Below, in pieces: positions 1 to 64,000 of a DNA stretch of 64,000 nucleotides (its first letter is position 1; every line of letters begins with the position of its first letter). Source of the DNA: Oscillospiraceae bacterium (GTDB taxonomy: Bacteria > Bacillota > Clostridia > Oscillospirales > Acutalibacteraceae); the NCBI GenBank assembly GCA_902792905.1, contig CADBBH010000001.1:218738-282737 (forward strand), read 5' to 3'. Under the pieces are notes generated by a model. It had not been told where the DNA came from. It searched no databases and saw only the letters and a program-made list of their open reading frames with translations. A program made the translations under genes and the position numbers.

Positions 1-1
1 C

Positions 2-694
2 GTGGAAAACAACATATGCTTTATTGGTCACAGAGGATACAGCGGAATCTATCATCAGAATACCGCTCTCGCATTTGAAAAAGCGGCGCAGAACGGATTC
101 GGCGGGTGCGAGACCGATATCAGAATGACGAGCGACGGAGTTTATGTCTGCTCTCACAACAGCGAAATAGAGCTTGAGGACGGCACGGAGCTTGAGGTTG
201 CCGACCATACATTTGCGGAACTGACGGCAAAGCCGATAAAAAACAGCAAGGGCTTTGATAAAGTATACCTCTGCACTTTCAAAGAATACCTCGAAATAAT
301 GAAAAAATATGATCTTATCTGCTTCATCGAGCTCAAGGGAGCGTTCAGCGATGAGCAGGTCAGAGAGGTATTCGATATAGCCGCAGAAACCTATGATTTG
401 CAGAAATGCATTCTTCAGTCATTTGATTTTGACAATCTTCTCAAAGCGCGCGCCCTCTTCCCAGACCTTCCGCTTATGCTGACCTACGGCGAGGGCGATA
501 CCGGCTACGAAAGATGCTTTGAATACGGTATTTCTATTGACTGCGATTACAAAGTGATTACAGAGGAAATGATTAAGGAATTCCATGACAGAGACCTTGA
601 AGTCGGCCTGTGGACTGCCAATGAGCTCCTCTCATTGAGCTACTGCAAATCTCTCGGCGTTGACTATATTGAAAGCGACTATTTTTCAAAATAA
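2..694 (+). CDS. Glycerophosphodiester phosphodiesterase family protein (5' end at window edge)
   Basis: Predicted GDPD-fold TIM-barrel enzyme that hydrolyses glycerophosphodiesters to sn-glycerol 3-phosphate and an alcohol. Counting from the GTG at position 2, the family signature HR(x)nExD(x)nH is complete: His10-Arg11, Glu37-Thr-Asp39 and His52. The usual PENT motif after HRG reads HQNT (Gln19), as it also does (PQNT) in the second GDPD of this window. No signal peptide is visible, so it is probably cytoplasmic. At 230 residues it matches compact bacterial GDPDs. The GTG sits at the window edge with no upstream sequence, so the true start may lie outside. The next gene begins 18 bases downstream, suggesting co-transcription. 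The exact substrate is unknown. Confidence 0.85.
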   Translation: MENNICFIGHRGYSGIYHQNTALAFEKAAQNGFGGCETDIRMTSDGVYVCSHNSEIELEDGTELEVADHTFAELTAKPIKNSKGFDKVYLCTFKEYLEIMKKYDLICFIELKGAFSDEQVREVFDIAAETYDLQKCILQSFDFDNLLKARALFPDLPLMLTYGEGDTGYERCFEYGISIDCDYKVITEEMIKEFHDRDLEVGLWTANELLSLSYCKSLGVDYIESDYFSK

Positions 695-712
695 TTTAAC
701 AGACGGTGCAAT

Positions 713-2461
713 ATGGAAAAGAAAGTTAATCCCGTAATAATACTGCCGGGAATCAATCATTCCCCGACTTTTCTCTATGATGAGAATGACAGGCAGATGT
801 TTGATTCAAACGGCAACCCCATTGGCGGCTCAATGTTTTTCCCCGATACGCGCGCCGCGAAGGAAAAATTCACCGCTCTTCTCAAAAAGCTCGCAACGGT
901 TGCATTTATTCAGAATGCGGATTTTGTCTATGAGAGGGCTTATGATGTGGGCTGCGCGGCGTTTGCTCCGCAGAGATGCAACATGAGCGGCGACCACGTC
1001 AACAATCTCAAGACAAAGCGCTGGAATTATCCCGTGAGCGAAATGCTTCAGGAGGATAAGGACTGGGTATATCTGATGGTCCCCATGCAGAAGGTGACCG
1101 CGATAACGGGTGAGGATAATTTTTATTTTTTCACCTTCAATCTTGTCGGCGACCCGATGAAAAGCGCCGCTGAACTCGATGAGTTTATAGAGATGGTAAA
1201 AGAGCAGAGAGGCTGCGAAAAGGTATCTCTCCTCCCAGTCAGCCTCGGCGGCACTATCCTCACCGCTTATCTCGATCAGTTCGGCCATGACAAAATCGAT
1301 AAAATAATCAATATAGTCGCCTGCCTTGACGGCACACCGATTGTAGCCGATATATATGCGCACAATTTCAATGTTTCCGCCGAATACCTTCATCATGATT
1401 TCCTTGCCGAAATCATCAAAGAGGAGAAAGGCAGAGGCACTATAGGATATATCATAAACACCCTTCTGCACCTGCTTCCTGAGGAAGCATTCAACCTCGC
1501 TCTAAAAGGGCTTGTTAATTCGGTGCTCGATACAATAATGATTAACTGCCCTCAGTTCTGGGCGATGGTCCCCTCTTACAGATATGACGAGCTTGCCGTT
1601 AAATATCTCGGCGACGCGGCTCATTCCGCTTTGAAAGCGAGAACCGACCGGTTCCAGCAGGCAAGGCTGAATCTCAGGGAAAACCTGCTCAAAGCCGCGG
1701 CGGACGGCGTCATTATAAATTCAATCTCCGGCTCAAATCTGAATTTCGGCGAGAAAATGTATTCTTTCCTGGGATGCGTCAATTCCGCGAAAAAATATAA
1801 CACAGACGGAGTAATCAACCTCGGCTCGACAACTCTCGGAGCGACAGGCGCGGCAGACGGCTCGGCTCTGCCCGAAGGATACAGACAGGTCAATGAGAGC
1901 CCCGATTATCCCGATTACAGCTACATCTCTCCCGACGGCAGGATTGACGCTTCGACCGCCGTTCTGCCCGATAACACCTGGATTTTCCTCGATCAGTATC
2001 ACGAGGTCGGCAGAAACGATTCTGTTCTCAATCTCGCGAAGGCGCTTATTCTCGGCGATATTGAAAACGTTCATTCCGATCCCGATAAATATCCGCAGTT
2101 CAATCGTTTCTGCAACACCTATGAGCTTCGCAGGCGCAAGTTGCCCGCCATAAATAAGATTATGGAAGAAATCGAAGCGGGAAAATTCCAGTGTTCGGAA
2201 ACGAGAAAAGCGGAATTTCAATCAATTATCGACGAGGCCGAAGCAGTGCTGAATCTTACAATCGGCGATGATGAAAGAGCGCAGGCTGTCTGCGAAAGAA
2301 TTGACAAAACGCTTATAGGGCTCGGCAGACTTGCCCCGAAAGAGAGCGACGGCAGGCGCGAGGAATTCTTTGAGAAATTCTCGGAGATGGTAAGCAAATC
2401 AACGCTCAGATACCTCGGCGGCGGAAATATAATTGATAAAATCAAAAAGAAACTCGGCTGA
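713..2461 (+). CDS. Large alpha/beta-hydrolase (lipase/esterase-like) protein
   Basis: A 582-residue protein with an N-terminal strand ending in LPGINHS, typical of the oxyanion loop of lipases and PGAP1/LCAT-like alpha/beta hydrolases. The likely nucleophile elbow is LLPVSLGGT around Ser177, where the first glycine of GxSxG is replaced by proline. A late histidine (His430, in QYHEVGRND) could complete the triad. The C-terminal 120 residues are charged and helical. No signal peptide is visible, so it is predicted cytoplasmic. It lies 18 bases after the GDPD gene and 18 bases before polA. A role in lipid or ester turnover is inferred from the fold only; I do not recognise a named family. Confidence 0.6.
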   Translation: MEKKVNPVIILPGINHSPTFLYDENDRQMFDSNGNPIGGSMFFPDTRAAKEKFTALLKKLATVAFIQNADFVYERAYDVGCAAFAPQRCNMSGDHVNNLKTKRWNYPVSEMLQEDKDWVYLMVPMQKVTAITGEDNFYFFTFNLVGDPMKSAAELDEFIEMVKEQRGCEKVSLLPVSLGGTILTAYLDQFGHDKIDKIINIVACLDGTPIVADIYAHNFNVSAEYLHHDFLAEIIKEEKGRGTIGYIINTLLHLLPEEAFNLALKGLVNSVLDTIMINCPQFWAMVPSYRYDELAVKYLGDAAHSALKARTDRFQQARLNLRENLLKAAADGVIINSISGSNLNFGEKMYSFLGCVNSAKKYNTDGVINLGSTTLGATGAADGSALPEGYRQVNESPDYPDYSYISPDGRIDASTAVLPDNTWIFLDQYHEVGRNDSVLNLAKALILGDIENVHSDPDKYPQFNRFCNTYELRRRKLPAINKIMEEIEAGKFQCSETRKAEFQSIIDEAEAVLNLTIGDDERAQAVCERIDKTLIGLGRLAPKESDGRREEFFEKFSEMVSKSTLRYLGGGNIIDKIKKKLG

Positions 2462-2479
2462 TAATAAAGGATTACATAT

Positions 2480-5056
2480 ATGAAACTGCTTGCAATTGAC
2501 GGAAACAGTATAGTCAACCGCGCGTTTTACGGAATAAAGCTGCTGACGACGAAGGATGGTAAATACTATACCAACGCCGTTTACGGCTTTTTAAGCATCC
2601 TGCTCAAACTCAGCGCGGATGTGAAGCCCGATGCCGTTGCCGTCGCGTTTGATGTCAGGGAGCCGACCTTCAGACATAAGATGTATGAGGGATACAAGGC
2701 AAACAGACACGGAATGCCCGATGAGCTTGCCGCCCAGATGCCGATTCTCAAGGATATTCTCGTTGCAATGGGATATAAGATTCTTGAAGCGCCCGGCTGG
2801 GAGGCAGATGATATATTAGGCACTCTCGCCAGTGCTGCGAGAGATGATGATTTCTGCTATATAGCAACAGGCGACAGGGATTCTCTCCAGCTTGTAAGAG
2901 ATAATGTAAATGTGCTGCTCGCTTCAACCAAAATGGGAAACGCTGTCACCGTGAAATATGACACGGCAAAAATCAAGGAGGATTATCTTGTTGATTCTCC
3001 TCGCCTTCTCATAGATATCAAAGCGCTTCAGGGCGATTCGTCGGACTGCATCCCCGGAGTTGCCGGAATAGGCGAAAAAACAGCGAAAGATCTCGTTTCA
3101 AAATTCGGAACCTTAGACGAAATTTACGCAAATCTCGATTCACTCGATATCAAAAAAGGCGTTCGAGACAAACTCGCGAACGAAAAGGATATGGCATACC
3201 TCAGCCGCACTCTCGGAACAATAAGCACCGAAGCACCGGTTGAAAAAGATTATGCGGTATATATCCCGTCGGAGCGTGACGCATATAAGCTCACCTCTAT
3301 TCTCTCACAGCTTGAGATGTTCAAGATGATTGAGCGCCTGAAACTCGAGAGCGTGCCCGTTCAGGCGGAGACAAAAGAAGAAACGACAGTTAAATCAGAG
3401 CTCTATACGGTTGAGGATACGGCGCTTCTGCTGAATACGCTGAAAAAGAACGGAAAAGCTTATTTCACTTTTGAAGACGGTATCTTTTATTTCGTGACTG
3501 CAAACGGAGTAGGCGCAGTCGAGCCCGATAATCCCGGATATGTATCATTCTGCTCAGATTTTCTTTTCAGCAAAGAAATAAAGAAATACACTTATAACTG
3601 CAAGTCGCTGTATTCATTCTTTTATGATTACAGAGTCGACATTCAGATAAATAAAATAGCCGGCGATGCCATGCTCGCGTCATATCTCGCAAATCCTTCA
3701 ACGGAAAGCACTCTTAAAAGGATAATAGAGGAATTCGCGGGCTATCTGCCCAGTGAAAATGCTGACACGCCCCTGCTGACCGCTTATCTTGAATCTGCTT
3801 TTGAAAAGCTCAACGCAATCATTGAAGAAAACGGCCAGCGTGAACTGTATGAAAATATTGAGCTTCCGCTCGCAAGAGTTCTCGCATCTATGGAAAAAGA
3901 AGGCTTTGAAGTCGATGCGGCAGGTATAGAAAATTTCGGCAATGAGCTCGGAGCAAAGATAGAAGCCATTGTCGGTGAAATCTATGAGGAAGCGGGATAT
4001 GAATTCAATCTCAATTCCCCGAAGCAGTTGGGCGAGGCGCTTTTTGAAAAAATGGGAATCCCCGCTAAAAAGAAGACCAAAAGCGGATATTCGACAAACG
4101 CGGAAGTGCTTGAATCACTTGCGCCCGAATTCCCCGTAGTGGCAAAAATTCTCGAATACCGCACTCTTGCAAAGCTCAAATCCACATACTGCGACGGTCT
4201 TCTCAAAGTCATCGGTGACGGCGGTAGGGTTCATTCTTCGCTAAACCAGACAGAAACAAGAACCGGCAGAATCTCATCCAGCGAGCCGAATCTTCAAAAT
4301 ATACCAGTGCGCTCACCTCTCGGAAAAGAAATGCGCAGATTCTTCAGAGCGAAAAAGGGCTGTGTGCTAGTTGATGCAGACTACTCCCAGATTGAGCTCA
4401 GAGTACTTGCCCATATGGCAAATGACAAAAATATGATTGACGCCTTCAATAACGGTGACGATATCCACGCAATCACCGCTTCACAGGTATTCAATATGCC
4501 GCTGATGATGGTAACACCGCTTATGAGAAGCCGCGCGAAGGCAGTCAATTTCGGCATTGTTTACGGCATCGGTGCATTCTCTCTTTCAAAGAATATCGGT
4601 GTCTCTGTGCCCGAAGCCAAAGAATATATAACTAACTACCTTGAGCATTTCAGCGCAGTGCGCGATTATATGAAAAAGGTAGTTGAAAACGCCCGAAAAG
4701 ACGGATATGTCAAGACGGTCTATAACCGCCGCCGCTATCTGCCCGAAATCAATTCCTCAAACGGAAACATACGCGCTTCAGCTGAAAGAATGGCTATGAA
4801 TATGCCTATTCAGGGCACTGCGGCAGATATAATCAAAATCGCTATGATAAGAGTTTTTGACGCTCTTGAAAAGATGAATTTCAAGGCAAAGCTTATACTT
4901 CAGGTTCATGATGAGCTCATTGTCGAAGCGCCGGAAAGCGAAGCGGAAATAGTTGCTTCCATTCTAAAAAGAGAGATGGAAAACGCGGTTCAGATGCGGG
5001 TTAATATGCTCGCCGATGTCGGTACGGGCAAAACATGGTATGAGGCGAAGAACTGA
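2480..5056 (+). CDS. polA: DNA polymerase I
   Basis: Family A DNA polymerase for Okazaki fragment processing and repair synthesis. Residues 1-290 form the 5'-3' (flap) exonuclease, starting KLLAIDGNSIVNRAF with the acidic EADDILGTLA segment and a helix-hairpin-helix (GVAGIGEKTA). Residues about 300-480 are a degenerate 3'-5' exonuclease domain in which the DxE metal site is absent, as in Bacillus-type enzymes, so proofreading is probably lost. The polymerase domain carries motif A (DADYSQIELR, near 632), motif B (RSRAKAVNFGIVYG) and motif C (QVHDELIVE, near 809). The length of 858 residues is normal. The ATG is preceded by an AAAGG ribosome binding site. rimI starts 1 base after the stop codon, so the two are co-transcribed. 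Confidence 0.97.
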   Translation: MKLLAIDGNSIVNRAFYGIKLLTTKDGKYYTNAVYGFLSILLKLSADVKPDAVAVAFDVREPTFRHKMYEGYKANRHGMPDELAAQMPILKDILVAMGYKILEAPGWEADDILGTLASAARDDDFCYIATGDRDSLQLVRDNVNVLLASTKMGNAVTVKYDTAKIKEDYLVDSPRLLIDIKALQGDSSDCIPGVAGIGEKTAKDLVSKFGTLDEIYANLDSLDIKKGVRDKLANEKDMAYLSRTLGTISTEAPVEKDYAVYIPSERDAYKLTSILSQLEMFKMIERLKLESVPVQAETKEETTVKSELYTVEDTALLLNTLKKNGKAYFTFEDGIFYFVTANGVGAVEPDNPGYVSFCSDFLFSKEIKKYTYNCKSLYSFFYDYRVDIQINKIAGDAMLASYLANPSTESTLKRIIEEFAGYLPSENADTPLLTAYLESAFEKLNAIIEENGQRELYENIELPLARVLASMEKEGFEVDAAGIENFGNELGAKIEAIVGEIYEEAGYEFNLNSPKQLGEALFEKMGIPAKKKTKSGYSTNAEVLESLAPEFPVVAKILEYRTLAKLKSTYCDGLLKVIGDGGRVHSSLNQTETRTGRISSSEPNLQNIPVRSPLGKEMRRFFRAKKGCVLVDADYSQIELRVLAHMANDKNMIDAFNNGDDIHAITASQVFNMPLMMVTPLMRSRAKAVNFGIVYGIGAFSLSKNIGVSVPEAKEYITNYLEHFSAVRDYMKKVVENARKDGYVKTVYNRRRYLPEINSSNGNIRASAERMAMNMPIQGTAADIIKIAMIRVFDALEKMNFKAKLILQVHDELIVEAPESEAEIVASILKREMENAVQMRVNMLADVGTGKTWYEAKN

Positions 5057-5057
5057 T

Positions 5058-5504
5058 ATGGAAACTGTAATCCGCCCGATGCTCCCCTCTGATGCGGAAA
5101 GCGTTGAAAATATTGAAAAAGAATGCTTCACATCGCCCTGGAAATATGAGGATATTCTCTATCACGCGTCAAACGGCAATTCGCATTTTCTCGTTGCCGT
5201 CATAGATGATAAAACTGCCGGCTACATCGGAGTAATCGAAACAGCGGGCGAAGCATATATCACGAATATTGCCGTGCTGCCCTCATTCAGAAGGCGCGGC
5301 ATAGCGAAAGCCCTGCTGACAGCCGCAGTTGACGGCGCAAAAAAAAGAGACTGCGAATTCATAACTCTCGAGGTTCGCGAGAGCAACAGCGCCGCGATTT
5401 CGCTCTATGAAGGTGCAGGCTTTGTGAAGGCGGGAGTAAGGAAAAATTTCTATTCAAATCCTCCCGAAAACGCAGTTCTTTATACTTTACTTTTCAAGGA
5501 ATAA
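5058..5504 (+). CDS. rimI: Ribosomal-protein-alanine N-acetyltransferase RimI-like
   Basis: GNAT-family acetyltransferase of 148 residues, resembling RimI, which acetylates the N-terminal alanine of ribosomal protein S18. The acetyl-CoA pyrophosphate loop is visible as AVLPSFRRRGIAKALL, and the C-terminal part (NSAAISLYEGAGF, then FYSNP) matches the RimI family. The ATG at 5058 lies one base beyond the polA stop; the open frame extends upstream inside polA, but those codons belong to polA. tsaD follows after 4 bases. The rimI-tsaD pairing is common in Firmicutes, usually together with tsaE and tsaB, which are not adjacent here. The S18 substrate (rpsR) is encoded at 42.2 kb. Substrate specificity is inferred from family and context. 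Confidence 0.88.
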   Translation: METVIRPMLPSDAESVENIEKECFTSPWKYEDILYHASNGNSHFLVAVIDDKTAGYIGVIETAGEAYITNIAVLPSFRRRGIAKALLTAAVDGAKKRDCEFITLEVRESNSAAISLYEGAGFVKAGVRKNFYSNPPENAVLYTLLFKE

Positions 5505-5508
5505 AACA

Positions 5509-6525
5509 ATGAAAATTCTTGCAATCGAATCCTCCTGCGATGAGACCGCCGCCGCGGTGGTTGAAGACGGCAGACGCGTGCTTTCAAATGTAATTGCTTC
5601 GCAGGTGGAGAGCCATATAATCTACGGCGGAGTCGTGCCCGAAATTGCTTCGAGGATGCACGCCGAGGCAATAAGCGGAGTGGTCCGAGCCGCTCTTAAA
5701 GACGCAAAGACGGATATTTCCGATATAGAGGCAATCGGCGTCACCTATGCTCCCGGACTTATCGGTGCTCTGCTGGTCGGCACCAATTTTGCCAAAGGTC
5801 TCGCCTATTCCGCGGGCAAGCCGCTCATTCCGACGCATCATCTTCGCTCGCATATAGCGGCAAATTATATCACCTCACCCGGGCTTGAGCCGCCTTTTCT
5901 CTGCCTTGTGGTTTCGGGCGGTCACAGCCATATAGTCGCGGTAAATGATTATACGGATTTCACCGTAATCGGCAAGACCAGGGACGATGCCGCAGGCGAA
6001 TGCATGGATAAATCCGCGAGAGCCATGGGGCTCGATTATCCGGGCGGAAAGAATCTTGATATAATTAGCAGAAGCGGCAACCCGAACGCCTACGAATTCC
6101 CTCATCCGAAGATTGACGGCAGCAAATATGATTTCAGCTTTTCGGGGCTGAAAACCGCGGTTGTAAATACGATTCATAATGCAAAACAGAAGGGTGAAGA
6201 GATAAATGTTCCGGATCTCGGAGCATCATGCATTGAGACGGTGACCGATATCCTCACCTCAAAGACGATTGAGGCGGCAAAGGAATTCGGTTTTGATAGA
6301 ATCGCGCTGGCAGGCGGCGTCTCGGCGAATTCACGCCTGAGAGAAAAAATGACCGTCCTCTGCAAAGAGAACAATTTTGCGCTGTATATGCCGGAGCTCT
6401 CCCTGTGCGGAGACAATGCCGCGATGGTCGGCGCTCAGGCATATTACGAATACAAGGCGGGGCACATTGCCGGCCTTGACCTCAACTCTTATGCGACTAT
6501 GCCGATTGACAAAATAGAATATTGA
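5509..6525 (+). CDS. tsaD: tRNA N6-adenosine threonylcarbamoyltransferase TsaD
   Basis: Catalytic subunit that transfers the threonylcarbamoyl group from TC-AMP to A37 of ANN-decoding tRNAs (t6A), acting with TsaB and TsaE. The Kae1/TsaD ASKHA fold is recognisable from ILAIESSCDETAAAVV at the N-terminus, the metal-binding histidines in THHLRSH, the phosphate-binding loops VVSGGHSH and SFSGLKTAV, and a C-terminal LAGGVSANSRLR plus CGDNAAMVG. The length of 338 residues is normal. It is the last gene of the opening plus-strand run and ends just before a strong hairpin shared with the convergent GDPD gene. mtaB at 29.5 kb would act on the same modified base. Confidence 0.96.
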   Translation: MKILAIESSCDETAAAVVEDGRRVLSNVIASQVESHIIYGGVVPEIASRMHAEAISGVVRAALKDAKTDISDIEAIGVTYAPGLIGALLVGTNFAKGLAYSAGKPLIPTHHLRSHIAANYITSPGLEPPFLCLVVSGGHSHIVAVNDYTDFTVIGKTRDDAAGECMDKSARAMGLDYPGGKNLDIISRSGNPNAYEFPHPKIDGSKYDFSFSGLKTAVVNTIHNAKQKGEEINVPDLGASCIETVTDILTSKTIEAAKEFGFDRIALAGGVSANSRLREKMTVLCKENNFALYMPELSLCGDNAAMVGAQAYYEYKAGHIAGLDLNSYATMPIDKIEY

Positions 6526-6533
6526 AAAAGCAA

Positions 6534-6553
6534 CCCTCTCCAATCGGAGAGGG
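6534..6553. terminator. Bidirectional intrinsic terminator between tsaD and GDPD
   Basis: Perfect 8-bp stem (CCCTCTCC pairing with GGAGAGGG) around the 4-base loop AATC, lying between two convergent genes. It is flanked by an A-rich stretch upstream and TATTATTT downstream, so it can act in both directions, although the T-tract is weak. Confidence 0.8.
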
Positions 6554-6559
6554 TATTAT

Positions 6560-7303
6560 TTACAGTATTTCCAGCTTATGAATCATTATATCGGGGTAAT
6601 CGGTGATGACTCCGTCAACTCCCCATTGGGAGTATTTATTAATCAGCGAAATATCGTTTACGGTCCAGGGCATCACCTTGATATCTTTGGCATGAGCCCG
6701 TTTAACCAGATCCTCATTGATAAACGACCTGTGTGGAAGAAGAAAATCAAAACTGTTCTTCAGGGCATTCTGTACGGGATCAAAAAGCTTGTTTTTAACC
6801 GCAGTGCCGAAAAACGGATAGAGAAAACCGGTTCTGATTTCGGGACAAACCCGCTTTGAAAAACTGAGGAGGTTTCCGTCAAAGCTTGAGATAAGTGCTT
6901 CGGCCTCAAGATTATATTCCTTTATCTTTGAAATGATTCTCTCAACTGTTTCTTTGCCAAGTTTATCGCGCTTGATCTCTATATCGATGAGCTTCGCTCC
7001 TCCTTGCTTCATTCTCTGCAAGAAATCATCAAAAGTCGCTATCGATGTATTCTTGAACTTTGAACCGAACCATGAGCCGAAATCATAATTGAAGAGCTCG
7101 CCGAGGTATTTCTCATTGATTTTGCCTCTGCCGTCTGAGGTCGCCTTGATACTGCTGTTATGGCAGAGCACAAGGTGACCGTCTTTTGTTGTTCTCACAT
7201 CGGTCTCTACTCCGTCGGCATTCTGCCCGAGAGCTATATCAAATGCCTCAAGGGTATTCTGCGGAGCGTATTTATTTGCGCCTCTGTGTGCAATTACAAG
7301 CAT
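6560..7303 (-). CDS. Glycerophosphodiester phosphodiesterase
   Basis: A 247-residue cytoplasmic GDPD. The sequence opens MLVIAHRGANKYAPQNTLEAF, giving the HR pair, followed by GVETDVRTTKDGHLVLCHN with the Glu-x-Asp and catalytic His. Further family features are the IEIK segment after the central barrel and a C-terminal MPWTVN plus GVDGVITDYP. It releases glycerol 3-phosphate from deacylated phospholipids. The start has a GAAAGAAG ribosome binding site. It is the last gene of the long minus-strand run, 17 bases after the secreted phosphatase gene, which suggests joint scavenging of phosphate or glycerol phosphate. It is only distantly similar to the first GDPD in this window. Confidence 0.9.
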   Translation of the reverse strand: MLVIAHRGANKYAPQNTLEAFDIALGQNADGVETDVRTTKDGHLVLCHNSSIKATSDGRGKINEKYLGELFNYDFGSWFGSKFKNTSIATFDDFLQRMKQGGAKLIDIEIKRDKLGKETVERIISKIKEYNLEAEALISSFDGNLLSFSKRVCPEIRTGFLYPFFGTAVKNKLFDPVQNALKNSFDFLLPHRSFINEDLVKRAHAKDIKVMPWTVNDISLINKYSQWGVDGVITDYPDIMIHKLEIL

Positions 7304-7320
7304 CTTGTTACTTCTTTCAA

Positions 7321-8808
7321 TCAGAATGTATCGTCAACGATAACGCTCTCAAGAATTCTCGGAACGATGAAAAGGAATTTCGGCAGCCAGATTCCGAATG
7401 CGTAACCCGCTAGAGCCGCTATGCTCGGAATGAGACCGATTGCGTATTCAAATTCGCTTGTTGTATTGTCGCCTGTAAATGAAATTTCGTTTTTGCCGGT
7501 TTCCTTCTCAAGAGTGAATGTATCGGTATTGGTGATGAGGCGCTCGCCACTCTCATCTTTAAGCTCATCGGAGAGAATATAGGAATTGAAAGTGAGCTTG
7601 CCGCCGTCAATGCTGACAGTATTGAAGCACCCGCCGATATTTTCCTCTTTTGTATCATCGAAGTTCTCGCCGTTCCAGTAATTGCCGTAACCGCCCTTTT
7701 GAATAATAAGGGTGTTTATGAATTTTGTATTCATAAATGAATCTGCGAGGAACTTGCGCACCTCATATCTTTTAGAGCCGGCAGTACCGAGCAGAACATA
7801 GGTTGCGCCGTTATCATCGAGCTTATTGCCCTTGAGGCGCTTTGTGCGCAGATACTGATGATCGTGACCGCTGATTATAAGGTCAACTCCGCATTCATCG
7901 GCGACCTTGGTCAGCGACTGCTGAAGATACATGGCATCGGGCCATTTGCCGTCCTTACCGAGGGTATAGGGCGATTTATGCATAGCAATAATCTTCCAGT
8001 CCTTATCGGTGGAATTCATATCGTTTTTAAGCCATTTGAGCTGGGGAATCGTCACGGAAATGAGATCGTTTGTGTTGACAACGGCTATATGAGCGTTGCC
8101 GTAATCGAATGAATAGTTGACACCGTCTTTAATCTGCACGGATTCTCTCGTATCGAGATTGAACATATTGTTGAACCAGTATTCACATCCGAAGCCGTCG
8201 TGATTGCCCGCAACGGGAACATGAGTATACTGCAGATTAATCGGATCAAACGAATCGGCATATAAATCCCATTCCTCGTTGGTTGAATCATTTGTGTAAT
8301 CTCCTGCCGCGAGAATAAAACCTGCGTCGGGAGCGGCCTTTATCGCCGCTTTGACTGTATCAGCCGCTTTTTCGAAATTCTCTGCGGAGCTCGCCTGGAC
8401 ATCTGCAATTGCTATGAATTCAAAGCTCTCGTCGCCGTCATCGGTGACAAATCTGCCCTCTTCGCTTCTTGAATCCCTGCTGCCGACCGTGTAGGTGTAT
8501 TCCGCGCCCGGTTCAAGACCCGTAACCTTTGCCTTGTGGCAGAAGTTGCCCTCCCACTCAAACACTTCGTCATAGGTGATATTTGCAGGATTGACGCCCT
8601 CTATCTCAACAAGGGAATCTGTTTTGCTCTTGGTATACCAGCAAAACCCCCTCTCGCTCTTCGCATCGCCGTTAATGGTGACATGAATTCTGAACGGAGC
8701 AGAATCATCCTGATGAGCCGTATCATCGGCAAAAGCGAATGTGCTGTATCCTGAAATCAGGGCAATTACAAGAAAAACCGAAATGAACTTGAAAAAACTG
8801 TTTTTCAT
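7321..8808 (-). CDS. Secreted purple-acid-phosphatase-like metallophosphoesterase
   Basis: Exported calcineurin-like phosphoesterase of 495 residues. An N-terminal signal peptide ends near FAFA, followed by a fibronectin-type-III-like domain (residues about 35-120) as in purple acid phosphatases. The metallophosphoesterase domain then shows the order IADVQ, LAAGDYTND, VAGNHDG, AMHKSPY and SGHDHQYLRT, covering the two-metal ligands. The C-terminus (about 455-485) has a hydrophobic stretch that may anchor the protein to the membrane. AGAGG precedes the ATG. It lies between the SDR and GDPD genes, so it may feed phosphate scavenging. The natural substrate is not deducible. Confidence 0.87.
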   Translation of the reverse strand: MKNSFFKFISVFLVIALISGYSTFAFADDTAHQDDSAPFRIHVTINGDAKSERGFCWYTKSKTDSLVEIEGVNPANITYDEVFEWEGNFCHKAKVTGLEPGAEYTYTVGSRDSRSEEGRFVTDDGDESFEFIAIADVQASSAENFEKAADTVKAAIKAAPDAGFILAAGDYTNDSTNEEWDLYADSFDPINLQYTHVPVAGNHDGFGCEYWFNNMFNLDTRESVQIKDGVNYSFDYGNAHIAVVNTNDLISVTIPQLKWLKNDMNSTDKDWKIIAMHKSPYTLGKDGKWPDAMYLQQSLTKVADECGVDLIISGHDHQYLRTKRLKGNKLDDNGATYVLLGTAGSKRYEVRKFLADSFMNTKFINTLIIQKGGYGNYWNGENFDDTKEENIGGCFNTVSIDGGKLTFNSYILSDELKDESGERLITNTDTFTLEKETGKNEISFTGDNTTSEFEYAIGLIPSIAALAGYAFGIWLPKFLFIVPRILESVIVDDTF

Positions 8809-8829
8809 TATTCAAACCTCTTTCTTAAA

Positions 8830-9678
8830 TCAGACACCGGAATATGCGTTGAAGCCACCGTCTATCGGCAGGATGACGCCGGTGATGAAGCCGGAATAAG
8901 TCTCGTCGCAGAAGAATGCGAGAGCACCGCTGAGATCCTCGGGAACACCGAATCTTCCCATCGGGGTATGGCCGATTATCTTTTCGCTTCTCGGAGTCAA
9001 CGAACCGTCTTCATTGAAGAGAAGATTATGATTCTGATTTGTTGCAAAGAATCCGGGAGCAATGGCGTTGACCCTGATTCCGGATTTCGCAAAGTGAACA
9101 GCGAGCCACTGGGTGAAATTCGATACGCCTGCTTTCGCCGCAGAATATGCGGGAATTCTGGTGAGCGGACAGAAAGCGTTCATAGAAGAAATATTGATAA
9201 TACACGTGTTCTGTCTGCCGACCATATCCTTTGCAAAGCACTGGGTGGTCAGAAGAGTGCCGAGAATATTGAGATTGAAAACGAATTGAATACCGCTAGC
9301 GTCAAGGTCAAAGAACGTCTTTACCCCATCAACCTTATTCTCAAGATCACCCTCTTCAAAGATATCCTTGGAGGTTGTTCCCTTGGGATTGTTTCCGCCG
9401 GCACCGTTAATAAGTATATCGCATTTGCCGAGTTCGGCAGTAATTCTCTGCCTTGCGGATTCAAGAGAATCCGCCTCGAGCACATTGCAACCTACGGCTA
9501 TGGCTTCGCCGCCTTCGGCTTTGATTTCATCAACTACGCTCTGGGCCGCCTCTTCTCTTAAATCGAGAACGGCGACTTTTACGCCGAGAGACGCAAGAGT
9601 TTTGGCAAATCCGCTGCAGAGGACCCCACCTCCGCCGGTAATAACAGCTACTCTGCCTTTAAGATTTTCGTGAACCAT
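8830..9678 (-). CDS. SDR-family D-mannonate (fructuronate) oxidoreductase-like protein
   Basis: Short-chain dehydrogenase/reductase of 282 residues. It has the N-terminal dinucleotide motif TGGGGVLCSG, the NGAGG segment, the catalytic Ser in NISSMNA and the YSAAK motif (Tyr and Lys), and ends with the typical VILPIDGGF. The insertion starting GGNNPKGTT and the GFFATNQNHNLL segment are characteristic of the SDR group annotated as D-mannonate oxidoreductase, which interconverts fructuronate and mannonate. It directly abuts the upstream Gfo/Idh dehydrogenase gene (no intergenic base) and uses a GAGGTGA ribosome binding site. No uxuA or uxaC is nearby, so a role with another keto-sugar acid is possible. 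Confidence 0.8.
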   Translation of the reverse strand: MVHENLKGRVAVITGGGGVLCSGFAKTLASLGVKVAVLDLREEAAQSVVDEIKAEGGEAIAVGCNVLEADSLESARQRITAELGKCDILINGAGGNNPKGTTSKDIFEEGDLENKVDGVKTFFDLDASGIQFVFNLNILGTLLTTQCFAKDMVGRQNTCIINISSMNAFCPLTRIPAYSAAKAGVSNFTQWLAVHFAKSGIRVNAIAPGFFATNQNHNLLFNEDGSLTPRSEKIIGHTPMGRFGVPEDLSGALAFFCDETYSGFITGVILPIDGGFNAYSGV

Positions 9679-10683
9679 TTATTTCACCTCAACCCTTTCA
9701 TTTTTTGCCGATGAGGCATAACTCGCCAACACTATAGCGGCAGCCCTGCCTCCCTCAACGGCATCTATCGGGAATTTTCTACCCATTTCAAGACAGTCAT
9801 AAAAATCTTTGATTATCGCTTTATGGCCATGGCCCCAGTAATCCTTGCCGACAAACTCTTTATCCGCTCTGTCGACGAGAAGCTCGGAGCTATCATCTTT
9901 TATCAATGTGAGTTTTTCGCCTTCAAGGCGGAGAACGGCGTTCTCAAGAAATATCTCGATAAACACCTCGATATTGACAGAAAACGCAGTAGTCGCATAG
10001 AGCATAGCGATTATTCCGCCCTCGAGTTCCATACGCACGCTTGCAGTATCCTCTACATCTATCTGACCTTTGAGATGGTCATTTGAAACATGCGCCTCAA
10101 GCGCTGTGCATCTGCCGCAGAGATACTGCATAAGGTCAACGGTATGAATTGCCTGATTTATCAGCACCCCGCCGCATTCCTTATCGGCAGTTCCGTGCCA
10201 GTCATCGCTGTAGTATTCCATACCGCGACTCCAGGTGACGAACGCTCGCGCCGCCTCGATTTTACCGTATTCTCCGGAGTCTATTATCTCCTTTGCCCTG
10301 CGCACGCACTTATTATAGCGATTTTGGAAGCAGATGCCTACCTGCTTTCCTGTCTTTGATTGCGCTTGGGAGAGAGCATTTATCTCATCCGGCGAAACAG
10401 AGCAGGGCTTTTCAAGAAAAACGTTTGCTCCGCTTTCGAGGGCCTTGATTGCCATGGGCGTATGAAGATAGTGTGGGGTCGCAATATGAACGCAATCGGG
10501 TTTTTCAGCCAAAAGCATCTGCTCATAATCATAATATGCCTTTGCACCGGTCTGAGCTGCTTTTTCGTCGGCTCTCTCTTTTTTTATGTCAACAACCGCG
10601 GCAATTTCAACATTCTGCATCGATTCCAGAGCACTGAAATGATTCCCGGAAACATTGCCGCAGCCTACAACTGCAACTCTCAT
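9679..10683 (-). CDS. Gfo/Idh/MocA family oxidoreductase
   Basis: NAD(P)-dependent sugar dehydrogenase of 334 residues. The N-terminal Rossmann fold carries VVGCGNVSGNH, the ATPHYLH segment after the fourth strand, and the EKP motif (VFLEKPCSV) whose Lys is part of the active site. The C-terminal alpha/beta domain includes GGVLINQAIHTVDL, with the usual active-site His of the family. These enzymes oxidise or reduce hydroxyls of sugars, inositols or glycosides. It lies 12 bases after the fused TIM-barrel/dehydrogenase gene and abuts the SDR gene, forming a three-gene sugar redox module. The strand is minus with an AAGGAG ribosome binding site. The substrate is unknown. Confidence 0.88.
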   Translation of the reverse strand: MRVAVVGCGNVSGNHFSALESMQNVEIAAVVDIKKERADEKAAQTGAKAYYDYEQMLLAEKPDCVHIATPHYLHTPMAIKALESGANVFLEKPCSVSPDEINALSQAQSKTGKQVGICFQNRYNKCVRRAKEIIDSGEYGKIEAARAFVTWSRGMEYYSDDWHGTADKECGGVLINQAIHTVDLMQYLCGRCTALEAHVSNDHLKGQIDVEDTASVRMELEGGIIAMLYATTAFSVNIEVFIEIFLENAVLRLEGEKLTLIKDDSSELLVDRADKEFVGKDYWGHGHKAIIKDFYDCLEMGRKFPIDAVEGGRAAAIVLASYASSAKNERVEVK

Positions 10684-10695
10684 AAGAGTCTCCTT

Positions 10696-12720
10696 TCAGA
10701 ATGTTGACGACATATCTCCCTGTACGGAATTGCTGACATTCTCTTTATCCGCCTTGCCCGAAGCAATCTTCTTTTGAAGCTCGGCAAAATAGAGTTCTTC
10801 ATCAACGGGAATCTCAATATCCTTATTGAGCCAGGAGGAAAGGTGGGCGGCGTTGGAAATTGAAAGACCGTTTATACCCTCCTCGCCCCTGGCGACAAGC
10901 TCTTCGCCTCTGAGTATTGCTGCGGCAAATTTGCTGACAACCTCACAATGCTGCTTGTTTCTTCCATCGGTTTCAACGTCTTCCCATTCACCCTCAAGTC
11001 TTCCGAATCCGCTCTCGGCAGTAGCGCAGTGCTCGGAAATTCTGCCCTTGAGACGGTAGAGGGAAATCTTGCTGCCGTCTTCAACAATTATCTTGCCGCC
11101 GTCGAGAGTGATTTCAAGACGGTTGGTGCCGGGACAGTCGCCTGTAGTTGTGATGAATGTACCTGTTGCACCGTTGGGATATTCAACATAGATTGAGACG
11201 TCATCCTCGACCTCAATATCATGCCATTTACCCTCGTGGCAGACGGCTCTGACCTTGCAGGGCATACCGCATATCCACTGCCAGAGATCAAGATTGTGCG
11301 GGCACTGGTTGAGCAGGACTCCGCCGCCTTCGCCTGCCCAGGTGGCACGCCATCCTCCGGAATTATAATATGCCTGAGTGCGGTACCAGTCCGTGATAAT
11401 CCAGCTTACGCGGCGGATTTCGCCGAGCTCGCCGCTCTTGACAAGCTCGCGGACCTTTCTGTAAACGCAGTTTGTGCGTTGATTATACATAATACCGAAA
11501 ACCTTGCCGCTGGCGGCTGCAGCCTCATTCATCTCGCGGACCTGCTTTGTATAAACACCCGCCGGCTTTTCGGTGAGAACATGAAGTCCTTTTGAAAAAG
11601 CATATTTTGCGATTACGGGATGAGCATAATGCGGAGTCGCGATAAGAACTGCGTCAACCTCGCCGCTGTCAATGAGAGCTTCGGCACTGTCGAAGGTTTT
11701 TATAAACGGGAGCAGTTCTTTCATGTTTTCCGCTCTCTCGGGAATTATATCCGCGCAGGCGGTGATTCTGATTTCGTGATGTCTGCCCTTGATATGATCG
11801 CGGATATGAGATGAACCCATATTGCCGCAGCCGATTATACCGAGGCGCACGGGCTGAGCCTGCTCTTCAACCACCTTATGGGCAGCTGAGCAGGCGGCAG
11901 CAAAGGACTGCTCATTATTGTCATAGATGTATTTTGAATTCATTTTGAGAGCTAGCTGTTCATTGGCCTCAAGATCCTTGAGACCGTCGAATGTTCTGAG
12001 ATGGGGCTCCACGCTCAGGAAGAATGCGCCCTCTTTTTCATCAAGCTTTTTGAGGATATAAGCCAGATTTCCGTCTCCCTCGCCTGCGGGCACGACAATA
12101 CCGTCCTTATAAAGACCGTCTTTGATATGCATATAGGTGATATAGGGGAAGAGGGAGTCGAAGCCCGATTTGGTATCCGAGCCGTTTAGAATATAATTAG
12201 CGGGATCGAAGATGCAGCCGAGTCTGTCACCGAAATACTCTGCTATTTCAAGGCACCTTGATGGAATATCTCCGTAGATGCCGCGCTCATTTTCATGGCA
12301 GCAGAGAATTCCGTTTTCGTTTGCATAATCAACCATTGCGGTCAGACGGGCAAAAACCTCATCATGATACTCTTCGTAGCTTTCACCCTGAGTGAAATAG
12401 AAGGAGAACATTCTGATATACTTTGCGCCGAGAATCTTTGCAACCTCAACAGTATTCTTGAACGCCTCAAAATGCGGGGCAAAATCATCTGTAATCTGAA
12501 TTTTGCCATAGTGAGAACCGATTGAAGAAACCTTCAGACCACCTTCGTCAAGAACCGCTTTGAGTGCTTTCGCCTCTTCTACGGTAAAATCTGAGATATT
12601 TTTACCGTCGCAGTTACGGAGCTCAACAAATTCGATTCTGTTCTTTTTGCAGGCTTCAATCTGCTCCTTGACTGACGCCGACGCCTCATCGGCAAAAGCT
12701 GAGAAAAGAAAATGAGCCAT
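10696..12720 (-). CDS. Fusion: xylose-isomerase-like TIM barrel + Gfo/Idh/MocA dehydrogenase
   Basis: A 674-residue two-domain enzyme. Residues 1-275 match the AP-endonuclease-2/xylose-isomerase-like TIM barrel of sugar isomerases and epimerases, with candidate metal ligands Glu143 (CHENERG), Asp172 (FDPAN), His198 (MHIKD) and Glu238 (SVEPH). A linker of about 15 residues leads to a full dehydrogenase: Rossmann motif GIIGCGNMGSSH (292-305), ATPHYAH, and the EKP motif at 384-386, then GGGVLLNQCPHNLDLWQW. The two families normally occur as separate neighbouring genes. Fusion suggests channelling of an oxidised (keto) sugar between isomerase/lyase and dehydrogenase sites. It is followed by a second Gfo/Idh gene and an SDR. 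AGAGGTG precedes the ATG. No frameshift or internal start is evident at the junction. The exact reaction is unknown. Confidence 0.88.
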   Translation of the reverse strand: MAHFLFSAFADEASASVKEQIEACKKNRIEFVELRNCDGKNISDFTVEEAKALKAVLDEGGLKVSSIGSHYGKIQITDDFAPHFEAFKNTVEVAKILGAKYIRMFSFYFTQGESYEEYHDEVFARLTAMVDYANENGILCCHENERGIYGDIPSRCLEIAEYFGDRLGCIFDPANYILNGSDTKSGFDSLFPYITYMHIKDGLYKDGIVVPAGEGDGNLAYILKKLDEKEGAFFLSVEPHLRTFDGLKDLEANEQLALKMNSKYIYDNNEQSFAAACSAAHKVVEEQAQPVRLGIIGCGNMGSSHIRDHIKGRHHEIRITACADIIPERAENMKELLPFIKTFDSAEALIDSGEVDAVLIATPHYAHPVIAKYAFSKGLHVLTEKPAGVYTKQVREMNEAAAASGKVFGIMYNQRTNCVYRKVRELVKSGELGEIRRVSWIITDWYRTQAYYNSGGWRATWAGEGGGVLLNQCPHNLDLWQWICGMPCKVRAVCHEGKWHDIEVEDDVSIYVEYPNGATGTFITTTGDCPGTNRLEITLDGGKIIVEDGSKISLYRLKGRISEHCATAESGFGRLEGEWEDVETDGRNKQHCEVVSKFAAAILRGEELVARGEEGINGLSISNAAHLSSWLNKDIEIPVDEELYFAELQKKIASGKADKENVSNSVQGDMSSTF

Positions 12721-12738
12721 AGTTACACCTCTTCCTGT

Positions 12739-15027
12739 TTATTTGAATTTACAAATTATCTTGTTATCCTTGGCCGTCACCGTGACGGTTTTAATCGGAT
12801 TGTCAACTCTGCTCACCATTTCACCGGTAATCGCATCCTCGACATTCTTTCTGATGCAGGAGCGGATATCACGCGCTCCTCTTGTTCCGTCTGCGGAGAG
12901 AGCGGCAATCGTTTCGGTAGCCGCGTCATCATATTTGAGAGTTATGCCTTTATCCCTGAGCGGATCAACAAGCTCATCAAGCAACAGGGCAGCTATCTTC
13001 TGATAGTTCTCCTGAGTAAGGTCGTTGAACACAACAACTTCATCGACTCTGCCGATGAATTCGGGACGCAGGAACTGCGAAAGTGCCTTGAGTGAGCGCT
13101 CTTTCGAGGCCTCGTTCTTTGTTTTGCCGAATCCGAGCGCACCTGCCGCGCGGTCACTGCCCGCGTTTGAAGTCATAATAATAACGGTATTCTCAAAACT
13201 TACCTGCCTGCCCTGGGCATCGGTAATCTTGCCCTCATCGAGAATCTGAAGCAGGATGTTCATAACATCCGGATGCGCCTTCTCAATTTCGTCAAACAGC
13301 ACCACGCTGTAGGGCTTGCGGCGGACTTTTTCTGTGAGCTGACCTGCTTCATCATAGCCGACATAACCCGGAGGGGATCCTATTATTCTTGAAACCGAGT
13401 GCTTCTCCATAAACTCGCTCATATCAAGACGAATAAGTGTTTCGGGAGTTTCAAAGAGCTCTTTTGCGAGGAGTTTGACAAGTTCGGTCTTGCCGACACC
13501 GGTGGGACCTACAAAAATGAATGATGAAGGTCTGCGGCGCGGATTAATCTGAACTCTGCCTCTGCGGATAGCGTTGCACACAAGTTCAACAGCCTCATCC
13601 TGCCCTATAAGATGCGCTTTGAGATTTGCTTCAAGCTCCGCAAGTTTTCTCAAATCGCTCTCAATAACCTTGCTGGCAGGGATTCCGGTCCAGAGCTGAA
13701 TGACTCTCGCAAGATCATCCTCGGTCACAAAATTGTCATTCGCCTTCTCTTCAAGGTCTTTTATTTCTTCACGCTTTCTGATGAGGTCGGATTTGATTTT
13801 TGCGAGTTCCTCATAGTCAACCTCGCCCGAGTTGTCCTCAAGCTCCGCCTCACGCGCTTCAAGCTCCGCGATTTCATCAAGCGCCTGTTCATAGTCGCTT
13901 ATCGCTTTATTGCGCAGATTCGCGCAGGTACACGCTTCATCGAGCAGATCGATTGCCTTATCGGGCAGAAAACGGTCGGTAATATATCTCTCGCTCAGGC
14001 GCACCGCCTTCTCAACAAGAGTGTCGGTCACCCTGACCTTATGGTAATTCTCGTAATATTCCTTAACACCCTTGAGCATCTCGATGGTATCGTCAATCGA
14101 TGGTTCCTCAACCTTAACAGGCTGCATACGGCGCTCAAGCGCTGCATCCTTCTCAATGTATTTTCTGTATTCAGTGAATGTAGTGGCGCCGATTATCTGA
14201 AGTTCCCCTCTTGAGAGGGACGGTTTCAGAATATTTGCGGCATTCATTGAGCCTTCGGATTCGCCGGCACCGACCAGCTGATGTACCTCATCGATAAACA
14301 GAATGATATTACCCTCGGACTTGACTTCGTCAATCAGCCCCTTGATTCTGCTCTCAAACTGGCCTCTGAACTGAGTACCTGCAACAAGAGCAGCAAGATC
14401 AAGCATCTGGATTTCTTTGTCCATAAGCTTTGCAGGGACTTCTCCGGCCGCAATCTTCTGAGCGAGGCCTTCTGCGATGGCGGTTTTGCCGACTCCGGGC
14501 TCGCCTATCAGACAGGGATTGTTTTTCGTTCTGCGGCAAAGGATCTGAATCGAGCGATATATTTCGTTTTCACGTCCTATGATACGGTCGATTTTTCCCG
14601 CTCTCGCCTTTGCGGTGAGGTCGGTGCAGAACTGAGTGAGATACTTTCTCTTTTTCTCGCCCTCTTCTCTGTTCTTTCTGCCGAATCGGTGTTTTTTCTC
14701 GGGCTCTTCGGTCTTCTCATCCGTATCCTCGCCGGATTCGCCCTTATTATTCTGCATTGCCGCAAAATTCTGCATAAACGGCAGAGTTCCAGCGCCGCCC
14801 GGTTCGAAATTTCCGCTTTCAAACATTTCGCCGAACTGCTCGCTGACTTCCTCAAGTTCATCCTCGGATATACCCATCGACTCTATAATCTGCTTGATCG
14901 GGCCGATATTCATATCCATGGCGCATTTCAGGCAGAGGCCTTCCTGCGTCGTCTTTTCGCCCTCGATTTTTGTCATAAAAAACATCGCCGGGCGCTTTTT
15001 GCATTTTGAACATAAAACCTGCTTCAT
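12739..15027 (-). CDS. ClpE-like Clp ATPase with N-terminal zinc finger
   Basis: Hsp100-family AAA+ unfoldase of 762 residues. Instead of the repeated Clp N-domain of ClpC, the N-terminus has a four-cysteine zinc finger (Cys6, Cys9, Cys32, Cys35), as in ClpE and McsA, then an acidic linker. AAA1 has Walker A GEPGVGKT at 175-182 and LFIDEVHQLVGAG. A coiled middle segment lies near 390-440. AAA2 has GPTGVGKTEL, LFDEIEKAH and the arginine-finger region. An ALGFG segment in AAA2 sits where the ClpP-docking (I/L/V)GF loop lies, so partnership with ClpP is likely. No ctsR, mcsA or mcsB is nearby. The start is preceded by AGAGGAAA. Confidence 0.88.
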   Translation of the reverse strand: MKQVLCSKCKKRPAMFFMTKIEGEKTTQEGLCLKCAMDMNIGPIKQIIESMGISEDELEEVSEQFGEMFESGNFEPGGAGTLPFMQNFAAMQNNKGESGEDTDEKTEEPEKKHRFGRKNREEGEKKRKYLTQFCTDLTAKARAGKIDRIIGRENEIYRSIQILCRRTKNNPCLIGEPGVGKTAIAEGLAQKIAAGEVPAKLMDKEIQMLDLAALVAGTQFRGQFESRIKGLIDEVKSEGNIILFIDEVHQLVGAGESEGSMNAANILKPSLSRGELQIIGATTFTEYRKYIEKDAALERRMQPVKVEEPSIDDTIEMLKGVKEYYENYHKVRVTDTLVEKAVRLSERYITDRFLPDKAIDLLDEACTCANLRNKAISDYEQALDEIAELEAREAELEDNSGEVDYEELAKIKSDLIRKREEIKDLEEKANDNFVTEDDLARVIQLWTGIPASKVIESDLRKLAELEANLKAHLIGQDEAVELVCNAIRRGRVQINPRRRPSSFIFVGPTGVGKTELVKLLAKELFETPETLIRLDMSEFMEKHSVSRIIGSPPGYVGYDEAGQLTEKVRRKPYSVVLFDEIEKAHPDVMNILLQILDEGKITDAQGRQVSFENTVIIMTSNAGSDRAAGALGFGKTKNEASKERSLKALSQFLRPEFIGRVDEVVVFNDLTQENYQKIAALLLDELVDPLRDKGITLKYDDAATETIAALSADGTRGARDIRSCIRKNVEDAITGEMVSRVDNPIKTVTVTAKDNKIICKFK

Positions 15028-15045
15028 TGGTGTTTCCTCTTTGAA

Positions 15046-15699
15046 TTAAGATTGCTCATTCTCTGGTTCGCCCTGAGCTTTCTTCTCGTTCTTCTCTTTA
15101 AGCATTCTGAAAACTCCGGGAAGATAGCCGCAGAACGCGACAATGGTAAGTACTACGCTGATGGAGACAAGTATATACATCAGCACGGTCGGAAGCGTGA
15201 ATATATTTCCGAGTATTCCGATTTCGGGGCCGAAAGCCATAATCAGAAGCATAATCACATAGAAGGCAAAGGTCGCAACCTTGCCGGGCATTTCCGCGGC
15301 ACCGGGCTTGAGGCCGATGGCAATCATTATTGCTCCGCCGACTATCATTACCGCCTCTTTTATAAGGAAGATAAGGAAAATCCAGCTGAACGCCTTGACT
15401 GTGGTGTCCGAAGCCCTTGCAAAGGTAATATAGAATACGACCGCAATCGTAATCTGGGTGAGCTTGTCCGCTATGGGATCCAGCACCTTTCCGAGTGCGC
15501 TGACCTGGTTGAATCTTCTGGCAATCTTGCCGTCAAAGAAATCGCTCAGGCCTGAGAGTGCGAGTACCGCAATGCTCCAGAGATAATGCCCCTTCATAAA
15601 CAGAACCGCAAAAACGGGTACCATGAGAATTCTCAAAAATGAAAGCAAATTAGGAACCGTCCAGCAATTTGTAAGGTATTCTTTGATGATTTTTTTCAT
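15046..15699 (-). CDS. pgsA: CDP-diacylglycerol--glycerol-3-phosphate 3-phosphatidyltransferase
   Basis: Integral membrane CDP-alcohol phosphatidyltransferase that makes phosphatidylglycerol phosphate from CDP-diacylglycerol and glycerol 3-phosphate. The family motif D-G-x2-A-R-x8-G-x3-D-x3-D is visible in DFFDGKIARRFN followed by LGKVLDPIADK. About five to six hydrophobic segments are present. The opening WTVPNLLSFLRI is typical of PgsA. At 217 residues it is slightly longer than usual because of a charged C-terminal tail rich in Lys and Glu. A strong GCGGAGG site precedes the ATG. It lies 12 bases after the CvpA-like gene. Confidence 0.94.
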   Translation of the reverse strand: MKKIIKEYLTNCWTVPNLLSFLRILMVPVFAVLFMKGHYLWSIAVLALSGLSDFFDGKIARRFNQVSALGKVLDPIADKLTQITIAVVFYITFARASDTTVKAFSWIFLIFLIKEAVMIVGGAIMIAIGLKPGAAEMPGKVATFAFYVIMLLIMAFGPEIGILGNIFTLPTVLMYILVSISVVLTIVAFCGYLPGVFRMLKEKNEKKAQGEPENEQS

Positions 15700-15711
15700 A
15701 ATGAACCTCCG

Positions 15712-16386
15712 CTATATGATTAACTGTAGTTTTTCATAAAACAGATTTATTAAGTTTGCTTTGCCTGCCGCAACGGAAAACGCCGTATCGGGAATCATGC
15801 GGGAAACCGAAACTATCAGCAACACACTGAGAGAAGCGAGAATCAGTCCGACTACGCCGCCGAACACCGCTCCGAGCCAATTATTCGCCTGCCTGATAAA
15901 AGGCAGTTTGAGAATAAGATCGGAAAGCCTTATGAAAAGTCTGCTTATGAGTTTTGCCGCAATATATACAAGGACAAAGAATACGGCAGTCAGCAGCGGG
16001 ATAATCGCAACGTTTTCCGCACTGAGCGCGATTTTTGCACTAATTGACTTGACCGCGTCAGCACTGACAGTTAAATCTCCTGCCATACCTGTGCTCTCAG
16101 CCGCCGATGTTAACATACCCGGCAGAATCTGGGAAAGCGTTGTCTTGCCGTTTGCAATGCCTTCTATAAGCTGTTTCGAAATGCTCTCTATGAGCTTTGT
16201 ATGAATAATCTTTGAGGTGACCGCCTCAGCGAGCGGAGCAGCATAGGTACGTGCGAGAATCATACAGACTACTACCGCAATCGCAGAAAGAACTATCCCC
16301 GCAAACCCCTTCACTCTGCCGGCAATTATCGCGGCTGCAAAAATGACGAATGGAATCGCAGTGATTATGTAAGGAAGATAATTCAA
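15712..16386 (-). CDS. CvpA family membrane protein
   Basis: A 224-residue protein with an N-terminal hydrophobic hairpin (residues about 5-48), a hydrophilic middle part of about 80 residues, and two further membrane segments in the second half (VFFVLVYIAAKLISRL and the GAVFGGVVGLILA region). This layout, with the glycine-rich third segment, fits the CvpA/colicin V production family, whose members affect envelope integrity. The start is TTG, supported by GGAGGTGA eight bases upstream. It sits between the DUF5711-like gene and pgsA on the same strand. Function beyond membrane location is unknown. Confidence 0.72.
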   Translation of the reverse strand: MNYLPYIITAIPFVIFAAAIIAGRVKGFAGIVLSAIAVVVCMILARTYAAPLAEAVTSKIIHTKLIESISKQLIEGIANGKTTLSQILPGMLTSAAESTGMAGDLTVSADAVKSISAKIALSAENVAIIPLLTAVFFVLVYIAAKLISRLFIRLSDLILKLPFIRQANNWLGAVFGGVVGLILASLSVLLIVSVSRMIPDTAFSVAAGKANLINLFYEKLQLII

Positions 16387-16431
16387 ACTGTCACCTCCAT
16401 TCAGTTTGTATGATACGAAATGCTGCTTTTA

Positions 16432-17595
16432 TCAATATTTGCAGACCGACCCGTTCTCAAGAGTAAATAATCCCGAGTTTGACAGCAGTACGGTCTTTAC
16501 ATCCTGTCCGCAGTCGTATGTCTTCAAAATTTTGCCGCCGGTATTGAAAATCTCAACCGTATTGCCTGAGGCAAACGCTATTTTTCCGCCTCTGATGTCT
16601 GCGCTTTCCGGCATATAACCGATTTCAAATTCCCTGATCTTGCCCATGCCCGCGGGAATTCTGACCGCTTTTATTTTCGATCCGCCGAATTCTTTATAGC
16701 AAAGAAGCACATTTCCGTCGTTATCCGAATCCACGGTATAGAGTGCGTCATCGGCATATTTGAACTGTGATTTAATCTCACCCTTATGGTTGAGCACGAC
16801 GGTTTTATTATCACCAACTGCAATCATTTTTCCGGATGACGCATAAATCACTTTAAGAATCGTTGTACCTTCTATCTTTGTATCAAACTGAGGCGCTGTC
16901 TTGCGCGTATCAAAAAGAATGATTCTTGAGTAAATCTCCGCATTGTCAACTCCGATTGCGGAAATAAGGATTTTTCCTCCCGACGGTGAAAGGGAAAGTG
17001 AAGAAACATATTCCCTGTCACACTGCCACTGCCAATAGAGCTTTTTTGACGGCTTATATACCTTGACTACGCTCTGTGAACCATCGGTCGAATAAGAAAG
17101 AGCAACAGAGCCGTTTCTGCCGACCGCACCGGTCACTATCGGGCTTTCCTCATCATAGACGGCAAGTTCGGATGTTCTGCTGATAAGAAAGACCTTTGCG
17201 GAAGTATTGCTGTAAACAAGAGCTCTCCCGTTGAAGGAATTAACTCTGGTATCGCCCCAGTCAAGATGACAGTCGAAAAGCTTGTCGGCATTATTTGAAA
17301 TCACTTCAACTCCCGTATCGCTTACTATCAGAGGTTTATCGCCTATAAGCATAACTCTGTCAAGTGAGAGCTCGTCTTCATTGTACGGAAATCCTCTGCT
17401 CTCGCCGACCGTTTTGGGAATCGCTCTGAAACTGTCGGCGATATTGGAATGCCCTATCTCGCCCATAAGCATATAGATAACCGTGAGAATAAGCACAATT
17501 ACCATTATCGCGCCGGGTATTCTGAGTTTTCTCAGTATTTTCTTTTTGAGCGCCTTACTCCGCTCTTTCTGAAAATCTACTGTTCTGTCAGCCAC
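16432..17595 (-). CDS. Membrane-anchored beta-propeller-like protein (DUF5711-like)
   Basis: A protein of 387 residues when started at the GTG at 17595, which has AGAGGT about six bases upstream. An in-frame TTG at 17610 overlaps the truA stop but lacks a spaced ribosome binding site. A short basic N-terminus (KALKKKILRKLR) precedes one transmembrane helix (IMVIVLILTVIYMLM), followed by about 330 extracytoplasmic residues. These consist of repeated short strands such as GNVLLCYKEFGG, KIAFASGNTVEIF and SGGKILISAIG, as in a beta-propeller. It resembles Clostridia proteins annotated DUF5711. It sits between truA and the CvpA-like gene. A scaffold or sensor role is possible, but the function is unknown. 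Confidence 0.7.
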   Translation of the reverse strand: MADRTVDFQKERSKALKKKILRKLRIPGAIMVIVLILTVIYMLMGEIGHSNIADSFRAIPKTVGESRGFPYNEDELSLDRVMLIGDKPLIVSDTGVEVISNNADKLFDCHLDWGDTRVNSFNGRALVYSNTSAKVFLISRTSELAVYDEESPIVTGAVGRNGSVALSYSTDGSQSVVKVYKPSKKLYWQWQCDREYVSSLSLSPSGGKILISAIGVDNAEIYSRIILFDTRKTAPQFDTKIEGTTILKVIYASSGKMIAVGDNKTVVLNHKGEIKSQFKYADDALYTVDSDNDGNVLLCYKEFGGSKIKAVRIPAGMGKIREFEIGYMPESADIRGGKIAFASGNTVEIFNTGGKILKTYDCGQDVKTVLLSNSGLFTLENGSVCKY

Positions 17596-17606
17596 GCTGT
17601 TACCTC

Positions 17607-18341
17607 TCAATAGAAGATTTTGTTAAGGAAAAGTCCTTCCGGCCTTGCGGTGGCTCCCGCGCGGCTTCTGTCTACGGATACAATAATTTCTTTTATCGTG
17701 TCGGGCATGATTTTGCCCGCGGAAATTTCGATAAGTGTGCCGGTCATTATCCGGACCATATTATACAGAAATCCATCGGCCCGCACTCTGAATATGACAA
17801 TGTCGCCGTCTCTTGTGACCTCGGCATCAGTGACGTTTCTTACCATATCTTCAACGCTGCTTCCCGCGGCGCAGAAGGCGGAATAATCATATTTTCCGAT
17901 AAACTGCTTTGCCTGAGAATCGAGAAACTTTTCATCAAGCGGGTACTTGTAATGCAGGGAATACTTATAGAGAAACGGATTCTTTTCCGGTTTATTCCAG
18001 ATTTTATAGATATATTCCTTTGATTTGCAGTCATAGCGCGCGTGAAACTCATAAGGCACTTCACGGCAGTCTGAAACAGCTATGTCATCCGGAAGGTTGG
18101 CGTTGAGGGCATGTATCAGTTTATCACAGGAAATTTCATTCTCGGTCCGGAAATTGCAACAATACATATTTGCGTGAACTCCAGCGTCCGTTCTCGAGCA
18201 ACCTATAACATTATCGCGGCTGCGGCAGACCTTTTCCCAGGCATCCTGGAGAGTCTGCTGAACGGTCACGGCATTCTCCTGCACCTGCCAACCGTGGTAG
18301 GCGGAGCCGTCAAATGAAATTGTCAGCAAAAGATTGCGCAT
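17607..18341 (-). CDS. truA: tRNA pseudouridine(38-40) synthase TruA
   Basis: Converts U38-U40 of the tRNA anticodon arm to pseudouridine. The catalytic aspartate lies in the canonical CSRTDAGVHA motif. Other family segments are HGWQVQ at the N-terminus, the SKEYIYKIW strand and FLYNMVRIMTGTL near the C-terminus. The ATG at 18341 is preferred over the one two codons upstream (18347), because GGAG lies eight bases before it but only two bases before the upstream ATG. The product is 244 residues, normal for TruA. It follows ecfT by 18 bases, reproducing the common Firmicute order ecfA1-ecfA2-ecfT-truA. Confidence 0.95.
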   Translation of the reverse strand: MRNLLLTISFDGSAYHGWQVQENAVTVQQTLQDAWEKVCRSRDNVIGCSRTDAGVHANMYCCNFRTENEISCDKLIHALNANLPDDIAVSDCREVPYEFHARYDCKSKEYIYKIWNKPEKNPFLYKYSLHYKYPLDEKFLDSQAKQFIGKYDYSAFCAAGSSVEDMVRNVTDAEVTRDGDIVIFRVRADGFLYNMVRIMTGTLIEISAGKIMPDTIKEIIVSVDRSRAGATARPEGLFLNKIFY

Positions 18342-18359
18342 AAACATTTCTCCGGAAAA

Positions 18360-19178
18360 TCAGATGATTTTTATAAAGAAGCGGTTGAGAACAATGATTC
18401 CCGCAAGCGATATGAGGCAAATCAGCAGAGCTATGAAATCTCTGTAGCCGAGTTTCATCTGCTTCATTCTCGTTCGTCCATCGCCGCCGGTGTAACAGCG
18501 GCAGGTCATTGCGAAAGCCAGTTCATATGCACGCCTGAAAGAAGAGACCATAAGCGGAATAAATATGGGAATAAGTGCTTTTGCACGCTTGATAAGTCCG
18601 CCCGTTTCAAGATCGGCTCCTCTCGCCTTCTGTGCGTTCATAATTCTGTCTATCTCCTCAATGAGAGTCGGGATGAATCTCAGCGCCAGTGTCATCATCA
18701 TGGCGAGGGTGTGAACTTTGATATGGAAAACCTTGAGCGGAGAAAGCAGTCTCTCGAGCGCGTCGGTCAGCATGGTCGGAGTTGTGGTATATGTCAGAAG
18801 AGAACTCAGAACTACAAGCACCACAATTCTTATCATGGTAAAAACAGCTGTGTTGACGCCTTTTTCGGTTATACTGATTTTATTGAAAAGAGTGAAGTAA
18901 GTTTCGCCGCCCTTTGTATAAAAAATATTGAGAACGGCGGTGAATATAAGTATCACCAGCACGGGCTTAATGCTCTTGAGAAGCATTTTGACCGGGACTC
19001 TCGAGAATATAACGGCGATTACCGTAAAAAGCGCCATTACTCCTAGCGAAAAGAAATTATGACACAGGAAAATGCAGACTATCATCGCGAAGGTCAGAAC
19101 AAGCTTCATCCTGGCGTCCATATTGTGAAGCGCAGATTTTGAAGGATAATACTGTCCGAAGGTTATATCCTTTACCAT
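18360..19178 (-). CDS. ecfT: Energy-coupling factor transporter transmembrane protein EcfT
   Basis: Membrane component of the group II ECF vitamin/cofactor importer, linking EcfA1/EcfA2 ATPases to exchangeable substrate-binding S proteins. The 272-residue protein has about five to six hydrophobic helices. It carries the coupling-helix motifs with small residues: the AQKARGAD segment near 190 and the AFAMTCRCY segment near 225, equivalent to the two Ala-Arg-Gly-type motifs of EcfT. Its ATG overlaps the ecfA2 stop (TGATG), indicating translational coupling. No S component is adjacent, as expected for group II modules that serve several S proteins encoded elsewhere. Confidence 0.94.
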   Translation of the reverse strand: MVKDITFGQYYPSKSALHNMDARMKLVLTFAMIVCIFLCHNFFSLGVMALFTVIAVIFSRVPVKMLLKSIKPVLVILIFTAVLNIFYTKGGETYFTLFNKISITEKGVNTAVFTMIRIVVLVVLSSLLTYTTTPTMLTDALERLLSPLKVFHIKVHTLAMMMTLALRFIPTLIEEIDRIMNAQKARGADLETGGLIKRAKALIPIFIPLMVSSFRRAYELAFAMTCRCYTGGDGRTRMKQMKLGYRDFIALLICLISLAGIIVLNRFFIKII

Positions 19179-20041
19179 CAGCCGACACCCCCTTCCAAAA
19201 GAGCGCGCAGAATACGAACGCCCTCCTTTACGGAGTAGATATTAGGGGGTACGTCAAAGCCCTTGTCGTGAAGAGCGGTAAAAACTCTTGTTATTTCCGG
19301 GACATTAAGACCCATTGTCTGGAGATCGGAAGCGTGGGAAAATACCTCATCGACGGTGCCGTTCATAGCAATCTCGCCGTGATTCATAACTATTACACGG
19401 TCAGCGAGATTAGCTATATCCTCCATACTGTGGGAAACGAGCACAACGGTGCTTCCGGTACGGGAGCGGTAATTTCTGATAAGCTCGTGAATTTCCTTTT
19501 TGCCTCGCGGATCAAGACCTGCGGCAGGTTCATCGAGCACAAGCACCTTCGGCTCCATCGCCATAACTCCGGCTATCGCGGCGCGTCTTTTTTCGCCGCC
19601 CGACAAATCAAACGGTGACTTATCGAGCATTTCGGGGCGAAGTCCGACATACTTTGCCGCTTCTGCAACTCTGCGCGCTATCTCATCCTCAGGCAGTTTC
19701 ATATTTTTAGGCCCGAAGGCTATATCTTTGGCAACTGTCTCTTCAAAGAGCTGTGCTTCGGGATACTGGAAACAGAGACCGACTTTGAATCTGGCAGCTC
19801 TGAGCACTTCCTTGCTCTGCGAAATATCCTCGCCGTCAACAAGCACCGTGCCTTTGCTCGGTTTCAGAAGGCCGTTGAAATGGGATATGAGAGTCGATTT
19901 GCCGGAACCGGTATGGCCGATTATACCGACAAATTCACCCTCTTCTATGGTTAAACTGATATTCTTTATCGCCGCGACCTGCATTGCGGTTCCGGGCGAA
20001 TAAAAATGCGATACATCACGTAATTCTATGGGAACAGACAT
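19178..20041 (-). CDS. ecfA2: Energy-coupling factor transporter ATPase EcfA2
   Basis: ABC-type ATPase of 287 residues. Walker A is GHTGSGKST, the Q-loop CFQYPEAQLFEETV is typical of EcfA2 (FQYPE), the signature is LSGGEKRRAAIAG, and Walker B is VLVLDEPAAGLD with the H-loop SHSMED. The start is the ATG at 20041 that overlaps the ecfA1 stop codon (TGATG); the longer open frame upstream would overlap ecfA1 and begins with an unrelated sequence. It forms a heterodimer with EcfA1 beneath EcfT to power vitamin uptake. Confidence 0.95.
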   Translation of the reverse strand: MSVPIELRDVSHFYSPGTAMQVAAIKNISLTIEEGEFVGIIGHTGSGKSTLISHFNGLLKPSKGTVLVDGEDISQSKEVLRAARFKVGLCFQYPEAQLFEETVAKDIAFGPKNMKLPEDEIARRVAEAAKYVGLRPEMLDKSPFDLSGGEKRRAAIAGVMAMEPKVLVLDEPAAGLDPRGKKEIHELIRNYRSRTGSTVVLVSHSMEDIANLADRVIVMNHGEIAMNGTVDEVFSHASDLQTMGLNVPEITRVFTALHDKGFDVPPNIYSVKEGVRILRALLEGGVG

Positions 20042-20883
20042 CAAACGGCACCTCCCATCATCAAGGAGAGCTTTTCGACGCACTCATCAACGGTCAGTAC
20101 ACAGTCTTCAATACCGAGTTCAAGACATAATTCGGTACTCTGCGGCACATCAAGGCCATGCTCGCGCAGGAAACCGGGTTTCGAAAAGATTTCACGCGGA
20201 GTTCCCTGCGAAATAACAGAACCGCCGTCCATAATTAAGACTCTGTCCGCGAGAACAGCTTCTTCCATAAAATGAGTGATGAGAACTACCGTCATACCCT
20301 GCTCTTTATTGAGACGCAGGACTGTATTGATAACCTCCTGCCTGCCCTTCGGGTCAAGCATCGCGGTCGGCTCGTCGAGAATCATACATTCGGTCCGCAT
20401 TGCAAGAACACCCGCTATTGCGACTCTCTGCTTCTGACCGCCGGAAAGACGGTGCGGCTCTCTCTCACGGTGCTCATACATATTGACCGTTTTGAGCGCC
20501 TCATCAACACGGCGGCGGATTTCAGCCGGCTCAACTCCGAGATTCTCAGGGCCGAAAGCAACATCATCCTCAACTATTGTAGCAACTATCTGATTATCGG
20601 GATTCTGGAAAACCATGCCGACTATGCGGCGGATTCTATCGCCGTTTTCCTCGGAAACGGAGGGGATGCCCTTAACCGTGACCGTGCCTTCGGTCGGCTC
20701 AAAAATGGCATTCATCAGCTTCGCAAGGGTGCTCTTGCCCGAGCCGTTGTGCCCAAGCACAGCGACGAATTCTCCTTTATTTATATCAAGACTTACATTT
20801 TTAACCGCGGTATAGCCGGTCTGCCCCTCTTCATCGGGCTCGTAGGTGTAAGTCAGATTTTTGATTTCGATGAGTTTTTCCAT
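20041..20883 (-). CDS. ecfA1: Energy-coupling factor transporter ATPase EcfA1
   Basis: ABC-type ATPase of 280 residues, first gene of the ecfA1-ecfA2-ecfT set. Walker A is GHNGSGKST, the Q-loop [11 protein letters not shown] is diagnostic for EcfA1 (FQNPDNQ), the signature is [13 protein letters not shown], Walker B is [11 protein letters not shown] and the H-loop is ITHFMEE. It is preceded by a 67-base gap after the methyltransferase gene in which I see no terminator or convincing promoter. The set lies apart from the ribosomal protein cluster where it is usually found in Firmicutes. Confidence 0.95.
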
Positions 20884-20950
20884 TATCTGTTTTTGCTCCG
20901 CATATTCTTCTACACTGGCGGATGATTGCCGCGCGTGCGGAATTATCTGA

Positions 20951-21823
20951 TTACCGGCCGCCCAGAAATACGGCGCTCGCGCCGCAGGGCAGGACTCTGC
21001 CGGGTTTCGATGAAACGGGAAGACCTATTTCGTCGCTGAATGTTTCGCCTTTATACTTTCTGCCGACCGTCTCAGCAAGAATATATTCCATAACACTCGG
21101 CGAAAGACCTGTTGTATAAGAATTAATAAGAACCGCAAGCGGATTCTCCGAAAGCACATTTGCGCATTCCTCTACGAACGAATAGACCTCGTTTTCGAGT
21201 TTCCAGACCTCACCACCCGGGCCTCTGCCGTATGAAGGCGGATCCATAATTATTATGTCATATTTATTGCCGCGCCTTATCTCGCGCTGGACAAATTTCA
21301 TACAGTCGTCAACAAGCCATCTCACACTGCAATCCGCAACGCCGCTGGCAGACGCATTCTCCTTCGCCCATTGAGTCATACCTTTTGAAGCGTCAACATG
21401 GGTAACGCTCGCTCCCGCGGCAAGAGCGGAAACCGTCGCGCCGCCGGTGTATGCAAAAAGATTTAGCACCTTCACGGGTCTGCCCGCGCTTTTTATAATA
21501 TCGGCAATCATCTTCCAGTTGACCGCCTGCTCGGGGAAAAGGCCCGTATGCTTGAAGCCCATAGTTTTAATATTGAATTTAAGATTATCGAGACTCACCT
21601 GCCAGACATCCGGCATCTTTTTGCAGACCTGCCAGCTGCCCCCTCCCGTATTTGAGCGGTTATAAATCGCGTGAGGAGAATACCAGAGGGGATTTTCCTT
21701 CGGCGTTTTCCATATAACCTGCGGATCCGGCCTAATAAGGACAATATCCTTCCAGCGTTCGAGACGCTGACCGTCGGTGCAGTCTATGAGTTCATAATCT
21801 TTCCAGTTATCGGATACTCGCAT
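20951..21823 (-). CDS. Class I SAM-dependent methyltransferase (RlmI-like, no PUA domain)
   Basis: A 290-residue Rossmann-fold methyltransferase. The SAM-binding motif I is [15 protein letters not shown], the acidic ribose-binding position follows in THVDASKG, and the catalytic NPPY-type motif reads DPPSYGRG (motif IV). This pattern matches the RlmI/RlmK-like 23S rRNA cytosine methyltransferase group, but the N-terminal PUA domain of RlmI is missing. An AAGGATG site precedes the ATG. It is located between ruvB and ecfA1 on the same strand. An rRNA target is likely but not proven by the sequence. Confidence 0.8.
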
Positions 21824-21844
21824 AATTCATCCTTAAATCAATTA

Positions 21845-22879
21845 TCAGACATTGTCAAATTTCTGCTGGCCCGGCATCTTCATACCGAGATGCGCATAGC
21901 CGGCGGGGGTAACGCATCTTCCCCTCGGAGTTCTGCTCAGGAAGCCTATCTGCATAAGATAAGGCTCATATACATCCTCGATTGTGACCGCTTCCTCGCC
22001 GACAGCCGCGGCTATCGTTTCAAGGCCGACCGGTCCGCCGTTGTAATTCTTGATCATCGAGGTCAGAATAAGACGGTCAACCGAATCGAGGCCGAGTTCG
22101 TCAACTTCCATCTTCGCGAGAGCGTGAGATGCTGTCTCTTTTGTTATCGAGCCGTCGCCGACTATCTGGGCGAAATCACGCGCGCGCTTGAGAAATCTGT
22201 TTGCGATTCTCGGAGTTCCTCTCGAGCGGGAGGCAATTTCATTTGCTCCCTCGGAATCAATGCCGATTCCGAGAATACCTGCTGAGCGGTTGACTATCTC
22301 CGCAAGCTGTTCGGTCGTATATAATTCAAGACGGAATATAACGCCGAATCTGTCCCTGAGCGGTGCGGAGAGCTGGCCTGCTCTTGTTGTCGCGCCGACA
22401 AGCGTGAATTTATTGAGGTCGAGGCGGATTGACCTCGCCGAAGGTCCCTTGCCGATAATGATATCGAGCTCGTTATCCTCCATGGCGGGGTAGAGAACTT
22501 CTTCAACCTGCCTTGAAAGGCGGTGGATTTCATCAATAAAGAGCACATCGCCCTCGCTGAGATTGGTAAGAAGCGCCGCGAGATCGCCGGGCTTCTCAAT
22601 TGCGGGGCCGCTCGTCACTCTGAAATTGACCCCCATTTCATTTGCTATGATTCCCGCGAGAGTTGTTTTGCCGAGGCCCGGAGGGCCGTAGAGCAACACA
22701 TGGTCAAGCGGCTCACCTCTCTGCTTTGCCGCCTGAATATAAACGGAAAGGTTTTCTTTGACCTTTTCCTGGCCTATATATTCCGTGAGCACCTTCGGAC
22801 GAAGGGTGAGCTCAGTTTCATTATCCTCTGCAGGTGAATATCCCGCTCCGACAAATCTGCTTTCGTAATCGGTATCCAT
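21845..22879 (-). CDS. ruvB: Holliday junction branch migration DNA helicase RuvB
   Basis: AAA+ motor that drives branch migration with RuvA. The 344-residue protein has the family opening [19 protein letters not shown], Walker [11 protein letters not shown], Walker [10 protein letters not shown], sensor 1 GATTRAG and the arginine finger region LRDRFG. The winged-helix C-terminal domain ends with FLSRTPRGR and a short tail. AAGGAGT precedes the ATG. It is the third of the ruvC-ruvA-ruvB set, with gaps of 4 and 10 bases. Confidence 0.97.
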
Positions 22880-22889
22880 CTTTTACTCC

Positions 22890-23498
22890 TTAAAGTTTCT
22901 TGGCCAGCATTCCGAGTGCCTTTTTGATAAGCTCCTCGGTATCGAGATTCTGATCGAGTTTTCCGACCGCTATACTCGCCTCGCTCCTGCTGTAGCCGAG
23001 CATAACAAGTGCATCTACCGCCTCGGATGAAGCGCTGCTGACGCCCGCTTTTTTGGCAGCTGCGACGTTTCCCGCCGCCGCTGAGGAAACAGCGAATGTT
23101 TCAACCTTGCCCTTAAGCTCAAGCACTATTCTGCTCGCAAGCTTCGGGCCAACGCCCTGGGCTGCAGTAATTGCTCTGGCATCCTCGCCCGCAACTGCAA
23201 CTGCGAGCATATCGGGAGTGAGGGCGGAGAGAATCGCAATTGCAGCTTTGGGACCGACTCCGGTAACTCCGATGAGTGTCTTGTAGCAATCAAGTTCCGC
23301 TTTATCGGCAAAGCCGAAAAGGTCGAGAGCATCCTCACGGACGCTGAGATATGTATATAAAGTCTGCGTTTCGCCGGTGCCGGCGCATTTGCGAAGAGTG
23401 TTCGCCGTCGTATTCAGATAAAACGCCACGCCGCCGCAATCGAGTGCAATTGCATTTTCATCGGTAAAAACAACTGTTCCTGTCAGGCTGTAAAACAT
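22890..23498 (-). CDS. ruvA: Holliday junction branch migration protein RuvA
   Basis: Tetrameric junction-binding partner of RuvB. The 202-residue protein starts MFYSLTGTVVF (OB-fold domain I). It has the two helix-hairpin-helix motifs of domain II (GVTGVGPKAAIAIL and AQGVGPKLASRIVLELK) and a C-terminal three-helix domain III (EAVDALVMLGYSRSEA) that binds RuvB. The linker between domains II and III is Ala-rich. An AAAGGATA site lies before the ATG. It is co-transcribed with ruvC upstream and ruvB downstream. Confidence 0.95.
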   Translation of the reverse strand: MFYSLTGTVVFTDENAIALDCGGVAFYLNTTANTLRKCAGTGETQTLYTYLSVREDALDLFGFADKAELDCYKTLIGVTGVGPKAAIAILSALTPDMLAVAVAGEDARAITAAQGVGPKLASRIVLELKGKVETFAVSSAAAGNVAAAKKAGVSSASSEAVDALVMLGYSRSEASIAVGKLDQNLDTEELIKKALGMLAKKL

Positions 23499-23502
23499 AA
23501 GC

Positions 23503-24003
23503 TTATCCTTTCATTTTGAGCGCGCCGAGAAGCGAACCTGCTGAATGACAATGGCAGATAGCCATCGCAAGCGCGTCTGCGGCGTCATCGGGCTTCGGAA
23601 TCTTTTCGAGATTGAGCATAATCCTTGTCATTTCCTGCACCTGCTTTTTTTCCGCCCTGCCGTATCCGACAACGCTCTGCTTGACCTGAAGAGGCGTGTA
23701 TTCAAAGACGGGCACCTTATTGAGCTGAGCAGCGAGCACAAGCGCTCCTCTCGCATGAGCGACATCTATCGCAGTTTTCTGATTGGTATTGAAAAACAGC
23801 TTTTCCATGGCTACCGCGTCAAACGGATATTTTTTTATCAGTGCATCCGCTTCCCTGAATATCTTTTCAAGGCGCTCGTTGAAGGGCGAATGAGCTTCTG
23901 TGGTAATTGCGCCGTATTCGAGCATCCTGAATTTATTATCCTTGTGTTCAACGACTCCGCAGCCGACTATTGCGTAGCCGGGGTCGATTCCCAAAACTAT
24001 CAT
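23503..24003 (-). CDS. ruvC: Crossover junction endodeoxyribonuclease RuvC
   Basis: Holliday junction resolvase with an RNase H-like fold. The 166-residue protein has the catalytic Asp in VLGIDPGYAIVG, the Glu in AMEKLFFNTN and the acidic pair in DDAADALAMAICH, giving the DEDD set. The VVGYGRAEKKQVQ segment is also conserved. The ATG overlaps the der stop by four bases (ATGA), so translation is coupled. The ruvC-ruvA-ruvB order follows der directly. Confidence 0.96.
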   Translation of the reverse strand: MIVLGIDPGYAIVGCGVVEHKDNKFRMLEYGAITTEAHSPFNERLEKIFREADALIKKYPFDAVAMEKLFFNTNQKTAIDVAHARGALVLAAQLNKVPVFEYTPLQVKQSVVGYGRAEKKQVQEMTRIMLNLEKIPKPDDAADALAMAICHCHSAGSLLGALKMKG

Positions 24004-25334
24004 TTCTTATTTGATTCCCTTTCGCGGATTACCATTCTCGTTGGCGTGCCCTCAAGGCCGAAAGTCTCTCTTATCTGATTATCGAGATAGCGCTGATAAC
24101 TGTAATGGAAAAGCTCTGCGCTGTTGACGAAGCAGACAAATGTCGGCGGGCGGGTGGATGCCTGGGTCATATAGAAAATCTTAAGCCTCCTGCCCTTGTC
24201 CGAGGGCGGCTGGACTCTCGCCGTCGCATCCACCAGTACTTCGTTGAGCTTGCCGGTTGAAATCCTCATGGCGTTCTGCGTGTCAACGAATTTTATAAGC
24301 TCAAAGAGGCGGTCAATCCTCAGTCCCTCTTTTGCGGAGATAAATATAATCGGAGCGTAGGACATGAAAGCAAAATCCTTCATAAGGTCCTTGCGCATGT
24401 TATCCATTGTTTTGCCGTCTTTCTCAACGGCATCCCATTTGTTGACTGCGATTATGCAGCCCTTGCCCATTTCGTGGGCGATGCCGGCGACCTTTGAATC
24501 CTGCTCGGTGAAGCCCTCGGTGCCGTCAATCATAATCACGCAGACTGTCGCTCTCTCAACCGCCATTCTCGCTCTGATGACCGAATACTTCTCAATCTGG
24601 TCGTAGACCTTGCTCTTGCGGCGAAGTCCCGCGGTATCAATGAATACGAATTTGCCAAATTCGTTTTCAACCAGCGAATCGGTGGCGTCCCTTGTAGTAC
24701 CGGCAACATCAGAAACTATCATCCTGTTTTCACCGAGAACAGCGTTTACAAGCGAAGATTTGCCGACATTGGGCTTTCCGATAACCGCGACTCTTATCGC
24801 GTCCTCGCCCTCCTCCTCTTGTTCCTCTTTGAGGTCTGGCAGGTATTTAAGCACCTCATCGAGCAGATCGCCGGTTCCGTGTCCGTGAACCGAAGAAACG
24901 GCAAACGGATCACCGAGACCGAGATTGTAAAATTCATAAAAATCGGGCGGAAGTTCTCCGATGGTATCACACTTATTGACGCAGAGAATTACCGGCTTGC
25001 CGCTCTTTCGGAGCATTGCCGCAACTTCTATATCGGTAGCGACAACACCCGAACGGATATCGGTCACAAGAATTATCACATCCGCCGAATCAATTGCCAG
25101 CTGTGCCTGACGGCGCATCTGCTTGAGTATTATATCCTCCGACGCCGGCTCAATTCCGCCGGTATCGATAAGCATAAAGTGTCTGCCGAGCCATTCGCAT
25201 TCGCCGTAGATTCTGTCTCTCGTGACTCCGGGAGTATCATCAACTATCGCTATGCGCTGACCTGTCAGTTTGTTGAATAAGGTCGATTTGCCGACATTAG
25301 GTCTGCCGACTATTGCCACTACATTTCCTGCCAT
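24000..25334 (-). CDS. der: Ribosome biogenesis GTPase Der (EngA)
   Basis: Essential GTPase with two tandem G domains, needed for 50S subunit maturation. G domain 1 starts VVAIVGRPNVGKSTLFN, with DTGGIEP and VNKCD. G domain 2 starts VAVIGKPNVGKSSLVN, with DTAGLRRKSK and VNKWD. A C-terminal KH-like domain follows. At 444 residues it is a typical length. The ATG at 25334 is chosen because AAGAGGAAA lies just upstream and family members begin right at the first G1 strand. An ATG seven codons earlier overlaps the DUF512 stop and has poorer spacing. Confidence 0.96.
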   Translation of the reverse strand: MAGNVVAIVGRPNVGKSTLFNKLTGQRIAIVDDTPGVTRDRIYGECEWLGRHFMLIDTGGIEPASEDIILKQMRRQAQLAIDSADVIILVTDIRSGVVATDIEVAAMLRKSGKPVILCVNKCDTIGELPPDFYEFYNLGLGDPFAVSSVHGHGTGDLLDEVLKYLPDLKEEQEEEGEDAIRVAVIGKPNVGKSSLVNAVLGENRMIVSDVAGTTRDATDSLVENEFGKFVFIDTAGLRRKSKVYDQIEKYSVIRARMAVERATVCVIMIDGTEGFTEQDSKVAGIAHEMGKGCIIAVNKWDAVEKDGKTMDNMRKDLMKDFAFMSYAPIIFISAKEGLRIDRLFELIKFVDTQNAMRISTGKLNEVLVDATARVQPPSDKGRRLKIFYMTQASTRPPTFVCFVNSAELFHYSYQRYLDNQIRETFGLEGTPTRMVIRERESNKK

Positions 25335-25351
25335 AGTTTCCTCTTTCTTAT

Positions 25352-26662
25352 TCATTCTCCGAGAAGCGCCGAAAGCAAATCCGCGCCGCCCGGACCGTTC
25401 TGTGTGATTCTGATTCCGCCGAGTTTTTCGCTGAGCTCCTCAACGGTCATATTATCAAGGAACATATCACCTTCCGCGCGAAGGCAGTTCGGCGGTATGA
25501 TGAGCTCCGTTCCCGTCTCTTTGCCTTCAAGCGTATAAACTATATCTCCGCCGGTTATAAGACCGGAAACGGTAATGCTCTCTCCGAAAAGGCGGTTAAC
25601 TACCGCATAGACATTGACTTTCAAACCGCTTATCTTTTTGCATGCGAGAGAAGTTAATTCCTCTAGCAGAGGAAAAGCCGCGGTGCCGGTAACGAGCGAA
25701 ATACTTCTTTGAGATTCTGTCACATCGCAGTTTTCAAGCGCTTCGATGAACTCCTCACGGAAAAGAGTCCACATGCCGACTCCGTTTTCAAGCTGGGGAA
25801 AACCATTATAGTATTCATAATCGGGCATAGGTCTTTCCGCATAGAGATAGAATTCATCCGCTGCGTAAGCCACGGCTCTGCCGCCTTTTGAAATATTCTC
25901 TGCGTTAAGACGGTCAATGGTATCTATAACCTCTCCGGCTGTCTGTTTATCATAGGATCTGAGCTCGGGAAGATTCTGCCTGTATTTAGTGATTCCGACC
26001 GGCACGCAGGCGATACTCTGAATGTTTTTACCGAGAGCAAATAATTCCCTGAGCGAGAACTCGAGTTCCGCGCCGTCATTGATTCCGGGGCAAAGCACGA
26101 GCTGGGCGTTGACCTCTATTCCGCTTTCGGTGAATCGCTTTATATATCTAAGGCACTCGCCGGCGTGGGGATTCAGCATCATTTTTACACGCAGTTCGGG
26201 ATTCATAGTATGAACCGAAATGTTAACGGGGCTGATATGCATTCTGATTATGCGGTCAACCTCTTCATCATCGAGATTGGTAAGAGTGACATAGTTACCG
26301 AAAAGGAAAGAAAGACGCGAATCGTCATCTTTGAAATACAGAGAATCCCTGAGGCCTTCCGGGAGCTGGTCAATAAAGCAGAATATGCATTTGTTTTTGC
26401 ATGAATGTTGCTTATCCATAAGGTAGGTTTCAAATTCGAGCCCGATATCCTCGCTCTCATCCTTGCGGATATGAACGGTTTTCAGTTTCCCCTGCTGACC
26501 TCTGCAAATTCTCAGGGAGAGCTTTTTATCGGCAAGATAAAAGCGGTAATCAAGAACATCTCTTATTTCGTGACCGTTTATATCGATGAGAACGTCGCCC
26601 GCTTCAATGCCTTTTTTTGAGGCGATGCTTCCTGCACCGACCGAACTGATTTTAACGGACAC
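25352..26662 (-). CDS. DUF512 family protein (PDZ plus radical-SAM-like)
   Basis: A 436-residue protein of the DUF512 family common in Clostridia and Cyanobacteria. Residues 1-70 form a PDZ-like domain (VGAGSIASKKGIEAGDVLIDING). A radical-SAM type cysteine cluster CKNKCIFCF with CxxxCxxC spacing follows near residue 88-96, then FIDQLPEGLR. The DUF512 domain proper is the C-terminal part with the ACVPVGITKYRQNLPEL segment. The family often sits next to der, as here (der starts 17 bases downstream). The reaction is unknown. The gene is the first of the long minus-strand run. Its upstream AT-rich region must hold the promoter; I see a TATAAT-type -10 at 26718-26723 but no good -35. Confidence 0.88.
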   Translation of the reverse strand: MSVKISSVGAGSIASKKGIEAGDVLIDINGHEIRDVLDYRFYLADKKLSLRICRGQQGKLKTVHIRKDESEDIGLEFETYLMDKQHSCKNKCIFCFIDQLPEGLRDSLYFKDDDSRLSFLFGNYVTLTNLDDEEVDRIIRMHISPVNISVHTMNPELRVKMMLNPHAGECLRYIKRFTESGIEVNAQLVLCPGINDGAELEFSLRELFALGKNIQSIACVPVGITKYRQNLPELRSYDKQTAGEVIDTIDRLNAENISKGGRAVAYAADEFYLYAERPMPDYEYYNGFPQLENGVGMWTLFREEFIEALENCDVTESQRSISLVTGTAAFPLLEELTSLACKKISGLKVNVYAVVNRLFGESITVSGLITGGDIVYTLEGKETGTELIIPPNCLRAEGDMFLDNMTVEELSEKLGGIRITQNGPGGADLLSALLGE

Positions 26663-26803
26663 ATTCTCACCTGCCTTTGCTTTGAAATATTGGACCTAAA
26701 CTGTCGATATTAACCTCATTATAATCTTAAACAGTATACCAATTATAAAAAAAAAATACAATAGTATTTTAAATATTTATTATTTTATTAACAAATATTT
26801 AAC

Positions 26804-26832
26804 TTGACAATTACATCATATCGTTAGATAAT
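26804..26832 (+). promoter_or_regulatory. Sigma-A-type promoter for rsmD-coaD operon
   Basis: TTGACA at 26804-26809 and GATAAT at 26827-26832 with a 17-base spacer. It lies in a 210-base AT-rich divergent region. Transcription would begin near 26840, which excludes the upstream ATG at 26837 as the rsmD start. Confidence 0.85.
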
Positions 26833-26872
26833 TATAATGCTGTATTATGACATAAAAGCGGAGAAGAAGATT

Positions 26873-27409
26873 ATGAGAGTTATAACAGGCAGCGCAAGGG
26901 GTATGACCCTTAAAACGCTTGAAGGCGAAACCACCAGGCCGACCACTGACAGAGTCAAAGAAGCAATATTCAGCGCGATTCAATTTGAAATTGAAGGCGC
27001 ACGGGTGCTCGATCTCTTCGCGGGCTCCGGTCAGATGGGTATAGAAGCGCTCAGCAGAGGCGCGGCCGACGCAGTGTTTGTCGACTCCGACAAGGGCGCA
27101 ATCCGCATAATCAAAGAGAATGTCACAAAGACGAAATTTACCGATAAAGCAAGGATTATGCAGTCCGATGCATTCGCTTTTCTGAATATGAACATCAATA
27201 AATTCGATATAGTTTTTCTCGATCCCCCCTATGCTGCCGGCTTGCTTGAAAGAGCAATCGACGGAGTTTCGGATTATGTTGATACTGCGGGAACGGTTGT
27301 ATGTGAGCATCAGCTCAAGACGGAGCTCCCCGATGAATGCGCAAGTCTCAGAAAATACAGAAACTACAAATACGGGAAGACAGCCGTCACAATTTACAGA
27401 AAGGACTGA
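26873..27409 (+). CDS. rsmD: 16S rRNA (guanine(966)-N2)-methyltransferase RsmD
   Basis: SAM-dependent methyltransferase that modifies G966 of 16S rRNA. The 178-residue protein has the family opening MRVITGSARGMTLKTLEG with TRPTTDRVKEAIF, SAM motif I LDLFAGSGQMGIEAL and the catalytic DPPY (FLDPPYAAG). The start at 26873 is supported by an upstream GAGAAG and by the promoter position. An ATG 12 codons earlier lies at the predicted transcription start. coaD follows after 4 bases, a common Firmicute pairing. Confidence 0.95.
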   Translation: MRVITGSARGMTLKTLEGETTRPTTDRVKEAIFSAIQFEIEGARVLDLFAGSGQMGIEALSRGAADAVFVDSDKGAIRIIKENVTKTKFTDKARIMQSDAFAFLNMNINKFDIVFLDPPYAAGLLERAIDGVSDYVDTAGTVVCEHQLKTELPDECASLRKYRNYKYGKTAVTIYRKD

Positions 27410-27413
27410 TAGA

Positions 27414-27914
27414 ATGAGAATTGCAGTCTGCCCGGGCTCGTTTGATCCGATTACAAACGGCCATCTGGATATAATCAAAAGAGCTTCAAAGCTTTTTGAT
27501 AAAGTCATAGTTGTTGTAATGGTGAATTTTCATAAGCCAAACAGCTACTTCACCGCTTCGGAGAGAGTGGAACTTATTGAGCGCTCAATTCCCGAAGAAG
27601 TAAAAAATTGTGAAGTGGATATGTATGGCGGTCTGCTTGCGGAATACTGCAAAAAGAAGGGCGCATGCGCGATTGTCAAAGGACTGCGCGCTGTTTCGGA
27701 CTTTGAGTATGAATTCCAGCAAGCCCTCACCAACAAGCACCTGAATCCCGAGCTTGAAACGATTTTTATGACGACCGATCAGAATAATATGTTCCTCTCG
27801 TCAAGCCTTGTAAAACAGGTCTGTGAATTCGGAGGAGATGTAACGGAATTCCTCCCCGCGGCGGTCAGCGAAGATATTATCAAAAGGATTAAAGAAAGGA
27901 GTCCGAATATATGA
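27414..27914 (+). CDS. coaD: Pantetheine-phosphate adenylyltransferase
   Basis: Penultimate enzyme of coenzyme A synthesis, joining ATP and 4'-phosphopantetheine. The 166-residue protein shows the nucleotidyltransferase HxGH-type motif in CPGSFDPITNGHLDII, the substrate loop NKHLNPELET and the SSSLVKQVCEFGGDV motif that contacts ATP. The ATG at 27414 fits the family N-terminus; upstream codons of the same frame overlap rsmD and look unrelated. The stop overlaps the ATG of the next gene (ATGA). Confidence 0.96.
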   Translation: MRIAVCPGSFDPITNGHLDIIKRASKLFDKVIVVVMVNFHKPNSYFTASERVELIERSIPEEVKNCEVDMYGGLLAEYCKKKGACAIVKGLRAVSDFEYEFQQALTNKHLNPELETIFMTTDQNNMFLSSSLVKQVCEFGGDVTEFLPAAVSEDIIKRIKERSPNI

Positions 27915-28693
27915 ATACGGATCAGCTTCTCAATCAGATAGAAGACATTATTGACAGCGGCTCAAAAACCCTCAGAGGCGGCAAGGTTGCCGTTGACGCA
28001 GAGGCGATAAGGACGGCCATTGACGAAATAAGAGCCGGACTTCCCAAGGAAATCCAGCAGGCAAAAATTATAGTAGCCGACAGGAACAACATTCTTGCCA
28101 AAGCAAAGCAGGAGAGCGTTACCGTCGTTACCGAAGCGCAGGAGAAATCGAGAGCACTCGTCTCCGCTGCCGAGGAAAAGGTCAGAAATCTGGTGCTCAA
28201 GACCGAGGATTACTGCAAGGGCAAGGTAGCCGAAGCGGACACAGAAGCGCAGAAGATTATCGACAACGCCACCGCCGACGGCGAAGAAATCAAATCAAAG
28301 GCTATGGAAGATGCGGCAAAAGCCGTTGAATCCAGCACTATAGTTGTTGAATCGCAGAAAAAGGCGGATGAAATCTCTGCGGCAGCTGCCTCGCAGGCAA
28401 AGCAACTTATAGATGAGGCAAATCAGAAAGCAGATGCAATAATCAAGACTTCAATAGAACAGGGCGAGTTAACCGAAAGCCAGGCAAAGGAAAAGGCGGC
28501 AGAGATAGTTGATAAGGCTAATAAATGGTCCGCTGAAATCCGCCAGGGAGCTGCTGATTTTGCAGAAAAGGTAATGGGTGACACAGACAAAGCCATCTCA
28601 GCAAGTCTTGCCCAGGTACGCGCCGTTCACACAAATCTCAGAAAAGTTACCGGAAAAGTCGGTGAAGAGGAAGTTTCCTCAGTCGGCGAATAA
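27911..28693 (+). CDS. Long coiled-coil protein (SepIVA/DivIVA-like) downstream of coaD
   Basis: A 260-residue soluble protein dominated by Ala, Glu, Lys and Gln heptads from about residue 20 to 240, with no membrane segment and few aromatic residues. The N-terminus (MNTDQLLNQIEDIIDSG) is short and amphipathic. Proteins of this kind following coaD in Clostridia are variously annotated as ATPase, ATP synthase subunit H-like or DivIVA/SepIVA-like. The coiled-coil composition supports a structural role, possibly in division or envelope organisation, but no enzymatic motif is present. Translation is coupled to coaD by a four-base overlap. Confidence 0.6.
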   Translation: MNTDQLLNQIEDIIDSGSKTLRGGKVAVDAEAIRTAIDEIRAGLPKEIQQAKIIVADRNNILAKAKQESVTVVTEAQEKSRALVSAAEEKVRNLVLKTEDYCKGKVAEADTEAQKIIDNATADGEEIKSKAMEDAAKAVESSTIVVESQKKADEISAAAASQAKQLIDEANQKADAIIKTSIEQGELTESQAKEKAAEIVDKANKWSAEIRQGAADFAEKVMGDTDKAISASLAQVRAVHTNLRKVTGKVGEEEVSSVGE

Positions 28694-28694
28694 T

Positions 28695-29480
28695 ATGAAA
28701 AACAAGTATTTTGAAAAAACAAAATATTTTATCGTCGATATGGACGGCACATTCTATCTCAGCGGAAGCATCATCGACGGTTCAATAGAATTCATCAACA
28801 AAGTCAGAGAAACAGGCAGAGATTTCTATTTCTTTACGAATAATTCCTCAAACAATGTGGAGGTATGCCGTGAAAGACTTGCAGGAATGGGTTTTCCGGT
28901 TGATGAAAAACGCGTAATCATGTCCACCCACGTAGCAATCGATTACCTTGAGCGCAATTATCCTGGAGCTCGTGTTTATCTGCTCGGAAACGAACGGCTG
29001 ACAGGCGATATGGTCAAGGCGGGAATAAACCTCGTTGACGATAATCCCGATATAGTTCTGCTCGGATTTGACACTACGCTGACATATGAAAAGATCTGGA
29101 AAGCAGCGAATTACATTGCAAACGGTACTGTATATATCGCGACTCATCCCGATGCAAACTGCCCGATAAAAGACGGCTTTATGCCCGATACGGGTTCGAT
29201 GATAGAGATGTTTTCCGCTTCCACCGGCAAGAGGCCTCTCGTGCTCGGAAAGCCGATGCCCGCCACAGTTGATTACATCACCCGTTTCCTCGGGTGCCGG
29301 AAAGAAGAACTCTGCTTTATCGGTGACAGACTCGCTACAGACGTGGCAATCGGTATGAATCACAATATCCCCAGCGTGCTTGTTTACAGTGGAGTAACAA
29401 CCCCGGAAATGTATGATAAATCGCCGTTCAGAGCCACTCTTGCAGTTAAAAATCTTAAAGCACTTATAGAATATTTATGA
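28695..29480 (+). CDS. HAD-superfamily subfamily IIA hydrolase (NagD-like phosphatase)
   Basis: A 261-residue HAD phosphatase. Motif I is VDMDGTFYLSG with the nucleophile Asp and the acid/base Asp, motif II is FFTNNSSN, and motif III/IV is the Lys in LGKPMPATVDYI and GDRLATDVAIGMN. The C2a cap between motifs II and III fits the NagD/4-nitrophenylphosphatase group acting on small phosphorylated metabolites. The ATG at 28695 lies two bases after the preceding stop; the frame is open further upstream but only as overlap with the coiled-coil gene. It is the last gene before a strong terminator. Confidence 0.9.
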   Translation: MKNKYFEKTKYFIVDMDGTFYLSGSIIDGSIEFINKVRETGRDFYFFTNNSSNNVEVCRERLAGMGFPVDEKRVIMSTHVAIDYLERNYPGARVYLLGNERLTGDMVKAGINLVDDNPDIVLLGFDTTLTYEKIWKAANYIANGTVYIATHPDANCPIKDGFMPDTGSMIEMFSASTGKRPLVLGKPMPATVDYITRFLGCRKEELCFIGDRLATDVAIGMNHNIPSVLVYSGVTTPEMYDKSPFRATLAVKNLKALIEYL

Positions 29481-29486
29481 TAGAGA

Positions 29487-29508
29487 AAGCCGCCTTCAAA
29501 GGCGGCTT
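29487..29508. terminator. Bidirectional terminator between HAD hydrolase and mtaB
   Basis: GC-rich inverted repeat AAGCCGCC/GGCGGCTT with a short TTCAAA loop, followed by TGATTATTTTC on the plus strand and preceded by an A/G-rich stretch. It separates convergent genes. Confidence 0.85.
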
Positions 29509-29516
29509 GATTATTT

Positions 29517-30803
29517 TCAATTCAGGATTTCGCCCTTGCAGCAGTCGTTTTCAACTCCCGTAATTCTAACTCTGACCGACTTTCCGAATTCGCATTTTCC
29601 GCTGACGATTACGGGCGTATAGTTTGCGGTATAACCCTTGATAATTCCGTTATGATTTTCCTCGGGAATTATTTCAAGAATTCTGCCGGACTGTGCTTTA
29701 AGGTATTCGATGCGGATTTTTTCGCATTCCGTCATCATAATCTCGGCGCGGCGCTGTTTTTCGGCATTTTCAATCTGCTCAGGCATATTCGCCGCAAGCG
29801 TTCCCGGCCTTCTTGAATACGGAAAAACATGGACTTTTTCAAATCTAATATGCTTAACGAAATCGAGAGAAATCTCAAAATCGCTCTGCGTTTCCCCCGG
29901 GAAGCCGACCATTACATCGGTTGTGATATTCACATCGGGAAAAACCTCGCGAAGCCGCGAACATAAATCTTCATATTCCACGCTGCTGTAGTGTCTGTTC
30001 ATCTTCTTTAAAGTTTTATCGCATCCGCTCTGCAGAGAAATATGAAACTGCGGGCAGAATTTCTCAATCCGCGAAAGACCGGTTATTACATTCTCTGTAA
30101 TATGGTCGGGCTCAAGAGACCCGAGCCGGACTCTTTCAATACCGTCAATCGAGGCAATTCTCTCCACTGCCTCAACAATATTGCTGCCTATATCCGAGCC
30201 ATAGGCGGAGAGATTGATGCCGACAACAACTATCTCACGGAATCCGTTTTTCGCGAGCTCACTCGTCTCCGATTCAATATCCTCAAGGGGTTTCGATCTC
30301 ACTCTGCCCCTCGCATAAGGAATAATACAATAGGAACAAAATCTGTTGCAACCGTCTTCAATCTTGATGACGGCCCTTGTTTTGTCGCGGTAGTCCGTAA
30401 CGGAAAGGCCATTGTATTTTTCACCAATTTTATGCGGCTCGAGCGCAAAAATACGCTTTCTGCCGCTTATAAACTGCATAATCAGGGCATAGATATCGGG
30501 ATTGGTTTTATTTCCCATCACAATATCCGCCTCCGGCAGATCACCTCCTGTTTCAGGAATTGCCTGAACCATGCATCCGGTAAGCACAATGATTGAATCC
30601 GGATGATTGCGGCGGAATCTTCGTACGGCCTGCCTTGTTTTTCTGTCGCTTTCAGCAGTTACAGAACAGGAATTTATAATATAGACGTCTGCTTCTTCAT
30701 CCGGAGATACGCAGGTAAACCCGCGCCTTTCAAGCTCCTGAGCCATAGCGCCGGATTCATATTGATTAACCTTGCAGCCGAGTGTATAAAAAGCACACTT
30801 CAT
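29517..30803 (-). CDS. mtaB: tRNA t6A37 methylthiotransferase MtaB
   Basis: Radical-SAM enzyme that converts t6A to ms2t6A at tRNA position 37. The 428-residue protein has an N-terminal UPF0004 domain with three cysteines (AFYTLGCKVNQYES, INSCSV, LTGCM) for one iron-sulfur cluster. The radical-SAM CNRFCSYCIIPYARG motif follows, then VGFPGET, and a C-terminal TRAM domain ends the protein. The N-terminal CKVNQYES distinguishes MtaB from MiaB. It acts on the product of TsaD (5.5 kb). It starts 18 bases after the flavoprotein gene and shares its strand. Confidence 0.94.
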   Translation of the reverse strand: MKCAFYTLGCKVNQYESGAMAQELERRGFTCVSPDEEADVYIINSCSVTAESDRKTRQAVRRFRRNHPDSIIVLTGCMVQAIPETGGDLPEADIVMGNKTNPDIYALIMQFISGRKRIFALEPHKIGEKYNGLSVTDYRDKTRAVIKIEDGCNRFCSYCIIPYARGRVRSKPLEDIESETSELAKNGFREIVVVGINLSAYGSDIGSNIVEAVERIASIDGIERVRLGSLEPDHITENVITGLSRIEKFCPQFHISLQSGCDKTLKKMNRHYSSVEYEDLCSRLREVFPDVNITTDVMVGFPGETQSDFEISLDFVKHIRFEKVHVFPYSRRPGTLAANMPEQIENAEKQRRAEIMMTECEKIRIEYLKAQSGRILEIIPEENHNGIIKGYTANYTPVIVSGKCEFGKSVRVRITGVENDCCKGEILN

Positions 30804-30821
30804 TTATTGAACCATCCGTAA

Positions 30822-32114
30822 TCAGAGTTGGTTATAGAGTTTCAGCCAGCAGGAATAAACGTTCTGAGAGAATTCTTTGGGCAATGCGGATTTTACGCTT
30901 TCCGCCTTTCTGAGTTTGAGAACTGCGCCTGCCATTCGCGGGAGAAGTCCAGCTTTCGGCACAAACGCCGTGACCTTCTGAAGAAATTCGGCGGGTGAAG
31001 AAAATCTTATCTTTCCGCCGCCTATCTCCTTCTCGGTCATAATCTTATGCTCAAAGAAATAATCGAGATCTTCCGGCTTCAGAGTTGCAAGAAACTCTCT
31101 TAAAATTGAATCGGAATATGCGCTCTCACCGTGTTTTTTGAGATAATCATATTCGTAATGCCAGAGATTTTTCTGAGTAAGCTCATTTTTTCCTATATTT
31201 ATAACTGTTTCGGCAAGGATTTTTCCCGCTGAAAGCGAACGGCTTATTCCGGAACCGCTCATAGGTTCTGTCATTGAAGCACTGTCGCCTACCGCCGCAT
31301 AACCGTTCCACACAAACTTCGGAATCGCTTTTCCGATGGGGATTTTCTGAACCGTTCCACCTTTGAGAATTCTGTCGCTCATATGCGAGTAAATCCGCTG
31401 AAAATCGGCGACCGCCCTGTCTATATCCTCTTTTGTCAAAGGAGAAAAGCTTCCGACAAGCACATCGACGAAGTCTTTTTCGGTAATCAGCCAGTCCATG
31501 CCCGGCTTACCGCAATGGAAAAAGTAGATATTCTGATAATCGGGAGCGGGCTTATTCAGACGATTTTCGTAATACGCTCTGTAAGTCCATATGATTTTAT
31601 CGGGAGAGATTTCCTTCTGAACTCCCGAAACGGGCGGCAGCGACTTTCTCACCGGCGAATCAATACCGGCGGCGTCAATAACAAGGTCCGCCCGATACTC
31701 CTTCCTCGCGGTATGAACTCCGGCGACCTTGCTTCCCTCGATTATAGCGCCCGTGATATTCTTACCGAATTCAAACTTGACGCCCGTATTTTTGCACTCG
31801 TCAATAAGCAGATTCAGAATGTAGCGGCGGTCAACCATGCGAAGCCTGTCGAGACTGCCTTTCGTAACCGAAAAGGCCATGGTTTCGGCGGGATTATGAT
31901 AAGTATAATGGAAAAACGGATAGACAAAATCGGGATTGTCGGGCACAAGACCGATATCTTCGAACGCAGGAAGCCATACGCAATCGTGCCAGTCATAGCC
32001 GAGCTCTTTTCGGCTTTTGGCTTCCAGGACCGTTACATCATAACCCTCCCGGGCGAGCAGAAGAGCGGCAGAAAGCCCACCATGACCTGCTCCTGCGCAT
32101 ACGATTTTTTTCAT
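30822..32114 (-). CDS. FAD-dependent oxidoreductase, geranylgeranyl-reductase/halogenase-like
   Basis: A 430-residue flavoprotein. It starts MKKIVCAGAGHGGLSAALLLAREGYDVTVLEAK, in which the first 20 residues contain the GxGxxG dinucleotide motif and the acidic ribose ligand. The second FAD motif is AVGDSASMTEPMSGSGI, typical of the p-hydroxybenzoate hydroxylase/geranylgeranyl reductase superfamily. VIDAAGIDSPVR is also conserved. No membrane segment is visible. The start at 32114 is supported by a promoter whose -35 lies over the longer frame's first codons. The substrate is unknown; candidates include polyprenyl or aromatic compounds. Confidence 0.78.
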   Translation of the reverse strand: MKKIVCAGAGHGGLSAALLLAREGYDVTVLEAKSRKELGYDWHDCVWLPAFEDIGLVPDNPDFVYPFFHYTYHNPAETMAFSVTKGSLDRLRMVDRRYILNLLIDECKNTGVKFEFGKNITGAIIEGSKVAGVHTARKEYRADLVIDAAGIDSPVRKSLPPVSGVQKEISPDKIIWTYRAYYENRLNKPAPDYQNIYFFHCGKPGMDWLITEKDFVDVLVGSFSPLTKEDIDRAVADFQRIYSHMSDRILKGGTVQKIPIGKAIPKFVWNGYAAVGDSASMTEPMSGSGISRSLSAGKILAETVINIGKNELTQKNLWHYEYDYLKKHGESAYSDSILREFLATLKPEDLDYFFEHKIMTEKEIGGGKIRFSSPAEFLQKVTAFVPKAGLLPRMAGAVLKLRKAESVKSALPKEFSQNVYSCWLKLYNQL

Positions 32115-32157
32115 ATCCGTTTTCCCATACCTTTCATAAATTTGAAAATACATATTT

Positions 32158-32186
32158 ATTATAGCAATTATATTTATTTGTTTCAA
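32158..32186 (-). promoter_or_regulatory. Promoter for flavoprotein-mtaB unit
   Basis: On the minus strand, TTGAAA (32181-32186) and TATAAT (32158-32163) with a 17-base spacer. Transcription would begin near 32150, placing the ATG at 32114 about 35 bases downstream and ruling out the upstream start at 32186. Confidence 0.85.
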
Positions 32187-32240
32187 CCGTAAATCAATAA
32201 AAATTGTTAATTTTTTTACCGTATTTTGTTATCGATACAC

Positions 32241-32269
32241 TTTACAAACGCTAAATATTGTGGTAATAT
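32241..32269 (+). promoter_or_regulatory. Promoter for uracil permease gene
   Basis: TTTACA (32241-32246) and TAATAT (32264-32269) with a 17-base spacer. It gives a leader of about 63 bases before the ATG at 32339. I see no obvious riboswitch fold or terminator in that leader. Confidence 0.75.
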
Positions 32270-32338
32270 TTTTTCAATATGTAGTTTGAAATGCGCTTCG
32301 GCGTTCACATACGGTATATTATTATTGGAGGTAATTTT

Positions 32339-33706
32339 ATGAATTTGACTTACGGTGTCAAAGACAAACCGAAAGCGTTGCAGGTTGTTGTATTCGCTTT
32401 CCAGCAGCTCCTCGCAATCCTTGCGGCAACCATCGCGGTTCCCTCAATCATCGGAAACGGTATGAGCCAGTCGGCCGCTCTTTTCGGAGCAGGCGTAGGC
32501 ACGCTGGTTTACCTGCTCTTCACCAAGTTCAAGAGCCCCGTTTTCCTCGGCTCCTCCTTCGCATTCATCGGCTCGATGTTCGCTGCGTTCGGCGGCGCTG
32601 CATCGGCAGGCGCAGGTTTCATGGGTCTCATCATAGGCGCTGTTTTCGCAGGTCTTGTCTATGTTGTAATCGCAATCGTGGTTAAAATCGCAGGCGTTGC
32701 ATGGATAGGCAAGCTCATGCCCGCAGTCGTTATCGGCCCCACAGTTTCAATCATCGGTCTCTCACTTGCGGGCAACGCGGTAGGCGATGCACTCAAATAC
32801 GCTGCCACCGATTCGGGCTTCGTTATGGGAGTTAAGGGCTGGATCGGCTTCATCTGCGCTCTCATCACTCTCTTTACCGTTATCATCTGCTCCGTTTACG
32901 GAAAGAAAACAGCGAAACTCATCCCCTTCATCATCGGCATCGCAGCAGGCTATATCTTTGCCACCATTCTTTATTTCATCGGCAAGAAAACCGGCAACGA
33001 TAATCTCATTATCATAGATTTCACCGCATTCCAGAATATGCAGTGGGTTCCCGATTTCACCTTTGTAAAGGCATTCAAGAGCATCGGCGAAATCACTCCC
33101 GCCTATGTAGGAACAATAGCGGTCGCTTATATTCCCGTAGCATTCGTTGTATTCGCAGAGCATATTGCGGACCACAAGAACCTCTCCTCCGTTATCGGCA
33201 CCGAGCTTCTTGAGGATCCCGGCCTTCACAGAACTCTTCTCGGCGACGGTATCGGCTCAATGGTCGGCGCTCTCTTCGGCGGTTGCCCGAACACCACATA
33301 TGGCGAATCGGTAGGTTGCGTAGCCATCACCGGCAACGCCTCCATAGTAACCATCTGCGCTACCGCGGTTCTCGCAATCCTCGCTTCATTCTGCGCTCCG
33401 TTCGTAACCTTCCTTTCCACCATTCCGGGCTGTGTCATGGGCGGCGTCTGCTTCACCCTATACGGCTTCATCGCCGTCAGCGGTCTCAAGATGCTCCAGG
33501 GCGTTGACCTCGGCGAAAACAGAAATCTCTTCGTCGTGGCTACTATTCTTATCTCGGGTATCGGCGGAATGACCCTCACCATCGGCAAGGTTACCCTTAC
33601 GGAAGTAGCCTGCGCTCTTATCCTCGGCATCATCGTAAACCTCGTTGTTTCCAGAGCCGATTCCAAAAAGGCAGTTCCCACAGCAGAGGAAAAGCCCGAA
33701 GAATAA
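32339..33706 (+). CDS. Uracil/xanthine permease (NCS2 family)
   Basis: A 455-residue membrane carrier with about 14 hydrophobic segments, rich in Gly, Ala and Ile. It is of the nucleobase-cation symporter-2 family that takes up uracil, xanthine or uric acid. The N-terminal QVVVFAFQQLLAILAATIAVP and the central VFAEHIADHKNLS segment, with the substrate-contacting Glu and the following His/Asp, are UraA-like. FGGCPNTTYGESVG is the second signature. The ATG is preceded by GGAGGTAATTTT. The gene has its own promoter and terminator, so it is a single-gene unit. Uracil is the most likely substrate from the UraA resemblance. Confidence 0.88.
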   Translation: MNLTYGVKDKPKALQVVVFAFQQLLAILAATIAVPSIIGNGMSQSAALFGAGVGTLVYLLFTKFKSPVFLGSSFAFIGSMFAAFGGAASAGAGFMGLIIGAVFAGLVYVVIAIVVKIAGVAWIGKLMPAVVIGPTVSIIGLSLAGNAVGDALKYAATDSGFVMGVKGWIGFICALITLFTVIICSVYGKKTAKLIPFIIGIAAGYIFATILYFIGKKTGNDNLIIIDFTAFQNMQWVPDFTFVKAFKSIGEITPAYVGTIAVAYIPVAFVVFAEHIADHKNLSSVIGTELLEDPGLHRTLLGDGIGSMVGALFGGCPNTTYGESVGCVAITGNASIVTICATAVLAILASFCAPFVTFLSTIPGCVMGGVCFTLYGFIAVSGLKMLQGVDLGENRNLFVVATILISGIGGMTLTIGKVTLTEVACALILGIIVNLVVSRADSKKAVPTAEEKPEE

Positions 33707-33734
33707 GCTCAACCCTGATATTCATAATATAATC

Positions 33735-33766
33735 GTCCCGCAGGTAATAATCCTGCGGGACTTTTT
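33735..33766 (+). terminator. Intrinsic terminator after permease gene
   Basis: Perfect 10-bp stem GTCCCGCAGG/CCTGCGGGAC with loop TAATAAT, followed directly by TTTTT. Confidence 0.95.
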
Positions 33767-33822
33767 GAGTGACGTTACATTTAATATTTATACAGTAACT
33801 GTTACATAATTATAACTATCTG

Positions 33823-33851
33823 TTGCAAAAGGGCCGGATTTGGAGTATAAT
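33823..33851 (+). promoter_or_regulatory. Promoter for secreted hydrolase gene
   Basis: TTGCAA (33823-33828), 17-base spacer, TATAAT (33846-33851). The ATG at 33880 follows with a GGAGGAAACT ribosome binding site. Confidence 0.88.
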
Positions 33852-33879
33852 GAATTAATTCTTTATTCCGGAGGAAACT

Positions 33880-34926
33880 ATGAAAAAACTCATTTCCGTA
33901 ATACTTGCACTGGTAGTTGTTTTCAGTGCCGCTCTTCCCTGCCTTGCAATGAGCATAAGCAAGGGAGTTGACAGTTTAAGGACCCTCTGGTCCAGAGACA
34001 ACGGTCCGATGGTCAACGGTCACGATATTGATTACAGTTACTATTCGCCTGTAGCTAACGGTAAATCCGCAAATAAAAAATATCCGCTTGTCGTAATAAT
34101 GGCCGGTGCTCTTGAAGGCCTTGTGGAGGGTTTTGAGCTGACCGCGAATGCTCTGGCAAGCTGGACAGCGGATGAATATCAGTCAAGATTCCATAACGGC
34201 GCCGCTTTTCTGCTTATCGGAAGAGCTCCCGAAGAGGAAGAATACTATTGGGATTCATCAGTAATCACCCCCGCATTTATGGCAGCTATAGACGATTTTG
34301 CTAAGAAAAATCCCTGTGTTGACAAAAAAAGGGTCTATACGGTCGGCTGGTGTCTCGGAGGAATTGGTTCGCTGAATCTTATGACAATGTATCCCGATTA
34401 TTTTGCCGCAGGTATGATTATGACTCCCAGCCGGGAAATAACTCCTGGAGAGGCAAAGATTATCAAAGATAAACCAATCTGGCTTATGGGCTGCAAACGC
34501 GACACATATGTTTCCTATCTGAATGTTATGCTCAGAAGCTGGTACAATCTGAAAAAAGAGACAAATCATCCCGAGAATATCAGATACACTGTCTATGACA
34601 GAGCACCGGGCGTGACGCTTGCAGATACTTTTCCGTTCATTAACAATCACGATGTCTGGACAAATGTCGCCTACGATATGGACAGTGATAACAAAGAATA
34701 CAAGGGTGAAAAAACGATTGACGGAAACGGTAACGAAATAGATTCCCCGACCGCTATCGCCTGGCTGAATTCATTCACGCTCGACAAAAACGCCGACACT
34801 TCGGGTAAGCTCCCCTCTCCGTTTTATAAATTCTTTAAAGAAACACTCAAAAACGAGGAGAGAGTATTCATTATTAAAGTGATTCTCCGCTTCCTCGACA
34901 CTTTCGGATATATAGATTTATATTGA
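33880..34926 (+). CDS. Secreted alpha/beta-hydrolase with cysteine nucleophile elbow
   Basis: A 348-residue exported protein. The signal peptide is MKKLISVILALVVVFSAAL followed by PCLA, with cleavage near residue 23. An alpha/beta-hydrolase core follows: YPLVVIMAGALEG, and the nucleophile elbow YTVGWCLGGIG (Gly156-Trp-Cys158-Leu-Gly160). The serine of esterases is replaced by cysteine, as in dienelactone hydrolases. Asp208 (CKRDTY) and His257 (INNHDVW) would complete the triad. The overall pattern resembles secreted polyhydroxybutyrate-depolymerase/feruloyl-esterase-like proteins. The gene is monocistronic, between its own promoter and a strong terminator. Ester or thioester hydrolysis is inferred. 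Confidence 0.75.
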   Translation: MKKLISVILALVVVFSAALPCLAMSISKGVDSLRTLWSRDNGPMVNGHDIDYSYYSPVANGKSANKKYPLVVIMAGALEGLVEGFELTANALASWTADEYQSRFHNGAAFLLIGRAPEEEEYYWDSSVITPAFMAAIDDFAKKNPCVDKKRVYTVGWCLGGIGSLNLMTMYPDYFAAGMIMTPSREITPGEAKIIKDKPIWLMGCKRDTYVSYLNVMLRSWYNLKKETNHPENIRYTVYDRAPGVTLADTFPFINNHDVWTNVAYDMDSDNKEYKGEKTIDGNGNEIDSPTAIAWLNSFTLDKNADTSGKLPSPFYKFFKETLKNEERVFIIKVILRFLDTFGYIDLY

Positions 34927-34931
34927 TTGCA

Positions 34932-34966
34932 AAAAGCAGGGACAACAGATTGTTGTCCCTGCTTTT
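34932..34966. terminator. Bidirectional terminator between hydrolase and yitT genes
   Basis: Twelve-bp perfect stem GCAGGGACAACA/TGTTGTCCCTGC with a 3-base loop, flanked by AAAAA and TTTT, between convergent genes. Confidence 0.95.
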
Positions 34967-34975
34967 CTCCTTTTT

Positions 34976-35860
34976 TCAGCTGTTTATACTTCTTCTGAAG
35001 CCTTTACCGAGAACTTCGTTGGCTTCGCTGACAATAATGAATGTCTCTTCGTCAATGGATCTTACCGTTTTTAAAAGTCCGCTGATTTCATTTTTTCTCG
35101 CGACGCATATCAGCATATTCTTTTGTTCCTTTGAATATGCGCCTGTGGCGGGAATAATAGAAACTCCGCGACGCGATGAGGAGATAATCGCCTCGGCGAT
35201 TTCGTGCGCCTTATCAGAGAAAATCATCAGCATCTTGCCGTTGCCCATACCATAGAGCAGCGAATCAATCACGCGGGATGAAACGAAAGCGACGATAATG
35301 GCATAAAGACCGCTGTCGAAGCTTTTGAAAACTATCATATAGATAATAACTATCAGAGCATCCGCAGCCATAACCACTTTACCGACCGTTATATATGGAA
35401 TCACCTTATGCACCAGGCGTCCAATAATATCCGTGCCGCCGCTGGTGGCGTTGGTTGTCATTATCATTCCGAGCCCGGCACCCTGAAGCACTCCGCAGAT
35501 AAGCGCGGCGAGAATCGGATTTCCCTCGTAAACCGGGATATAGCTTTTGAAAAGCCAGGTCATAAAATCGAGTGCGACCGAGAGAATTCCCGAAACAACA
35601 AGCGTTTTGAGAAGACTCGTTCTGCTGATGAAAATGAACATAAGTATCAGCAGAGGTACATTCAGGGCAAAACCCACAAGACCTATCGGCCAGCCGAAAA
35701 GCTTATGAAGAATTACGCCCGCGCCGGTCATTCCGCTCTGGGCTATCGAATTCGGCAAAGCAAATCCGTTAACCGCCGTTGCATAGAGAAGGCATCCGAT
35801 TATCCAGATTCCCGCCTCTTTCACAGCGTTCAGAACAGTTTTTTTATCGGGCTTTTTCAA
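34976..35860 (-). CDS. YitT family membrane protein
   Basis: A 294-residue protein with an N-terminal membrane domain of five to six helices (for example GIWIIGCLLYATAVNGFALP, exactly 20 residues, and GLVGFALNVPLLILMFIF) and a C-terminal soluble DUF2179 domain (VRSIDEETFIIVSEANEVLGKG). This is the common YitT/DUF161 architecture of Firmicutes; its function is unknown. The TTG at 35860 is preferred because AAGGCGGTGA lies properly spaced upstream; a GTG three codons earlier is inside that ribosome binding site. The gene overlaps the end of mrnC by 17 bases, implying coupling. Confidence 0.82.
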   Translation of the reverse strand: MKKPDKKTVLNAVKEAGIWIIGCLLYATAVNGFALPNSIAQSGMTGAGVILHKLFGWPIGLVGFALNVPLLILMFIFISRTSLLKTLVVSGILSVALDFMTWLFKSYIPVYEGNPILAALICGVLQGAGLGMIMTTNATSGGTDIIGRLVHKVIPYITVGKVVMAADALIVIIYMIVFKSFDSGLYAIIVAFVSSRVIDSLLYGMGNGKMLMIFSDKAHEIAEAIISSSRRGVSIIPATGAYSKEQKNMLICVARKNEISGLLKTVRSIDEETFIIVSEANEVLGKGFRRSINS

Positions 35861-36239
35861 CGGATTCACCGCCTTCTGTCATCATATTGTATAATTCAAG
35901 AATTCTCTGCTTGTTTTCGTTGAGATACAGCCAGCCGAAAAGGCATTCGAGCCCCGTGGCATAATGATAGTCAGAGGCTGACTGATTCTTGGGGACACTG
36001 CCGGGATGAGCGTTTCTTCCTCTTTTGAAAACCTCGGTCTCCTCCTCGCTGAGCGCGGGAAGAATTCTTTTGATTGATGCCGCCTGCGCGGATGCGCATA
36101 CCCTTTGAGAGGCGAGCTTATGAAGGTCGCCGGCCGGTCTGTTGGCGTCATCAAGAAGTTCTTTCCTAACGAGCAGGTCAAAAACCGTATCACCGAGAAA
36201 GGCGAGGGCAAGCGGGCTGTATGATGAAGGATTTGACAA
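35844..36239 (-). CDS. mrnC: Mini-ribonuclease III
   Basis: Small RNase III-type endonuclease without a double-stranded RNA-binding domain, which processes 23S rRNA ends in Firmicutes. The 131-residue protein has ALAFLGDTVFDLLVR, containing the conserved Gly-Asp acidic site of the RNase III fold, the RGRNAHPGSVPKN segment, and YHYATGLECLFGWLYL with the second acidic motif. It starts at TTG (36239) after AAGGTGA. It lies 9 bases beyond obgE and overlaps the YitT gene. Its family almost always has this compact length. Confidence 0.9.
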   Translation of the reverse strand: MSNPSSYSPLALAFLGDTVFDLLVRKELLDDANRPAGDLHKLASQRVCASAQAASIKRILPALSEEETEVFKRGRNAHPGSVPKNQSASDYHYATGLECLFGWLYLNENKQRILELYNMMTEGGESVEKAR

Positions 36240-36248
36240 AAAATCACC

Positions 36249-37520
36249 TTAATTCACAAAATCAAATTCAAGGTCATAAATAGAGACGGTATCGCCCTCC
36301 TGAATTCCGCGCTCATGAAGGGCGTCTATTATACCGCTGGAGACAAGAATTCTCTGAAAATACTGCAGAGATTCATAGTCGTCGAGATCGCATCTCTGCA
36401 GAATCTTGAGTAGCCACTCCGCCTCAACAAAATACACATTGTCGCGCACGGTAATCGTGAATCCCTTATCCTGCGATTTTTCAAACATCTCGACGGGAAT
36501 CACTTCTGTCTCATAGCGCTTAATCGGTGGGAGAGTCTGAAGCTTATTCCATATTGCGTTGACGATTTCCTGAGTTCCCTCATTTATCGGGGCACACATT
36601 TTATAGAATTCATATCCCCTGCTCTCAAAATATTCGCGCAGGGTTTCAATCTGCTCGTCGTTCGCAAGGTCAATTTTATTTGCAACAACTATCTGCGGCC
36701 TTTTCGCAAGTTCGGGGTCGAATTTTTCAAGTTCTTTATTGATTATATTGAAATCTTCTATCGGATCTCTGCCCTCGCTGCCCGCGGCATCGAGAATATG
36801 AACAAGCATACGGCAGCGGTCAACGTGCCTGAGGAATTCGTGGCCGAGCCCGACACCGTCCCCTGCTCCCTCTATAAGGCCGGGGATATCCGCCATAACA
36901 AACGAATTGCCTTCACCCATAGAAACGACACCGAGAACCGGAGTAATCGTCGTGAAGTGATAATTCGCGATTATCGGCTTTGCCTCGCTGACAACGGAAA
37001 CGAGAGTGGATTTGCCGACATTCGGGAAACCGAGCAGACCTACATCGGCAAGAAGTTTGAGTTCAAGAGAAACCTCCCATTCCTCGCCCGGGGTACCGTC
37101 TTTGGCAAATCTCGGCACCTGCCTCGTCGGGGTCGCGAAATGTGGATTACCCCAGCCGCCTCTACCGCCTTTCGCAGCGATAAACGGCTCGTCTGTTGAC
37201 ATATCCGCCATAACGGCTCCGCTCTCCACCTCTCTGATTATCGTGCCGCGCGGTACCTGAATTATCAGGTCTTCGCCCTTACGTCCGTTTTTCCTGCCGC
37301 CCGAACCGTCCTGCCCGTTCGGGGCGGTATATTTTCTTTTATAGCGGAAATCCGCGAGAGTTGAGAGATTGTCGTTTACCTTGAATACGATGTTTCCGCC
37401 TCTGCCGCCGTCACCGCCGTCCGGACCGCCCGCGGCGACGTATTTTTCTCTGCGGAAACTGACAGCTCCGTTACCGCCGTTGCCGCCCTTTATCTTGATT
37501 TTCGCAATATCTACAAACAT
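36249..37520 (-). CDS. obgE: GTPase ObgE/CgtA
   Basis: Ribosome-associated Obg GTPase for 50S maturation and stringent control. The 423-residue protein has the glycine-rich N-terminal Obg domain (GGNGGNGAVSFRREK, GGDGGRGGNIVF). The G domain has GFPNVGKSTL, the switch II motif DIPGLIEGA and the NKID motif. A C-terminal OCT domain follows, seen as FTITVRDNVYFVEAEWL onwards. AGGAGAACATT precedes the ATG. It is the second gene of the uvrC-obgE-mrnC-yitT unit. Confidence 0.96.
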   Translation of the reverse strand: MFVDIAKIKIKGGNGGNGAVSFRREKYVAAGGPDGGDGGRGGNIVFKVNDNLSTLADFRYKRKYTAPNGQDGSGGRKNGRKGEDLIIQVPRGTIIREVESGAVMADMSTDEPFIAAKGGRGGWGNPHFATPTRQVPRFAKDGTPGEEWEVSLELKLLADVGLLGFPNVGKSTLVSVVSEAKPIIANYHFTTITPVLGVVSMGEGNSFVMADIPGLIEGAGDGVGLGHEFLRHVDRCRMLVHILDAAGSEGRDPIEDFNIINKELEKFDPELAKRPQIVVANKIDLANDEQIETLREYFESRGYEFYKMCAPINEGTQEIVNAIWNKLQTLPPIKRYETEVIPVEMFEKSQDKGFTITVRDNVYFVEAEWLLKILQRCDLDDYESLQYFQRILVSSGIIDALHERGIQEGDTVSIYDLEFDFVN

Positions 37521-37529
37521 AATGTTCTC

Positions 37530-39374
37530 CTAATCTTCATCGTGAAAAGCATCATAAACCGCCTTCGCTGCCGCCTTGCTCATGCCTTTGACTGCGGTGA
37601 GCTCATCCTCACCCGCTTCGGAAATCGCGCGCACCGTTCGGAAATGCTTCATCAGCGCCTTAGCTCTTGCTTCGCCTATTCCTTCGATATTCGTAAGCGT
37701 TGTGGAAATGCCTGATTTCTTGTTTTTGGCGTGGTGGTAAGCTACCGAATAGCGGTGAACCTCCTCCTGTATGGTTGAAACAAGCGTGAAAGCGCTGCGT
37801 TTCGAAGTCAGTGAAATTTCGCCGCCGGAAACCGCAATCGCTCTTGTGCGGTGATGTGAATCCTTGACCATACCGAAGAGCGGGATATCAAGATTATGCT
37901 TTATCAGCACGGGAATTACCGCATTTACCTGACCGCTTCCGCCATCAAGCAGAATCAAATCGGGAAGACGCCCGAAACCCTCGCCCGTTTCTTTATTATT
38001 TTCGTATTCGGTAAGGCGCCTGTCGATAACCTCTGCCATTGAGGCGTAGTCATCCTGACCCGAAAATCCCTTGATTGTAAAACGGCGGTAGGATTTTTTA
38101 TAAGGCAGGCCGTCTTTGAAAACAACCATTCCGGCTACATTATTTGAACCCGCCGTATGTGAAATATCATAGGATTCAATAAATTCGGGCGGGGATTTGA
38201 GGCCTAGAATCTGCCCGAGCTCATCGAGAGCCGCAGTGGCTTTGCCCGTTCTGCCTAGATAGAGCGCAAGCTTCTGGGCTGCGTTCGAGCGGCACATTTC
38301 CATTAAGCTGTGCTGTTCGCCGCGCTGAGGAACAGCAATTACAACCTTTCTGCCCGCTTTTTCCGAAAGCCATTCGGAGAGAAGCTCTGTGTCATCCGTT
38401 TCGCCGTCAACAGCAATTCTCGGCGGAACATTATCCCTGATTGTATAAAAACTTCTTATGAGCTCGTGCCTCGCCTGCGGCATATCCTCGGGTAAATCAA
38501 TAATGAAATGCTCACTGTCATAGAGGCGATAATTCTCAAACCTCAGAACAGAGAGGCACGCTTTGGGATTCAAGCCCTGCTTTGCTCCGACTATCGCAAA
38601 AACATCCTGCTCCCTGACGGAGGCGGCAACTACTTTCTGCTTATCGGAGATTTTATTAATTGCCTTGATTGTATCACGCAGTTTCGCCGCCTTTTCATAT
38701 TCCTCGTTTTCGGCGGCCGTCTGCATCTGCTCCGTAAGTTCTTCAATCACTTTATCCGAGCCGTTCGTGATGAAATCAAGTGCTCTTTCAACATTTTCGT
38801 TATGTGCTTCTCTTTTGATTTTACCCGCACAGGGAGCTGAACACTGACCTATTGAATAATTGAGACAGGGCCTGCTCCTGCCGTATTCTTTGGGAAATTG
38901 TTTGTTGCAGGTCGGAATTCTGAATATCTTCTTTGCCCGGTCAACAGCGGCCGAAATTCCCGCGGAGCTCATATATGGTCCGATATAACGGGAGCCGTCA
39001 TCATCCTTCTGCAGTACGACCTTGAAATTCTTCCATTCGCCCTCGTCAACCCTGATATAACTATAGCCCTTGTCATCCTTGAGAAGTATATTGTATTTCG
39101 GGGTATGCTGCTTAATAAGAGAACATTCGAGAACAAGAGCCTCAAACTCGGTGTCACAGAGAATGTAATCGAAATCATTGACGTTTTCGACCATTTTCAG
39201 CACTTTGGCCGTATGATTCTTCGGCGAGCCGAAATACTGGCTGACTCTGTTTTTGAGTGCCTTCGCCTTACCGATATAGATTATTTCTCCGCTCTTGTTT
39301 TTCATAATGTATACGCCCGGAGTCAGCGGCAGCGACATCGCTTTTTTACGAAGCTGCGCAATTTTATCATTCAT
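37530..39374 (-). CDS. uvrC: Excinuclease ABC subunit C
   Basis: Dual-incision nuclease of nucleotide excision repair. The N-terminal GIY-YIG domain reads PGVYIMKNKSGEIIYIGKAK. A central UVR motif (NEEYEKAAKLRDTIKAI) binds UvrB. The RNase H-like C-terminal nuclease contains YDISHTAGSNNVAGMVVF and LILLDGGSGQV, and two helix-hairpin-helix motifs end the protein (IEGIGEARAKALM, VKGMSKAAAKAV). The protein has 614 residues. The ATG at 39374 is preceded by AAAGGAGGTG at good spacing; a GTG three codons upstream lies within that ribosome binding site. A consensus promoter lies 40-70 bases upstream. Confidence 0.96.
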   Translation of the reverse strand: MNDKIAQLRKKAMSLPLTPGVYIMKNKSGEIIYIGKAKALKNRVSQYFGSPKNHTAKVLKMVENVNDFDYILCDTEFEALVLECSLIKQHTPKYNILLKDDKGYSYIRVDEGEWKNFKVVLQKDDDGSRYIGPYMSSAGISAAVDRAKKIFRIPTCNKQFPKEYGRSRPCLNYSIGQCSAPCAGKIKREAHNENVERALDFITNGSDKVIEELTEQMQTAAENEEYEKAAKLRDTIKAINKISDKQKVVAASVREQDVFAIVGAKQGLNPKACLSVLRFENYRLYDSEHFIIDLPEDMPQARHELIRSFYTIRDNVPPRIAVDGETDDTELLSEWLSEKAGRKVVIAVPQRGEQHSLMEMCRSNAAQKLALYLGRTGKATAALDELGQILGLKSPPEFIESYDISHTAGSNNVAGMVVFKDGLPYKKSYRRFTIKGFSGQDDYASMAEVIDRRLTEYENNKETGEGFGRLPDLILLDGGSGQVNAVIPVLIKHNLDIPLFGMVKDSHHRTRAIAVSGGEISLTSKRSAFTLVSTIQEEVHRYSVAYHHAKNKKSGISTTLTNIEGIGEARAKALMKHFRTVRAISEAGEDELTAVKGMSKAAAKAVYDAFHDED

Positions 39375-39413
39375 CTGTAACACCTCCTTTGCTTAATAAT
39401 AGATTTATATTTA

Positions 39414-39442
39414 ATGATAACACATATATAAATCTATGTCAA
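39414..39442 (-). promoter_or_regulatory. Consensus promoter for uvrC operon
   Basis: Minus strand: TTGACA (39437-39442), 17-base spacer, TATCAT (39414-39419). It drives uvrC-obgE-mrnC-yitT, with a leader of about 33 bases. No LexA-box-like inverted repeat is evident over it. Confidence 0.88.
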
Positions 39443-39530
39443 ATATAACGCTTTTGGGCAATTCCCCCGAAAGATATCTGAATTTTTGTGCATTTTTTCG
39501 GTTTTATCTAATGCTATTTAAATTAAAAAA

Positions 39531-39539
39531 TGATATAAT
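39531..39539 (+). promoter_or_regulatory. Extended -10 promoter for acyl-CoA synthetase gene
   Basis: TGATATAAT is an extended -10 element (TGn followed by TATAAT at 39534-39539). The -35 position (ATGCTA) is poor, consistent with extended -10 promoters. Confidence 0.6.
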
Positions 39540-39591
39540 TTGAAAGGTTAATCTGCGAAAAACGAATATCAGACCGGAAGGAAGTTACATT

Positions 39592-41259
39592 TTGAAAAAG
39601 AAGCTACTCAATGACATCTCCCCGGAATTTGTCGAGGAAATACTGAAACTTAAAACGCTCAAGGAGATTATCGAATACGGAACTAAAAAAGGCGGCGACA
39701 AGAGGCAGTTCATATTCCTCAACGCGGAGAAAAAAGAGGAAGAGCGCTCCTTCAACCAGACCTGGGATGAAATCACTGCTCTCGGAACATTCTATTATCT
39801 GCGCGGCCTTGACGGCAAAAAGAAGATTGCCATTATTGCCGAGAATTCCTATGAATGGATAGTATCATACTACGCTACTCTCATCGGCGGAAATATAGTT
39901 GTGCCGATGGATATAAAGCTCACCGAAGAAGAAATAGTCAGTCAGCTTGTCAGAAGCGGCTGCGACGCTATGGTTTTCTGCGACGAGACCGCTCATTTTG
40001 TTGACGCGGTAAAAGCAGATCCGCAGAATCCAGTAAAGGAATTCTTCAACGTCTCCGATTTTCCCGGATATAAAGACGAAGGCAGAGCGGCGATAAAAGC
40101 CGGAGACACCCGCTGTATCGACGCGAAGGTAGGTCCGGATGACCTCGCATGCATAGTCTACACCTCGGGCACAACAGGTCTGAGCAAGGGCGTTATGCTC
40201 TCTCATTTCAATGTCACCAGCGATGTTACAGCATCCTGCTCCGTTCAGAAGGGCGAGCATGCCATGGGATTCCTCCCGCTCAACCACACCTTCTGCTGGG
40301 TCGGCGCACTTTTCTCGGGCTATCTTCTCGCAGAATGGGGATATATCAATGACGGCGTAAAGGATCTTCAGAAGGATATGAAGACCTATAAGCCGCAGAA
40401 TTTTTCGGCTGTTCCGCTTGTAGTAACGAGCATTTACGACAGAATCTGGAGAACTGCCAAGAAAACAGGCCAATATGAAAAGCTCCAGAAAGGTCTAAAA
40501 ATCAGCAGATTCCTCTATAAGCACGGAATCGATGTAAGAAGGAAAATATTCAAAACCATTATCGACAATCTCGGCGGCGAGCTTGAATTCATTATCTGCG
40601 GCGGTGCTAATCTCGACCCGAAATACGAGCAGGGAATGAACGACTTCGGCATTCAGATTATCAACGGCTACGGAATGACCGAATGCTCCCCCGCAATCAC
40701 GGTCAACCTCAGGGACTATGTCCGTTTCGGCAGTGTCGGTCAGGCGCTCCCCTGCAATAAAATCAAGATTATGTACCCCGATGAATTCGGCGTAGGCGAG
40801 ATTTTCGTTCAGGGAACAAACGTCATGCAGGGTTATTATAATGACCCCGAAGCTACCGCGGAGGCGTTCGAGGATGCAGAAGACGGCAGATGGCTCAGAA
40901 CCGGCGACTACGGCAGAATGGATGAGGACGGCTACCTCTATTTCGTAGGCAGGAAGAAGAATCTCATCGTTCTTACAAACGGCAAGAATGTCTCCCCTGA
41001 GGAAATCGAGGATAAACTCATCTGCATCGATTATGTCACCGAGGTCCTCGTCTATCAGGAGGATGACAAGATTACCGCTGAATTCTTCCTCAACAAAGAT
41101 GAATATCCCGATTGCGAAGAGCATCTGAGAGATGATGTTCACAAGGTCAACGAAACTCTCCCGAAGTTCAAGAGGGTTACAAATATCAAGACCAGAGATA
41201 CGGAATTCCCGAAGACGACCACGATGAAAATCATCAGAAACCGCGAAATGTATTCATAA
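39592..41259 (+). CDS. AMP-binding long-chain acyl-CoA synthetase
   Basis: Adenylate-forming enzyme of 555 residues that activates a carboxylic acid, probably a fatty acid, to its CoA thioester. The P-loop-like A3 motif is IVYTSGTTGLSKGVMLSH. Further motifs are NGYGMTECSP (A5), WLRTGDYGRMDEDGYLYFVGR (A7/A8; the core is TGDYGRMDEDG) and a C-terminal lysine region KTTTMKIIR (A10). The TTG start at 39592 is supported by GGAAGGAAG upstream and by the promoter at 39531. No membrane segment is obvious. It is monocistronic and followed by the rpsF promoter; no hairpin terminator is visible between them. Confidence 0.9.
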   Translation: MKKKLLNDISPEFVEEILKLKTLKEIIEYGTKKGGDKRQFIFLNAEKKEEERSFNQTWDEITALGTFYYLRGLDGKKKIAIIAENSYEWIVSYYATLIGGNIVVPMDIKLTEEEIVSQLVRSGCDAMVFCDETAHFVDAVKADPQNPVKEFFNVSDFPGYKDEGRAAIKAGDTRCIDAKVGPDDLACIVYTSGTTGLSKGVMLSHFNVTSDVTASCSVQKGEHAMGFLPLNHTFCWVGALFSGYLLAEWGYINDGVKDLQKDMKTYKPQNFSAVPLVVTSIYDRIWRTAKKTGQYEKLQKGLKISRFLYKHGIDVRRKIFKTIIDNLGGELEFIICGGANLDPKYEQGMNDFGIQIINGYGMTECSPAITVNLRDYVRFGSVGQALPCNKIKIMYPDEFGVGEIFVQGTNVMQGYYNDPEATAEAFEDAEDGRWLRTGDYGRMDEDGYLYFVGRKKNLIVLTNGKNVSPEEIEDKLICIDYVTEVLVYQEDDKITAEFFLNKDEYPDCEEHLRDDVHKVNETLPKFKRVTNIKTRDTEFPKTTTMKIIRNREMYS

Positions 41260-41270
41260 TTAAAAAATTC

Positions 41271-41299
41271 TTGACTTTTATTATATTATTTGATAGAAT
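41271..41299 (+). promoter_or_regulatory. Promoter for rpsF-ssb-rpsR
   Basis: TTGACT (41271-41276), 17-base spacer, TAGAAT (41294-41299). It gives a leader of about 83 bases before rpsF. Confidence 0.85.
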
Positions 41300-41345
41300 T
41301 TAACTCCGCCGTGTATGCGGCAGATTAGATTATAATTTATTCCTT

Positions 41346-41377
41346 GTCACGACAGTCGTGACCGAAGACCGGAAGGA
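41346..41377 (+). promoter_or_regulatory. rpsF leader hairpin, candidate S6:S18 autoregulatory site
   Basis: A 7-bp stem (GTCACGA/TCGTGAC, 41346-41362) with a 3-base loop, followed by CCG repeats in ACCGAAGACCGGAAGG just before the ribosome binding site. Known rpsF leaders bind the S6:S18 complex through a CCG-containing structured element. The position and the CCG content fit, but I cannot confirm the consensus fold by eye. Confidence 0.45.
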
Positions 41378-41388
41378 GGTGCTTAAGG

Positions 41389-41682
41389 ATGTCAGCAAAG
41401 AACTACGAAACCATGGTTGTTTTCTCAGTAGCCAACGGCGAAGAAGCTGTTCAGGCACTCATCGAGAAATTCAAGGCCATGATCGAAGCGGAAGGCACTC
41501 TCGAGAGCATTGATGAGTGGGGCAAGCGCAAACTCGCCTATCCCATCAACGACGAGCCCGAGGGATACTATGCCATCTACAACTACTCGGCAGAGCCCGA
41601 GTTCCCCGCTGAGCTCGACCGTGTGTTCAAAATCACAGACGGCGTGCTTCGTTCGCTCATCATAGCAAAAGAAGAAAAATAA
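41389..41682 (+). CDS. rpsF: 30S ribosomal protein S6
   Basis: A 97-residue S6 with the family opening NYETMVVFSV and the conserved WGKRKLAYPIND segment, then GYYAIYNY. It pairs with S18 on the 30S platform. GGAAGGAGGTG precedes the ATG. It is the first gene of rpsF-ssb-rpsR, with gaps of 24 and 32 bases. Confidence 0.97.
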   Translation: MSAKNYETMVVFSVANGEEAVQALIEKFKAMIEAEGTLESIDEWGKRKLAYPINDEPEGYYAIYNYSAEPEFPAELDRVFKITDGVLRSLIIAKEEK

Positions 41683-41706
41683 TCAAATTTCAGGAGGCCG
41701 GAAACA

Positions 41707-42144
41707 ATGCTTAATTGCGCAGCAATTATGGGTCGTCTGACCGCCGATCCCGAGCTCAAAAAGACTTCTCAGGATATATCAGTATGTTCTTTCACCGTCG
41801 CAGTTGACAGAAACTTTGTCAAGCAGGGCGAAGAGCGTCAGGCAGACTTCATTGATGTCACAGCATGGAGACAGCAGGCCGAATTTGTCAGCAGATTTTT
41901 CCATAAAGGCTCTATGATCGCGGTTAACGGCTCTATCCAGACCAGAAACTGGGAGGATAAGAACGGCAACAAGAGAAAGAGCACCGAGATTATCGCCGAC
42001 AATATCAGCTTCTGCGGAGGCAAAAACGAAAACAGCGCCGGCGCTTCTGCTGCGCCCGCGTTCAGCGAACCCGCACCCTCATACTCAACTGCTGATGAGG
42101 GAGATTTCCAGGAAATTCCCGATGAGGACGATTTGCCCTTCTGA
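41707..42144 (+). CDS. ssb: Single-stranded DNA-binding protein
   Basis: A 145-residue SSB. The OB-fold occupies residues 1-105 ([49 protein letters not shown]). A low-complexity linker rich in Ala, Ser and Pro leads to the acidic C-terminal tip DEDDLPF, which recruits repair proteins. The usual Firmicute location between rpsF and rpsR indicates the main replicative SSB. CAGGAGG lies upstream of the ATG. Confidence 0.97.
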
Positions 42145-42176
42145 GAGAATTCCGATTATTAAAGGAGGTTTATGCC

Positions 42177-42419
42177 ATGCCTTATGATAAGAACGCCAAA
42201 GGCAACAGAAAAGGCCGCAGAAAGGTCTGCGCTTTTTGTGTTGATAAAGTAGAGTATATCGACTATAAAGATGTCAACAAGCTTTCAAAGTTCACTTCCG
42301 AGAGAGCGAAGATACTCCCCCGCCGCGTTACAGGCACTTGCGCAAAGCATCAGCGCGAGCTGACCACCGCCATCAAGCGCGCCCGTCAGGTTGCTCTTAT
42401 GCCCTATATCAGTGACTGA
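42177..42419 (+). CDS. rpsR: 30S ribosomal protein S18
   Basis: An 80-residue S18 with a basic N-terminus, the CAFC cysteine pair (a C+ type, presumably zinc-binding with later Cys and His), [12 protein letters not shown] and the [19 protein letters not shown] signature. It is the likely substrate of RimI (5.1 kb). AAAGGAGG lies eight bases before the ATG at 42177; an out-of-frame ATG at 42172 is not used. It ends the operon before a strong terminator. Confidence 0.97.
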
Positions 42420-42433
42420 TTACGGTTAACAAA

Positions 42434-42465
42434 AACCCGTCGATTGTTCGACGGGTTAATTTTTT
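42434..42465 (+). terminator. Intrinsic terminator after rpsR
   Basis: Ten-bp perfect stem AACCCGTCGA/TCGACGGGTT with loop TTGT, then AATTTTTTTT. The preceding A-run makes it usable for the convergent metallophosphoesterase gene as well. Confidence 0.95.
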
Positions 42466-43461
42466 TTATTTTTCAAGCTCTATTGTAAAATTATATTTTT
42501 CCAGCCAGGTTCCGGTAGCGAAATTGCGGGCACGAAGAAGAACTTCGCTTTCGTAAATCTCAAATACAAAGCCCGTGCCGTTCACCATATGACCATGACG
42601 CAGAACATCAAAATATTCGTAACTCGGAAGGTTCACGGAAGTGACATTGCCGAGTTTCTCAACGCTCGCATAATTCGTGCCGTCTTCAGCGCTGCTCAGC
42701 CCGGCGTGAACATGACCGCTGACAAAAATTACATTTTTATACTGATTGCATATATTGAGTATGTAATCCGAGAATTCGCCGATTCCGCCGTCCGTGGGAT
42801 CGGCATCCTTTTCCATCTCCCAGTTGAGAGGCAGACCGTGGGTGCCGTTGAAGGGTTGATGGCAGAATACGAATATCGGCAGTCCCTTTTCGGATGCCTT
42901 TTCCATCTCTTCGGCAAACCAGTCAAGCTGATCCTGATAGAAAGTCGGACCGGTGTGATCCGCCTGCGAGCCGAGAATGATCGCGGGATAGCCGTTGATT
43001 TCGGCGGTGAAATAAACATTTTCAAGTTCCCTGCCGGTCGCTTGCTTTGAATATTTTATAAAATTTTCTCTGGTATAATCGCCTGTGCGGTCGCCGCCCC
43101 AGGTATCGTGATTTCCGAGCACCATAATATTATTATCCGAAATATCATATTTGAGAAGGGTGTCGGTGAATGCCTGCCAGTGTTCGGGGTAGCCGTGGTC
43201 AGTGATATCGCCGTTGATGACGAGCGCGTCGAGTCTGTCGGTTGCCTCAGCCATATCCTGAAGACCGAATTCAAACATGCCCAGGCGGATGAAACTGTCG
43301 GTCAGGTGTGTATCGGAGATTGCCGCGAAGGCCGCCTTGCAATCCTCACTTTTACGCTCGATTTTTCCCTCTTTTTTGCCGAGAAACGGGGTGAGAAAAG
43401 TTGCGACGCTCATTATGGCGACCATAACAAATCTGATTGCCCCTGCCAAAGCCGATAACAT
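42466..43461 (-). CDS. Calcineurin-like metallophosphoesterase with signal anchor
   Basis: A 331-residue protein with an N-terminal hydrophobic stretch (residues 2-27) that anchors or exports it. The phosphoesterase motifs follow in order: AISDTHLTD, VINGDITDHG, VLGNHDTWGG, FCHQPFNGTH and SGHVHAG. These supply the dinuclear metal ligands. The ATG has AAGGAGAAATACT upstream. It lies 15 bases beyond the ABC ATPase gene on the same strand and before the shared terminator. The substrate is unknown. It is one of three such enzymes in the window, and they are not close paralogues. Confidence 0.85.
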   Translation of the reverse strand: MLSALAGAIRFVMVAIMSVATFLTPFLGKKEGKIERKSEDCKAAFAAISDTHLTDSFIRLGMFEFGLQDMAEATDRLDALVINGDITDHGYPEHWQAFTDTLLKYDISDNNIMVLGNHDTWGGDRTGDYTRENFIKYSKQATGRELENVYFTAEINGYPAIILGSQADHTGPTFYQDQLDWFAEEMEKASEKGLPIFVFCHQPFNGTHGLPLNWEMEKDADPTDGGIGEFSDYILNICNQYKNVIFVSGHVHAGLSSAEDGTNYASVEKLGNVTSVNLPSYEYFDVLRHGHMVNGTGFVFEIYESEVLLRARNFATGTWLEKYNFTIELEK

Positions 43462-43476
43462 AGTATTTCTCCTTCC

Positions 43477-44427
43477 TTAAATCAGAACTTTTGAAAGAAA
43501 ATCTCTCAGGCGCGGATTTTGCGGATTGCCGAAGAATTCCTCCGGGGTATTCTCCTCCATAATTACGCCTTCATCTATGAAAATTACACGCGAAGCAACT
43601 TCTTTAGCAAAGCCCATTTCGTGAGTAACGACAACCATTGTCATTCCGGATTTCGCTAGTTCCTTCATAACATCGAGCACCTCACCGACCATTTCGGGAT
43701 CGAGCGCGGAGGTGGGCTCGTCAAACAAAAGCACATCGGGATCCATCGCGAGTGCTCGGATTATCGCTATTCTCTGCTTCTGACCGCCCGAAAGCTGAAC
43801 GGGATAGGAATCCGCCTTATCTGAGAGACCGATTCTCTCAAGCAGTTCTTTCGCCTTCTTGGTCGCATCATCTTTGCTCATCTTCAGCAGTTTCATAGGT
43901 GCGAGAGTGATGTTGTCGATAACGGTAAGATTCTCAAAAAGGTTGAATTGCTGGAAAACCATTCCGATTTTTTGCCTCGCCAGATTTATGTTGATATAAT
44001 TCTCGTCATAAATCTGCTTCATCAGCGATTTATACGCCTTACCCTCATGCTTTTCGTTCAGAAGGTCTTCTTTTTTTATTTTCTGAATCAGGGCTTCTTT
44101 TATACTCTCTTCGCTCTCACCGGGATGAGCGGACTTATACTGAGCATAAAGTTTCTGATATGTTTTTGATAATTCAATAACATCGGCGTGAAGATACGGG
44201 TCAACGGGTGTCACAAGTTTATCTTCAAGCCAGACCTCGCCGTAAGTCGGCTCCTCAAGCAGATTAAGGCAGCGAAGAAAAGTGCTCTTGCCCGAACCTG
44301 AAGGACCGATAACTACGACGACCTCGCCCTTGTCAATCTCCGAGGTGATGCCCCGAAGAACTCTGTTGCTGCCGAAATATTTATAGAGGCCGTCCACTTT
44401 AACAAGCGCTTTTTTCTCAGTGATCAC
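43477..44427 (-). CDS. Polar amino-acid ABC transporter ATPase with internal insertion
   Basis: Cytoplasmic ATPase of a GlnQ/HisP-type importer. Walker [10 protein letters not shown] lies at 41-49, the Q-loop [14 protein letters not shown] near 155-168, the signature [11 protein letters not shown], Walker [15 protein letters not shown] and the H-loop VVTHEMGFA. At 316 residues it is about 70 longer than usual. The extra segment lies between the strand after Walker A (GEVWLED) and the RQKIGMVFQ motif, is rich in Lys, Glu and Tyr, and looks helical (residues about 75-148). The GTG at 44427 is chosen as start: GGAGG lies ten bases upstream and the homologous region begins there. It overlaps the permease stop by 11 bases. 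Confidence 0.9.
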
Positions 44428-45151
44428 TGTTACGCAGCCTCCTCTCAAGTCTCTTGACAAGCTTTGTGAATATAACTACAACCGCTAGATAAATCAGGGC
44501 AACGGCAATCAGCGGCATAAAGGCAGAGAATGTGCGCCCGCGGATAAGGTCGCCCGCTTTGGTGAGATCACGGATGCCGACATAGCCGGCGATTGACGTC
44601 TCCTTGAGAAGAACTATAAACTCATTACAGAGCATCGGCAGAACAATCTTGAACATCTGCGGAATAACAATATATCGCATCGTCTCTATATAATTAAAGC
44701 CGAGACTTCTGCCCGCTTCAAACTGTCCTTTGTCAACGCTCATAATACCGCCGCGAAAAATTTCTGCAACATATGCGCCTGAATTTATGCCGAAGGAAAT
44801 AATCGCGACCATCGTGCTGTTGGTCGATGAGGCAAAAATAATGAAATACATAATAAGCAGTTGAACAACAACAGGTGTGCCACGGATAATGGTAAGATAC
44901 AATCCGCACAGACCGTTGAAGAATGACAGCACACGGTAGCCAAAGCCGCCCTTTTTCTTCATCGATTCCTTATTCTTATCGTAGCTCGATCTTACGGTAG
45001 CAATCACAACGCCGATTGCTATTCCCAGCAAAGTGGCAAAAAAGGTGATTACAAGAGTCATCTTAAAGCCGTCCAGCAACCATGTCCACCGGTCGCCGGT
45101 GATGAAATTCAGTTCAAACTGCTGTGCAAGATCGGCAAACCATTCTTTCAT
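44417..45151 (-). CDS. Polar amino-acid ABC transporter permease
   Basis: A 244-residue inner-membrane permease of the HisM/GlnP type. It has an N-terminal [19 protein letters not shown] segment, the [15 protein letters not shown] region and the EAA-loop motif [18 protein letters not shown] that docks the ATPase. About five transmembrane helices are seen. A single permease gene implies a homodimer. AAGGAGA precedes the ATG. It lies 70 bases after the binding-protein gene, with a long palindrome in between, and overlaps the ATPase gene. Confidence 0.93.
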
Positions 45152-45176
45152 AACAGAGTCTCCTTATAAATAACGA

Positions 45177-45200
45177 AGCGGATGACGGATCCGTCATCCG
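45177..45200. repeat. 24-base perfect palindrome between binding-protein and permease genes
   Basis: A self-complementary 24-mer (each half GCGGATGACGGA) lies in the 70-base gap. It has no T-run on the minus strand afterwards, so it is more likely an mRNA-stabilising or attenuating hairpin that raises binding protein over permease than a full terminator. Confidence 0.75.
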
Positions 45201-45221
45201 CGCCATATTATTAAATTGATT

Positions 45222-46067
45222 TTACTTCGCGATATATTTTCCGATTATTTCGTCAATTTTACCCTCGGCTTTCAGCGATGCAAGTGCCTCGTTGACAGCG
45301 TCAAGCAGAGCGGTGTTGTTCTTGGCAACGCAGATTGCGTATTCTTCTTCAGTATAAGCGGTGTCAAGAATTGTAAGACCCTTGTTGACTTCAACATAGG
45401 ATTTAGCGGGCTCATTATCGATAATGACAGCGTCAACCTTTCCGGAAACAAGCGCCTGAACAGCGTCATTGCCGGTCTTGAACTGGGTTACATGATCTTC
45501 GCCTACGCCGCCGTTTTCAACGGTATCGGAGCAATAGATATCACCTGTGGTATCCTGCTGAACGCCGATTTTGATATCCTTTACAGTGCCATCCTCATTG
45601 AAGAAATCGTCAAAGCTCTTGATTTCGCTGTCTTCCTTGACGATGATGGACTGAACGCCGGTAGCATAAGTCTCTGAGAAATTGACACTCTCTTTTCTTT
45701 CGTCGGTAACAGTCATACCGGCCATACCCATATCGAATTTACCGGACTGAACGCCGCCGATGATTGAGCCGAACTCAACATCCTGAATTTCAAGCTTGAG
45801 GCCGAGTTTTTCAGCAATGAGGCCTGCGATTTCAACATCGATACCGGCAAACTCGCCGTCATCGCCTACAAATTCGTAGGGAGGGAATGAAGCGTTGGTT
45901 GCCATAACAAGAACGCCGTCTTTCGCAGTGAGTTTTGCTTCCGCAGCGTTTTCAGACGTAGCGGCATCTGTTGCACCTTCTTCGGTTTTTCCGCCGCACG
46001 AAGCGAGGCAGCCGAGCGCAAGAACGAGAGCGGTGATAACCGCGAGAACTTTGATTAAGTTTTTCAT
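45222..46067 (-). CDS. Amino-acid ABC transporter substrate-binding lipoprotein
   Basis: A 281-residue family 3 solute-binding protein. The lipoprotein signal is MKNLIKVLAVITALVLALG followed by the lipobox LASC; the acylated Cys is about residue 24. The mature domain begins VLVMATNASFPPYEFVGDDG, then GIDVEIAGLIAEKLG and AGMTVTDERKESVNF, the classic amino-acid-binding pattern. The ATG at 46067 has GGAGGTCTTTT upstream; the longer frame overlaps the promoter leader. It is the first gene of the importer operon. The ligand (for example glutamine, cystine or another polar amino acid) cannot be decided by eye. Confidence 0.93.
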   Translation of the reverse strand: MKNLIKVLAVITALVLALGCLASCGGKTEEGATDAATSENAAEAKLTAKDGVLVMATNASFPPYEFVGDDGEFAGIDVEIAGLIAEKLGLKLEIQDVEFGSIIGGVQSGKFDMGMAGMTVTDERKESVNFSETYATGVQSIIVKEDSEIKSFDDFFNEDGTVKDIKIGVQQDTTGDIYCSDTVENGGVGEDHVTQFKTGNDAVQALVSGKVDAVIIDNEPAKSYVEVNKGLTILDTAYTEEEYAICVAKNNTALLDAVNEALASLKAEGKIDEIIGKYIAK

Positions 46068-46088
46068 AAAAGACCTCCGTAATACTCC

Positions 46089-46104
46089 GGGAGAGATGTC
46101 TCCC
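46089..46104 (-). promoter_or_regulatory. Leader hairpin upstream of the binding-protein gene
   Basis: Six-bp stem GGGAGA/TCTCCC with a 4-base loop, located between the promoter and the ribosome binding site (GGAGG at 46074-46078). It could modulate translation or mRNA stability; this is inference only. Confidence 0.5.
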
Positions 46105-46124
46105 TTATAATGAAATACGCGCAT

Positions 46125-46153
46125 ATTATACATTTATATAAGAATAAAGTCAA
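46125..46153 (-). promoter_or_regulatory. Promoter for amino-acid ABC importer operon
   Basis: Minus strand: TTGACT (46148-46153), 17-base spacer, TATAAT (46125-46130). The leader to the binding-protein ATG is about 50 bases. Confidence 0.9.
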
Positions 46154-46196
46154 GCGAATTTGAAAAATCAGCACTAAGAATGTATTTTTATGCAGA

Positions 46197-47069
46197 TTAC
46201 GCCTCCATACATTTCTCAAATTCAGACGGCGGAGGAGCGGTGAATTCAACACTCTCTCCTGTGACTGGATGAGTGAATCTCACCTTGACGCAGTGGAGCA
46301 GCTGATGGCCGTATTCCGGCAGAAAATCGCCGTAATACGAATCGCCGGCGAGAGGATATCCGGCGTAAGCCATATGGACTCTTATCTGATGGGTTCTGCC
46401 GGTTTCAAGATTAAGGCGGATGAGCGCTCTGTCTGCACGCGCCTCAATAAGCTCCCAGTGGGTGACGGCGCTCTCGACTCCCTTTTCATACGAACAGGCG
46501 CGGAGGGTTTTCATCGGATCGGGGCGGTATATGGGGACATCGACAGTTCCTCTTTTTTCGGGTACGCCTTTGACAACTGCCATATACTCCTTATTAATCC
46601 TGCCGTTCAGCTTGCTCGCGGCGAGCGGATTCAAAGCGCAGACGACAAGTCCCGAGGTGCCCTTGTCAAGGCGCCCGACAGCCCTGAACGCACAGGATTT
46701 CCCTGCCTTGGCGAGGTGCGAGGAAACGGCATTCGCGAGCGTGTCTCCCTGATGATTATGAGTCGGATGCATCGCCATATAAGGCGATTTATTAATGATT
46801 AAAACATCATCATCCTCATAGACTATATCGATCTCGCTCTCCGCAGGCTCGGGAGCGGATTCGTCATCGGGAATGGTAACCGTCAGTTTGTCGCCTGCTT
46901 TAAGAAAGTCAACCGTCCTTGCGAATTCTCCGTTGAGAAGAATTCCGTTTTCCGTATTCTTCAGCGTGCGTATAAGCTTGGTTGAGAACCCTTTTTTATA
47001 TTTCAGATAGGTGAATATTTTGAGATTGTCATATTCCCCGGTAATTTCAAAGTCGATTATTCTCGGCAT
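46197..47069 (-). CDS. RluA-family 23S rRNA/tRNA pseudouridine synthase
   Basis: A 290-residue pseudouridine synthase with an N-terminal S4-like domain (residues about 1-75, FLKAGDKLTVTIPDD) and a catalytic domain with the RLDKGTSGLVV motif holding the nucleophilic Asp. The later segments LETGRTHQIRVHMAYAG and PLAGDSYYG are also typical. Its target, such as U1911/1915/1917 or U955 class sites, cannot be assigned. The ATG at 47069 has GGAAAG eight bases upstream, whereas the GTG three codons before directly abuts that site. The gene is divergent from the metallophosphoesterase at 47.2 kb. Confidence 0.92.
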   Translation of the reverse strand: MPRIIDFEITGEYDNLKIFTYLKYKKGFSTKLIRTLKNTENGILLNGEFARTVDFLKAGDKLTVTIPDDESAPEPAESEIDIVYEDDDVLIINKSPYMAMHPTHNHQGDTLANAVSSHLAKAGKSCAFRAVGRLDKGTSGLVVCALNPLAASKLNGRINKEYMAVVKGVPEKRGTVDVPIYRPDPMKTLRACSYEKGVESAVTHWELIEARADRALIRLNLETGRTHQIRVHMAYAGYPLAGDSYYGDFLPEYGHQLLHCVKVRFTHPVTGESVEFTAPPPSEFEKCMEA

Positions 47070-47100
47070 TTCATTCACTTTCCGTAATTTTTCTTACCCG

Positions 47101-47129
47101 ATTATACTATCACAACCTGCTGCTTTTAA
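47101..47129 (-). promoter_or_regulatory. Possible promoter for the RluA-type gene
   Basis: Minus strand: TATAAT (47101-47106) with a weak -35 TTAAAA (47124-47129) at 17 bases. Confidence 0.55.
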
Positions 47130-47144
47130 CAAGTATTTTTATTA

Positions 47145-47174
47145 TTGCAATATTATATTATATTGTGTTATAAT
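47145..47174 (+). promoter_or_regulatory. Promoter for the 47-54 kb plus-strand operon
   Basis: TTGCAA (47145-47150), 18-base spacer, TATAAT (47169-47174). It gives a leader of about 47 bases to the ATG at 47228. Confidence 0.75.
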
Positions 47175-47227
47175 TAAGCAGATAATAGGGAAATGTTTTA
47201 TCTTTTCCCGGGAATGTGGTGAATTAT

Positions 47228-48340
47228 ATGCTGAAATTCAATTCAAACGGCAGATTCGGAATACTTCTTTTCGGCGACCTTCACGAATCCTTTGACTACG
47301 AGGACTCAAAAAAATTCAAGGATATGCAGAAGATGATGAATGCCGCGCTCGATATGTACAGGCCGGATTTATGCGTTCTTCTCGGTGATAATTACTATAC
47401 CACTAACTGCAAGAAGGATCCCGAGGGGTTTATCAAGGGAGTAAAAGCAGTGTGCGGGCCTATCCTCTCGAGAAAGATACCCGTTGCCGCGATTATGGGC
47501 AACCATGAACATGATCCCGGTTGCGATGAGGAAATAATCGCCGCTTACAATCAGATTGAGGGCATGATCATGCGCTGCGACGGCGTTCCCGGAAAAGCGG
47601 ATTTCAAAGAAGTTATTTATTCGCACGACGGTAAGAAACCGCTCGCCTGCCTCTGGTTCCTCGATTCAAATAATCTCTGCGAGGATGCCTCAGTCTCATT
47701 CTATGACTGGGTTCACGAGGACCAGATTGAATGGTTTGAAAAGGAAAGCGAAAAACTTAAGGAAGAAAACGATGGGGCTCCCCTTCCCTCATATGTATTT
47801 CAGCACATTCCGATTCCGGAGGAATACAGATTGCTTCGAAAGGCGAAACTTCCCGAGCTTCCCTGGGCGGTCGAAGGCTTCGGCAAGCGCAGAGGCACTC
47901 ATTATGTAAAAGCAAGAGGCACGGTCGGTTATCTCGGCGAAGGTCCTGCCGCTCCCGATTTCAACGGAGGGGAATTTGAGGCATGGAAGCGCACAGGCGC
48001 TGTAAAGGCGGCCTTCTTCGGCCACGACCATCTCAACGATTTTTCCGGCTTTGTTGACGGAATATACCTTGCCCAGCATAAGACAGCCGGATTCAGGGCA
48101 TATACCGACGGTTGCCACAGTTGCGTGAGATATCTTGAACTTAGTGAAAGAAATCCCGCAAGATTCAGGCAGGAGCTGCGCCACTTCAAGGAATTCGGCC
48201 TCAAGAGCGAGAGCCTCGGCTATGTTTTCAAGAATTTTACCGACAGAGAAGCCATGGCATTCCACGCGGCGGGCTACAGCGTTGCAGCGCTCGCCTCAAT
48301 CGGTGCTCTGACATATTTCATCAAGAAGCTTACAAAGTAG
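47228..48340 (+). CDS. Metallophosphoesterase with C-terminal membrane helix
   Basis: A 370-residue calcineurin-like phosphoesterase. The motifs are LLFGDLHES, VLLGDNYYT, AIMGNHEHDP, VFQHIPIPEEY and FFGHDHLNDF, giving a full two-metal set. The C-terminal 27 residues (YSVAALASIGALTYFIKKL) form a single membrane helix ending in Lys, so the enzyme is probably tail-anchored with the catalytic domain in the cytoplasm; no signal peptide is visible. The ATG at 47228 is spaced from GTGGTG; GTG codons at 47216/47219 are alternatives. The MFS gene begins 10 bases downstream. Confidence 0.83.
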   Translation: MLKFNSNGRFGILLFGDLHESFDYEDSKKFKDMQKMMNAALDMYRPDLCVLLGDNYYTTNCKKDPEGFIKGVKAVCGPILSRKIPVAAIMGNHEHDPGCDEEIIAAYNQIEGMIMRCDGVPGKADFKEVIYSHDGKKPLACLWFLDSNNLCEDASVSFYDWVHEDQIEWFEKESEKLKEENDGAPLPSYVFQHIPIPEEYRLLRKAKLPELPWAVEGFGKRRGTHYVKARGTVGYLGEGPAAPDFNGGEFEAWKRTGAVKAAFFGHDHLNDFSGFVDGIYLAQHKTAGFRAYTDGCHSCVRYLELSERNPARFRQELRHFKEFGLKSESLGYVFKNFTDREAMAFHAAGYSVAALASIGALTYFIKKLTK

Positions 48341-48350
48341 AGGTATTGCA

Positions 48351-49721
48351 ATGAATAAATCAACCAAGCTCGGCAAAGCCGCGATATTCAATATTATTCT
48401 TTTCGGCTTTATGGGCCAGGTCGCCTGGGCGGTCGAGAATAACTACTTCAACACCTTCCTTTTTAATGTTATAGGAGGCTCGTCAAAAGATATCTCCCAT
48501 ATGGTGGCCGCGAGCTCCGTTGTCGCAGTTATGACCACTCTCTTTATGGGAACTCTGAGTGATAAAGTCAACCGCAGAAAACTGTTTATCTGCGGCGGTT
48601 ACATCGCCTGGGGATTTACGGTTATGGCATTTGCTCTGATTTCAAGAGAGAATGTCGGAAAGATACTCGGCATAGAAGCTGCCGCCGCTCTCGGAGCAAC
48701 TGTCATTGTCGTTATCATAATGGACTGCATTATGACTTTCATGGGTTCAACCAGCAACGACGCCGCGTTCAATGCCTGGATTACCGATATAACCGATAAT
48801 TCAAACAGAGCAAAAACAGAAGGCCTGCTTGCTACGATGCCCGTGCTCGCTATGGTTATCGTTACCATCGCTTTCGGCGTGCTCGCGAGCTCATTCGGCT
48901 ATCCCAAATGCTTCATAGGCCTCGGCGTTCTCGTCACCATCTGCGGCATTATCGGCATATTCACAGTAAAGGATTCGCTCAGCGGCGAAAAGAAGAATAC
49001 AAATTTCTGGTCTGATCTTTTTTACGGATTCAGACCTTCCGTAATCAAAGCGAACAGAGGTCTCTATCTCTCACTTGCCTGCCTCTGCATTTACTGCATA
49101 GCTGTTCAGGTGTTCTTCCCCTACCTCTTCATCTATGTTCAGCATCAGATAGGACTTGACCTCGGCTCGCTCAATATAACGCCCGTATTCGCAGTCGTCG
49201 CCGTTCTCATAATAGGCGGAGTAATCGCCGGCGCAATCATTATGGGCTCGCTGATGGATAAAAAAGGCAGAGCGCCGTTTTCTGTTCCCTCGGTTCTGTT
49301 CTTCCTCGCCGGTCTTGTTGCAGTATTCTTTGCCAAGAATCTCGCTACTTTTGCTGTCTGCGCAGTAGCATTTCTCGCAGGCTACGGCCTTATGGGAATC
49401 CTTCTGTCTGCGGCCGTCAGGGACTTCACTCCCGAAGGAAAGGTCGGCTCGTTCCAGGGCGTACGAATGATATTCGGCGTTATGATTCCGATGATTATAG
49501 GCCCTGCCATCGGCTCGGCCGTTACCGAAACCTTCGCGGTCAAGACATATACCAACGACTACGCGGAAGTAGTCAACGTTCCCCCACCGCATATTTTTTT
49601 AGCCGCAGCAGCAGTCGGCGTCTTTGTCTTTGTGCCTCTTGCATTCCTCATTAAAGAATGGAAAAGTGTCGAGAAGGCCGGAACAAAAGAAGGCGAAACC
49701 ACTCCGGAAACCGCCGGATAA
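48351..49721 (+). CDS. MFS transporter (SLC45/GPH-like sugar carrier)
   Basis: A 456-residue membrane carrier with about 12 hydrophobic segments. Major-facilitator features are the loop 2-3 motif GTLSDKVNRRKLF and its second-half counterpart GSLMDKKGRAPF. The N-terminal WAVENNYFNTFLF resembles the SLC45 and glycoside-pentoside-hexuronide carriers. The short Glu/Thr-rich tail is cytoplasmic. It lies between the tail-anchored phosphoesterase and trkA on the same strand with short gaps. The substrate is unknown, a sugar or glycoside being the best guess. Confidence 0.82.
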   Translation: MNKSTKLGKAAIFNIILFGFMGQVAWAVENNYFNTFLFNVIGGSSKDISHMVAASSVVAVMTTLFMGTLSDKVNRRKLFICGGYIAWGFTVMAFALISRENVGKILGIEAAAALGATVIVVIIMDCIMTFMGSTSNDAAFNAWITDITDNSNRAKTEGLLATMPVLAMVIVTIAFGVLASSFGYPKCFIGLGVLVTICGIIGIFTVKDSLSGEKKNTNFWSDLFYGFRPSVIKANRGLYLSLACLCIYCIAVQVFFPYLFIYVQHQIGLDLGSLNITPVFAVVAVLIIGGVIAGAIIMGSLMDKKGRAPFSVPSVLFFLAGLVAVFFAKNLATFAVCAVAFLAGYGLMGILLSAAVRDFTPEGKVGSFQGVRMIFGVMIPMIIGPAIGSAVTETFAVKTYTNDYAEVVNVPPPHIFLAAAAVGVFVFVPLAFLIKEWKSVEKAGTKEGETTPETAG

Positions 49722-49738
49722 TCGAAAGGGCGTCCAAT

Positions 49739-51100
49739 ATGTATATTATCATTGTCGGTCAGGGAAAATTCGGTTCAACAATGACCGCCCAGTTATGCAA
49801 CGAAAGCCACGACATAGTTGTGGTTGATATAAACTCCGATAAAGTTACCAATATGGTCGAGCAGTATGATGTAATGGGTATCTGCGGAAACGGCTCAACG
49901 GTTGACGTGCTCCGGGAAGCGGGTGCGGACAAAGCAAAGCTTCTCATAGCTACCACCGGCTCGGATGAGCTCAATATCCTTTGCTGTACCTTTGCCAAAA
50001 AGCTCGGAACGGAGTATACCATTGCGAGAGTCAGAAATCCTATCTATGCAACTCAAGGGCAGTTCCTTCGCGAAAAAATCGGAATAAATATGATAGTGAA
50101 CCCCGAGTATGAGACAGCGAACGAAATTTCCAGAATCATCAGATTCCCGAGCGTTTCGAGCCTCGATTCATTTGCGAGGGGCAAGGTTGAAATTGCCAGA
50201 GTTGCAATTCACGCGGATAATCCTCTCTGCAATATGAAGGTTGCGGATGTCCGTAAAAAAATACGCGCCAACGTGATTATCTGCGCTGTTCAGCGCTCGG
50301 GGGCAGTCACTATTCCCGACGGTAATTTTGAACTGCAGGCGGAGGATTCAATAAATATCACCGGCACGAGGAGCGAAATCTCTTCCTTCCTCAAGCAGAC
50401 CGGAGTATATAAACACCGCATAAAGAATGTAATGATAATCGGCGGCGGAAAAATCGGGTTTTATCTCTCCGAGTTGCTTTCCGACACCAGCCGCAATATA
50501 ACTCTCATCGACTCAAACCTCAAAAAATGCCACGAGCTCACCGATGAATTATCCGATGTGACCGTGGTTTATGGAGACGGCACGGATCAGGATATTCTCG
50601 AGGAGCAGAATATCGAGAAACAGGATGCGCTCGTTGCCCTGACGGGAATCGATGAGGAAAATATCATCGTTTCGCTCTATGCGGAGAGCAGAAACGTTGA
50701 AAAAGTCATAGCAAAAGTTGACAGGCACTCCTATTCAATACTAAATGATATCGGAGTTGAGACGCTTGTCTCCCCGCAGATAGTCGCAAGTAATCTTGTC
50801 ACGAGATATGTAAGAGCGCTTGAAAACTCAGTTGATAATTCGCAGATTCAGACTCTTTATAAACTGGTCGGCGGCAAGATTGAGGCGGCCGAATTCCTTG
50901 TTCCCGAAAACTGGGCTCATGATACTGAGACATTCAGAGAGCTTGATTTAAGACCGAATCTGCTTATAGGATGTATCATCAGAAACGGCAGAATCATCTT
51001 TCCGAACGGCGATGACTGTATAAAAGGACGGGACAGCATAATAGTAATCAACGCAGGTAAGAGTCTTAAGAAACTTACCGATATATTCAGAGTGGGGTGA
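49739..51100 (+). CDS. trkA: Trk potassium uptake system peripheral protein TrkA
   Basis: Cytoplasmic NAD-binding regulator of the TrkH potassium channel. The 453-residue protein has two RCK halves. The first starts YIIIVGQGKFGSTMTAQL with the acidic ribose ligand VVVDINSD. The second starts VMIIGGGKIGFYLSELL with ITLIDSNLK. Each is followed by a TrkA-C domain. The ATG at 49739 lies 17 bases after the MFS stop with GAAAGGGCG upstream; the open frame before it overlaps the carrier gene. trkH follows after six bases. Confidence 0.95.
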   Translation: MYIIIVGQGKFGSTMTAQLCNESHDIVVVDINSDKVTNMVEQYDVMGICGNGSTVDVLREAGADKAKLLIATTGSDELNILCCTFAKKLGTEYTIARVRNPIYATQGQFLREKIGINMIVNPEYETANEISRIIRFPSVSSLDSFARGKVEIARVAIHADNPLCNMKVADVRKKIRANVIICAVQRSGAVTIPDGNFELQAEDSINITGTRSEISSFLKQTGVYKHRIKNVMIIGGGKIGFYLSELLSDTSRNITLIDSNLKKCHELTDELSDVTVVYGDGTDQDILEEQNIEKQDALVALTGIDEENIIVSLYAESRNVEKVIAKVDRHSYSILNDIGVETLVSPQIVASNLVTRYVRALENSVDNSQIQTLYKLVGGKIEAAEFLVPENWAHDTETFRELDLRPNLLIGCIIRNGRIIFPNGDDCIKGRDSIIVINAGKSLKKLTDIFRVG

Positions 51101-51106
51101 CACATC

Positions 51107-52549
51107 TTGAATTACAGAAAGATTGCCCACTATCTCGGCATAATATTGCTGACAGAAGCGGCACTTATGCTTCTGCCTGTGGCAATCGGACTTATATATC
51201 ACGAAAAGGCAACTGCTTCTTTCCTGATTACAATCGGAATTCTCGCGGCTGTCGGTTGGCTTTTCTATAACAGAAAGCCGCATAAAAACAATATATATTC
51301 CAAAGAGGGATATATAATAGTTGCGGCGGCGTGGCTGCTGATGTCAGCATTCGGTGCTCTGCCGATGTTTATAAGCGAAGCAATTCCGAATTATATGGAT
51401 GCTTTCTTTGAGACGGTTTCCGGATTTACGACTACCGGATCTACCATACTTACCGAAATTGAATCTCTGCCCAGATGCGTTCTTTTCTGGCGCAGTTTCA
51501 CGCATTTCATCGGCGGTATGGGAATCCTCGTCTTCGTGCTTGCGGTTATGCCGAGAAGCGAAGGGTCTTCCATTCATATTATGAAGGCCGAGGTTCCGGG
51601 TCCCGTAGTCGGCAAACTCGTTTCGAAAGTTACCGTAACAGCAAGAATTCTCTACGGCATTTATATAGGGATGACCGTGCTGCTGATAATCCTGCTGAAA
51701 ATTGTCGGTTTCCCGGTTTTTGACAGCATAGTTACCGCTTTCGGAACGGCAGGCACGGGCGGATTTGCAATTATGAACAACAGCATTGAGGGATATTGCA
51801 ATCCTGCCGCCGAGGTCATAATCTCGGTATTCATGATGCTGTTCGGTCTGAATTTCAACCTTTATTATCTTATTCTCATAAAGCAATGGAGATCCGCCCT
51901 GAAAGATGAGGAGATGCGCTGGTATTTCGGAATAATCGCCGCGGCGACATTCATTATCACTCTTGATTTGACAGTTATGCGCCATCCGTTTTCCGAATCA
52001 ATCAGATATGCATTTTTCCAGGTCACCTCGATTATATCCACAACCGGATTCACCTCAACGGACTATGATATGTGGCCGAGCATAACAAAAGCGGTGCTGC
52101 TGATGCTGATGTATATAGGCGGGTGCACGGGCTCAACAGGCGGCGGTCTCAAGGTTCAGAGAATCGCGGTGCTTGTCAAGAACAGCATCCGTTCAATCAG
52201 AAAAGCCGCCAATCCGCGAAGAGTTGAGACAATCAAAATCAACGGCAGAACTCTTGATGAGGGAATAGTCAGCGGAATTACCGGGCATTTTGCAATGTAT
52301 ATGATACTCGTCGCATTCTCCATTGTGATAGTCGCGCTTGACGGATACGATCTTACGACGACTCTCTCGGCGGTATCCGCATGTATAAACAATGTCGGCC
52401 CCGGCTTCGCGCTTGTAGGTCCCGCAGGCAATTTCAGCGACTTTTCATATCTTTCAAAGATAGTGCTATCGTTTAATATGCTCGCAGGCAGACTTGAACT
52501 GATTCCCATGCTTATGCTTTTCTCAAAAATCGGCATTTCAAACGATTAA
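51107..52549 (+). CDS. trkH: Trk potassium uptake system membrane protein TrkH
   Basis: K+ channel-like subunit of 480 residues with about ten hydrophobic segments and four P-loop repeats. Selectivity-filter-like sequences are FTTTGSTIL, GTAGTGGFAIM, STTGFTSTDYD and NNVGPGF. The central GGCTGSTGGGLKVQR is the known intramembrane-loop signature. The start is TTG at 51107, with GGGGTGA (inside the end of trkA) as ribosome binding site, so it is translationally linked to trkA. It is followed 24 bases later by the aconitase X large subunit. Confidence 0.95.
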   Translation: MNYRKIAHYLGIILLTEAALMLLPVAIGLIYHEKATASFLITIGILAAVGWLFYNRKPHKNNIYSKEGYIIVAAAWLLMSAFGALPMFISEAIPNYMDAFFETVSGFTTTGSTILTEIESLPRCVLFWRSFTHFIGGMGILVFVLAVMPRSEGSSIHIMKAEVPGPVVGKLVSKVTVTARILYGIYIGMTVLLIILLKIVGFPVFDSIVTAFGTAGTGGFAIMNNSIEGYCNPAAEVIISVFMMLFGLNFNLYYLILIKQWRSALKDEEMRWYFGIIAAATFIITLDLTVMRHPFSESIRYAFFQVTSIISTTGFTSTDYDMWPSITKAVLLMLMYIGGCTGSTGGGLKVQRIAVLVKNSIRSIRKAANPRRVETIKINGRTLDEGIVSGITGHFAMYMILVAFSIVIVALDGYDLTTTLSAVSACINNVGPGFALVGPAGNFSDFSYLSKIVLSFNMLAGRLELIPMLMLFSKIGISND

Positions 52550-52573
52550 AAATATATGGGAGGATTGACAAAA

Positions 52574-53869
52574 ATGGATTACAGAATGACTCTCACCCCG
52601 GAGCAGGAAGAAATACTAAACGGCTCAAAGGGTGAAACCATGGCAAAGGTTATGAAAACCCTAGTCATGTACGGCGACGCTTTCGGTGCAGAGAAGCTGG
52701 TGCCCGTCACAAGCAACCGCGGCCACCTTGTAACGAGCTTCGGCCTGAAGGTTATGAAACCGGTCTACGACCTTATGGATACGCTCATCAATGCAGCGGC
52801 GGTATCGGGTCAGAAATTCTCGGTTGACCCCAAGCCCCTCGATCCGAATGTTCCCGCAAGTTTTCTTGAGAATTTTGTGTTCAAAAAATTTATGTATTCC
52901 ATGCAGGACAGCTATGATAAACAGCTGCGCGATCTCGGACTTATTGACGACAGCTCCTATACCTGCACCTGCTATATGGATGAGGTCGGCAACAAGCCTG
53001 TCAAGGGCGATGTCCTATCCTGGGCTGAATCCTCCGCTGTTGTGTATGCGAACTCCGTACTCGGAGCACGTTGCAACAGAAATTCGGGCATAATTGAGCT
53101 TTTCGGCTCGATTGCGGGCTTCGTTCCTTACTTCGGGCTCTTGACCGATGAGGGCAGAAAAGCAACCTGGATAGTCGAAATCAAAACAGAGAAAAAACCG
53201 GAGGCGCAGATTCTCGGCTCCGCAATCGGTATGAAAGTTATGGAGGATGTCCCCTATATCAAGGGCCTCGATAAATGGATTGGCACCGAGCTTGACGGCG
53301 ACACATGCGCTTATCTCAAGGATTTCGGCGCGGCTACCGCCTCAAACGGCGCCGTCGGTCTCTATCATATCGAAAACCTCACTCCCGAAGCGGTCGAGCA
53401 GGGCGAATCCCTTATCGCAGAAGGAGCGCAGGTCTATGTGATTGATGACGCTGAGCTTGAAAGAGTAAAGAACAACTATCCCGTTATGTGGAAGGATAAG
53501 AACGCTCCCGCTCAGCTCTGCTTTGTCGGCTGCCCGCATCTCTCGCTCGCGCAGCTCAATGAATGGACCGAAAACGTCTGCGAAGGTCTTAAAAAGAACG
53601 GTCTTTCAAAGGTCAGTGTTCCCACCGTATTCACCGCGGCGCCCGGAGTTATTGAAGCATTTGAAAAAACACCTCTCAGCGCAAAATTGAAAGAAACGGG
53701 CATTGTTCTCAGCTATATCTGCCCGCTTATGTATATGAACAACCCTCTCTGCAAGAAAAAGAACGTAATCACAAATTCAAATAAGCTCCGCACATATACA
53801 ACGTCGAGATATTGCACAAGCGCCGAAATTCTCGATATAATCACGACAAAGGGAGGTACAGTGAAATGA
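52574..53869 (+). CDS. Aconitase X large (catalytic) subunit
   Basis: A 431-residue protein of the AcnX/DUF521 family, distant relatives of aconitase. Characterised members are cis-3-hydroxy-L-proline dehydratase (bacteria) and mevalonate 5-phosphate dehydratase (archaea). Supporting segments are LTPEQEEILNG at the start, AESSAVVYANSVLGARCNRNSG, CFVGCPHLSLAQLNEW and the C-terminal cysteine region GIVLSYICPLMYMNNPLC with TSRYCTSAEI. The Cys residues likely bind an iron-sulfur cluster. The ATG at 52574 follows GGAGG by ten bases. The small subunit overlaps by four bases. The substrate here is not assigned; no proline or mevalonate genes are close. Confidence 0.88.
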   Translation: MDYRMTLTPEQEEILNGSKGETMAKVMKTLVMYGDAFGAEKLVPVTSNRGHLVTSFGLKVMKPVYDLMDTLINAAAVSGQKFSVDPKPLDPNVPASFLENFVFKKFMYSMQDSYDKQLRDLGLIDDSSYTCTCYMDEVGNKPVKGDVLSWAESSAVVYANSVLGARCNRNSGIIELFGSIAGFVPYFGLLTDEGRKATWIVEIKTEKKPEAQILGSAIGMKVMEDVPYIKGLDKWIGTELDGDTCAYLKDFGAATASNGAVGLYHIENLTPEAVEQGESLIAEGAQVYVIDDAELERVKNNYPVMWKDKNAPAQLCFVGCPHLSLAQLNEWTENVCEGLKKNGLSKVSVPTVFTAAPGVIEAFEKTPLSAKLKETGIVLSYICPLMYMNNPLCKKKNVITNSNKLRTYTTSRYCTSAEILDIITTKGGTVK

Positions 53870-54330
53870 AACAGTTCAAAGGACGCCCTGTAGTCGCAGG
53901 CACCTGTGAAGCCCCCGCTCTCGTTTCCCATGGCGGTTTCAATACCCTCGCCTCCTTCCAGGGAGCACTTCAGTTCGGTGACTTCCCGATTATAGGTAAC
54001 AAATACAAGCAGACAGAATGCGATGATCAGAATAACAAGGATTTATTCGGAAAGCCCATGCTCGGCAAAGCGCTCTGCCTGCCTCAGACCATAGGTTCAA
54101 CCACCGGCGGCATGGTTCTCTACTGCGCAAATGCTATGGGCAAAGCTCCCGCCTGTATGCTATTTTCGGAGCATATTGATTCCCTCGCAGCGGCAGGTGC
54201 CGTTCTCTCCGCTGTCTGGACCGATAAACCGATGGTAACCATCGACTGCCTCGGTCAGGAATTCCTTGACTATGTCAAAGACGGCATGAAAATCTCCGTA
54301 GCGGAAGACGGAACCGTAACAGTCGAATAA
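53866..54330 (+). CDS. Aconitase X small (swivel) subunit, DUF126
   Basis: A 154-residue swivelling-domain subunit that completes the AcnX active site. The opening KGRPVVAGTCEAPALVS, the central GKALCLPQTIGSTTGG and the SEHIDSLAAAGA segments fit DUF126. The ATG at 53866 overlaps the large-subunit stop (ATGA) after GGGAGG, so the two chains are made in a fixed ratio. It is the last gene of the plus-strand operon, ending at a strong bidirectional terminator. Confidence 0.88.
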   Translation: MKQFKGRPVVAGTCEAPALVSHGGFNTLASFQGALQFGDFPIIGNKYKQTECDDQNNKDLFGKPMLGKALCLPQTIGSTTGGMVLYCANAMGKAPACMLFSEHIDSLAAAGAVLSAVWTDKPMVTIDCLGQEFLDYVKDGMKISVAEDGTVTVE

Positions 54331-54344
54331 AATATACGCAGAAA

Positions 54345-54370
54345 TGCCCGCAGGTGTACACCTGCGGGCA
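54345..54370. terminator. Bidirectional terminator between aconitase X and ppa
   Basis: Perfect 26-base inverted repeat (TGCCCGCAGGTGT and its complement), followed by TAATTTTTATT on the plus strand and preceded by AAA on the other side. Confidence 0.92.
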
Positions 54371-54384
54371 TAATTTTTATTGTA

Positions 54385-54918
54385 TTACATCTGGAAATTC
54401 TGAATATAGGAATCGATACAGGCCTGAATAATCTCCTCTGCCACCGCGCGGGGCTGGACCTCGGTAACTGTAGTTTCCTTGGCATGCTCGAGCGATTTAT
54501 ACACTTCAAAGAAATGCTTGATTTCCTCAAAGCGGTGGGGAGGAAGCTTATCAATATCCTGATAGAAGCTGTAGTTCGGATCGTTGACCGGAACGGCAAT
54601 GATTTTCTCGTCTCTCGCGCCGCCGTCCTCCATAATCAAAACACCGATGGGAACGCACTCGACTATTGTCATCGGTCGTATAATCTCACTGCAGAGAACG
54701 AGCACGTCAAGCGGGTCACCGTCCGAAGCGTATGTGCGGGGTATGAAACCGTAATTCGCAGGATAGTGAGTTGATGTAAACAGCACGCGATCCAGCTTCA
54801 GCATGCCTGTTTCCTTATCGAGCTCATATTTATTCTTGCCGCCTTTTGAAATCTCAATAACAGCATAGAATTTATCTTTCCGTATCCTTTTAGGCGATAT
54901 GTCGTGCCAAATATTCAT
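54385..54918 (-). CDS. ppa: Inorganic pyrophosphatase (family I)
   Basis: Soluble Mg-dependent pyrophosphatase of 177 residues. The signature is SDGDPLDVLVLCSE, with the three catalytic Asp residues, preceded by THYPANYGFIPRTYA. KIIAVPVNDP and HFFEVYKSLE complete the active site. It hydrolyses PPi from biosynthesis. CAAGGAGATG precedes the ATG. It follows the response regulator gene after 25 bases and is the last gene of the hom-lysC-regulator-ppa run. Confidence 0.95.
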   Translation of the reverse strand: MNIWHDISPKRIRKDKFYAVIEISKGGKNKYELDKETGMLKLDRVLFTSTHYPANYGFIPRTYASDGDPLDVLVLCSEIIRPMTIVECVPIGVLIMEDGGARDEKIIAVPVNDPNYSFYQDIDKLPPHRFEEIKHFFEVYKSLEHAKETTVTEVQPRAVAEEIIQACIDSYIQNFQM

Positions 54919-54943
54919 ACAAGCATCTCCTTGTTACTTTTGA

Positions 54944-55645
54944 TTATTTCAGACCTTTGTATGCGAGATATTTGCTTTCGAAATCTTCCTTACGGGAGCG
55001 GCTGACGCCGATTTTACTGCCGTCCATAAGCGACAGAGTCATTTTTGAGTAATCCGTAACATATTTGAGATTAACTATAAAACTCTTGTGGCAGCGTACA
55101 AACAGTTCCGCGGGCAGAACCTTTTCCGCCTCTTCTAGCAGACCGGCAACTTTAAGAATACCGTCATCCGTCTTATGAAAAATCAGACTCTTCGCTCCGC
55201 TCTCGATAAAAATAATATCACCATAAGGAATGCGGATATCCTTGCCTCTGATTTTGCAGGCATAGTAATTCCCGCCGTCTGTCTCCTTTGCAAGCGCAGC
55301 ATCAATATATTTAAACAACTTTTCGCTTCTTATCGGCTTATCGATAAAGCCAAACGGCCGCACGGAAAAGAAAACATCCGAGACCATTTCAGGATAGCCC
55401 GAAATGAAAACCGTCTTTATCGCCGGGAGCTTCCCGCTGAGAAAATTTGCTATATCGGTACCACTCTCATCGGAGAGAGAAATATCTATGAATGCGAGGT
55501 CATATTCATTTCCCTCTTCAAGCAGGCGCGCAACCTCCGATGAATTCAGCGCGGTCGAAACACCATAATCGGGATATTTATCTTTAATAAGGTTCGAAAT
55601 TCTTTCAACGATTATGCTCTGGTCGTCAACAACAAGTATATTCAC
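54944..55645 (-). CDS. LytTR-family response regulator
   Basis: Two-domain transcription factor of 233 residues. The receiver domain (1-115) has Asp7-Asp8, the phospho-acceptor Asp54 (AFIDISLSDESG) and Lys103 (IDKPI). The LytTR DNA-binding domain (about 125-233) has IIFIESGAKSLIFH, FVRCHKSFIVNLKYV and VSRSRKEDF, as in AgrA and LytR. These regulators bind direct repeats upstream of peptide, envelope or virulence genes. The start is GTG with GGAGG upstream. No histidine kinase is in the window, so the partner is elsewhere. It sits between lysC and ppa. Confidence 0.92.
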   Translation of the reverse strand: MNILVVDDQSIIVERISNLIKDKYPDYGVSTALNSSEVARLLEEGNEYDLAFIDISLSDESGTDIANFLSGKLPAIKTVFISGYPEMVSDVFFSVRPFGFIDKPIRSEKLFKYIDAALAKETDGGNYYACKIRGKDIRIPYGDIIFIESGAKSLIFHKTDDGILKVAGLLEEAEKVLPAELFVRCHKSFIVNLKYVTDYSKMTLSLMDGSKIGVSRSRKEDFESKYLAYKGLK

Positions 55646-55684
55646 GCCGTCAACCTCCGTTTACATAATTGAAAATAGACGTAA

Positions 55685-56899
55685 TCAGTTATCCTCGGGC
55701 ATAAATGCGTCGTGAACGGCGGTAACCGCTTCGTCCGCATCCTTTTTGTCTATGAGCACGGAAATTTTGATTTCGCTTGTGGAAATCATCTGGATATTTA
55801 TATCTGCCTCAAAGAGCGCTTCGAACATCTTCGCAGCAACTCCGGGATGGGTTTCCATACCCGCACCGACTACCGAAACTTTCGCTACATTCTCATTGTC
55901 GCACTCTATCGGACGTCCTTCAAGGAAATCGAGTTCCTTGAGAACTTCAAGCGCCTCATCCGATTTGTCGCTTGAAATAGTGAACGTGATATCCTTTGTG
56001 TCGTTTCTGCCGACTGACTGGAGAATGATATCAACATTTATATTCTTTGCGGCAAGCTTGCCGAAAATTTTATATGCGATGCCGGGAATATTGGGAACGC
56101 CTATAATCGAAATTCTGGCGACATTTTTATCTGCGGTTACGCCTCTGACGAGCATTTTTTCCATTTTTACAGACTCCTTAACTAAAGTTCCGGGTAATCT
56201 CTCAAGACTTGAGAGAACCTCTATTACTACATTGTATTTCTTGGCCATTTCAACGCTGCGGTTATTGAGCACCTGAGCGCCGAGAGTGGCAAGTTCGAGC
56301 ATTTCATCATAAGTGATTTCATCGAGTTTGATAGCCCTCTTTACCTTGCGCGGGTCGGCGGTATAGACACCGTCAACATCGGTATAAATCTTGCAGCGGT
56401 CGGCGTGCATTGCCGCGGCAATCGCAACGGCGCTCGTATCCGAGCCGCCTCTGCCGAGGGTTGTCAGGTCGTCATATTTATTGAGGCCCTGGAAACCCGC
56501 TACAACAACGATATTCTTCTTTGCAAGCTCCTGCTTGATTCTCGATGTGTCGATTTTTTTGATTCTCGCGCTGCCGTGAACGGAGTTTGTATTGAATCCC
56601 GCCTGCCAGCCGAGAAGCGAAGTCGCCTTGTAACCGAGCTTCTCAATCGCCATTGAGAGCAGAGAAATTGAAATCTGCTCGCCGGCTGTCATAAGCATAT
56701 CGAGTTCTCTCTTGTTGGCGTTCGGATTTATTTCCTTCGCCTTTTCAATAAGCTCATCTGTCGTATCACCCTGAGCGGAAACAACGACTACAACGTCATT
56801 GCCTTCAGCGTATGAATCGGTGACAATCCGGGCAACGTTCATTACCCTCTCAGCGTTGGCTACGGAGCTTCCGCCGAATTTCATTACTATAAGTCCCAT
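55685..56899 (-). CDS. lysC: Aspartate kinase
   Basis: First enzyme of the aspartate family, phosphorylating Asp for lysine, threonine and methionine. The 404-residue protein opens GLIVMKFGGSSVANAERV (nucleotide site) and has GRGGSDTSAVAIAAAM with the Asp-binding site. The C-terminal half has two ACT domains (from about residue 265) for feedback inhibition. The ribosome binding site AAGGAG lies 24 bases before the ATG, with a hairpin between them. It lies downstream of hom. Confidence 0.95.
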   Translation of the reverse strand: MGLIVMKFGGSSVANAERVMNVARIVTDSYAEGNDVVVVVSAQGDTTDELIEKAKEINPNANKRELDMLMTAGEQISISLLSMAIEKLGYKATSLLGWQAGFNTNSVHGSARIKKIDTSRIKQELAKKNIVVVAGFQGLNKYDDLTTLGRGGSDTSAVAIAAAMHADRCKIYTDVDGVYTADPRKVKRAIKLDEITYDEMLELATLGAQVLNNRSVEMAKKYNVVIEVLSSLERLPGTLVKESVKMEKMLVRGVTADKNVARISIIGVPNIPGIAYKIFGKLAAKNINVDIILQSVGRNDTKDITFTISSDKSDEALEVLKELDFLEGRPIECDNENVAKVSVVGAGMETHPGVAAKMFEALFEADINIQMISTSEIKISVLIDKKDADEAVTAVHDAFMPEDN

Positions 56900-56910
56900 A
56901 ATAACGGTTT

Positions 56911-56930
56911 GCGGTTAAAACCGCTCCTTT
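56911..56930 (-). promoter_or_regulatory. Distant ribosome binding site plus hairpin upstream of lysC
   Basis: Minus strand: AAAGGAG (56924-56930) is immediately followed by a GCGGTT/AACCGC stem (56911-56924, 2-base loop) and then 11 bases to the ATG. Folding would bring the site into a normal distance; it could tune lysC translation. Confidence 0.55.
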
Positions 56931-56942
56931 CTTAGAATCGTA

Positions 56943-58163
56943 TCAATAATCGGTAACTCTGATGACCGCTTTTACGCCGTCCAGCGCCTGAAGTTTTTCA
57001 TCGAGTTCCTGCGCTCTGATAAGCGGAGTGATAAACGCGGTCTCGCCTTCGGGAGCGCCGTCAAAGGTGATGAATTCGGCATCTGCAAAGGCAGAGAGAA
57101 CGCTTTCTTTAACCGACTGAGTTCTCACAAAGAAGCGTGATGTAAATTCACCCTCGCCGAGCACGAAGCCATCGGGTGCATCACTCCAACCGAACGGCTT
57201 GCGTCTTTCTGAATGGCGTGCGCAGTCAATCACATCCGCCACAACAGCACTGGCAGTCGGTAGTTTACCCGCTCCCCTGCCGTAGAATACAACATCGCCG
57301 AGCGCATTTCCGCGAACGAGAATGGCATTGAAAACATCATTTACGCATGCAAGCTGGCTGTCTCCGCTGATGAAAGCGGGGGAAACCCTGAGCGAAATAT
57401 TACTGCCGCCGTTTTCGGACTTTGCGGAGGCAATGAGTTTGATGACTCCGCCCCAGGCTCTCGCGTATCCGACATCAGCCGAAGTTATGTTGCGGATTCC
57501 TTCAACGCGGAAAGAGTCGGGCTTAACCTCTCTGCCGAAACAGAGATCGGCAAGAATGCATATCTTTCGGCAGGCGTCAATACCGTCCACATCGGCCGAC
57601 GGATCTCTCTCGGCATAGCCTAGATGCTGAGCATCCGCGAGCGCATCTTCATAAGCGGTTCCCTGCATAAACATTTTTGTTAAGATATAGTTGGTGGTGC
57701 CGTTAAGAATGCCGGCCACCTCTTCGATTTCATTTGCCGAAAGGCACTGAATAATCGGTCTGATAATCGGAATTCCTCCGCCGACGCTCGCTTCAAAAAG
57801 GAAATTAACATTGTTTTCCTCAGCGAGGGCGAGAAGCTCAAGTCCCTTGGCGGCAACGAGCTCCTTATTGGAAGTAACCACGCTCTTGCCGGCCTTCAGA
57901 CATGCTGATACGAATTCATAAGCGGGCTTAAGGCCGCCCATCGTCTCAACGACAATTCCTACGGTATCGTCATTCAGTATTGTATTGAAATCTTTGATTA
58001 CAAGCTTTTCGTTTGGATCTCCCGGAAAATCTCGCAGATCGAGTATATACTTGAGGTTGAGACTTTCCTGCAGACTTTTCTTCACGATGTGCTCATGGTT
58101 CTTTTCAAGCACCTCGGCTACGCCCGAGCCGACTGTGCCGTAACCCATTATCGCAACATTCAT
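56943..58163 (-). CDS. hom: Homoserine dehydrogenase
   Basis: NAD(P)-dependent reduction of aspartate semialdehyde to homoserine. The 406-residue protein opens MNVAIMGYGTVGSGVAEVL. The catalytic core has VTSNKELVAAKG, GGGIPIIRPI, LNGTTNYILTKM and AQHLGYAERDPSADVDGIDACRK (the core AERDPSADVDG holds active-site Asp and Lys). The C-terminal 80 residues are the usual ACT-type extension (GEFTSRFFVRTQS). AAGGAGGCGATTAC precedes the ATG. It is the first gene of the hom-lysC-regulator-ppa run. Confidence 0.95.
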   Translation of the reverse strand: MNVAIMGYGTVGSGVAEVLEKNHEHIVKKSLQESLNLKYILDLRDFPGDPNEKLVIKDFNTILNDDTVGIVVETMGGLKPAYEFVSACLKAGKSVVTSNKELVAAKGLELLALAEENNVNFLFEASVGGGIPIIRPIIQCLSANEIEEVAGILNGTTNYILTKMFMQGTAYEDALADAQHLGYAERDPSADVDGIDACRKICILADLCFGREVKPDSFRVEGIRNITSADVGYARAWGGVIKLIASAKSENGGSNISLRVSPAFISGDSQLACVNDVFNAILVRGNALGDVVFYGRGAGKLPTASAVVADVIDCARHSERRKPFGWSDAPDGFVLGEGEFTSRFFVRTQSVKESVLSAFADAEFITFDGAPEGETAFITPLIRAQELDEKLQALDGVKAVIRVTDY

Positions 58164-58215
58164 GTAATCGCCTCCTTGAATCGGATTTTGCTGTATAAAT
58201 AAGTATTCATTTTAT

Positions 58216-58224
58216 ATTATCACA
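58216..58224 (-). promoter_or_regulatory. Possible extended -10 promoter for hom operon
   Basis: Minus strand: TGTGATAAT, an extended -10, lies about 55 bases before the hom ATG. The -35 is poor. The short leader leaves no room for a T-box or lysine riboswitch. Confidence 0.45.
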
Positions 58225-58289
58225 TAATTTAGAAATAATAAAGAGAAAATTTCAGATTTTTAAGTTTTTTTGAATTTTAGTAATTTTAA

Positions 58290-58318
58290 TTGTAAAATAG
58301 ATATTTATGCAGTATAAT
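58290..58318 (+). promoter_or_regulatory. Promoter for AI-2E family permease gene
   Basis: TTGTAA (58290-58295), 17-base spacer, TATAAT (58313-58318). Transcription should begin near 58325, downstream of the ATG at 58307, which decides the start of the following gene. Confidence 0.82.
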
Positions 58319-58351
58319 AATTTTAATATGTACATGCGGGGTGAAATAACT

Positions 58352-59611
58352 TTGGGAACAACTGAAAAAAGGCGGAAATTCCTGATAAATGCAGTCTATT
58401 TTTCACTTTTTGTAATTCTCTATTATCTTTTCATAAAGTATGCACTCTGGATTGTAGCACCGTTTATTCTGGCATTTCTGATCGCAATGCTGCTCCAAAA
58501 ACCGATTCGCAGAATAAATGAAAAAACACATATCAATAAAAAATTTCTTTCAATAGTATTTGTTTTGTTGATTATCGCGTTTCTCGCCGGCGCTCTGACG
58601 CTGATAGGCTATCTCGCGGGAAATGAATTATATGATTTCGGAAAGACTCTGGCAGGTAAACTCGGCTCGCTCCCGGCAGTCATAGAATCCGTCAAAGGAC
58701 GACTGATTGCCGTTGTTTCAGGACTTCCGGGAAAACTCGGATCGACTCTTTCGGATTCTATAAGCGGGATTGCCGAAAAAGCGCTCAATCTCGTGCGAGA
58801 AGAAGAGGCGGCAGAGGCCGCTTCATCGGCAGCACCATTGTTACCCGGTTCATTCAACATTTCATCCCTCGCTACCCCGCTTGCCGGCATTCTCTCAAAA
58901 GCAAAACTGATTCCCGCAGTTCTTACCGCAATTCTTATCGGAATCATCTCCTGCTTCTTTATGACCTCAGATTATGACGGACTCATTAAAGTAATCAAGA
59001 AAGTCGCTTCGCCCGAAAGAGCGAAGACTCTCTCAAAGACAAAGCACGTTGTTTTTGATATTCTCGGAAAGTGGTGCAAATCCTACGCAACTCTGCTGTT
59101 TATCACTTTCTGCGAAATGACAATAGGACTGCATGTTCTCAAACTTATCGGCGCTTACAAGGGCGGTTACATATTTGCAATAGCAGTCTGCACGGCGATA
59201 GTTGATATTCTTCCCGTTTTCGGCACAGGCACGATTCTTCTCCCCTGGGGCGTAATCAGCCTCTTCGTCCATAAAGTTCCGCTAGGGATAGGTCTGCTTG
59301 TGATTTACGGTGTAATAACCGTTATCCGTCAGGTCATTGAACCTAAAATAGTCTCCTCAAATGTAGATGTTCATCCGGTAATAACATTGATGTCCATGTA
59401 TATCGGAATTCAGATTTTCGGCGTGCTTGGCATCCTGATTCTGCCGATAACAATAGTAATTATCAAGACCCTCAACGACGAAGGAATTATTCATCTCTGG
59501 GATCCGAAAGGCGGAGAGGAAACTGCCGCGGAAACAACTGATCAGGAACCTGTAGAACCACTGCCTGAAAGTGCGGAAGAGGTGGCAGAAGAAAAGGCGT
59601 CCGTAAAGTAA
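58352..59611 (+). CDS. AI-2E family (UPF0118/YdiK-type) membrane transporter
   Basis: A 419-residue polytopic protein of the AI-2E/PerM family, which includes a putative autoinducer exporter and Na+/H+ antiporters. Hydrophobic helices lie near residues 10-45, 60-90 and 190-215, with four more after 245. The C-terminal family core contains GGYIFAIAVCTAIVDILPVFG and GIQIFGVLGILILPI (about 280-380; written segments are the conserved cores). The acidic tail is rich in Glu. The TTG at 58352 has GGGGTGA seven bases upstream; the earlier ATG at 58307 is upstream of the predicted transcript start. ATG 58328 is an alternative. Confidence 0.82.
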   Translation: MGTTEKRRKFLINAVYFSLFVILYYLFIKYALWIVAPFILAFLIAMLLQKPIRRINEKTHINKKFLSIVFVLLIIAFLAGALTLIGYLAGNELYDFGKTLAGKLGSLPAVIESVKGRLIAVVSGLPGKLGSTLSDSISGIAEKALNLVREEEAAEAASSAAPLLPGSFNISSLATPLAGILSKAKLIPAVLTAILIGIISCFFMTSDYDGLIKVIKKVASPERAKTLSKTKHVVFDILGKWCKSYATLLFITFCEMTIGLHVLKLIGAYKGGYIFAIAVCTAIVDILPVFGTGTILLPWGVISLFVHKVPLGIGLLVIYGVITVIRQVIEPKIVSSNVDVHPVITLMSMYIGIQIFGVLGILILPITIVIIKTLNDEGIIHLWDPKGGEETAAETTDQEPVEPLPESAEEVAEEKASVK

Positions 59612-59661
59612 TTTAGCTTTACAGTTATATAAAATCGCTAAAAAGAATTTGATACGATTAG

Positions 59662-59702
59662 AAATATTGCCCAAGGCTTTCCACCAGGGCAATATTTTTT
59701 TT
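59662..59702 (+). terminator. Intrinsic terminator after AI-2E family gene
   Basis: Eleven-bp stem AAATATTGCCC/GGGCAATATTT with a 14-base loop, running into a T-stretch. Confidence 0.9.
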
Positions 59703-59722
59703 ACATGAATAATAAAAAATCG

Positions 59723-59751
59723 TTGAAATCATTTTTTATATATGATATTAT
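59723..59751 (+). promoter_or_regulatory. Promoter for EF-G paralogue gene
   Basis: TTGAAA (59723-59728), 17-base spacer, TATTAT (59746-59751), giving a leader of about 47 bases. Confidence 0.82.
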
Positions 59752-59773
59752 TTATGCACTATTGTGAATTATT

Positions 59774-59788
59774 CTCGGTTTTACCGAG
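59774..59788 (+). promoter_or_regulatory. Leader hairpin just upstream of the EF-G paralogue
   Basis: CTCGGT/ACCGAG six-bp stem with a TTT loop, ending four bases before the AGGAGG ribosome binding site (59793-59798). It may limit or protect translation initiation. Confidence 0.5.
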
Positions 59789-59805
59789 GTTTAGGAGGAA
59801 GACCT

Positions 59806-61836
59806 TTGAAAGCTTACAACGCAAAAGACATCAGAAACATCGCCATCGCCGGTCACAGCGGCAGAGGCAAAACCACACTCGCCGAGGCAATGCTCTACCT
59901 TGCAAAGGCGACCGACAGACTCGGCCGCGTAGCAGACGGCAACACCGTTCTCGACTATGATGCAGAGGAAAAGAGACGCAAGGCATCAATCTCAACCGCA
60001 ATGGCGGGCTTTGAATGGAATAACACAAAAATCAATATTCTCGACACCCCGGGTCTTTTTGACTTCGCAGGCGGTGTTGCTGAAGGTATCCGCGCCGCAG
60101 AGGCAGCAGTTATCGTGCTCGCATCCGGCTCGGGCATAGATGTCGGCGCTGAAAAAGCTTACAAGGCCGCCGACAAGAGAGGCATAGCAAAGATATTCGC
60201 AGTTTCGCGCTGTGATGCGGAGAATGCCGATTTCGGCAAAACTCTCGATGCCCTCAAAGAAGAATACGGCGCACCCATCTGCCCCGTAGTAGTTCACGTT
60301 TCAGGCACCACCTATGTTGATTTCTCAACAGGCAAGGCATATGAATACAGCAACGGCAAGGCAAGCGAAGTTGCAGTTCCCGATGACGCGGCCATCGCAG
60401 ATATGCAGGCGGCATTCACCGAGGCGGTTGCTTCCGCAGATGAAGAGCTCATGGAGAAATTCTTCATGGAAGAGCCCCTCACCCCCGATGAAATCGCAAA
60501 GGGCCTCAAGGCCGGCATCCTCAACGGCGACATCTATCCCGTTTACGCATGCTCCGGCTACAATACCGACGCGGTTGACCTTCTTCTCAACGGCATCGTA
60601 GCTTCTGCTCCCGACGCAACCCACGCCGCCGAAGGCGATGTCAAGGTTGACGAAAACGGCCCCGTAGCAGCTATCTGCTTCAAAACCATTGATGACCGTT
60701 TCGGCAAGATGAGCTTCTTCAAGGTTATCTCCGGCAAGCTTTCCGGCGCTGTTCCTGCTTACAACAGCCGCACAGACAGCCAGGAAAAAATCGGCAAGAT
60801 GCTCTTCCTCAAGGGTGAAAAGCAGGAAGACGCAACCGAAATCGTCGCAGGCGACATCGGCATCGTCACAAAGCTTGACTCCTTCAAGACCGGCGATACA
60901 CTTTGCCCGCCCAAGTCAGATCTCACTCTCGCAGGCGTCAACTATCCCGCTCCCTGTCTCTCAATGGCAATCAGAGCCAAGAAGAAGGGCGAGGAAGACA
61001 AGGTCGCCGCAGGCCTCAACAGAATCATCAACGAGGATCCGACCGTTTCCTTCACCACCAACGTTGAAACTCACGAGCAGGTTGTTTCCGCACTCGGTGA
61101 GCAGCATCTTGACGCAATAGTTACCAAGCTTAAGAATAAATTCAATGTTGAAGTTGAGCTCTCCGTTCCCAAAGTTGCCTACAGAGAGACAATCAGCAAG
61201 ACAGCTTCCGTTCAGGGCCGCCACAAGAAGCAGTCCGGCGGCAGCGGCCAGTTCGGCGACGTCTGGATCCGCTTTGAGCCCCTCCAGGGTGAAGGCTTCG
61301 AATTCGCAGACGAAGTTGTCGGCGGCGCAGTTCCCAGGAACTTCATCCCCTCTGTTGAAAAAGGCCTTCGCAACGCAATCCTCAAGGGTCCCCTTGCAGG
61401 ATGCCCCGTTGTCGGTATCAGAGCAGTCCTTTATGACGGTTCATCACATCCCGTTGACTCCAACGATATGGCGTTCCAGACCGCGGCGAGAATAGCTTTC
61501 AAGAACGGTATGGCGCAGGCTGGCCCGAAACTCCTTGAGCCCTACGGCCTCCTCAAAGCATATATGCCCGGCGACAATCTCGGCGACATCATGGGCGATG
61601 TAACCAAGAGACGCGGCAGAGTTCTCGGCATGGGCCAGAGCGAAGAAGATCCCAAGATGCAGGAACTCACAGCAGAAGTTCCGATGGGCGAGATGGGCGA
61701 CTTTGCTACAGTTCTCCGCTCCGTAACTATCGGCAGAGGCTACTTCTCATTTGAATTTGATCACTATGAGACAGCTCCCGAAAATGTTGCTCAGAAGGTT
61801 ATCGAAGAAGCCAAGGCAGACGCCGAAGACGAATAA
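59806..61836 (+). CDS. EF-G-like translation factor GTPase (FusA2-type paralogue)
   Basis: A 676-residue protein with the five-domain EF-G layout. The G domain has the P-loop GHSGRGKT (16-23), an EEKRRKASIS segment corresponding to switch I, and DTPG (80-83). Domain II includes KVISGKLSGAVPAYN, domain III EQHLDAIV, domain IV GGSGQFGDVWIRFEPL and FIPSVEKGLRNAI, and domain V AEVPMGEMGDF. Two GTPase elements depart from canonical EF-G: the catalytic His after DTPG is Leu84, and the NKxD motif is SRCD (134-137). The TTG at 59806 has AGGAGG seven bases upstream. It is monocistronic between promoter and terminator. Codon use is strongly biased to C-ending codons, suggesting high expression. It is not the main elongation factor; its role is unknown. 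Confidence 0.9.
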   Translation: MKAYNAKDIRNIAIAGHSGRGKTTLAEAMLYLAKATDRLGRVADGNTVLDYDAEEKRRKASISTAMAGFEWNNTKINILDTPGLFDFAGGVAEGIRAAEAAVIVLASGSGIDVGAEKAYKAADKRGIAKIFAVSRCDAENADFGKTLDALKEEYGAPICPVVVHVSGTTYVDFSTGKAYEYSNGKASEVAVPDDAAIADMQAAFTEAVASADEELMEKFFMEEPLTPDEIAKGLKAGILNGDIYPVYACSGYNTDAVDLLLNGIVASAPDATHAAEGDVKVDENGPVAAICFKTIDDRFGKMSFFKVISGKLSGAVPAYNSRTDSQEKIGKMLFLKGEKQEDATEIVAGDIGIVTKLDSFKTGDTLCPPKSDLTLAGVNYPAPCLSMAIRAKKKGEEDKVAAGLNRIINEDPTVSFTTNVETHEQVVSALGEQHLDAIVTKLKNKFNVEVELSVPKVAYRETISKTASVQGRHKKQSGGSGQFGDVWIRFEPLQGEGFEFADEVVGGAVPRNFIPSVEKGLRNAILKGPLAGCPVVGIRAVLYDGSSHPVDSNDMAFQTAARIAFKNGMAQAGPKLLEPYGLLKAYMPGDNLGDIMGDVTKRRGRVLGMGQSEEDPKMQELTAEVPMGEMGDFATVLRSVTIGRGYFSFEFDHYETAPENVAQKVIEEAKADAEDE

Positions 61837-61850
61837 TAAGAAAAGCAATT

Positions 61851-61873
61851 GCCCTGCACCAATGGTGCAGGGC
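61851..61873. terminator. Terminator after EF-G paralogue
   Basis: Ten-bp stem GCCCTGCACC/GGTGCAGGGC with an AAT loop. Downstream is TTGATTATAACTTT; upstream is AAAAGCAATT, so it may also stop minus-strand transcripts of the accessory locus. Confidence 0.85.
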
Positions 61874-61902
61874 TTGATTATAACTTTAATTAAATTCTCC
61901 GC

Positions 61903-62013
61903 TTAAAGAAATCGGATATATGCGCCGTCGGCAAATGCGAAGGGAGTACAAGCGAGAGCCGTTAAAAGAACAAGTAATATTGATAAAGGATTTTTATGTT
62001 GCTCGCCCGACAA
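61903..62013 (-). CDS. Possible 36-residue secreted micro-peptide
   Basis: Short frame from a TTG at 62013 to a TAA at 61903-61905, in the same frame as, and directly after, the stop of the 77-residue gene. The translation has a charged start (SGEQHKNP), a hydrophobic core (LSILLVLLTALACTPF) and an AFA signal-peptidase-like site, leaving a mature tail of only DGAYIRFL. No clear ribosome binding site is visible. It could be a peptide precursor coupled to the upstream gene, the C-terminal remnant of a longer protein interrupted by the stop at 62023, or chance. Confidence 0.25.
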   Translation of the reverse strand: MSGEQHKNPLSILLVLLTALACTPFAFADGAYIRFL

Positions 62014-62022
62014 TCCAAAACA

Positions 62023-62256
62023 TTAAATCCAGGGTATATGATTTTTTGCTATTTCAATTGCAAGCGGGACAATAATCTCTTTAAAAATATCCGGTCCATC
62101 GGTCCTCAGAAATTCAAATAACAATTCACGGGCTTCTATGGCTGTATTCACGTCCATATCAATACCCATTGCATCGAACAACGGACCAAACAACCCCGGG
62201 AAATAGCTGATAATAATTGTGATTATAGATGCTGTAAATAATCCTGCTCCTGGCAT
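62023..62256 (-). CDS. Small hydrophobic protein of unknown function
   Basis: A 77-residue protein. The first 30 residues (GLFTASIITIIISYFPGLFG region) are hydrophobic and glycine-containing, consistent with one membrane segment. The remainder is mildly acidic and amphipathic (FLRTDGPDIFKEIIVPLAIEIAK). The ATG is preceded by a near-perfect GGGAGGTATTATT site, so it is very likely translated. It lies 58 bases downstream of the first secreted paralogue on the same strand and probably shares its transcript. I do not recognise a family. A small membrane-active or helper peptide is possible. Confidence 0.6.
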   Translation of the reverse strand: MPGAGLFTASIITIIISYFPGLFGPLFDAMGIDMDVNTAIEARELLFEFLRTDGPDIFKEIIVPLAIEIAKNHIPWI

Positions 62257-62314
62257 AATAATACCTCCCTGTTGCCATTCTAGCTTTTTTAATTAACCGC
62301 CAATTTGAGCTTCG

Positions 62315-63106
62315 TTAGATTTGCTCGACAAAGTGAACAGCACTGTCATATTGTTTCGTAAGTTTTAAAATATACTCTTGAAGTTCACTGGGGAATTTGT
62401 ATGCCTTCACATAGAACCCCTCATAATAGACTTTTTGAATATATATATCTCCTTTATACTGTAATATATCACTTACATGAGCATAAAACACTTCGTCTGA
62501 GCTTTTCATATACATATTTAAATGCACAAAAGTATAATCCTTTATATCATTCCGGGTAATAGGCAATTCTACAGGTTTATACATGTCAGTTTCATCGCAA
62601 TCGTAATCAAACTGCATTATTTTTTCCCATAAATCTGCGTTAAAATATTCTTCTTCTATTTCAATATGTTTCGAGTCTTCTGTATGATAAATATCTCCGA
62701 TATAACAAGTCCAATTATTCATGTTGCCGTAATATGCTTTGAGGTCATTCCAATCAGATTCCCGACAGTAATAAATCGTTCCCGGAGCACCGGATAAAGG
62801 AGAGGAAGGATACTCATCACTCCCGCAAATAATAATTTTTTCATTTATTTTATACCATTTCGTTTTTGATCTGAATAATCCTGACTCGGCTGTATAAAAA
62901 GGATCGTTGATATCGAAATATCTTTTTTTGCTATCATCGTCATTTCTAATATTAAGTCCTGCATATTCCGGAATAAAACAATTCTTATAAGTAATACCGT
63001 TGATAACAACCGTTTCCGGCTCGTAAGCTTTTGCAGGAGTCTTCGCAGAAAAGAAAGCCATAATCATACCCATAATCAAAGCCCATATTTTAAGAAACAT
63101 TCCCAT
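62315..63106 (-). CDS. Secreted protein of unknown function, paralogue 1
   Basis: A 263-residue exported protein. The signal peptide (WALIMGMIMAFFSAKTPAKA, cleaved after AKA near residue 27) precedes a mature part beginning YEPETVVING. It is rich in aromatic, Asp and Lys residues, with paired cysteines (KNCFIPEY, YYCRESDWN, WTCYIG) that could form disulfides outside the cell. No catalytic motif is recognised. The ATG at 63106 follows AAGGAGGACAAAGTA. It is a tandem paralogue of the next gene. AT-richness and codon use differ from the rest of the window, suggesting acquired DNA. Confidence 0.7.
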   Translation of the reverse strand: MGMFLKIWALIMGMIMAFFSAKTPAKAYEPETVVINGITYKNCFIPEYAGLNIRNDDDSKKRYFDINDPFYTAESGLFRSKTKWYKINEKIIICGSDEYPSSPLSGAPGTIYYCRESDWNDLKAYYGNMNNWTCYIGDIYHTEDSKHIEIEEEYFNADLWEKIMQFDYDCDETDMYKPVELPITRNDIKDYTFVHLNMYMKSSDEVFYAHVSDILQYKGDIYIQKVYYEGFYVKAYKFPSELQEYILKLTKQYDSAVHFVEQI

Positions 63107-63123
63107 TACTTTGTCCTCCTTTT
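62961..63123 (-). repeat. Direct repeat copy 1: ribosome binding site plus signal-peptide block
   Basis: A 163-base block covering the ribosome binding site and first roughly 49 codons of paralogue 1, matching 63785-63947 with about six mismatches (near 96%). Identity falls sharply outside it, to roughly 80% or less in the mature region. Confidence 0.85.
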
Positions 63124-63162
63124 TAAGCAGATTAAATCTTCGGCAAATAGGATGAAGAAGAA

Positions 63163-63930
63163 TCACATTTTTCTATAATTATCGGGTAAATGCCAGACAG
63201 CATCCTCATATTGTTCTGCCAACTCTCTGATGTTATCTTGTAATTCATCAGGAACTCTGAATGCTTCGATATATAACCCCTCATAATATGTTCCTTCTAT
63301 GTAAAAACTTCCCACAGACTCAACTATTCCGCCAGTACCGGCCATAAATAAATTGTCAGCAGATTCCATTCCGATATAAAATGAGCTTGTGATTGTATCA
63401 ATTTTTTGCGGCAAACGCGTTGGTTTATACATATTTTTACTGCTACAATCATAAGCAAACTGCATTATTCCATTCAAAAAAGCAGAGCTGTAATGCTGTG
63501 GATCAATTCTAGTATCGTCGATTCTTTCTCCGTTTATTAAATAGCTTGTTCCAATATAACAGGTCCAATTATCTATGTTGCCGTAATGTGCTTTGAGATT
63601 ATTCCAATCCGATTCACGGCAGTAATAAACTGTTCCAGGAGTTTTAGAGATAGGATACCTTTCTTTGCCGCGTATGATTATTCTATCATTTATCTTATAC
63701 CAATCCGTCTTTGACCGAAACAATCCTGATTCTTCTGTATAAAAAGGCTCTTTGGTATCAATTTGAACGCTTCCGCTAAGAGATGCATACTCTGGAATAA
63801 AACAATTCTTATAAGTAACACCATTGATAACAACCGTTTCCGGCTCGTAAGCTTTTGCAGGAGTCTTCGCAGAAAAGAAAGCCATTATCATACCCATAAT
63901 TAAAGCCCATATTTTAAGAAACATTCCCAT
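63163..63930 (-). CDS. Secreted protein of unknown function, paralogue 2
   Basis: A 255-residue tandem paralogue of the preceding secreted protein, with the same signal peptide. The mature parts align along their whole length with the shared segments KNCFIPEYA, ESGLFRSKT, YYCRESDWN and NWTCYIG, but the remainder has diverged substantially (for example after residue 50 and around 120-190). The ATG at 63930 has AAGGAGGACAAAGTA upstream. The upstream promoter lies partly beyond the window: a TATAAT-like element is seen near 63987-63992 on the minus strand. Function unknown; disulfide-bonded exported protein inferred. Confidence 0.7.
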   Translation of the reverse strand: MGMFLKIWALIMGMIMAFFSAKTPAKAYEPETVVINGVTYKNCFIPEYASLSGSVQIDTKEPFYTEESGLFRSKTDWYKINDRIIIRGKERYPISKTPGTVYYCRESDWNNLKAHYGNIDNWTCYIGTSYLINGERIDDTRIDPQHYSSAFLNGIMQFAYDCSSKNMYKPTRLPQKIDTITSSFYIGMESADNLFMAGTGGIVESVGSFYIEGTYYEGLYIEAFRVPDELQDNIRELAEQYEDAVWHLPDNYRKM

Positions 63931-63947
63931 TACTTTGTCCTCCTTTT
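63785..63947 (-). repeat. Direct repeat copy 2: ribosome binding site plus signal-peptide block
   Basis: Second copy of the 163-base block, 824 bases from the first, covering the start of paralogue 2. It marks a recent tandem duplication or gene conversion limited to the 5' end. Confidence 0.85.
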
Positions 63948-64000
63948 ATTATATATAGAATAATCTAGTGATATGTATTCACTATTATTATATCAAAAAA

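Follow-up and report, generated by a model that had tools for sequence, protein, structure and literature searches.

The gene at positions 10696..12720 (minus strand) of the window, that is, of the whole 64,000-nucleotide stretch of Oscillospiraceae bacterium DNA analyzed here, joins in one chain two enzymes that are often separate proteins in related bacteria. Its product probably takes part in the non-hydrolytic breakdown of glucuronides, as far as can be judged from sequence. The reading that we prefer, to which we would give close to an even chance, is that the fusion is a bifunctional enzyme of a hexuronide pathway that proceeds by oxidation, elimination, hydration and reduction. Its substrates would most likely be glucuronides and not glycosides or inositols in general.

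The open reading frame runs from ATG to TGA without internal stops and encodes 674 amino acids. Its N-terminal part (approximately residues 1-268; 11917..12720, minus strand) is a xylose isomerase-like TIM barrel (hereafter TIM1), which was recognized by Pfam (AP_endonuc_2, PF01261; residues 22-240, 8.6e-21, above the cut-off) and by the (beta/alpha)8 fold of the AlphaFold2 model with a predicted E/D/H/E metal site. A junction helix (residues 269-288; 11857..11916, minus strand), placed by the AlphaFold2 secondary structure and preceded by a low-confidence loop (approximately 241-260), forms the boundary between the barrel and the Rossmann fold. The C-terminal part (residues 289-674; 10699..11856, minus strand) is a Gfo/Idh/MocA dehydrogenase (hereafter Gfo1), matched above the cut-offs by GFO_IDH_MocA (residues 292-410, 4.1e-19) and GFO_IDH_MocA_C3 (residues 420-544, 8.9e-28); the overlapping Pfam profiles of this family together span residues 292-629. 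The NAD-binding motif GxGxxG (residues 297-302; 11815..11832, minus strand), the EKP motif (E384-K385-P386; 11563..11571, minus strand) and the alpha/beta C-terminal domain of such oxidoreductases are all present. AlphaFold2 returned a single confident two-domain model for the fused protein (pLDDT 90.5, pTM 0.89), and the barrel modeled alone reached a pLDDT of 93.2. Thus, the uninterrupted minus-strand frame and the Pfam matches confirmed the single-chain fusion of a TIM barrel and a Gfo/Idh/MocA dehydrogenase that an earlier, sequence-only reading of this DNA had described without naming the strand. That reading had also considered both active sites intact, and the alignments agree: the metal ligands that it named (Glu143, Asp172, His198 and Glu238) were invariant in 60/60 barrel rows, the EKP motif was kept in 60/60 dehydrogenase rows, and GxGxxG was likewise conserved in relatives.

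An assembly artefact or a missed stop codon could be ruled out, because a full-length fusion without stops was found in 40 of the 45 genus members compared (the window's own genome and 44 relatives), which also answered the suggestion of the sequence-only reading to look for full-length homologs with the same domain order. Two further genomes (G028 and G037) contained parts of the fusion that span both domains and one (G014) a barrel fragment only, and no fusion match was detected in G002 and G006, which are 80 and 81% complete, respectively. When an evenly drawn sample of the phylum was searched, with at most two candidates scored per genome, matches at E<=1e-60 were present in 25 of 398 genomes; the uninterrupted full-length form occurred only in the window's own genome, and several others had two genes in tandem that were read through with stops. 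As for the earlier question of whether this is a common and already characterized enzyme, the fusion is indeed common in the genus, but no published description was found: a literature search covering few subscription papers returned no account of the single-chain form, of a link with glucuronate genes or of an E-N-E barrel. The kind of pathway to which the parts belong is already known.

Gene neighborhoods were compared in a locus table whose input was 84 loci, namely the window, L038-L117 (the best 80 of 578 confirmed relatives, which lean towards close relatives) and L122-L124. An anchor was obtained for 77 of them; seven (L048, L049, L075, L092, L096, L097 and L109) were left out, apparently because the selection of the longest ORF settled on an overlapping frame, though all are listed as matches. 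Absences carry little weight in several of the 77 loci, where the contig runs out after a few kilobases. In this table (best 80 of 578 relatives plus extras), 40 loci were fused, 26 carried an unfused TIM1 and Gfo1, and 11 had Gfo1 without a nearby TIM1. TIM1 stood directly before Gfo1 in 23 of the 26 unfused loci, and therefore the fusion appears to be a join of neighbors in their existing order. In the trees, which contained 39 fused rows, the fused/unfused label had to change two times for Gfo and three times for the barrel, and the starred branches force equally many changes. Three fused rows (L067, L069 and L073) formed a small clade apart from the other 36 in both trees, and in the barrel tree the unfused L115 and L122 were nested among those 36. 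Either repeated fusion or one fusion with later splitting is possible from these trees. In the three loci of the small clade, a third barrel family (TIM3) directly follows the fusion; the nearest relatives of its L069 copy were the putative sugar isomerase 3kws and ketose 3-epimerases.

Sequence comparison placed Gfo1 in the glucuronide-3-dehydrogenase family of 8TDI (P2B11). This entry, whose title 'P2B11 glucuronide-3-dehydrogenase' is the depositors' own naming, was the best solved sequence relative (E 8.6e-107, with the next at 2.6e-26), and 186 of 368 aligned residues were identical. Its twelve chains occupied ranks 1-12 of the Foldseek list obtained with the Gfo1 model (48-50% identity) and were followed by structures of WlbA, crystallized with NADH and UDP-GlcNAcA. 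Among the 112 near-invariant columns of 60 Gfo1 rows, 96 were kept in 8TDI; the controls kept 49 and 47 of the same columns (two Gfo2 proteins, see below) and 29 and 36 (two further Gfo proteins encoded in this genome). The name inositol 2-dehydrogenase was rejected, as the IolG profile reached 97 bits where its cut-off is 355. The Gfo half matches nearly the whole 405-residue chain of 8TDI (3-394), in which the barrel is absent. P2B11 reportedly comes from a screen for non-Koshland glycosidases by Nasseri et al. (Nature 2024).

The reaction of the barrel is less directly indicated. Among 60 aligned barrel rows, 26 columns were invariant, including E143, N144, E145, D172, H198 and E238, which lie at 12007..12294 (minus strand); the ligand role of E143, D172, H198 and E238 is assigned by family analogy. 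According to the accessible part of the report on AtOGE, a 3-keto-O-glucoside eliminase, this enzyme binds its metal via His132, Asp163, His189 and, weakly, Glu233 and uses His134 as catalytic base, and C-glycoside eliminases have a Glu ligand and the same catalytic His (PMC10628242). The AtOGE-type arrangement, a ligand with the catalytic His two residues on, was not found in TIM1, in which 60/60 rows have E143-N-E145; a Glu would thus occupy the position of the AtOGE base, the two being paired by position and not by structural superposition. A second barrel family encoded in related operons (TIM2) matched AtOGE (8bvk, 5e-28) and retains H-N-H, which was present in 11/11 TIM2-labelled proteins examined and in 0/5 other proteins examined. 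Profile matches of TIM1 comprised AsbF (titled probable 3-DHS dehydratase, 2.5e-12), Art22 (titled isomerase), MJ1311 and IolI. Its fold neighbors in Foldseek were mostly epimerases and isomerases, together with a dehydratase, YcjR (6wn6, rank 43; no sequence match to TIM1 at E<=1, nor by profile at E<=0.01) and AtHYD (8ro4, 2-hydroxy-3-keto-glucal hydratase; rank 19), which also gave a weak phmmer match (E 0.065) and has E-L-H against the E-N-E of TIM1. Because the fold neighbors are so mixed, the fold does not settle which reaction TIM1 catalyzes.

More could be learned from the company that TIM1 keeps. In the 77-locus table (best 80 of 578 relatives plus extras), TIM2 was near TIM1 in 10 of the 26 loci with unfused TIM1, and neither TIM2 nor UxaC was near any of the 40 fused loci, several of which are on short contigs. 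In loci that hold both barrels, the eliminase role falls most naturally to TIM2, which would leave TIM1 with hydration. By this elimination, hydratase is the most likely role of TIM1, with eliminase and epimerase ranked behind. The sequence-only reading had proposed 3-keto-glycoside chemistry in which the barrel rearranges or eliminates; two intact families of the cooperating type, the kinship with 8TDI and the 23 adjacent unfused pairs are in favor of the chemistry, whereas the absence of H-x-H argues against the barrel as an eliminase. The fusion may, as that reading also suggested, channel an unstable keto-sugar. In the order, 53 of the 394 genomes searched had a match to 8TDI at E<=1e-100, and the surroundings of the three closest of these relatives were compared. 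In L132 (66% to 8TDI), UxaC, SDR, TIM1 and Gfo2 lie on one strand, and TIM2 lies on the opposite one together with the 8TDI-like gene. Near L131 (71%) and L133 (61%) there is a TIM2-like gene, and no TIM1 or uronate gene was caught by the labels. TIM1, present only in L132, therefore does not always accompany 8TDI-type enzymes, and the eliminase-like TIM2, with a similar gene beside all three, is the steadier partner. It is through the TIM1-Gfo1 pairs themselves that TIM1 is putatively linked to 3-keto-uronide chemistry.

In the window, a Clp-type ATPase gene (12739-15027; identified by reading the protein) precedes the fusion at a distance of 18 bases, and 12 bases downstream of the fusion comes a second Gfo/Idh/MocA oxidoreductase (Gfo2; 9679..10683, minus strand), a candidate 3-keto reductase whose nearest solved relatives are the same two WlbA entries. 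A short-chain gene of the D-mannonate oxidoreductase (fructuronate reductase) family (SDR; 8830..9678, minus strand; PRK08277, 438.5 bits with a cut-off of 281) begins 0 bases after Gfo2, and then come a metallophosphatase gene and a GDPD gene. The metallophosphatase (7321-8808, minus strand) is of the purple-acid-phosphatase type and has, by eye, a signal-like start; among the loci listed, this cluster was found at this place only in L038 and L039. A terminator-like hairpin at 6533-6554 is a consensus match only, and within the window neither Rfam at gathering scores nor PHROGs at E<=1e-10 gave a match. Elsewhere in the window (52556-53869, plus strand), an aconitase X (AcnX) gene directly follows the TrkA and TrkH potassium-transport genes.

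Uronate genes accompany the fusion in most of the loci compared. In the 77-locus table (best 80 of 578 relatives plus extras), Gfo2 and SDR were each near 25/40 fused loci, and a gene for SDR, UxuA, UxaC, KDG kinase or KDPG aldolase was present on the same strand within 8 kb in 27/40 fused and 9/26 unfused-TIM1 loci, a count that leaves out KdgK labels at 24-25% identity (L052 and L078); the other 13/40 fused loci had no uronate gene within 8 kb. The fullest sets were found in L057, L060 and L101, in which the fusion, Gfo2, UxuA and SDR occur together with KDG kinase and KDPG aldolase, the latter two set off by a single intervening gene, and in L063, which is the same without Gfo2. The unfused pair of L122 is associated with Gfo2, UxuA, SDR, KDG kinase and KDPG aldolase, interspersed with further ORFs, and operons with both barrels read TIM2-TIM1-Gfo1-UxaC-UxuA (L123) or TIM1-TIM2-Gfo1-UxaC-SDR plus a second Gfo1-like gene (L135). 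In L062, a GH130-type mannooligosaccharide phosphorylase gene (4558-5589) follows the fusion and Gfo2 where SDR stands elsewhere; this copy was the one scanned, and its cluster mates are in L064 and L087.

Within the genus, whose genomes are related and whose co-occurrences are therefore not independent events, SDR was present in 43/45 genomes; the two that lack it are precisely those in which the fusion had no match. Fusion and SDR lay on one contig, at most about 2.5 kb apart, in 38 of these 43 genomes and on different contigs in G003, G005, G014, G038 and G043. UxaC was found in 40/45 genomes, including the window's own. UxuA exceeded the family cut-off in 18/45 and was missing from 27/45, several of which are at least 96% complete. 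In the window's genome (G000, 84% complete), the glucuronate route (UxaC, fructuronate reductase and UxuA) is accordingly incomplete: UxaC and SDR are present and UxuA is not. Because only 4 of the 15 genomes that are at least 90% complete have UxuA, its absence is not due to incompleteness, and most of the genus, this genome included, appears to be without a recognizable mannonate dehydratase, though SDR and UxaC are kept. Two substitutes were considered and found no support: an enolase-type mannonate dehydratase (no MR_MLE_C match in this genome) and the altronate (galacturonate) branch (UxaA in 1/45 genus genomes, as a fragment).

In the scheme that we infer for the substrate, the direction, the hydratase role and the cooperation of the two halves, Gfo1 would oxidize C3 of a glucuronide with NAD+ to give the 3-keto-glucuronide, a separate H-N-H eliminase, encoded by a neighboring gene in some relatives and here possibly acting in trans, would expel the aglycone, TIM1 would add water to the resulting glycal to give 3-keto-glucuronate, and Gfo1 or Gfo2 would reduce the latter with the NADH from the first step. 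UxaC would convert glucuronate to fructuronate and the neighboring SDR would take it to mannonate. The order of steps is transferred by inference to the fused protein from two pathways: the available parts of the sources report it for levoglucosan (PMC7676230) and propose it for phlorizin (PMC10628242). Since no TIM2 was near the 40 fused loci, the eliminase would have to work in trans or be the barrel itself. TIM2-like genes elsewhere make the former possible: one with H-N-H (33% identical) lies beside another Gfo on contig 15 of this genome (L137, 7131-7994), and in G025 and G026 such a gene adjoins another Gfo1 that is not fused. L137:7131-9151 is a second pair, consisting of an AtOGE-like Y-H-N-H barrel gene and then a Gfo/Idh gene, upstream of genes that by eye resemble purine genes. 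On contig 4 of this genome (L138:5503-8445), which may hold yet another locus for sugar oxidation, a Gfo/Idh gene diverges from two genes, of which one matches the barrel weakly and the other resembles it by eye.

Known systems share parts of this design. Levoglucosan breakdown by LgdA/LgdB1/LgdB2/LgdC likewise uses oxidoreductases and two annotated sugar phosphate isomerases, but these are four separate proteins, the product is glucose, and no uronate genes are named in the accessible part of the report (PMC7676230). The Agrobacterium set of AtOGE, AtHYD and a Gfo oxidoreductase is similar in that TIM2 is AtOGE-like and TIM1 has the fold of AtHYD; the motifs differ (E-N-E in TIM1, E-L-H in AtHYD and H-N-H in AtOGE), and the available part of that report mentions no fusion (PMC10628242). 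In E. coli, the 3-keto-glucoside dehydrogenase YcjS and the isomerase YcjR, a 3-keto-glucoside 4-epimerase, also act on a 3-keto sugar, as described in the accessible part of the source (PMC11543891); they are separate proteins, and YcjR lacks a sequence match to TIM1.

Three other readings assign a different role to the barrel or to the operon. We consider it unlikely that the barrel is a beta-eliminase that expels the aglycone as soon as Gfo1 has oxidized C3, and perhaps hydrates the product too. An unstable 3-keto sugar would be the intermediate most worth handing over, TIM2 is near 0/40 fused but 10/26 unfused-TIM1 loci (best 80 of 578 relatives plus extras), and LgdB2 is described in the accessible part of its report as partly bifunctional, eliminating and hydrating (PMC7676230). 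However, the H-x-H with catalytic His of AtOGE (from the available part of PMC10628242) is set against an invariant E-N-E, several operons contain both barrels, and fusion-bearing genomes have TIM2-like genes elsewhere, here with H-N-H. A YcjR-like 3-keto-uronide epimerase or isomerase, by which the fusion would interconvert uronides before the glucuronate route, seems to us slightly less likely still. The two invariant Glu ligands (E143 and E238) and the Foldseek neighbors, most of which are such enzymes, agree with it, and a pair of a Gfo enzyme and a TIM-barrel isomerase is known in E. coli (accessible part of PMC11543891); the fold search, however, fails to distinguish epimerase from dehydratase, and the YcjR match is confined to fold. 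The operon might also serve another uronate-like substrate or direction, for example with SDR and both Gfo enzymes making or recycling a sugar acid, which we regard as very unlikely. This genome lacks UxuA, as do 11 of the 15 genus genomes that are at least 90% complete, which leaves a gap in the usual route onward from mannonate, and UxaA is nearly absent too; on the other hand, UxaC is widely kept in the genus, and UxuA, SDR, KDG kinase and KDPG aldolase stand together by the fusion in four loci and by the unfused pair in L122.

A bolder reading, to which we attach quite a low probability, is that the protein is a self-contained non-Koshland glucuronidase, in which the Gfo half would oxidize and re-reduce C3 with recycled NAD and the barrel, with a new E-N-E metal site, would carry out both aglycone elimination and glycal hydration. 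It would fit the distribution of the eliminase gene between fused and unfused-TIM1 loci (0/40 versus 10/26 among the best 80 of 578 relatives plus extras) and the finding of more than one fused/unfused change in the trees, but it sits less well with the Gfo2 gene that adjoins the fusion and with the TIM2-like genes elsewhere in the genome. If true, such an enzyme would be a two-domain counterpart of the GH4 glycosidases.

Glucuronides are one of the main forms in which drugs, hormones and bile pigments are excreted by mammals, and glucuronic acid is also found on xylans. The record titles of related Clostridia name rumen and gut samples. The E-N-E barrel represents a family without an assigned reaction, for which the range of substrates worth trying is now short, and the fusion suggests which two activities of the pathway profit from tethering. 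Surveys of gut bacteria usually target hydrolytic beta-glucuronidases, and a conserved, operon-borne oxidative route in these Clostridia would escape them.
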